From: a virus | Reading direction: 5' to 3' (one strand) | Length of the DNA stretch: 25,038 bases | IMG/VR virus record: IMGVR_UViG_3300042293_000761 | Location: 1 to 25,038 of that record | Translations under genes and position numbers: made by a program | Notes under the pieces: model-generated | What the model was told of the DNA's origin: nothing | Seen by the model: the letters and a program-made list of their open reading frames with translations, nothing else | Databases searched by the model: none | Shown here: positions 1-25,038 of the stretch, piece by piece | How the letters are laid out: every line of letters starts with the position of its first letter | Numbering within the stretch: position 1 is the stretch's first letter

Positions 1-167
1 TCCAATCTTATGGCCTTGGCGTCGTGCCAGAAATTGCGGATGCAACTTCGTTGGACGATCTTGCTCAAGCGACAGACAATTCATCGCAACCAGAAGACGG
101 TCCGCAAAGGATCTCACAAGACCCCGACGTTGTGATTGAGTCTACAAATGAAACTGAGGTAGTTTAA
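1..167 (+). CDS. C-terminal end of an unrecognised protein (partial)
   Basis: An open frame enters from the left edge and ends at TAA 165-167, one base before the next ATG. The visible 54 residues begin QSYGLGVVPEIADATS and run into a polar, acidic tail (DPDVVIESTNETEVV) rich in Ser, Gln, Asp and Glu. Such a tail is probably disordered. The tight spacing to the endolysin gene indicates the same transcript. No domain is visible, so function cannot be stated; a tail-tip, packaging or DNA-binding protein would all fit the position. Confidence 0.7.
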   Translation, partial: QSYGLGVVPEIADATSLDDLAQATDNSSQPEDGPQRISQDPDVVIESTNETEVV

Positions 168-168
168 G

Positions 169-795
169 ATGACAACATCCGAAGATGTCTTGCGCGTAGC
201 GCGAACCCAAATTGGTTATAAAGAAAAAGCCAACAACAATAATAAGTATGGCGCTTGGTATGGTCTAAACAATAAACCATGGTGCGCTATGTTTGTGTCT
301 TGGGTTGCAAACGAAGCAAAAGCTACGACGATCATCCCTAAGCATGCGTACACTCCAGCCGGAGCTGCGTGGTTTAAATCAAAAAAGCAATGGCATACGT
401 CGCCTCGTGTTGGGGACATTGTATATTTCAATTTCCCAAACGATGACGTCGATCGAATTAGCCATGTTGGTATTGTTGAAGCTGTAATGAAAGATGGTTC
501 AATTGTAACCATTGAGGGCAACACTAACAAAGCTGGGTCACGTGTTGGCGGAGGAGTTTGGCGTAAAATTCGTAAAACTGGCGTGGTTGGTTATGGTCGA
601 CCGAACTATAAAATAGTCAAGCCGGTGGTTGTTGCCAAACCAAAGCCAAAACCTGTTAAGAAAACTAACGCCGTTATTGCAAACGAAGTGATTCACGGTC
701 TGTGGGGAACTGGCACTGTACGTAAGAATCGATTGAAAAAAGCTGGTTACGATCCAGCAGTTATTCAAAAACTTGTTAACAAAAAAATTAAATAA
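169..795 (+). CDS. Endolysin: CHAP amidase/peptidase with Cpl-7-type cell-wall binding repeat
   Basis: The 208-residue protein has an N-terminal CHAP (papain-like) domain, about residues 5-150, that should cut peptidoglycan amide bonds. The expected catalytic residues are visible: Cys39 in KPWCAMFVSW, His99 in ISHVGIVE, and an acidic/amide position in IEGNTN (Glu116, Asn118). A Lys/Pro/Val linker (about 150-163) leads to a C-terminal segment, about 165-208, matching the Cpl-7 (CW_7) repeat: IANEVIHGLWGTG, then RLKKAGYDPAVIQKLVN. In this family the repeat binds the peptide-muramyl part of the wall. There is no signal peptide, so export would need a holin. GAGG at 156-159 precedes the ATG. The gene sits upstream of the head genes rather than beside the holin-like gene near 19.8 kb. 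A virion-associated lysin is an alternative. Confidence 0.9.
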   Translation: MTTSEDVLRVARTQIGYKEKANNNNKYGAWYGLNNKPWCAMFVSWVANEAKATTIIPKHAYTPAGAAWFKSKKQWHTSPRVGDIVYFNFPNDDVDRISHVGIVEAVMKDGSIVTIEGNTNKAGSRVGGGVWRKIRKTGVVGYGRPNYKIVKPVVVAKPKPKPVKKTNAVIANEVIHGLWGTGTVRKNRLKKAGYDPAVIQKLVNKKIK

Positions 796-813
796 ATTCA
801 AGGAGGTGAGACC

Positions 814-1194
814 ATGACAGAGAGTATACTTAACAGTACCAAAAAAATTCTAGGTATTGATTCGAGTTACACGGCGTTTGACCAAGATATTATTATGCAT
901 ATCAACTCTACGTTTGCAACATTAAATCAATTAGGGGTTGGACCCGTTGAAGGGTTTATGATTAGCAATTCTACACCAGTCTGGAACGATATTCTAGACT
1001 CGGACCTTCGTTTAAACTCAGTTAAATCTTATGTTTATTTGAGAGTCCGCCTTCTATTCGATCCACCATCAACATCATATGCTATGTCCGCAATTCAAGA
1101 TCAAATCACAGAACTTGGCTGGAGGATTAGCACTTACAGAGAGGAGGAGGGATGGACGCCCCCGATTCAGACGGAAACAACCTCGGAAGAGTAG
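814..1194 (+). CDS. gp6-like head-tail connector (adaptor) protein
   Basis: This 126-residue protein begins with ILNSTKKILGIDSSYTAFD, followed by DIIMHINSTFATLNQLGVG and YVYLRVRLLFDPPSTS. That pattern belongs to a small helical head-tail connector family common in Gram-positive siphophages, related to HK97 gp6 and SPP1 gp15. Such proteins form a ring beneath the portal and start the neck. The start is secure because AAGGAGGTGAG lies just upstream. The last 43 bases overlap the next gene in another frame. The position just before the terminase, rather than after the capsid gene, matches what I recall for this lineage. The family assignment is from recall of the sequence pattern. Confidence 0.75.
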   Translation: MTESILNSTKKILGIDSSYTAFDQDIIMHINSTFATLNQLGVGPVEGFMISNSTPVWNDILDSDLRLNSVKSYVYLRVRLLFDPPSTSYAMSAIQDQITELGWRISTYREEEGWTPPIQTETTSEE

Positions 1195-1706
1195 CGACCG
1201 AAGAAGTTCTTAAGCACGTTGGCATTCGCGGTATGCGTTGGGGCGTTAGACGCGATAATCCGTCTGGCGGCGGAGGAGGTTCAACTCCAGTTACCGCAAA
1301 AATTAAACCTGGCGGCGGAATTGTTAAAGTTAAAGGTGGAGGCGGAAGACTTCCATCTGAAGACGCTTTAAATGCTGCATCTTACAAACAACGAGCTGCA
1401 AAAAGTACTGTGTCTTCGCTTGACAATAAAGAACTGCAAGCATTAGTGACACGATTGAATCTTGAACAACAATATAGTAAATTAACAGTTGAAACAAAGA
1501 CAAAATCCGCTGGACGAAAAGCAATTGAAGCAATCCTTTTAAATGAAGGTAAGTCACTTATCATTAAAGGTAAAGCTGGCCCAATTGCTGGCGCAGTTGG
1601 TGGAGGTCTTAAAGCAACAGGTCAACATCGAGGTACGCAAACGGTTGGCAAGGTAGCCGTTAAGTCTATATTTGCAGCAGGAGCAGGTAAACATCGTCTT
1701 GCCTAA
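1152..1706 (+). CDS. Head-gene-associated protein with HxGxxGMxWGxRR motif
   Basis: The ATG at 1152 lies directly behind a GA-rich ribosome-binding site (GAGGAGGAGG, 1141-1150) inside the end of the connector gene, so the two genes overlap by 43 bases. The 184-residue product carries HVGIRGMRWGVRR at about residues 22-34. This signature recurs in phage proteins encoded near head and packaging genes, and its role is unknown. A Gly-rich linker follows (about 38-65), then SSLDNKELQALVTRLNLEQQYSKL, a helix also typical of these proteins. The C-terminus is rich in Gly, Ala, Lys and Arg (GPIAGAVGGGLKATG) and strongly basic, so it could contact DNA or portal. An internal head protein or scaffold is possible; I do not assign a function. 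Confidence 0.75.
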   Translation: MDAPDSDGNNLGRVATEEVLKHVGIRGMRWGVRRDNPSGGGGGSTPVTAKIKPGGGIVKVKGGGGRLPSEDALNAASYKQRAAKSTVSSLDNKELQALVTRLNLEQQYSKLTVETKTKSAGRKAIEAILLNEGKSLIIKGKAGPIAGAVGGGLKATGQHRGTQTVGKVAVKSIFAAGAGKHRLA

Positions 1707-1724
1707 ACAGAAACGAGGTGCATA

Positions 1725-3470
1725 ATGGGATTATCAAATACAGCTACTCCGATATATTATGCACAATTCAGAGACTCTGTTTTACGGGGAGACATACCAG
1801 TAAACCGAGAAATTGCACAAGAGATGAATCGAATTGACGCTTTAATTGCAAACCCAAACATGTATTACGACGATGAGGCTGTTAATGGCTTTATTCTTTA
1901 TTGTGAAAACGAACTGACATTGACAGACGGAAGCGATTTGCATTTATTAGATACTTTTAAATTATGGTCTGAGCAAATTTTTGGTTGGTATTACTTTATT
2001 GAACGTAGTGTTTATGAGCCCTCGGCAGACAATCACGGCGGAAAGTATGTTAAGAAAACAATTAAAAAACGATTGATTACAAAACAATATTTGATTGTTG
2101 CTCGAGGTGCAGCTAAGTCTATGTATGCTGAATGCATTCAAGCATATTTTCTAAATGTTGATACTGCAACAACGCATCAAATCACAACGGCTCCAACAAT
2201 GAAACAAGCTGAGGAAGTAATGGCTCCGTTTCGCACCGCTATCACGCGCGCGCGAGGTCCTCTATTTAAATTTCTAACCGAAGGTTCAATGCAAAATACA
2301 ACTGGTTCTAGAGCTATGCGGATTAAATTAGCCTCAACTAAAAAGGGAATTGAGAACTTTTTAACTGGCTCAATGCTTGAGATCCGCCCAATGGCCATCA
2401 ATAAGCTACAAGGTCTTCGTCCAAAAGTATCTACAATTGACGAATGGCTGTCTGGAGACTTAAGAGAAGATGTTGTTGGCGCAATTGAGCAAGGTGCATC
2501 TAAATTAGATGATTATTTGATCGTTGCTATTAGTTCAGAAGGAACGGTTCGTAACGGCTCAGGTGATACAATTAAGATGGAGCTTAGTGATATTCTTAAA
2601 GGTGAATACTTTGCTCCACATATTTCGATTTGGCACTATAAGCTTGATTCATTAGAAGAAGTTGCAGATCCCGCAATGTGGCAAAAAGCTAATCCAAATT
2701 TGGGAATTACCGTTAGTTATGAAACCTATCAACTAGACGTTGAGCGGGCTGAGAAAGCTCCAGCAGCAAGGAATGATATTCTTGCGAAACGTTTTGGTAT
2801 ACCTATGGAAGGTTATACATATTTCTTCACATACGAAGAAACTTTGCCGCACAAAAAGCGTGATTTCTGGCAAATGCCATGCGCTCTTGGCGCTGACCTC
2901 TCACAGGGAGATGACTTTTGTGCTTTTACATTTTTGTTCCCGCTGGGCAATGGCTTTTACGGCGTTAAGACACGTAGTTATATTTCCTCCCTTACACAAA
3001 TGAAACTACCAGGAGCTATGCGTTCCAAGTATGACGAGTTTACCAAAGAAGGTAGCTTACATGTACTCGAAGGATCTGTGCTTGACATGATGGAGGTCTA
3101 TGAGGACCTAGATCAGTTCATTCAAGCTTCAGAATACGACGTGAGAGCTTTGGGTTTTGACCCATATAACGCTAAAGAATTTGTTGCTCGATGGGAAGCC
3201 GAGAATGGCCCATTTGGTATTGAGAAAGTAATTCAAGGTGCAAAAACTGAGTCTGTACCTTTGGGCGAACTAAAAATTTTAAGTGAAGAACGAATGCTTT
3301 TATTCGATCAATCACTAATGTCTTTTGCCATGGGTAATGCCATTACTTTAGAAGACACAAATGGTAACAGAAAACTTTTAAAGAAAAGACAAGAAGAAAA
3401 AATCGACAATGTAGCCGCCCTTATGGACGCTTATATTGCTTTCAAAGCGCACAAAGAAGCGTTCGAATAA
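1725..3470 (+). CDS. terL: Terminase large subunit (packaging ATPase and nuclease)
   Basis: The 581-residue length is usual for the family. The N-terminal ATPase has a Walker A-type loop in IVARGAAKSMYAE (Arg127 to Ser132, Lys131) and a Walker B in STIDEW (Asp239, Glu240). The C-terminal RNase H-like nuclease shows the expected acidic residues: Asp391 in GADLSQGDD, Asp479 in ALGFDPYN, and Asp561/Asp568 in KIDNVAALMDAY. The enzyme pumps DNA through the portal and cuts the concatemer. The loop reads RGAAKS rather than GxGKS, which I recall as normal for this Terminase_1-like group. GAGGTG at 1714-1719 precedes the ATG. No small terminase is recognisable in the window; it may lie to the left. 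Confidence 0.95.
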   Translation: MGLSNTATPIYYAQFRDSVLRGDIPVNREIAQEMNRIDALIANPNMYYDDEAVNGFILYCENELTLTDGSDLHLLDTFKLWSEQIFGWYYFIERSVYEPSADNHGGKYVKKTIKKRLITKQYLIVARGAAKSMYAECIQAYFLNVDTATTHQITTAPTMKQAEEVMAPFRTAITRARGPLFKFLTEGSMQNTTGSRAMRIKLASTKKGIENFLTGSMLEIRPMAINKLQGLRPKVSTIDEWLSGDLREDVVGAIEQGASKLDDYLIVAISSEGTVRNGSGDTIKMELSDILKGEYFAPHISIWHYKLDSLEEVADPAMWQKANPNLGITVSYETYQLDVERAEKAPAARNDILAKRFGIPMEGYTYFFTYEETLPHKKRDFWQMPCALGADLSQGDDFCAFTFLFPLGNGFYGVKTRSYISSLTQMKLPGAMRSKYDEFTKEGSLHVLEGSVLDMMEVYEDLDQFIQASEYDVRALGFDPYNAKEFVARWEAENGPFGIEKVIQGAKTESVPLGELKILSEERMLLFDQSLMSFAMGNAITLEDTNGNRKLLKKRQEEKIDNVAALMDAYIAFKAHKEAFE

Positions 3471-3492
3471 CTTCACAAAAGAAAGGATGACA

Positions 3493-5427
3493 ATGGCAAC
3501 AGTAACCGTGTTAACAGCAGCGCGTATGCTTGCAATCGAGGCAGCGTCTGTTGTTTCAGGAGCAATCTCAGGTGACAACTTAATTCTAACTAAGTACGAC
3601 GGTTCAACCGTTAATGCCGGCAATGTTCGTGGCCCTGCAGGAGCTACAGGGGCAACCGGAGCTACAGGACCTACCGGCGCAACTGGCGCAACCGGAGCAA
3701 CCGGACCATCGTATGCCGTTGGTGATCCAATTTATACCACGGCTCGAAATGCTACCGGAGTCACAATTCCAAAGGGCTCTGTAGTTTATATCTCAGGGTC
3801 AAATGGCACCCATCCAAATATTTCTCTCGCTCGCGCGAACGCAGAAAGCACAAGCGCTAGAACTCTAGGCTTTACTGCTTCAGCAATTGCTAACAATGCA
3901 ACTGGTTCAGTAATGGTGTCGGGATATTTAGACGGTCTTGACACTTCTGCTGCATTAGCAGACGGAGATCCGATTTATTTGTCCGGTACGACTGCTGGCG
4001 GTTGGACAACGACAAAGCCTGTTGCGCCGACACACCTTGTATATTTGGGTAATGTTGTGCTTGATAATCCGTCTACAGGTAAGATTTATGTTAAGATCCA
4101 GAATGGTTATGAGCTTGACGAATTACATGATGTTTTAATTACAAGCACAGCTAATGGCGATTTATTGAAGTATGATTCTGCAACTGGTTTGTGGAAGAAT
4201 GCGGCCCAATCAACATTGACTATTGCGCCTTCACAGGTCACTGGAACGGCCGTTGTTGCAACTCGTACATTAAGCACAACCGCACCTTTGGCTGGTGGTG
4301 GAGATCTATCTGCTAACCGAACGTTGAGCATTGCTGATGCAAGTACAACGGTGAAGGGTGCGGTGCAACTTGAGGACTCAGTAATATCAACTTCAACCGT
4401 CAAGGCCGCTACACCAAACTCTGTTCGTATTGCTTATGAAGCCGGAAACAACGCAATACCTGCTTCAACGGTGACCACAGTAGGTGATATAATTGTTGCC
4501 AATGGTGCCTCATCATTGACACGACTAGGCAAGGGTACAACTGGCCAGGTCTTGACGGCTGGAGCTTCCACTATTTCTTGGGCCACTCCTGCTGGAGGAG
4601 CTGACGGAAAGGTTATTACCCAGATTGATGCACTAACCGCAAATAACGCCAACGGCGCAAACGATGATTTTATGGTTTTAGCGTATGAGGGAGGCAGTGC
4701 CGGTCAAACTTTTACCAAACTGATAGGACCAAAGACTGCCGGAACATGGCCAACTAATGGGCAGATTGACCCATATGGGAATCATGTTTCTTTACCGTAC
4801 CGTTCTAAGTCTATGGAAGCAGGTGACTTAATTCCTGGGTGGCAAGTTAAATATTCAAATTTAACAGGTGCGGCAACAGGAACTGTGCCTTCTGATATGA
4901 CGCGATCTGGGACGTTTGGTGGTACTTGGTATTCTGCAACAGGTGGGTCTATAGCATATTTGGGCAGAACTCGTTATGGTTCTACCGCTCCCTTAGCATT
5001 TTTCTCTGCTATGATACAAATTACAACGTTACCCGAGTCGGGAAGATTTTTTTATATTGGCCAGATTGGTATTAGTAGCACGCCTTACGGTCACTGTGCT
5101 CGCATCGATTCTACCGGAGCTGTTATTATTCTAAACTCGGATGGTTTTGCCGGTAATGTAACGTTAGACAGTGGTATGACTATTGCTGCTAACGATTGGT
5201 TGTTAGTAGAAAAATTTGGTTTGCGTATGACGGTTCGCAAAACTGCTGGGGCTGCTAGGGAATGGCTTGGCCCAGAAAATGCAACGGCAACAAATCGTCC
5301 ACTTAATGCTCGCATGCCTGCCTCACCTGGTGATGATGCGTATGGTGGTTTGTTCTCTGTACAATCGTTTGGTATTGCTACCGATAGCACATCTGTCCGT
5401 GTATCTAACCCCGTTTTTCAAGGATAA
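3493..5427 (+). CDS. Collagen-like tail or head fibre protein
   Basis: The best start is ATG 3493, six bases after GAAAGG (3481-3486), giving 644 residues; the ATG at 3487 is too close to that site. A short N-terminal head (about 1-46) is followed by nine Gly-X-Y triplets (GPA, GAT, GPT and GPS), then beta-rich modules typical of phage fibres: QNGYELDELHDV, LLKYDSATGLWKN, TAPLAGGGDLSANRTLSI and TTGQVLTAGASTISWATPAG. The C-terminal 220 residues, rich in Gly, Ser, Thr and aromatics, are probably a jelly-roll-like binding domain. It is likely a trimeric adhesin binding host or mucus glycans. The unusual feature is its place, between terL and the portal gene. A head fibre is as possible as a tail fibre. 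Confidence 0.85.
   Translation: MATVTVLTAARMLAIEAASVVSGAISGDNLILTKYDGSTVNAGNVRGPAGATGATGATGPTGATGATGATGPSYAVGDPIYTTARNATGVTIPKGSVVYISGSNGTHPNISLARANAESTSARTLGFTASAIANNATGSVMVSGYLDGLDTSAALADGDPIYLSGTTAGGWTTTKPVAPTHLVYLGNVVLDNPSTGKIYVKIQNGYELDELHDVLITSTANGDLLKYDSATGLWKNAAQSTLTIAPSQVTGTAVVATRTLSTTAPLAGGGDLSANRTLSIADASTTVKGAVQLEDSVISTSTVKAATPNSVRIAYEAGNNAIPASTVTTVGDIIVANGASSLTRLGKGTTGQVLTAGASTISWATPAGGADGKVITQIDALTANNANGANDDFMVLAYEGGSAGQTFTKLIGPKTAGTWPTNGQIDPYGNHVSLPYRSKSMEAGDLIPGWQVKYSNLTGAATGTVPSDMTRSGTFGGTWYSATGGSIAYLGRTRYGSTAPLAFFSAMIQITTLPESGRFFYIGQIGISSTPYGHCARIDSTGAVIILNSDGFAGNVTLDSGMTIAANDWLLVEKFGLRMTVRKTAGAAREWLGPENATATNRPLNARMPASPGDDAYGGLFSVQSFGIATDSTSVRVSNPVFQG
3631..3711 (+). repeat. 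Collagen-like Gly-X-Y repeat within the fibre gene
   Basis: Nine uninterrupted 9-base units encode GPA, three GAT, GPT, three GAT and GPS. At the DNA level they are near-copies of GGAGCWACM/GGCGCAACY with synonymous third-base changes. Collagen-like runs in phage fibres form triple helices that trimerise the protein. The run is short and may vary in unit number between relatives through slippage. Confidence 0.9.
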
Positions 5428-5432
5428 TAATT

Positions 5433-5705
5433 ATGACACAAACACCACCAACCTTACCAGAAGGTATGCAACCTCCAACTACGGAGCAATTGACTGCTTA
5501 TGCTCTTGCGCGCGATGCCCAAAACGCTTATCTTTTTGCGAAAGAACAAGCAGAACTTGATCGACTTTCAGTCATAACAGAGCCACTTGCGCCCTTACCT
5601 ATTACTGGTTCAACCGTTACCGATGTCAAAGCAAGTGCAGAAGCTTCGATTGCTGATCTGGCTACACAAATGCAAGCAAAAATTGACGCCATTAGCGGTT
5701 TATAA
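5433..5705 (+). CDS. Small protein downstream of the fibre (possible fibre chaperone)
   Basis: The 90-residue product starts five bases after the fibre stop, with AAGGA (5420-5424) upstream. It opens with a Pro/Thr-rich stretch (TPPTLPEGMQPPTTEQ), followed by a helical segment (YALARDAQNAYLFAKEQAELDRL) and a C-terminal amphipathic helix (ASAEASIADLATQMQAKIDAI) that looks coiled-coil. There is no membrane segment or known domain. Direct coupling to the fibre gene suggests a partner of the fibre, either an assembly chaperone or a small structural subunit. This is inference from position only. Confidence 0.65.
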   Translation: MTQTPPTLPEGMQPPTTEQLTAYALARDAQNAYLFAKEQAELDRLSVITEPLAPLPITGSTVTDVKASAEASIADLATQMQAKIDAISGL

Positions 5706-5741
5706 ATACCTATCTCACCTATATAAGAAGGGAGGTCATTA

Positions 5742-7016
5742 ATGGCTAAAATGCCAAATCGTTTACGTCATGCATGGAATGCGTTCTTTGAACCGAACAT
5801 GTTATATGCACCATCGACGTTTGATTATGGATCTTCATATAGCGCACGACCAGATCGAGCCCGATTAAGATTATCAAGTGAAAAATCAATTGTGTCCTCA
5901 ATCTATAACCGTTTAAGTGTTGATACTGCTGCCGCTGAAATGCGTCACGTTCGTCTTGACGATAACGAAAGGTATCTTGAAGATATCGATAGTGGTTTAA
6001 ACCAATGTTTAACAGTCGAGGCAAATATTGATCAAGCTGCTCGAGCTTTTAAACAAGACATTGCTTTAACATTGTTCGATAAAGGTGTTGCGGCAATTGT
6101 TCCAATAGACACTACAATTAATCCTAGTGAGTCGGCAAGCTTCGATATCAAAACACTTCGCGTAGGTGAGATTGTTGAATGGTACCCAAAACATATCAAA
6201 ATTAGTCTTTACAATGAAGCTATTGGTAGACGCGAAGACATTGTTTTGGAAAAGAAATTTGTTGCGGTAGTCGAGAACCCTTTTTATTCAGTAATGAACG
6301 AACCAAACTCAACTTTGCAACGATTAATCAATAAACTAAACATGCTTGATGCTGTTGATCAACAATCAAGTTCTGGCAAATTAGATTTAATTATTCAGTT
6401 GCCATATGTTATCAAATCTGAAGCTCGTCGCGACCAAGCAGAAAAAAGACGACAAGATATTGAAGCACAGTTAAAAGGTAGCCAATATGGCATTGCATAT
6501 ACAGACGGTACTGAGAAAATTACGCAATTAAATAGGCCCGCCGAAAACAATTTGCTAGCACAGGTTGAATACTTGACCACTATGCTATATGGACAACTTG
6601 GTTTAACAGCTGAAATCATGAACGGAACGGCCGATGAGACAGCAATGCTAAATTATCATGCTCGAACCATTGAACCAATTCTTTCATCAATTGCAGAAGC
6701 AATGCGTAGAACCTTTCTTACAAAAACTGCTCGTTCACAAAAACAATCTATTGTGTTCTTTAGAGATCCATTTAAGTTGGTCCCAATTAATAGTATTGCG
6801 GACATTGCTGATAAGTTTACGCGAAATGAAATCTTAACAGCCAACGAAGTGAGATCTATTATTGGGTTTAAGCCATCTAAGGAAGCCAAAGCTGATCAAC
6901 TTGTGAATAGTAACATGCCACAACAACAATCGACAGACTCGTTGTCAATACAAACAACAGACAGCGTTGATGATGATGTAACTACTCAAACACCACCAAC
7001 GGCGTCTGGCCGTTAA
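5742..7016 (+). CDS. Portal protein
   Basis: The 424-residue protein fits the HK97-type portal family in length and pattern. The N-terminus has a structured region (RLRLSSEKSIVSSIYNRLSV), the centre is the wing/clip region, and LTAEIMNGTADETAMLNYHA is the typical late portal helix region. The C-terminal tail is polar and Gln/Thr-rich. The protein forms the dodecameric ring at one capsid vertex through which terminase packs DNA. GGGAGG lies just upstream of the ATG. The order portal, protease, capsid downstream is the classic HK97 arrangement. Sub-family was not determined. Confidence 0.9.
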   Translation: MAKMPNRLRHAWNAFFEPNMLYAPSTFDYGSSYSARPDRARLRLSSEKSIVSSIYNRLSVDTAAAEMRHVRLDDNERYLEDIDSGLNQCLTVEANIDQAARAFKQDIALTLFDKGVAAIVPIDTTINPSESASFDIKTLRVGEIVEWYPKHIKISLYNEAIGRREDIVLEKKFVAVVENPFYSVMNEPNSTLQRLINKLNMLDAVDQQSSSGKLDLIIQLPYVIKSEARRDQAEKRRQDIEAQLKGSQYGIAYTDGTEKITQLNRPAENNLLAQVEYLTTMLYGQLGLTAEIMNGTADETAMLNYHARTIEPILSSIAEAMRRTFLTKTARSQKQSIVFFRDPFKLVPINSIADIADKFTRNEILTANEVRSIIGFKPSKEAKADQLVNSNMPQQQSTDSLSIQTTDSVDDDVTTQTPPTASGR

Positions 7017-7043
7017 AACACTAACTGAAAGGAGACTGTCAAA

Positions 7044-9086
7044 ATGGAAGCTGATTTTAGTGGCTATGCCACCAAAGCAGGTCTCAAGTGCTCTGACGGT
7101 CGGACAATTATGCCCGATGCGTTTAAGCATATGGACGGACTAACTGTACCACTAGTATGGCAACACAGCCACAATGAACCAACTAACGTTCTTGGCCACG
7201 CTGTACTTGAAGCACGTACTGATGGCGTTTATGCGCATGGTTTTTTTAATTCTACGCCAACGGCAGAGAATGCAAAAGCTCTCGTGCAACATAACGACAT
7301 TGTTTCTTTGTCAATCTATGCTAACCAACTTGTTGAGAAGAGCAAGAATGTGCTTCACGGAGTGATTCGAGAAGTTAGTCTTGTGTTGTCTGGAGCAAAT
7401 CCAGGAGCCCTTATTGACAATGTAAGTATTCGTCACTCAGATGGAGACATTGAAGATCTTGAAGACGAAGCCATTATTTATACTGGTTTGTCTCTCGAGC
7501 ACCAAGCTGGAACGACAAGTTCAAACGCACCAGAAGGCAAAACCGTTCAAGAAATTTACGATGGCTTTACGCAAGAACAAAAAGACGTCGTTTATTTCAT
7601 GGTTGGCGCAGCCGTAGAAGCAAGTGGTAACACAATGCAACAATCCGGTCTTGATTCAGATGAAACTGTTGTCACGGATGAAGCAGTGTCTGAAGAAATT
7701 GTTACAGAAACCCCCGCAAACGAGGATGAGTCTATCGAGAACGATTCCTTGCCAGTAGCACCTACAGAGAACGTTACAGAAGACGTTCTTGAACATCAGA
7801 AAGGTACACAGATGAGCCACAATGTTTTCGAGCAGGCTGGAAGCTCCTCACAGCAGGACCGTCCAAGTTTGACTCACGCGCAACTATCTACTATTGTTGA
7901 AGATGCGCAAAAGCTTGGATCTTTTAAGGAATCGTTTCTTGCTCACGCCGTAGAGTATGGCATCGAGAACATCGATTACCTTTTCCCCGACGCAAAGACC
8001 ATCGACGGATCTCCGGAGTGGGTTGCACGACGGATGGAATGGGTTAGTGTTGTTATTAACGGCGCTAAGAAGAACCCGTTCTCACGTATCAAGACCATGT
8101 CTGCTGACATCACGCTTGATGATGCACGTGCAAAGGGATATGTTAAGGGAAGCCTGAAGAAGGATGAATGGTTTGCTTTGTCGAAGCGAGTCACGACTCC
8201 GACGACCATCTACAAGAAGCAGAAGTTGGACCGTGACGACATTGTCGACATTACTGATCTTGACGTTGTTGCTTGGTTGAAGGCCGAAATGCGAATCATG
8301 CTTGACGAGGAACTTGCTCGTGCCGCACTGGTTGGCGATGGTCGTGAGATTGACGATGAGGACAAGGTAAACGAGACCAACATTCGTCCAATTGCTTTTG
8401 ACGACGATTTCTACACGCACAAGGTAACCGTTGCAAACGGTACTGTTGGCGATGGAATTGTTGACGCAATTGTAAACGCTCGTCCCGCATACCGCGGGCT
8501 GGGCAACCCTACCATGTTCACGACGGAAGCTTTGCTCACCTCGTTGCTGTTGGTTAAGGACACCACTGGTCGTCGTATTTACCCAACTACGTCTGATTTG
8601 GCCGCCGCTTTGCGTGTATCTAACATTGTTACAGTTCCCGTAATGGAAGGTGTCCAAACTAACACTGGAGACCTCCTTTGCGTGCTTGTTAACATGAGCG
8701 ACTACACGTTTGGCGCCGACCGCGGTGGAAACATCTCGATGTTTGATGACTTTGACATCGATTACAACCAGTACAAGTACTTGATTGAGACCCGTGTATC
8801 TGGTACTCTCACCAAGTTCAAGACAGCTATTGCTGTTTCTCGTGGAACCGCTGGTAGTTTGGTTACACCTGGCATCCCAACGTTTGTTACTTCAACTGGT
8901 GTCTTGACTATTCCGTCAACGTCTCATGTCATCTACAAGAATGGTGTTACCGGAACGACCTTTACTGCTGGAGCACAAACTGCAATTGCTGCCGGCGCAA
9001 CCGTCACTGTGGAAGCTACGCCAGCTGCTGGCTACTACTTCCCGCACAACTTTGACGCTGACTGGTCATTTACTCGTACTGCCTAA
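7044..9086 (+). CDS. Prohead protease fused to HK97-fold major capsid protein
   Basis: This single 680-residue frame has three parts. Residues 1 to about 134 are an HK97-type prohead serine protease (S78/U35-like), with the likely catalytic His41 in VWQHSHNEP and Ser88 or Ser90 in DIVSLSIYAN. Residues about 135-256 are acidic and low in complexity (EDLEDEAI, ESIENDSLPV), as expected of a scaffolding delta domain. Residues 257 to about 605 are the HK97-fold capsid (EWVARRMEWVSVVINGAKKN, RVTTPTTIYKKQKLDRDDI). Residues about 612-680 form an extra beta-rich domain shared with tail tube protein 1. The start has GAAAGGAG (7027-7034). Self-cleavage near residue 256 is expected; an internal start there (separate entry) may supply most of the capsid. 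Confidence 0.9.
   Translation: MEADFSGYATKAGLKCSDGRTIMPDAFKHMDGLTVPLVWQHSHNEPTNVLGHAVLEARTDGVYAHGFFNSTPTAENAKALVQHNDIVSLSIYANQLVEKSKNVLHGVIREVSLVLSGANPGALIDNVSIRHSDGDIEDLEDEAIIYTGLSLEHQAGTTSSNAPEGKTVQEIYDGFTQEQKDVVYFMVGAAVEASGNTMQQSGLDSDETVVTDEAVSEEIVTETPANEDESIENDSLPVAPTENVTEDVLEHQKGTQMSHNVFEQAGSSSQQDRPSLTHAQLSTIVEDAQKLGSFKESFLAHAVEYGIENIDYLFPDAKTIDGSPEWVARRMEWVSVVINGAKKNPFSRIKTMSADITLDDARAKGYVKGSLKKDEWFALSKRVTTPTTIYKKQKLDRDDIVDITDLDVVAWLKAEMRIMLDEELARAALVGDGREIDDEDKVNETNIRPIAFDDDFYTHKVTVANGTVGDGIVDAIVNARPAYRGLGNPTMFTTEALLTSLLLVKDTTGRRIYPTTSDLAAALRVSNIVTVPVMEGVQTNTGDLLCVLVNMSDYTFGADRGGNISMFDDFDIDYNQYKYLIETRVSGTLTKFKTAIAVSRGTAGSLVTPGIPTFVTSTGVLTIPSTSHVIYKNGVTGTTFTAGAQTAIAAGATVTVEATPAAGYYFPHNFDADWSFTRTA
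7798..7804 (+). promoter_or_regulatory. Internal ribosome-binding site for the capsid protein
   Basis: AGAAAGG lies inside the protease-capsid frame, seven bases before an in-frame ATG (7812). The same GAAAGG core precedes many starts in this window (3493, 7044, 9733, 11197, 17843, 22381). Lysine codon use switches to AAG only from exactly this ATG onward, which supports real initiation here. Confidence 0.6.
7812..9086 (+). CDS. Major capsid protein from internal start (nested, 424 residues)
   Basis: In-frame initiation at Met257 of the fusion would give MSHNVFEQAGSSSQQ onward, a complete 424-residue HK97-fold capsid subunit without protease or scaffold. Three observations support it: the ribosome-binding site AGAAAGG at 7798-7804, the domain boundary at this point, and codon use. 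All 22 lysines from here on are AAG, whereas the protease part has 5 AAA and 4 AAG. Exclusive AAG is seen elsewhere only in tail tube protein 1, as expected for the most abundant proteins. The fusion would then be a minor product bringing protease into the prohead. The alternative is that capsid arises only by proteolysis of the fusion. Confidence 0.6.
   Translation: MSHNVFEQAGSSSQQDRPSLTHAQLSTIVEDAQKLGSFKESFLAHAVEYGIENIDYLFPDAKTIDGSPEWVARRMEWVSVVINGAKKNPFSRIKTMSADITLDDARAKGYVKGSLKKDEWFALSKRVTTPTTIYKKQKLDRDDIVDITDLDVVAWLKAEMRIMLDEELARAALVGDGREIDDEDKVNETNIRPIAFDDDFYTHKVTVANGTVGDGIVDAIVNARPAYRGLGNPTMFTTEALLTSLLLVKDTTGRRIYPTTSDLAAALRVSNIVTVPVMEGVQTNTGDLLCVLVNMSDYTFGADRGGNISMFDDFDIDYNQYKYLIETRVSGTLTKFKTAIAVSRGTAGSLVTPGIPTFVTSTGVLTIPSTSHVIYKNGVTGTTFTAGAQTAIAAGATVTVEATPAAGYYFPHNFDADWSFTRTA
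8877..9083 (+). repeat. C-terminal decoration-like domain, copy 1 (capsid)
   Basis: This segment encodes fusion residues 612-680, opening PTFVTSTGVLTIPST and closing DADWSFTRTA. The same pattern ends tail tube protein 1 (10405-10614): PTFVSSTGVITIPAV and DDDWSFTRTT. The DNA has diverged but the protein pattern and length (69 against 70 residues) are kept. It looks like an Ig-like or beta-sandwich surface domain. Confidence 0.8.
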
Positions 9087-9098
9087 TTAAGGAATATA

Positions 9099-9422
9099 AT
9101 GGCGAAGTTTTATGGTAAGGTCGGTTATGGAGAAACTGTTGAATCTGCCCCTGGTGTATGGGAAGACACCATTGTTGAGTATTATTACTATGGAGACGTG
9201 GTAAAAAATAGTCGTAAGTTGCAAGATTCAGAGTATTTAAATAGCGATCTTACAGTAGGTAATTCTATAAGTATTGTTGCTGATGCCTATGCCAATGAAC
9301 ACTTCTTTGCCATGCGTTATATTCAGTGGGCGGGGACTTTGTGGGTTGTTTCAGATATTGAAGTGCAAAGTCCCCGTCTACTCCTTCGTTTGGGAGGTGT
9401 TTATAATGGCCCCAGACCCTAG
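9099..9422 (+). CDS. Head-to-tail stopper / head closure-like neck protein
   Basis: The 107-residue protein starts MAKFYGKVGYGETVESAPG and contains EYYYYGDVVKNSRKLQ, then SIVADAYANEHFFAMRYIQW and a beta-rich end (SPRLLLRLGGVYNGPRP). This matches a small conserved neck protein (DUF7253-like, as I recall it) encoded right after the capsid in many Gram-positive siphophages. Position and beta content fit a head-closure ring that retains DNA after packaging. The start has TAAGGA (9087-9092). Its last 17 bases overlap the next gene in another frame. Confidence 0.75.
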   Translation: MAKFYGKVGYGETVESAPGVWEDTIVEYYYYGDVVKNSRKLQDSEYLNSDLTVGNSISIVADAYANEHFFAMRYIQWAGTLWVVSDIEVQSPRLLLRLGGVYNGPRP

Positions 9423-9720
9423 GCGGCTTGAGTTGCAAACTTTATTAGAATCTAAACTGACAACTGATAAAGTATATTTTCAGCCACCAAGTAACGTGCA
9501 AATGGAGTATCCTTGCATTGTTTATAATTTAGATAATTATAACACAAAGTATGCAAGCAATAAACTATACAATTACAAAAAACGTTACTCAGTCACAGTT
9601 ATTGATAGAAATCCAGATAGTAATGTACCCGATAAAATTTTACAGTTATCTTTATGCTCTTTTAATCGAGCATTTATAAAAGACGGGTTAAATCATACAG
9701 TTTTTACACTTTTCTTCTAG
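9406..9720 (+). CDS. Tail terminator-like neck protein
   Basis: ATG 9406 has GGGAGGTG (9392-9399) upstream and gives 104 residues beginning MAPDPRRLELQTLLESKL; longer in-frame versions from earlier Met codons lie inside the stopper gene and lack such a site. The pattern VYFQPPSNVQMEYPCIVYNL, then KRYSVTVIDRNPDSNVPDKI and NHTVFTLFF, matches a small alpha/beta family encoded between stopper and tail tube genes. Proteins at this place cap the head-proximal end of the tail tube, as lambda gpU does. The last residues (TLFF) end just before the tail tube ribosome-binding site. Confidence 0.75.
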   Translation: MAPDPRRLELQTLLESKLTTDKVYFQPPSNVQMEYPCIVYNLDNYNTKYASNKLYNYKKRYSVTVIDRNPDSNVPDKILQLSLCSFNRAFIKDGLNHTVFTLFF

Positions 9721-9732
9721 AAAGGAAGAATT

Positions 9733-10617
9733 ATGGCTACGCTTTTATGGGACCAAACGTCGGAACGTAAGTTTGAAAACGGCATCGACCGTGGGGTTCT
9801 TTATATTCCAACTTCTGGCGTTTATAGCGTTGGATATGCTTGGAATGGACTTACAACGGTTACGGAATCTCCTTCAGGAGCAGAACAAACACCTTTGTAC
9901 GCAGATAACATTAAGTACTTGAACTTGGTGTCCACCGAAGAGTTTGGTGGAACTATTGAGGCTTACACTTATCCGCAACAATTTGAACAATGCGATGGTA
10001 CGGCAAGCCCGCAAAACGGTGTTAGTGTTGGACAACAAACTCGTAGTAGTTTTGGTCTTTCTTACCGTACACGCATTGGTAATGACGTTACAGAGGAAGC
10101 CGGTTACAAGTTGCACTTGGTTTACGGTGCAAAGGCCATGCCGAGCGAAAAGGCTTATGCCACAATCAACGATTCTCCTGAGGCTTTGACTTTCAGCTGG
10201 GAATTTATGACTACGGCGGTAGATGTCACAGGCTTGAAGCGTACCTCATTGCTAACAATTGACTCGACCAAGGTTACATCAGGCAACCTTTCTACACTTG
10301 AGGATGCTCTGTACGGTACGGCTGGTACAACCGCACGTTTGCCGTTGCCTGACGAAGTAATCACAATGTTTGCTGGCGCACAAACCGCGGTTACGCCAAC
10401 GTCGCCAACATTTGTTAGTTCTACAGGAGTTATTACAATTCCTGCAGTTACCGGTGTTACGTACCGTCGCGCAGACACCAACGCTATTGTTGTTGCCGGC
10501 GCTATGGCTGCTATTCCGTCCCTCAGTACACTTATTATTCGCGCAACTCCATCGACTGGCGCATACAAGTTTACTGCTGGATCTGACGACGACTGGTCGT
10601 TCACTCGCACCACTTAA
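9733..10617 (+). CDS. Major tail tube protein 1
   Basis: The 294-residue protein follows GAAAGGAAG (9720-9728). Residues 1 to about 215 are a tail tube fold of the Gram-positive siphophage type (TSERKFENGIDRGVLYIP, SSFGLSYRTRIGNDV, GYKLHLVYGAKAMPSE). Residues 225-294 add the same beta-rich domain that ends the capsid protein. All eight lysines are AAG, as in the capsid, which suggests very high expression and marks this as the main tube subunit. A second tube paralog lies at 11197-12009. The extra domain probably decorates the outside of the tail. Confidence 0.85.
   Translation: MATLLWDQTSERKFENGIDRGVLYIPTSGVYSVGYAWNGLTTVTESPSGAEQTPLYADNIKYLNLVSTEEFGGTIEAYTYPQQFEQCDGTASPQNGVSVGQQTRSSFGLSYRTRIGNDVTEEAGYKLHLVYGAKAMPSEKAYATINDSPEALTFSWEFMTTAVDVTGLKRTSLLTIDSTKVTSGNLSTLEDALYGTAGTTARLPLPDEVITMFAGAQTAVTPTSPTFVSSTGVITIPAVTGVTYRRADTNAIVVAGAMAAIPSLSTLIIRATPSTGAYKFTAGSDDDWSFTRTT
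10405..10614 (+). repeat. C-terminal decoration-like domain, copy 2 (tail tube 1)
   Basis: This segment encodes tube protein residues 225-294, PTFVSSTGVITIPAV through DDDWSFTRTT. It is the partner of the domain ending the capsid protein (8877-9083). The ends are the most conserved (PTFVxSTGVxTIP and DWSFTRT), and the middle keeps AGA, TAI-like and VxATP motifs. Synonymous sites differ widely, so the copying is old or the copies came separately from a mobile domain pool. Confidence 0.8.
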
Positions 10618-10642
10618 TATAAATAAGGAAGGAGGTCAGGGA

Positions 10643-11185
10643 ATGCTCACATTAACAATTCTTGGTACAGAAGTTTTTAATAATGAAACTCAAGAGTTTG
10701 ATACAGTTGGCGACATAGTTGTTGACTTTGAACATTCCCTGATCTCACTTTCACTGTGGGAGTCAAAATGGGAGAAAAGTTTCCTTGGTTATGATGAAAA
10801 ATCGGCAGAGGAAATTCTTTCATACATTCAATGTATGACTCTTACGCCAAACATTGCTCCGGAGGTTTTGAACAGACTCTCTGAAAGTAATTTAAATGAC
10901 ATTAACAATTACATAAATTCCAAAATGTCTGCTACATGGTTTAGAGATGACGCAACAGCGCCAAAATCATCTGAGACAATTACGTCTGAATTAATTTACT
11001 ACTGGTTAACTGTTTTTAACATTCCATTTGAATGTGAAACTTGGCACTTAAATAGATTGTTTACATTAATTAAAATTTGTAACCTAAAAAGCGCTAAACC
11101 AAAGAAGATGAGCAGAAATGAATTAGCTCAAAGAAACCGAGATCTCAATGCGCAAAGAAAAGCGCAACTCAATACTAGCGGATAG
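10643..11185 (+). CDS. Tail assembly chaperone-like protein
   Basis: ATG 10643 lies behind GGAAGGAGG (10627-10635) and gives 180 residues; a longer open frame upstream only runs inside the tail tube gene. The product starts MLTLTILGTEVFNNETQEFD, continues FEHSLISLSLWESKWEKSFLG, SYIQCMTLTPN and ITSELIYYWLTVFNIPFECE, and ends with a Lys/Arg/Asn/Gln-rich tail (AQRNRDLNAQRKAQLNTSG). I recall this family as the conserved protein between tail tube and tape measure genes, the place of lambda gpG. Such proteins coat the tape measure during assembly. I see no slippery heptamer and no extended second frame, so it appears to be made without the usual frameshift partner. Confidence 0.65.
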   Translation: MLTLTILGTEVFNNETQEFDTVGDIVVDFEHSLISLSLWESKWEKSFLGYDEKSAEEILSYIQCMTLTPNIAPEVLNRLSESNLNDINNYINSKMSATWFRDDATAPKSSETITSELIYYWLTVFNIPFECETWHLNRLFTLIKICNLKSAKPKKMSRNELAQRNRDLNAQRKAQLNTSG

Positions 11186-11196
11186 AAAGGAGAACA

Positions 11197-12009
11197 ATGG
11201 CTATTGTGTGGGACGTTGACACGGAAAAAACATACGAGACTGGAGTTGATCGGGGCGTTCTTTATTTAACCGACGGAACCGCAGTTCCATGGAACGGAAT
11301 CACAAGTGTCGTTGAAGATCTATCTAGCAAAACACGTTCTCCTTATTATTTAGATGGAGTTAAGTATTTAGACACACAACAAGTTGGAGAGTATAACGGA
11401 ACATTAAACGCTTATACTTATCCCGATGAAGTTTATAGACTTGAAGGTCTAACTGAATTAACGCAAGGCTACTTTGCCGAAAATCAAAAACGAGAATCTT
11501 TTAGTTTATCTTATAGAACTAAAATTGGTAACGGTGTGAATGAGACTGGTAATGGTCATTATAAATTACATTTATTGTATAACTTAAACGCCATCCCCTC
11601 TAACAAAACCTTTGCCAGCACAACCAATATTGGAACGCCCAGCACTTTTGCATGGGATTTAACTGGAATTCCAGTTGCCGTGCCTTACGGGACGCCAACA
11701 AACCATATAATTTTAGATTCACGAAAAATTGATTCGGTTACGCTGACCTATATTGAACTCTGGTTATATTATGGCGGGACCACACCGTCCGGCGCAACCT
11801 CCGCAGTTCCATTTATGCCATCGCCAGAAGATGTATACGAAATCATTAACCAATCACTTGAGCCTTCTCTTATAATTACAGATAATGGAGATGGATCATT
11901 TACGGCTACAGGTGAAGCGGTAACCTATGTAGATTCTACAACCTATACAATTAATAGTAACACGGTAACTGTTATTGATGCAAACTCATATACAATTTCT
12001 AGCCCTTAA
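11197..12009 (+). CDS. Second tail tube protein (paralog of tail tube 1)
   Basis: The first 200 or so of 270 residues align by eye with tail tube 1: TEKTYETGVDRGVLYL, SVVEDLSSKTRSPYYLDGVKYL, FSLSYRTKIGNGVNE, YKLHLLYNLNAIPSNK. The C-terminus differs, with LIITDNGDGSFTATGEAVTY, an Ig-like or beta-sandwich pattern seen on other phage tail proteins. Seven of eight lysines are AAA against none in tube 1, which suggests low expression. It could be a minor tube subunit, a tail-tip or tail-end ring, or an alternative tube. GAAAGGAGAAC lies directly upstream. Confidence 0.8.
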   Translation: MAIVWDVDTEKTYETGVDRGVLYLTDGTAVPWNGITSVVEDLSSKTRSPYYLDGVKYLDTQQVGEYNGTLNAYTYPDEVYRLEGLTELTQGYFAENQKRESFSLSYRTKIGNGVNETGNGHYKLHLLYNLNAIPSNKTFASTTNIGTPSTFAWDLTGIPVAVPYGTPTNHIILDSRKIDSVTLTYIELWLYYGGTTPSGATSAVPFMPSPEDVYEIINQSLEPSLIITDNGDGSFTATGEAVTYVDSTTYTINSNTVTVIDANSYTISSP

Positions 12010-12024
12010 TTTTGGAGGTGTTTT

Positions 12025-12873
12025 ATGCGACTTAGTTTAGGAGAATCTCAAAGACCTTTGACGCCAATGGTTTTTATATTTACACAAAGTTTAACATTTA
12101 CACCACAAAATTACATTGACATGGGGTATTTGTATTACGATGTGATGTGTATTGGAGCCTCTGGCGGCTATGGCGGAACCGTTGGGTCAGTTAATCCTGG
12201 ATACGGAGGAGTTATTGCCGCAGGAGGAGCCCCTGGTGGTGGAGGCTCACACCTTATCAGAAATCGAGTTTTGAGCGAACTACCAAGCTCTGTCCCTGTG
12301 GTTGTTGGAACAGCTGGCGCTGCCGGCACAAGTGCCGGAACCTCTCCGACTGTTTACACCGCAGCAACTAATGGCGGAACTGGTGGATACTCCTCATTTA
12401 ACACAAACACATGCAAAGCTTCTGGAGGGCTTGGCGGTAAGAAAGCAATCACGAATGGCGCTGGATCAGTAACTACATTTGGATACGGTGGAGCCGGAGG
12501 AAAAGGCAATCAAACGACTGGCGGCGGAGGTTTAGTTCCAGCATCCCGCACGGCGTTGTTTAACGGCTCGTGGGATGGATCAATTGGTACTGGAGGATCT
12601 GGAGGAGCGGGTGGAGCTGCCTATTGGGGTAATGGTGTAATTATTGGCATACCGTCACCTGGAGCTTATGGCGCCTACCCATCTGAGAATTCCGCAGCAC
12701 AAAGTCGAAAGCCTCCGTTTTCAGATTTAATAGTCGACTCAGTTAATGCTACCGGAGGTGGCGGCGCAAAACCTTATACCTTAACCGCAGCTACAAAAGT
12801 TTATGGAACAGCAGGTATTACTTCTGCAACGTCATCTCCAAACGGTGTTGTCGTTTTGCGTCTATACACATAA
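12025..12873 (+). CDS. Glycine-rich adhesin-like tail protein
   Basis: The 282-residue protein has a short N-terminus with aromatic residues (VFIFTQSLTFTPQNYIDMGYLYY), followed by a central and C-terminal region dominated by glycine (AAGGAPGGGGSH, GGTGGYSS, GGAGGKGNQTTGGGG, TGGSGGAGGAAYW). Glycine-rich sandwiches like this form receptor-binding tips in some phage adhesins, such as T-even gp38, and in glycine-rich fibre domains. There is no signal peptide. Its place between tail tube 2 and the gp10-like gene is unusual for an adhesin; it may be a side fibre or decoration on the tail. GGAGGTG (12014-12020) sets the start. Confidence 0.7.
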   Translation: MRLSLGESQRPLTPMVFIFTQSLTFTPQNYIDMGYLYYDVMCIGASGGYGGTVGSVNPGYGGVIAAGGAPGGGGSHLIRNRVLSELPSSVPVVVGTAGAAGTSAGTSPTVYTAATNGGTGGYSSFNTNTCKASGGLGGKKAITNGAGSVTTFGYGGAGGKGNQTTGGGGLVPASRTALFNGSWDGSIGTGGSGGAGGAAYWGNGVIIGIPSPGAYGAYPSENSAAQSRKPPFSDLIVDSVNATGGGGAKPYTLTAATKVYGTAGITSATSSPNGVVVLRLYT

Positions 12874-12887
12874 ACCAAAGGATGGTA

Positions 12888-13265
12888 ATGATATCTTTTG
12901 AGTCGAAAGGTTCTTTTAATAAAACAGAAAACTTTTTTAATAATCTGAAAAAAATTAACGTGATGGACGTCTTAAAAAAAAACGGAGAAAAAGGAGTTGA
13001 CGCTTTAGAAAAAGCAACACCTAAAGACACAAAAGAAACTGCTTTTTCTTGGTATTATGAGATTGAAAAAACAAAAGATTATTACCAAATTTTTTGGAGT
13101 AACAAAAACATTGAAGATGGCATCCCTGTTGTAATTTTGTTACAGTATGGACATGGCACTGGCACCGGTGGTTATGTCGCTGGAGAAGACTTTATAAATC
13201 CAGCAATTAAACCTATATTTGACCAAATAACCGACGATATATGGAAGGCGGTGAAACGCGCATGA
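12888..13265 (+). CDS. HK97 gp10-like tail/neck protein
   Basis: The better start is ATG 12888, six bases after AAAGG (12877-12881); the ATG at 12882 lies on top of that site. The 125-residue product begins MISFESKGSFNKTENFFNN and contains SWYYEIEKTKDYYQIFW, then LLQYGHGTGTGGYVAGEDFI and NPAIKPIFDQI. The QYGHGTGTGG motif marks a small family annotated as gp10-like or minor tail proteins in Gram-positive siphophages. gp10-type proteins act at the head-tail joint or tail completion. It overlaps the tape measure start by four bases (ATGA), implying coupled translation. Confidence 0.75.
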   Translation: MISFESKGSFNKTENFFNNLKKINVMDVLKKNGEKGVDALEKATPKDTKETAFSWYYEIEKTKDYYQIFWSNKNIEDGIPVVILLQYGHGTGTGGYVAGEDFINPAIKPIFDQITDDIWKAVKRA

Positions 13266-16200
13266 GTGGTGTTGAAGAACGAATAGTATCAATGAAATTT
13301 GACAATCGACAGTTTGAGTCTAATATTCAAACCTCAATCAATTCTCTTGATAAATTAAAACAATCGTTACAAATGAATGAAGCCGCGCAAGGTTTAAATA
13401 ATTTACAAGCAGGAGCAAACAAATTTTCTCTTGCAACTTTAGGAAATGCAACTAACGGTATATCAGCTAAATTTATTGCGTTATCCACAGTAGCAATCAC
13501 TGCCTTATCAAACATCACTAACAAAGCTGTTGACGCCGGAATTAGCCTTGCAAAATCTTTGACGATTCAGCAGGTTGGCGAAGGTTTAAACCTTTACGAA
13601 TTAAAACTTGGATCAATTCAAACAATTCTTGCAAACACCGCTCGTTACGGAACAAAATTACCACAAGTTACTGCTGCGCTTGACGATTTGAATGAGTACG
13701 CCGACAAGACAATTTATAATTTCGGTGAAATGACAAAAAACGTCGGTCTGTTTACCAACGCCGGAATTAGAATTGAAGACGCAACAACGATGATTAAAGG
13801 TTTCTCTAACGAAGCCGCTGCATCTGGCACAAACGCGCAAGGCGCTGCCGCCGCTGCATATCAGTTATCTCAAGCGTTGTCTTCGGGTCAAGTTCGTCTT
13901 ATGGACTGGCGTTCTTTAACAAACGTGGGTATGGGTAATAAAAACATGCAAGCTAGCCTAATTGAATTAGGCAAATCTATGGGTACTTTTGGTAAAGATA
14001 CAGAAGCGGCAAAACTTGCTAGCACAAACTTTAACGCATCACTTGAAAAAAACTGGTTAACAACTGGCGTTATGACCAATTATTTGAAAATTCAATCTGG
14101 TGAATTATCAAAAGAACAAATGAAATCTTTGGGTTTAACTGACAAACAAATTGCTAAATTTCAAAAGCAAGCAAAAACTGCAGAAGAAGCAGCAACAAAA
14201 GTCCGAACTGGAACGCAATTCTTTAACGTCTTAAAAGAAAGTATTGCTTCTCGATGGTCTGACGTTTTTAATGTAATTATTGGCGATTTTAACGAAGCAA
14301 CAAATTTCTGGACTAAAATCAGTGAAACAATTAGTCCAATGTTAACTGGTCCACTTACCGAACTAACCAAAATGTTAAAAGGGTGGAAAAAATTAGGCGG
14401 TAGAGATGAGGTTATTAAAGGGTTAAGTAATGCTTTACAAATCTTAAAGAATTTACTAGGTCCAATTAAAAAAGCGTTTGAAAAGATATTCCCACCAATG
14501 ACTTCTAAGCAACTTTATAATTTATCTGTATTGTTTAAAGAGTTTACAGAGAACTTAAAAAACGGAGCTATTCCTGTTGGTAAAATATTAGGCGCTGTAT
14601 TTTCAGTTGTCTTTACAGTTATCAAATTAGGCATACGAATTGTCAAAGGAATTCTTGGCGTTTTTGGAAGTTTATTTGGAGCTATTGGCGGCAACCTAGA
14701 TGTTTTCACAAACTTTGCAGATAAAGCACAAACCGTTGCAGACAGTATTAATAAATGGTTAAACACTGTTGGTACAACAATTGAAAACTATTATAAAAAG
14801 ATTAGTGATGCAATTTTTCCAGTTATCACCGCTCTTAAATGGCTCGGTATGGCTTTTGGTTCGTTACTCCGTGGAGACACAGAGAACTTTATTTACAAAC
14901 TCCAAGGTAGCTTTTGGTCATTAAGAGAACTTACAGACCAATGGGCCTATGGTATCGGTAATCTTGGCGAATCATTTTCTAACGCACTGTCTAAAGCTAT
15001 TGACTTTCTAAAGAATACTGGTAACTCAGCATTTGGTCCAATCATTGGAGCCCTTGAGGGCATTAGGCAACTTGTTGACTCATTGTTTAATGGTAAGCTT
15101 ACGGCTGGTCCGTTTGCTGCTAATAACCCATTAATGCAAGGCGTTGATACACTAAGAACTGCTATCAATAACATATTTGATAAAATAACAGAACTAAGTA
15201 GTTTTAAATTCTCCATTAAAGGCGTATCAAAAACTAATGGAGATATGAATAAACTTGCAACGACAGGTGATACTGTAAGTGAGATCTGGTCAAATATTGT
15301 TGATGCGTTAAAGGGTACAGGTGGAGGAATTGGTAAAGCTTTAGCTGGAATTGGCGCACCTCTAGCCGCTCTTTGGACGAAACTTACCGAATGGATTAAG
15401 GGTCTTGATTTCCAAGAAGTGTTAGCTATTGTCAACACCGGTTTCTTTATTGCTTTGTATATAACCCTTCGACGATTCCTTGGAAGTGTTGATAAACTTG
15501 TTCGTGCATTCAGTGGTATTCTAAATCAACTAACTAGCTACTTAAAGACGATGCAAAATGATGTTAGAGCAAACATGATTCTTAAAATTGCAATTGCTGT
15601 CGGAATCTTAGTCTTGTCTTTAATGGCGCTTGCTAAAATTCCAACTAATGACCTCATTTCGGGCATCATTGCTATTGGTATTCTTGTGACTGTTTTAGTA
15701 AAAGCTATGAAGCAACTTAGTGACATAGAACCCAAAGAAAACTCTAAAATTGTAGCAGCAACAACATCTATGATTCTATTAGCATTTGCTGTAAGAATAT
15801 TAGCTAGTGCAGTTGCTAAACTTGGCGCTATGAGCGCGGCAGATCTTGCACAAGGATTGATTGCGGTTGGAGCACTTTTAGCTGGTCTTGGTTTATTTGC
15901 AAAGTTTGCGGCTTTAGATAAAACGTCGGTTGCTGCTGGGGTTAGTCTATTGCTTATGGCAGTTGCTATTAATATTCTAGCTGGAGCTGTTTTTATTCTT
16001 GGTAATTTAAATCCAGAAGATGCTGCTAGAGGTTTAGGTATTATGGCCGCTCTTGTTGCTGGCATTGTGCTTTTACTGGTTTCCTTAAAATCTATGGGTC
16101 CTGGTGCTGCTGGAGCAGGAGTCGCAATTGCTCTTATTGCAGGAGCATTATATTTGCTTGCTGGAGTTGTAGTTATTTTAGGTAATTTAGATGCCGGCGA

Positions 16201-17770
16201 CACAGCTAAGGGCCTTGGCGTCTTGGCAGCATTAATTGGTGGTATATCCGCTTTATTAATTGCTTTGTCAGTCGTAGGTCCTGGCGCACTTGGCGCTGGC
16301 GGGGCAATCTTATTAATTGCCGTAGCTATTGGCCTACTGACAGAATCATTAATTCGTTTAGGTAATATGAAGTGGGATGATGCCGCATCTGGTCTTGGTA
16401 TTCTACTTGCTTTAGCTGGTGTCGTGGCAGTGTTTGGAGCTGTGGCGGCTGTATTTTCTGGTCCGCTTGCATTGTTAGGTACGGCAATCTTACTGTTGGG
16501 CGCCGGATTCTTCTTAGTTGGAACTGGCATGATGTTATTTGCAACAGCTTTAGCCTTGCTAGCCGTTGTTGGAACTCCAGCAACGCTAATTCTTGTTACC
16601 ATGTTTGAAACAATCATTGGGTTAATTCCATTGTTCATTCAACAAATTGGTTTAGGATTAATTGCGCTTGCTGTGGTCCTTAGAGATGCCGGACCTAAAA
16701 TTACAGAAGCACTTGACACGATTATTGCTTCATTAATTCAAGCTATTCGTAATAATATTCCAGCATTTAAAGAGATGATAAAAGAATTAATTGCTGCTGG
16801 AATTGAAGTTTTACGAACTAATATACAAGAATATGTTGATGCTGGCTATGAATTAATTAACAGCTTCCTTGATGGTATGAAGGAAAACATTCCAAAGTTT
16901 GTAACCAAAATTGGCGATTTAATTACAGCTTTTATTACAGAACTTGACAATAATAACCAAAAGATTATTGATGCTGGCGTTGAATTAATAACTAATTTAG
17001 TTACAGGACTTGGCGATGGCGCTTATAAAATTGTAACAGCCGCTGGCGATACAGCTTTAAGGTTTGTCACTGAGTTAACACTTTATATTACTAATAATGC
17101 GCAAAAATTTAACGATGCTGGTAAAGATTTGGTAAATGCTATTGTTGACGGTATTGCCTTAGGTCTTGAAGATGCTCCAGCCATTGTAAAAAGAGCTGCA
17201 GGGAAATTAGGCGGCGCGCTTATTAATGGAGTTAAGGGTGTTCTTCAATCTGAGTCTCCATCTAAGGTATTTATTGGAATTGGTAATGATGTTGTTACTG
17301 GTTTATCCATTGGTTTAGAAGACAATAAGAAACTTGTATCTACAGCAGGAGTAAGTTTAGCTGACACTGTTGTTGATAGTACGGCTAACATGTCACGCGA
17401 TGTTGTTTCTAAATTAAATGAAGCGATGTCTAATGTTGGTAATATTCTATCAACAGACGTTAATATGTCACCGGTTATTACTCCTGTAATCGACCTAACT
17501 CAGTTCCGTAAGGACGCGAGTAAGATGGACTTGGGAGTCTCAAATACAACATTATCGGCTGATTTGTCTTTGACTAAAGCAAATGCCATTTCGAATCTTG
17601 CGGCTGATTTGCAACTGCAAGAGTTGAAAGATAAGCAGTCACCAGATCCAAAGGTTATTCAATTTGTTCAAAATAATAATTCGCCAGAATCGTTATCGAC
17701 TACAGAAATTTATAGGCGGACAAACAACCAACTGTCACAAGCCAAAACTGTTATTGGTAGTGCATCTTAA
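13262..17770 (+). CDS. Tape measure protein
   Basis: ATG 13262 shares ATGA with the upstream stop and gives 1502 residues. Residues 1-80 are helical, and about 85-260 carry the tape measure N-terminal pattern (LYELKLGSIQTILANTA, YADKTIYNFGEMTKN, AAYQLSQALSSGQVRLMDWR, GMGNKNMQASLIELG). Around 750-1140 lies a long, very hydrophobic region with five internal repeats. The C-terminal part has further helices and SPSKVFIGIGNDVVTGL, a common tape measure end motif. It sets tail length and is ejected with the DNA, the hydrophobic part probably entering the host membrane. At the usual 0.15 nm per residue the tail would be near 225 nm. I see no lysozyme or M23 peptidase domain in it. Confidence 0.95.
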   Translation: MSGVEERIVSMKFDNRQFESNIQTSINSLDKLKQSLQMNEAAQGLNNLQAGANKFSLATLGNATNGISAKFIALSTVAITALSNITNKAVDAGISLAKSLTIQQVGEGLNLYELKLGSIQTILANTARYGTKLPQVTAALDDLNEYADKTIYNFGEMTKNVGLFTNAGIRIEDATTMIKGFSNEAAASGTNAQGAAAAAYQLSQALSSGQVRLMDWRSLTNVGMGNKNMQASLIELGKSMGTFGKDTEAAKLASTNFNASLEKNWLTTGVMTNYLKIQSGELSKEQMKSLGLTDKQIAKFQKQAKTAEEAATKVRTGTQFFNVLKESIASRWSDVFNVIIGDFNEATNFWTKISETISPMLTGPLTELTKMLKGWKKLGGRDEVIKGLSNALQILKNLLGPIKKAFEKIFPPMTSKQLYNLSVLFKEFTENLKNGAIPVGKILGAVFSVVFTVIKLGIRIVKGILGVFGSLFGAIGGNLDVFTNFADKAQTVADSINKWLNTVGTTIENYYKKISDAIFPVITALKWLGMAFGSLLRGDTENFIYKLQGSFWSLRELTDQWAYGIGNLGESFSNALSKAIDFLKNTGNSAFGPIIGALEGIRQLVDSLFNGKLTAGPFAANNPLMQGVDTLRTAINNIFDKITELSSFKFSIKGVSKTNGDMNKLATTGDTVSEIWSNIVDALKGTGGGIGKALAGIGAPLAALWTKLTEWIKGLDFQEVLAIVNTGFFIALYITLRRFLGSVDKLVRAFSGILNQLTSYLKTMQNDVRANMILKIAIAVGILVLSLMALAKIPTNDLISGIIAIGILVTVLVKAMKQLSDIEPKENSKIVAATTSMILLAFAVRILASAVAKLGAMSAADLAQGLIAVGALLAGLGLFAKFAALDKTSVAAGVSLLLMAVAINILAGAVFILGNLNPEDAARGLGIMAALVAGIVLLLVSLKSMGPGAAGAGVAIALIAGALYLLAGVVVILGNLDAGDTAKGLGVLAALIGGISALLIALSVVGPGALGAGGAILLIAVAIGLLTESLIRLGNMKWDDAASGLGILLALAGVVAVFGAVAAVFSGPLALLGTAILLLGAGFFLVGTGMMLFATALALLAVVGTPATLILVTMFETIIGLIPLFIQQIGLGLIALAVVLRDAGPKITEALDTIIASLIQAIRNNIPAFKEMIKELIAAGIEVLRTNIQEYVDAGYELINSFLDGMKENIPKFVTKIGDLITAFITELDNNNQKIIDAGVELITNLVTGLGDGAYKIVTAAGDTALRFVTELTLYITNNAQKFNDAGKDLVNAIVDGIALGLEDAPAIVKRAAGKLGGALINGVKGVLQSESPSKVFIGIGNDVVTGLSIGLEDNKKLVSTAGVSLADTVVDSTANMSRDVVSKLNEAMSNVGNILSTDVNMSPVITPVIDLTQFRKDASKMDLGVSNTTLSADLSLTKANAISNLAADLQLQELKDKQSPDPKVIQFVQNNNSPESLSTTEIYRRTNNQLSQAKTVIGSAS
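15629..16540 (+). repeat. Five tandem hydrophobic repeats of about 60 residues in the tape measure
   Basis: Units begin LAKIPTNDLISG, LGAMSAADLAQG, LGNLNPEDAARG, LGNLDAGDTAKG and LGNMKWDDAASG. The last four are 59-61 residues long and the first about 65. Each has a polar opening (LGN, DxAxGLG), a hydrophobic helix, a GPGA-like turn and a second hydrophobic helix. Units 2 to 4 are the most alike. The array spans about 304 residues. Confidence 0.8.
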
Positions 17771-17775
17771 TTATA

Positions 17776-17817
17776 TTTAGGCTAAGCCCTGTATAAACTT
17801 ATGGGGCTTAGCCTAAA
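17776..17817 (+). terminator. 14-bp perfect hairpin between tape measure and distal tail genes
   Basis: TTTAGGCTAAGCCC (17776-17789) pairs perfectly with GGGCTTAGCCTAAA (17804-17817) around a 14-base loop, in the only real gap within the structural operon (17771-17842). There is no T-run after the stem, so it is not a classic intrinsic terminator. It may be an RNA processing or stability element, or a partial terminator that sets the ratio of tape measure to tail-tip proteins. Confidence 0.6.
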
Positions 17818-17842
17818 CATATTCTGAAAGGAGAGATTAAAA

Positions 17843-18691
17843 ATGCTTACAAGTCTTGAAATTAAAACACCAACCGTATTTAGTGCACCGTTTGAATTAT
17901 CAAACGCATCAATTCTATCGGACCCTTTACAGATTTTAAACATTGACGGATTAGGACCAGTTGAAGCATCAATTTCAACCTCTTCTTACGCCACACTAGA
18001 CGGTGAAACTTACGTCGGATCAAATGTTGGCAAACGTAACATTACATTAACTTTAGGTTTAAATCCATATTGGACTGAATACTCAAGTAGTTCAGATTTA
18101 CGTCAATTGGCGTATCAATATTTTATGCCAAAGAATGAAGTTACTTTGATTTTTACAAGCACTAACCTTCCTGTTTGCGAGATTAGCGGGTATGTTGAGT
18201 CAGTCACGCCAAACATATTTAGTGTTAACCCAGAGTTGCAAGTTTCTATTATTTGCCCATTCCCACACTTCCAAGATGTTGACTTTACAGTTGTAAGTGG
18301 TGACGTAACCCAGCGGCCAACTTTAACAACAACCACAATCCCATATATTGGCACTGTACCAACGGGTATTATAATTGATTTTCGAAGAGCCTACGCTAGT
18401 TCGTCTCAAAGCGTCCTTCAGGTTATTAACACGACAAGTAAAACTGATTCTTTTGCAATTACAACTTTAGTGAATAGCACCTACGATGTAAGAATTAATA
18501 CGACTATGGGTAGCAAATCGGCTTTACGCGTAACAAAAGCTACGCAAGCGACTAGCTCAGTCATGAGTGGCGTAACATTGGCCAGCAATTGGATTCAATT
18601 ATATCCAGGTGACAATTTGTTTAACGCCTCAAATAATTTGGATCTAGTAACCTGGGATGTTATTTATAAAACTAAATACGGAGGCCTATAA
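17843..18691 (+). CDS. Distal tail protein (Dit)
   Basis: The 282-residue protein directly follows the tape measure, the normal place of Dit. It begins MLTSLEIKTPTVFSAPF and has LNIDGLGPVEASISTSSYAT, DGETYVGSNVGKRNITLTL, and SGYVESVTPNIFSVNPELQVSI, the pattern of the N-terminal ring domain; the rest is a beta-rich second domain. Dit forms the hexameric hub joining the tail tube to the tip. GAAAGGAGAG (17826-17835) precedes the ATG. The stop overlaps the next start (TAATG), so the two are coupled. Confidence 0.85.
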   Translation: MLTSLEIKTPTVFSAPFELSNASILSDPLQILNIDGLGPVEASISTSSYATLDGETYVGSNVGKRNITLTLGLNPYWTEYSSSSDLRQLAYQYFMPKNEVTLIFTSTNLPVCEISGYVESVTPNIFSVNPELQVSIICPFPHFQDVDFTVVSGDVTQRPTLTTTTIPYIGTVPTGIIIDFRRAYASSSQSVLQVINTTSKTDSFAITTLVNSTYDVRINTTMGSKSALRVTKATQATSSVMSGVTLASNWIQLYPGDNLFNASNNLDLVTWDVIYKTKYGGL

Positions 18692-19821
18692 TGGCTTTAT
18701 ATAAACTTACATCGTCATTTTTGCGCACTGATATTATTGAAGATTTTATAACGATTATTTGGACGGAAAGATATTCAGAAGCTGGGGATTTTGTCATTAC
18801 ACTTCCTATGACAGAAGACAATCTAAATCTATTAGCACCTGGGGATTTTCTAGCTTATAACGACTCGACCGAAGTTGGACTTATTGACACGGTTGTTATT
18901 GAGAATAATGAAATGCGGATTGAAGGAAAATTTTTAGTTTGGTTTCTTAAAAACCGAATTATTCGATCATCCACATTATGGTCCGCTAAAAATTATTCAA
19001 TAACAGATCAGCAAGGAGCCATTGCTACGCGAATTGTATCGGCAATGTGTGTAAACGGAGGACTGGGCATAAGTGGAGCGTATCCTCCAATCCCTGGGGG
19101 CCAAAATGAGGTCATACCCAACCTTGTAGTATCCCCATTAACCGGCGGCTCTAACGTCACGTACGAGGCTAAGTACGGGCCTGTGTACGATGCTGTAGAA
19201 GAAGTTTGTAAGTTATATTCTCTTGGATTTAAATTAATACCAACCGGCGTGTCTGTAGACGGATATACTTTAACGTTTAGCGTTTATAAAGGTCGAAATC
19301 TAACCAGTAGTCAAAGCACATTCCCTGTTGTTTCTTTTCAATCAGCTTTAGACTCGTTAGTTAATGTAAAAGAATTACGCTCGCTTGCGAATTATAAAAA
19401 CGTCGCTTACGCATATTTAACCTCGGATCCTGCCGCCGAAGACCCTTTTGTGATTGGCCTTCGAAACGGCGTAGCATACGTTGATGGAGGGGAAACGGCA
19501 ATAGGTTGGGACCGTCGCACTATGATCTTGTTTGTAGATGATTTTACGTTTGAAGATGCTGGGTCAAGTACTACTACTTTAGGTACAGCTCTAGACAAAA
19601 AAGCAAAAAACGCTTTAATTAACAACAACTACGTGCGAATGGTAGACGGGCAAATTGTACCACAAGTAAATTACACTTTTGGTGTAGACTATTTACTTGG
19701 TGATATTATTGAGTTAAGAACCAATAATAATATTCAATCAACCGCTCGCATAACGGAATATATTCGATCGCATGACTCGACAGGCGAACTTGCTTACCCA
19801 ACGTTATCAATTATTAGTTAG
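18691..19821 (+). CDS. Tail-tip protein, ReqiPepy6 Gp37-like
   Basis: The 376-residue product opens MALYKLTSSFLRTDIIEDF, followed by IIWTERYSEAGDFVITLPM and GEFLVWFL-like (GKFLVWFLKNRII) segments. That matches the Siphovirus ReqiPepy6 Gp37-like family, the tail-associated protein that closes the tube beneath Dit. Later segments (YGPVYDAVEEVCKLYSLGF, DYLLGDIIELRTNN) also fit. It is short for a Tal protein: no peptidase, lysozyme or fibre extension follows, so host binding probably depends on the separate fibre and glycine-rich proteins. GGAG (18680-18683) serves the ATG. Confidence 0.85.
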   Translation: MALYKLTSSFLRTDIIEDFITIIWTERYSEAGDFVITLPMTEDNLNLLAPGDFLAYNDSTEVGLIDTVVIENNEMRIEGKFLVWFLKNRIIRSSTLWSAKNYSITDQQGAIATRIVSAMCVNGGLGISGAYPPIPGGQNEVIPNLVVSPLTGGSNVTYEAKYGPVYDAVEEVCKLYSLGFKLIPTGVSVDGYTLTFSVYKGRNLTSSQSTFPVVSFQSALDSLVNVKELRSLANYKNVAYAYLTSDPAAEDPFVIGLRNGVAYVDGGETAIGWDRRTMILFVDDFTFEDAGSSTTTLGTALDKKAKNALINNNYVRMVDGQIVPQVNYTFGVDYLLGDIIELRTNNNIQSTARITEYIRSHDSTGELAYPTLSIIS

Positions 19822-19829
19822 GATTAGGT

Positions 19830-20111
19830 ATGTCTGAAGAAAAAATTGATGATGCGCTAAGGGTAGCAGAACGTGATGCTGAAATTTTACAAGATGCCAT
19901 TATTCATGGTCATTTACAGCCAATCGAACTTGCTGCTGCTCTATCAGCATTACAAAGACAAGCTTTAACCAACGTTAGGTTATTAACAATTGTTGGCGAT
20001 GATAAATTTGTTACAAGCAAAGAACTTCGCCCATGGAAAGCAGGAGCTTACGCTATTGCGGGCTCAATGCTAACGATTGTCACAGCTCTTGTTACAGGAC
20101 GGTTGTCCTGA
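19830..20111 (+). CDS. Holin-like protein with one C-terminal membrane segment
   Basis: The 93-residue protein has a soluble, charged helical N-terminus (EEKIDDALRVAERDAEILQDAI, about 1-60) and a single C-terminal membrane segment (about 71-90, AGAYAIAGSMLTIVTALVTG) ending in GRLS. This layout is like small XhlA-type or class III holins encoded after tail-tip genes. A holin would let the signal-less endolysin (169-795) reach the wall. Evidence is topology and position only; a tail-associated membrane protein is possible. Confidence 0.55.
   Translation: MSEEKIDDALRVAERDAEILQDAIIHGHLQPIELAAALSALQRQALTNVRLLTIVGDDKFVTSKELRPWKAGAYAIAGSMLTIVTALVTGRLS
20095..20110 (+). promoter_or_regulatory. Hairpin masking the ribosome-binding site of the next gene
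   Basis: CAGGAC (20095-20100), loop GGTT, then GTCCTG (20105-20110) form a perfect 6-bp tetraloop hairpin that contains the only AGGA-like site upstream of ATG 20111 and ends at the start codon. Ribosomes finishing the upstream gene would open it, coupling the two. Confidence 0.5.
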
Positions 20112-20635
20112 TGAAGCACAAATTAACGTGGGTAAGTACTACCGTTTTTATTGCTGTTAGTTCAATCTTAACGTATTATGCAGTGCAATATATTTTTGCG
20201 CAACAGCAAGTTAATAGGGATAAAGCAATTGTTTGGAATGAGATAACATTTCCTGATGGTAAGGTCGGAACAATTAGACCACCTGAGGTTGAAGCTGGCA
20301 ATAATGTCACTTTAACTTATAAAACATATTGTAATTTTGGAGTAAACGTAACCATTAGTAATTGGGTTGATATTTACGATGCAAAAGACAACACAACAAT
20401 TGTGCGTTCTTATTTTTTAAATACTATACAATCTTATAATACAAAACCTGGTTGTATCAGCCCATATATTCAATTAGTAAACATTCCTCAAGATTTAAAT
20501 TTTAGCGTAAACAGCACTAGTAAAATTAGGTTACGTAGTATTTATACTTACGAAAAACCAGAGCAAACAATTAAGGTTCAAACATATTCAGAGCAATTTA
20601 TTTTAGAAAAAATTAAGTTCGCATCTAAAACATAG
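20111..20635 (+). CDS. Membrane-anchored protein with outside-facing domain
   Basis: ATG 20111 overlaps the upstream stop (TGATG) and gives 174 residues. A start further upstream would lie inside the holin-like gene. Residues 6-28 are a membrane segment (WVSTTVFIAVSSILTYYAVQYI), preceded by MKHKLT. The remaining 145 residues look beta-rich (VTLTYKTYCNFGVNVTISNWVDIYD, SIYTYEKPEQTIKVQTY), probably an Ig-like fold outside the membrane; two cysteines (TYCNF, KPGCIS) could form a disulphide. I recognise no family. Co-translation with the holin-like gene suggests a lysis or superinfection-exclusion role. The promoter at 20618 lies within its last codons. Confidence 0.75.
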   Translation: MKHKLTWVSTTVFIAVSSILTYYAVQYIFAQQQVNRDKAIVWNEITFPDGKVGTIRPPEVEAGNNVTLTYKTYCNFGVNVTISNWVDIYDAKDNTTIVRSYFLNTIQSYNTKPGCISPYIQLVNIPQDLNFSVNSTSKIRLRSIYTYEKPEQTIKVQTYSEQFILEKIKFASKT

Positions 20636-20643
20636 GGTATAAT
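20618..20643 (+). promoter_or_regulatory. Repeated phage promoter, site 1
   Basis: TTCGC (20618-20622), 15 bases, TATAATG (20638-20644). Spacer position 5 is A and positions 8-10 are ACA, as at the other four sites. A C-rich leader (GAGCCCCCTACC) and GAAAGGA follow. It overlaps the end of the upstream gene and would drive the 20669 gene. Confidence 0.75.
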
Positions 20644-20668
20644 GAGCCCCCTACCGAAAGGAATTGCT

Positions 20669-20953
20669 TTGTTCACTAACAAGAACCATAAACAATCTGG
20701 CCTCGACAAAATCATCAATGATTTAGAAACTCAAATTCAAGGAAGCACTGTAAGCCTTGACGAGTATTCCAAGCAATTAGACCAGCTTGCTAAACTGTAT
20801 AAGATGAAGGAATCCGTTTCCTCCAATCCTATTAGTAAAGACACTTTGGTTCTAGTTACAGGAAATCTCGCAGGAATTGCGCTAATTCTTGGATTTGAAC
20901 GAGCAAACATTGTGACTAGTAAGGCCTTGAGTTTTGTGATGAAACTTAGGTAA
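20669..20953 (+). CDS. Small conserved membrane protein, TTG start
   Basis: The in-frame ATG at 20642 is part of the promoter TATAATG, so it should not be transcribed. TTG 20669 is six bases after GAAAGGA (20656-20662) and gives 94 residues. The first 55 are charged and helical (KHKQSGLDK-like opening, LDEYSKQLDQLAKLYKMKE), then a membrane-prone segment (TLVLVTGNLAGIALILGF, about 62-80) and ANIVTSKALSFVMKLR. I recall the ending NVITSKALSFVL from conserved phage proteins without known function. It is followed by the long terminator. Confidence 0.8.
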   Translation: MFTNKNHKQSGLDKIINDLETQIQGSTVSLDEYSKQLDQLAKLYKMKESVSSNPISKDTLVLVTGNLAGIALILGFERANIVTSKALSFVMKLR

Positions 20954-20975
20954 CTAGTAAACCAGATAGGACTTA

Positions 20976-21048
20976 AAAACCTTAGAAGGCGTGTAAGAAC
21001 GCAATAATCTTACATGCCTTCTAAGGTTTTACATATCTTATTTTTTTT
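20976..21048 (+). terminator. Very long intrinsic terminator (23-bp stem)
   Basis: The arms 20976-20998 and 21008-21030 pair over 23 positions with one G-T wobble around a 9-base loop, starting AAAACCTTAGAAGG and ending CCTTCTAAGGTTTT. A T8 run follows at 21041-21048. The AAAA/TTTT flanks would allow action in both directions. It separates the transcription from the left from the accessory region, and promoter site 2 begins three bases after it. Confidence 0.9.
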
Positions 21049-21050
21049 AA

Positions 21051-21076
21051 CTCGCAGTAAATACAACTTATATAAT
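21051..21076 (+). promoter_or_regulatory. Repeated phage promoter, site 2
   Basis: CTCGC (21051-21055), 15 bases with A at 5 and ACA at 8-10, TATAATGAG from 21071. The leader ACCCCTAC and then AAGGAGAGG lead to the 36-residue gene. It sits straight after the long terminator. Confidence 0.8.
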
Positions 21077-21102
21077 GAGACCCCTACAAGGAGAGGTATT
21101 AT

Positions 21103-21213
21103 ATGAGTACACTATTAAAGTTTGTAAAAGTCGTAGCCCTATTCTATGCCGTCATCTTAATGATGATGCTTGGATTGGTTGTGATGACAAACCTGTTTCT
21201 ACTCGCATCTTAA
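21103..21213 (+). CDS. 36-residue single-pass membrane protein
   Basis: ATG 21103 follows AAGGAGAGG (21088-21096). The product starts MSTLLKFVKVVALFYAV and continues ILMMMLGLVVMTNLFLLAS, almost entirely one hydrophobic helix (about 8-35) after a short cationic start. It is a complete transcription unit: promoter site 2 just upstream and a terminator (21233-21263) just downstream. Genes this small are usually missed. Possible roles are a membrane regulator, antiholin-like peptide or superinfection-exclusion peptide; no family is recognised. A different overlapping frame starting at the promoter ATG (21075) is less credible. Confidence 0.7.
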   Translation: MSTLLKFVKVVALFYAVILMMMLGLVVMTNLFLLAS

Positions 21214-21232
21214 CTATTTGTATAATCTCAAC

Positions 21233-21263
21233 ACTAAGGCCCCTAACACGGGCTTTAGTTTTT
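21233..21263 (+). terminator. Intrinsic terminator after the 36-residue gene
   Basis: ACTAAGGCCC (21233-21242) pairs with GGGCTTTAGT (21250-21259), one G-T wobble, 7-base loop, followed by a T run to 21263. Promoter site 3 starts two bases later. Confidence 0.9.
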
Positions 21264-21264
21264 G

Positions 21265-21290
21265 CTCGCGTAAAAAACATATACTATAAT
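21265..21290 (+). promoter_or_regulatory. Repeated phage promoter, site 3
   Basis: CTCGC (21265-21269), 15 bases with A at 5 and ACA at 8-10, TATAATGAG from 21285. Unlike the other four sites, the leader is longer and includes a hairpin with a T run (21319-21346) before the next genes. Confidence 0.75.
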
Positions 21291-21346
21291 GAGAAGAAGG
21301 AATTAATTTTCCCGTAGACCCCCTAACTACGTTTCTTCTCTTTTTT
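21291..21346 (+). terminator. Structured leader: possible attenuator or small RNA
   Basis: Directly after the -10 of promoter site 3, CGTAG (21314-21318) pairs with CTACG (21327-21331) around ACCCCCTAA-like sequence, and TTTCTTCTC followed by T6 comes next. GAGAAGAA (21291-21298) could pair with TTCTTCTC (21333-21340), but it lies largely before the expected start point near 21297. The stem plus T run could terminate a short RNA or control read-through into the 21376 and 21566 genes. Confidence 0.5.
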
Positions 21347-21375
21347 ATTTCTAATTTATTTAAGGAGCAAATCTA

Positions 21376-21612
21376 ATGTTAGATTTTTTGGTAAACAGTT
21401 TGTTATTTCTTAGTTTTATTTTAATCACTTCTATTATTCTGTTAACTTTGTTTGCTATTTTCATTGTTAGTTCAATTGCTAAGAATGTATATAAAGCTAC
21501 CATTAATGAACGACAGATTATTAGTGGTACCGCAATGATCGTAAAGGGAATTAAGGGAGTGCAACGTGACATTAATACATCTAGCAAAACGAGCGGAAAA
21601 ATTAGCAATTGA
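21376..21612 (+). CDS. Small membrane protein
   Basis: ATG 21376 has AAGGAGC (21362-21368) upstream. Of the 78 residues, about 4-35 are very hydrophobic (LVNSLLFLSFILITSIILLTLFAIFIVSS) and are followed by a positively charged tail (KNVYKATINER, KGIKGVQRDINTSSK), suggesting one or two membrane passes with the C-terminus inside. The last 47 bases overlap the DUF6353-like gene, so translation is probably coupled. An open frame on the opposite strand here looks like its shadow. No family is recognised. Confidence 0.7.
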   Translation: MLDFLVNSLLFLSFILITSIILLTLFAIFIVSSIAKNVYKATINERQIISGTAMIVKGIKGVQRDINTSSKTSGKISN

Positions 21613-22318
21613 TAATTCGCCATCTATTTTAATTGCGATTGGAATTACTGGTACTTTTTCTACTGCTTTTCTTGCATCCAAAGCAACGCTCAAAGCGTCT
21701 GAAATTATTGCTTGGGAAGAGATGCAACAAGAAAAGCCATTAACAAACAACGAAATTGTTAAACTAGTATGGCAACTTTATATTCCAGCAGCAAGCTCTA
21801 GTCTTCTCACAATTACCTCAATTGTAGCTGCTAATCGAATTAGTAATAAACGTGCCGCCGCAATTGCAGCAGCATACACAATTACAGAAAAAGCATATGC
21901 TGAGTATAAAGATAAAGTAATTGAGAAACTTGGCGAAAAGAAAGAACAAATACTAAGAGATGAAATTGCACAAGATCGAGTATCAAATCAACCCAGTAAT
22001 CAACTTATGATCATTGGTCCTAGCGAAGTGTTGTGCTATGATATGTTTACAGGGCGATATTTCAACAGCACAATGGAAACTTTAAAAAGCGCGCAAAACG
22101 ACATCAACTACACAATCCTAAATGATGGCTACGCTTCTTTAAGTGACTTTTATATTTTAATCGGTCTCCCGATTACATCAGCTTCAGAAGAAGTGGGATG
22201 GACTCTCGACAAATTATTAGAGCTTAAATTCTCGTCAGTTCTGTCCGAAACAAACGAACCTTGTTTATCGTTTGACTTTTCTGTAGCTCCAGTACGAAAT
22301 TATCACAAATTTAGCTAA
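21566..22318 (+). CDS. DUF6353-like membrane protein, copy 1 (GTG start)
   Basis: A GTG start at 21566 behind AAGGGAG (21553-21559) gives 250 residues. Near the N-terminus a first membrane segment (SPSILIAIGITGTFSTAFLASKATLKA, about 19-45) has the pattern of DUF6353 proteins of Gram-positive phages; a second segment lies at about 69-92 (LYIPAASSSLLTITSIVAANR). Then comes a charged helix (YAEYKDKVIEKLGEKKEQI) and a soluble C-terminal part with aromatics (CYDMFTGRYFNSTMETLK, LSDFYILIGLP, DFSVAPVRNYHKFS). The function of the family is unknown. A second, partial copy with the same first segment starts at 24850. Confidence 0.8.
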   Translation: MTLIHLAKRAEKLAIDNSPSILIAIGITGTFSTAFLASKATLKASEIIAWEEMQQEKPLTNNEIVKLVWQLYIPAASSSLLTITSIVAANRISNKRAAAIAAAYTITEKAYAEYKDKVIEKLGEKKEQILRDEIAQDRVSNQPSNQLMIIGPSEVLCYDMFTGRYFNSTMETLKSAQNDINYTILNDGYASLSDFYILIGLPITSASEEVGWTLDKLLELKFSSVLSETNEPCLSFDFSVAPVRNYHKFS

Positions 22319-22323
22319 ACGTA

Positions 22324-22349
22324 CTCGCAAATATTACACACGCTATAAT
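22324..22349 (+). promoter_or_regulatory. Repeated phage promoter, site 4
   Basis: CTCGC (22324-22328), 15 bases with A at 5 and ACA at 8-10, TATAATGGA from 22344. ACCCCTACTGAAAGGA follows, so the leader is short, then the 22381 gene. It starts six bases after the upstream stop codon. Confidence 0.8.
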
Positions 22350-22380
22350 GGACCACAAACCCCTACTGAAAGGAAATATC

Positions 22381-22599
22381 ATGACTGAGCCCAATAACGT
22401 TGTTATTGTGACGCCATCTGAACCATCCGAATCTGCTGTTAAAACGCCGTTCTACAAGAAGACGCCGCTTATTACGAAGATTGCATTCACCGCCATTGGC
22501 GCTGTTGCAGCCGCCGTAGTAATGCGTCGCCTGACTAAAGACGACTCTACAACTACAGAAGACGGTTCAAGCGACGCTTTCGACGTTGTGCTTGACTGA
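22381..22599 (+). CDS. Small single-pass membrane protein
   Basis: ATG 22381 is seven bases after GAAAGGA; the in-frame ATG at 22348 belongs to the promoter TATAATG. The 72 residues have a polar N-terminus (TEPNNVVIVTPSEPSESAVK), a basic patch (FYKKTPLITK), one membrane segment (IAFTAIGAVAAAVVM, about 37-51), RR, and an acidic tail (DDSTTTEDGSSDAFDVVLD). The C-terminus is probably cytoplasmic. It is a single-gene unit between promoter site 4 and a terminator. No family is recognised. Confidence 0.75.
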   Translation: MTEPNNVVIVTPSEPSESAVKTPFYKKTPLITKIAFTAIGAVAAAVVMRRLTKDDSTTTEDGSSDAFDVVLD

Positions 22600-22621
22600 C
22601 ACTCCCCATAGGCCTTGTGCC

Positions 22622-22664
22622 GAAGAGAGGGCTTAGTAAAACCTACTAAGCCTTTCTCTTTTGC
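22622..22664 (+). terminator. Intrinsic terminator
   Basis: GGCTTAGTA (22630-22638) pairs perfectly with TACTAAGCC (22644-22652) around AAACC. The stem extends through GAAGAGAG against TTTCTCTT with one bulge, and T-rich sequence follows. It ends the 22381 transcript. No promoter of the repeated family is seen between it and the next gene. Confidence 0.85.
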
Positions 22665-22685
22665 ATTTTCTTTTAAGGATATATT

Positions 22686-23054
22686 ATGGAACATAAAGAA
22701 TTTATAAAAGTCATTGCTGAACAAAGTCGACGTTGCGAAGACATGTTAGTTAAGAAGCAAGGCGAGTATGCAGGGCCGATTGACGTTTTACATAACTTTA
22801 AATCTGCTGCGCAATTACATAGCAGCTCGCAATTAAGTGCGCTGGCTGGCATGATGGCAAAGCACACAGTTTCTATTTACGACATGTGTGCGTCTGAAGA
22901 GCAATTCGCTAAGGAAGTATGGGACGAAAAAATTACAGACCATATTAATTATTTATTTTTGCTATCGTGCGTCGTTGCTGAAGAAATCAAAAATCAAAAT
23001 ACAGAGATTCTGCGTAAGAATTCTTTGACTACCGTAAGGAATGATAATGCTTAA
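22686..23054 (+). CDS. DUF1599-like (nucleotide modification-associated) protein
   Basis: The 122-residue helical protein has KKQGEYAGPIDVLHNFKSAA, LAGMMAKHTVSIYDMC and WDEKITDHINYLFLL. These match a small phage family resembling DUF1599, the nucleotide modification-associated domain, distantly similar to MazG-type nucleotide pyrophosphohydrolases. The acidic and His residues (E, D, KHTVS, DEK, DH) could bind metal and nucleotide. If so, it would act on the nucleotide pool or base modification. AAGGA (22675-22679) precedes the ATG. The end overlaps the next gene by eight bases. Family call is from recall. Confidence 0.65.
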   Translation: MEHKEFIKVIAEQSRRCEDMLVKKQGEYAGPIDVLHNFKSAAQLHSSSQLSALAGMMAKHTVSIYDMCASEEQFAKEVWDEKITDHINYLFLLSCVVAEEIKNQNTEILRKNSLTTVRNDNA

Positions 23055-23544
23055 AAAGGATATTACTTATACCGATTTTAATGGTGAGCAACAAACGGAC
23101 ACTTTTTATTTCAACTTGACAAAAGCAGAAGCTTTGGAGTTGGAAGTAAGTACTAAAGACAAGGACGGCTTTTCGGGTCTGCTTAAGTCTATTGTAGCTA
23201 GCGAAGATCCGTACGAGATGCTTGCTATTTTTAAAAAGATTATTTTGCTTGCTTACGGTGTAAGGTCGGACGATGGTAAGTTGTTTATCAAGAACGAAAA
23301 ACTTCGCGACGAGTTTACACAGCATGCAGCATTTAGCGAATTGTACATGGGATTTCTAACAAATGCCAATGAAGCAACTACCTTTATTAATGGTATTTTG
23401 CCGGATGTTTCTGATATTCCACAGCCAGCCGGAGTACCGCAAGATCACTTGTCAAAGGAACTGCCTTCAGCTAAGTCAAACGAAATTACAGACCAAATGG
23501 AGTTCGATGAATGGCGCGCAAAAAAGCAGTCTAGTGGAGAATAA
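23047..23544 (+). CDS. Conserved phage protein resembling a tail-assembly-associated family
   Basis: ATG 23047 is six bases after TAAGGA (23035-23040); the ATG at 23041 touches that site. The 165-residue product starts MLKKDITYTDFNGEQQTDTF, then YFNLTKAEALELEV, a middle helix region (GLLKSIVASEDPYEMLAIFKK), LLAYGVRSDDGKLFIKNE and FSELYMGFLTNANEATTFING. I recall this pattern from a conserved family found near tail genes of Gram-positive phages and sometimes called tail assembly chaperone. Here it lies about 5 kb beyond the tail genes, which makes that role uncertain. The C-terminal 45 residues are polar and variable. Confidence 0.7.
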   Translation: MLKKDITYTDFNGEQQTDTFYFNLTKAEALELEVSTKDKDGFSGLLKSIVASEDPYEMLAIFKKIILLAYGVRSDDGKLFIKNEKLRDEFTQHAAFSELYMGFLTNANEATTFINGILPDVSDIPQPAGVPQDHLSKELPSAKSNEITDQMEFDEWRAKKQSSGE

Positions 23545-23561
23545 GTAACGTTGTAAAGGGG

Positions 23562-23598
23562 AATTAGCAAGAGCCCTTCTATACCGGATGCTAATTTT
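23562..23598 (+). terminator. Hairpin after 23544, possible weak terminator
   Basis: AATTAGCA (23562-23569) pairs perfectly with TGCTAATT (23589-23596), with a 19-base loop and TTTT at 23595-23598. AAGGG (23556-23560) can also pair with CCCTT (23574-23578) in the loop, which would make a pseudoknot. The gap 23545-23652 holds no gene that I can support. Confidence 0.45.
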
Positions 23599-23652
23599 AA
23601 ACGACAGCCGTGCCCCCAATCATGTGCCCCTAAAAATTTAGAGAGGTTACAT

Positions 23653-23826
23653 ATGCGTTTTTATCAAATTGCAAAACTATGCGGTTACCCGTCTATGTAT
23701 TTTTATAAGATCGTCCAAGATACGTTTCCCTGGTTTTATACACGAGCATCATCTACGTATATTGAGCCCATATTTGCCGCAATGCTTATAGAACATTTTA
23801 ATAATCCAAACACACCCAGAATGTAA
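23653..23826 (+). CDS. 57-residue protein, possibly helix-turn-helix
   Basis: ATG 23653 follows GAGAGG (23641-23646). The product opens MRFYQIAKLCGYPSMYFYKI and continues with VQDTFPWFYTRASSTYIEPI and a short polar end. IAKLCGYPSMYFYKIVQ has the spacing of a helix-turn-helix (IAKLxGYSxxYFxKI), and the aromatic-rich rest could be a wing, as in small excisionase-like proteins. It lies four bases before promoter site 5, so a regulator of that promoter is conceivable. Evidence is limited to the reading frame, the ribosome-binding site and this motif. Confidence 0.6.
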   Translation: MRFYQIAKLCGYPSMYFYKIVQDTFPWFYTRASSTYIEPIFAAMLIEHFNNPNTPRM

Positions 23827-23829
23827 AGT

Positions 23830-23855
23830 CTCGCGTAGAAAACACATTATATAAT
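23830..23855 (+). promoter_or_regulatory. Repeated phage promoter, site 5
   Basis: CTCGC (23830-23834), 15 bases with A at 5 and ACA at 8-10, TATAATGAG from 23850. The leader ACCCACTACTGAAAGAAGGA leads to the 23884 gene. It is the clearest match to site 2 in the -10 region (TTATATAATGAGACCC). Confidence 0.8.
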
Positions 23856-23883
23856 GAGACCCACTACTGAAAGAAGGATTTTC

Positions 23884-24153
23884 ATGTTCTCTAAAACCAC
23901 TGTGAAGTTTATCGTATCAACATTTGTTGGCGGTACTGTTTCAACGGTGACTGCACTCTGTGTCAAGAATAACTTGCCTGTAGCTGAATCACGTAACCAC
24001 AAAGTACGTAATTCGGTTGGAGCATTTATGATTGGAACATTGGCAGCCCACCGCGCCAAGCAATACACTGACAACTTGATTGATCAATGGTATACTGAAT
24101 TTGAAGACAATAAGAAAACACCAGAAGAAACCCCTGAAACCCCAGAAGTATAA
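23884..24153 (+). CDS. Small membrane protein
   Basis: ATG 23884 follows GAAAGAAGGA; the longer form would begin at the promoter ATG (23854). The 89 residues begin MFSKTTVKFIVSTFVGGTVS, with one membrane-like segment (about 8-26) and a weaker second one (VGAFMIGTLAAHRAK). A charged C-terminus follows (WYTEFEDNKKTPEETPETPEV) with a Pro/Glu/Thr repeat. It is a single-gene unit between promoter site 5 and the terminator at 24161. No family is recognised. Confidence 0.75.
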   Translation: MFSKTTVKFIVSTFVGGTVSTVTALCVKNNLPVAESRNHKVRNSVGAFMIGTLAAHRAKQYTDNLIDQWYTEFEDNKKTPEETPETPEV

Positions 24154-24160
24154 CTCAAAG

Positions 24161-24190
24161 CTAAGAACCCTACAAAGGTTCTTAGTTTTT
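24161..24190 (+). terminator. Intrinsic terminator
   Basis: CTAAGAACC (24161-24169) pairs perfectly with GGTTCTTAG (24177-24185) around CTACAAA, followed by T5 (24186-24190). No repeated-family promoter is seen before the next gene at 24211, so that gene relies on read-through or on an unrecognised promoter. Confidence 0.92.
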
Positions 24191-24210
24191 AATTTTAGGA
24201 TTGAGGAATA

Positions 24211-24840
24211 ATGGAGTATCCAAGCAATAGTAATAAAGAAAAAGTCAGCGTTAATAAAGCATCTAAGAATTTAGAGCGAGTTACAACGAGTTCTGCTGTT
24301 AGAAGAAAAAAGCCATTTTTTAAAAGCATTACAGAAACATTTGCACAAGCTGACGCGGCAAGTGTATTCAATTTTGTAGTTATGGACGTTATTGTTCCTG
24401 CAGCAAAAGATATGTTATCTGACGCAATTAGCTCAGGACTTGACCAACTGTTGTTTGGTGGGGAATCACGAGGCGGACGACGCGGAAGCTCACGTCAACC
24501 CAATAACGGTTATGTAAGTTACAACCGATATTCTAGCAGTAATACAATGCGTCCAGATCTGACTAGAAGTCCAAGTATTAGTAAGCGAGGACGTGCGACG
24601 CATAACTTTGATGAAATTATTTTGCCAACTCGAGTTGAAGCAGAAAGCGTCATCGATCGTTTGTTTGATGTTGTAGATCGGTTTGAGATTGCTACTGTTT
24701 CCGACTTGTATGAACTTGTTGGAATTAGTGGTAATTTTACGGACGAGCGTTATGGTTGGTCTAACCTTCGCGGAGCCGGTGTAAGTCGAGTAAAGAACGG
24801 TTATCTATTAAATCTTCCACGCCCAGAACAAATTGATTAG
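24211..24840 (+). CDS. Conserved phage protein of unknown function (YPSNSxK family)
   Basis: The 209-residue protein starts MEYPSNSNKEKVSVNKASK. Next come VMDVIVPAAKDMLSDAISSGLDQLLFGG, a Gly/Arg/Ser-rich linker (ESRGGRRGSSRQPNNG), and a C-terminal domain with FDEIILPTRVEAESVIDRL, VSDLYELVGISGNFTDERYG and WSNLRGAGVSRVKNGYLLNL. I recall this exact layout from phages and mobile elements of Gram-positive bacteria, where it has no assigned role. The middle helix is amphipathic rather than clearly membrane-spanning. GAGGAA lies before the ATG. It is nine bases from the second DUF6353-like gene, which suggests they work together. Confidence 0.75.
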   Translation: MEYPSNSNKEKVSVNKASKNLERVTTSSAVRRKKPFFKSITETFAQADAASVFNFVVMDVIVPAAKDMLSDAISSGLDQLLFGGESRGGRRGSSRQPNNGYVSYNRYSSSNTMRPDLTRSPSISKRGRATHNFDEIILPTRVEAESVIDRLFDVVDRFEIATVSDLYELVGISGNFTDERYGWSNLRGAGVSRVKNGYLLNLPRPEQID

Positions 24841-24849
24841 GAGAACAAA

Positions 24850-25038
24850 ATGAATCTCAATGTAGAAAATCTGGTTAAGCTATCATATCAACAATCTCTA
24901 CAATTGCAAAAACATGCTCCAAAAATCCTTTTTACAACTGGGATTGTGGGGTTTGTTGCTACTACAGTTTTAGCAAGTCACGCCACACTTAAAATGGATA
25001 CGGTATTAGAAGAAGTCCAAGCAGACTTGAAACTTGCC
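24850..25038 (+). CDS. DUF6353-like membrane protein, copy 2 (partial, runs off the end)
   Basis: ATG 24850 has AGGAGAAC (24839-24846) upstream, and 63 residues are visible. MNLNVENLVKLSYQQSLQL is followed by a membrane segment (about 23-46, APKILFTTGIVGFVATTVLASHATLK), then an acidic helix. The segment aligns with copy 1 (SPSILIAIGITGTFSTAFLASKATLK): same spacing, same LAS-ATLK end. The rest lies beyond the window, so the total length is unknown. Confidence 0.75.
   Translation, partial: MNLNVENLVKLSYQQSLQLQKHAPKILFTTGIVGFVATTVLASHATLKMDTVLEEVQADLKLA

Follow-up and report, generated by a model that had tools for sequence, protein, structure and literature searches.

Two genes of a viral DNA stretch of 25,038 nt (IMGVR_UViG_3300042293_000761, positions 1–25,038; hereafter the window) encode a major capsid protein and a tail tube protein that end in similar segments, raising the question of whether one domain is carried on both head and tail of a phage and what it does there. 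The C-terminal domain common to the capsid–protease fusion and tail tube protein 1 is named D here. The preliminary description held that the two proteins share such a domain, and the analysis bears this out: D is all-beta, and its copies on the two major virion proteins are homologous. A literature search, with subscription papers mostly beyond its reach, found no account of D shared by capsid and tube.

Carrier proteins and genomic context

One carrier of D joins a prohead protease to an HK97-type capsid protein; the other is a tail tube protein (Table 1). The fusion matches the Pfam families Peptidase_S78 (PF04586) and Phage_capsid (PF05065) as well as TIGR01554, all above cut-off. Structure searches with the full-length model of tube protein 1 (pLDDT 84) retrieve solved tail tube proteins at E-values of 4e-4 to 1e-2 and a probability of about 1. 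The order portal, fusion, small connector genes, tube 1, tube 2 and tape measure is common to cultured actinophages and the window. Tube paralogue 2 of the window lacks D by profile, and its C-terminus is unrelated to D.

Table 1. Coordinates of the carrier genes, the two copies of D and associated features; positions refer to the window unless a contig is named.
Feature	Position	Strand	Details
Prohead protease–HK97-type major capsid protein fusion (carrier 1)	7044..9086	+	680 aa; phrog_3270, E 3e-228
Separately translated capsid protein (probable)	7812..9086	+	internal ATG; SD-like AGAAAGG upstream
Domain D, capsid copy	8862..9083	+	fusion residues 607–680; 37/74 identical to tail copy; pLDDT 97.4
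Tail tube protein 1 (carrier 2)	9733..10617	+	294 aa; phrog_2645, E 1e-108; model resembles solved tubes
Domain D, tail copy	10390..10614	+	tube 1 residues 220–294; alignment and profile matches; strands in full-length model
Tail tube paralogue 2, without D	11197..12009	+	phrog_2645, E 7e-67; different C-terminal segment
Tandem-D protein	L207:4701-5444, L220:2181-2924, L221:4992-5738, L222:2134-2880		248–249 aa

Homology of the two copies

Local alignment of capsid D with tail D yields 37 identities in 74 columns (50% identity) and a score of 175, against a mean of 33 and a maximum of 62 in 1000 domain shuffles; full-length shuffles peaked at 68. Additionally, class profiles built separately from 68 capsid and 46 tail sequences match each other with a probability of 99.8% and an E-value of 1.3e-29, so that the profile comparison proposed in the preliminary description links both segments. 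Chance similarity is rejected by the shuffles together with this profile match. The residue ranges reported earlier, 612–680 of the fusion and 225–294 of the tube protein, are exact, with the PTFV codon at 8877 and the last codon at 10612–10614; the homology itself begins five residues before PTFV, at VTP (8862 in the capsid gene and 10390 in the tail gene). In both carriers D occupies the extreme C-terminus after a short linker. A search of the window record in all six frames recovers two D copies only, with none on any other protein. The whole genome of phage Annihilus likewise holds no significant copy beyond the two carriers, and a plasmid search returned no match.

Fold and family affiliation

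The capsid copy is modelled as five strands without a helix. The tail copy, modelled solely within full-length tube protein 1, forms strands at residues 226–291. Among viral models, capsid D is matched best by the major tail protein from Arthrobacter phage Qui (TMq 0.80, 1.5 Å; probability 1.00, E 2.6e-3), a phage whose tube protein 1 carries D by profile. The superposition foreseen in the preliminary description is thus obtained between capsid D and a relative's tail protein rather than the window's own tail copy.

A PDB fold search with capsid D gave no significant match, the nearest structures being mostly Ig or FN3 (E at least 0.35, TMq up to 0.47), and a PDB sequence search gave nothing relevant. 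The window proteins match none of the Big_1, Big_2, I-set and FN3 families at E up to 1; one isolated Big_6 match (E 0.014) occurs among the 68 capsid D domains, and none of the 68 capsid or 46 tail members matches a carbohydrate-binding family above cut-off. The sole Pfam family matched by many D copies is PF18998 (Flg_new_2, a divergent InlB B-repeat); these matches are weak (at E up to 0.1, 29 of the 68 capsid members and 21 of the 46 tail members), and just part of the PF18998 model aligns with D. The window's capsid D scores 19.0–19.3 bits, below the gathering cut-off of 23.6, and its tail D has no match to this family; the tandem-D protein of contig L222, described below, passes the cut-off (36.2 vs 23.6 bits).

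Distribution and modularity of D

D is present on both proteins in all nine cultured phages examined (hosts Streptomyces, Arthrobacter, Gordonia and Microbacterium), a rate biased by the choice of these phages from matches to D or to the fusion; tube 2 of the nine carries no D. The distribution count covers 131 non-redundant loci in which neither gene is cut off at the 3' end. Both proteins bear D in 63 of these and neither does in 51; D is confined to the capsid in 14 and to the tube in 3. The loci with D on neither protein come mostly from assemblies of bacterial genomes, by their titles chiefly gut Firmicutes. On the capsid-core tree, gain and loss of D amount to at least 6 changes on the capsid and at least 15 on the tube. 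The association of capsid D with tube D is strong in the raw counts (Fisher p 6e-5, bacterial-genome loci left out). Correlated gain and loss was rejected as a separate signal, being inseparable from phylogeny, and independent co-selection of the two copies is not established because the tree offers just 5 independent informative pairs.

Where tube protein 1 lacks D, the protein either just stops or bears another domain. Specifically, tube protein 1 of contig L222 (L222:5581-6576) has a Big_5 Ig domain at the position of D (Pfam E 3e-14). An extension of ~113 residues stands in D's place in tube protein 1 of L222, L035, L037, L072, L153, L169 and L208; in the latter six it resembles the Big_5 domain of L222 by eye only.

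Four contigs moreover encode a tandem-D protein (Table 1) in which ~100 N-terminal residues are followed by two D domains, each with an E-value below 1e-16. Its gene adjoins the portal gene and is seen directly before the fusion where the contig allows, and the fusions of two of these contigs (L207 and L222) lack D. The tandem-D protein is a candidate free decoration protein, which connects fused domains with free decoration proteins inside one family. Since D may be absent, replaced by Big_5 or free as the tandem-D protein, it is a separable module, and the modularity implied by the earlier proposal of a mobile domain is supported.

Age and selection

For every one of the 77 capsid copies of D, and for 65 of the 66 tube copies, the nearest neighbour in other genomes sits on the same kind of carrier. 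A single capsid-D clade is not rejected (AU p 0.36), with 70 columns resolving few branches, and similarity within genomes is slightly higher than between them (0.43 vs 0.40, permutation p 0.0004). Because D clusters by carrier and not by phage, the sharing is old, with passage between the genes early and once or a few times. D would have been duplicated or transferred between the capsid and tube genes at that stage, after which each copy appears to have stayed and evolved with its own carrier.

Codons differ at 22 of the 37 residues identical between the two window copies. The preliminary description took such synonymous differences as a sign that the domain is kept by selection; the differences show paralogue age only, whereas dN/dS values below 1 do favour the claim. 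Median pairwise values among close relatives are 0.36 for D on the capsid against 0.17 for the capsid core, and 0.18 for D on the tube against 0.11 for the tube core, figures to be read as indications since the pairs overlap. Both copies thus appear to be under purifying selection, looser than that on the carrier cores.

Comparison with known virion domains

What Ig-like domains do for phages, in which they are common, is still a matter of debate; in this phage one related module occurs on head and tail. On tube proteins, C-terminal Ig-like domains stick out from the tube, and phages can often do without them; removal of the lambda domain lowers activity ~100-fold, and weak carbohydrate binding by such domains is proposed and unproven (PMC8718954, PMC9022992). 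Capsid Ig-like domains likewise project outward and are often dispensable; the phi29 capsid protein bears one, and Hoc, pb10 and proteins like them are believed to help attachment (PMC11476376, PMC7602432).

Like the Ig-like domains of lambda gpV, T5 pb6 and YSD1 and the FN3 domain of SPP1 gp17.1*, D is a small all-beta domain that forms the C-terminus of a tube protein, is accessory and varies from one relative to another (PMC9022992, PMC8718954), and its slot can hold Big_5. Unlike them, D matches no Ig class by sequence and no Ig structure significantly, and the same phage has a homologous copy on its capsid protein. The Ig-like domain of the phi29 major capsid protein is, like D, an all-beta accessory on an HK97-fold capsid protein, and it structurally resembles the C-terminal domain of T5 pb6 (PMC11476376). 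That likeness is structural and lies between phages, whereas D shows 50% sequence identity between two proteins of one phage. A further parallel is provided by the frameshifted Ig-like C-terminal extensions on major virion proteins of Lactobacillus phage A2 and Listeria phages PSA, A118 and A500, which in the Listeria phages occur, as D does, on both the coat and the tail protein of one phage (PMC5009743). Unlike these extensions, D is in frame in both genes and is therefore on every full-length subunit.

Proposed role of D

Owing to its position, modularity and looser selection, D fits a display role best. On balance, it is regarded as a modular surface domain of ~70 residues on the C-termini of capsid and tube protein 1, most likely projecting outward, and one surface module probably covers the whole particle, head and tail. 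Hundreds of copies would lie external on the virion and act like other virion Ig-like domains, through contacts with the host surface (probably with carbohydrate) that are weak and multivalent; these would keep virions near cells. Both exposure and a function in binding sugars or in stabilisation are inferences for D, and mucus binding, entertained earlier, finds no support here. A bolder and tentative extension holds that D represents a new all-beta family, distinct from the known Ig-like classes, serving as a whole-virion coat for multivalent attachment to the host envelope, with D fused in frame to all capsid and tube 1 subunits and the tandem-D protein used instead in some relatives. The pairing is conserved in cultured phages of four host genera, so its purpose is testable in laboratory phages.

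The main rival to a display role, judged unlikely, is a stabilising clamp in which D does the work of a cement protein, bridging capsomers on the head and the next subunit or ring on the tail. Such a clamp would agree with the lack of a recognised separate decoration gene between the fusion and tube 1, and the Ig-like domains of phi29 (PMC7602432) and lambda (PMC8718954) touch their neighbours to some extent. However, D is missing from one or both proteins in close relatives and is hence not required for assembly, two unrelated lattices would need to fit one sequence family, and D is under less constraint than the carrier cores.

Far less probable is a tag for folding, solubility or chaperone recognition that acts only before or during assembly on the two most abundant virion proteins. 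The terminal location of D in both proteins and its repeated absence in relatives would suit such a tag, whereas a free protein with two D domains and replacement by Big_5 are not expected of one; many positions are also conserved in both D classes, though many of these may be core. A recent functionless copy within the genome, to which the slight within-genome excess in similarity could point, is rejected as barely credible, being contradicted by grouping by carrier rather than genome, by a pairing that spans phages of four host genera and by dN/dS well below 1.

Probable internal start in the fusion and neighbouring segments

Within the capsid–protease fusion, the window carries AGAAAGG followed by an ATG at 7812 (MSHNVFEQ; window 7790–7814). 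Among the 115 relatives in which the motif was found, an SD-like sequence precedes the aligned methionine in 114; the figure for the remaining internal ATGs is 35%. Third-position GC is higher downstream of the methionine in 110 of 115. In the window itself, GC3 rises from 0.34 before the internal ATG to 0.53 after it. These features of the coding sequence suggest that the start at 7812 is conserved and that the capsid protein is probably made apart from the fusion; by virtue of this start, the capsid protein, D included, may be in excess over the protease fusion.

Downstream, the end of tube paralogue 2 (window 11800–12006) holds another recurrent segment (DNGDGTWTAEGP... in relatives), which many contigs carry on their second and third tube paralogues. 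A glycine-rich protein encoded between tube 2 and the tape measure region (12025–12873) scores near the Pfam Gly_rich_2 cut-off (22.6 vs 24.3 bits) and is possibly a tail adhesin.
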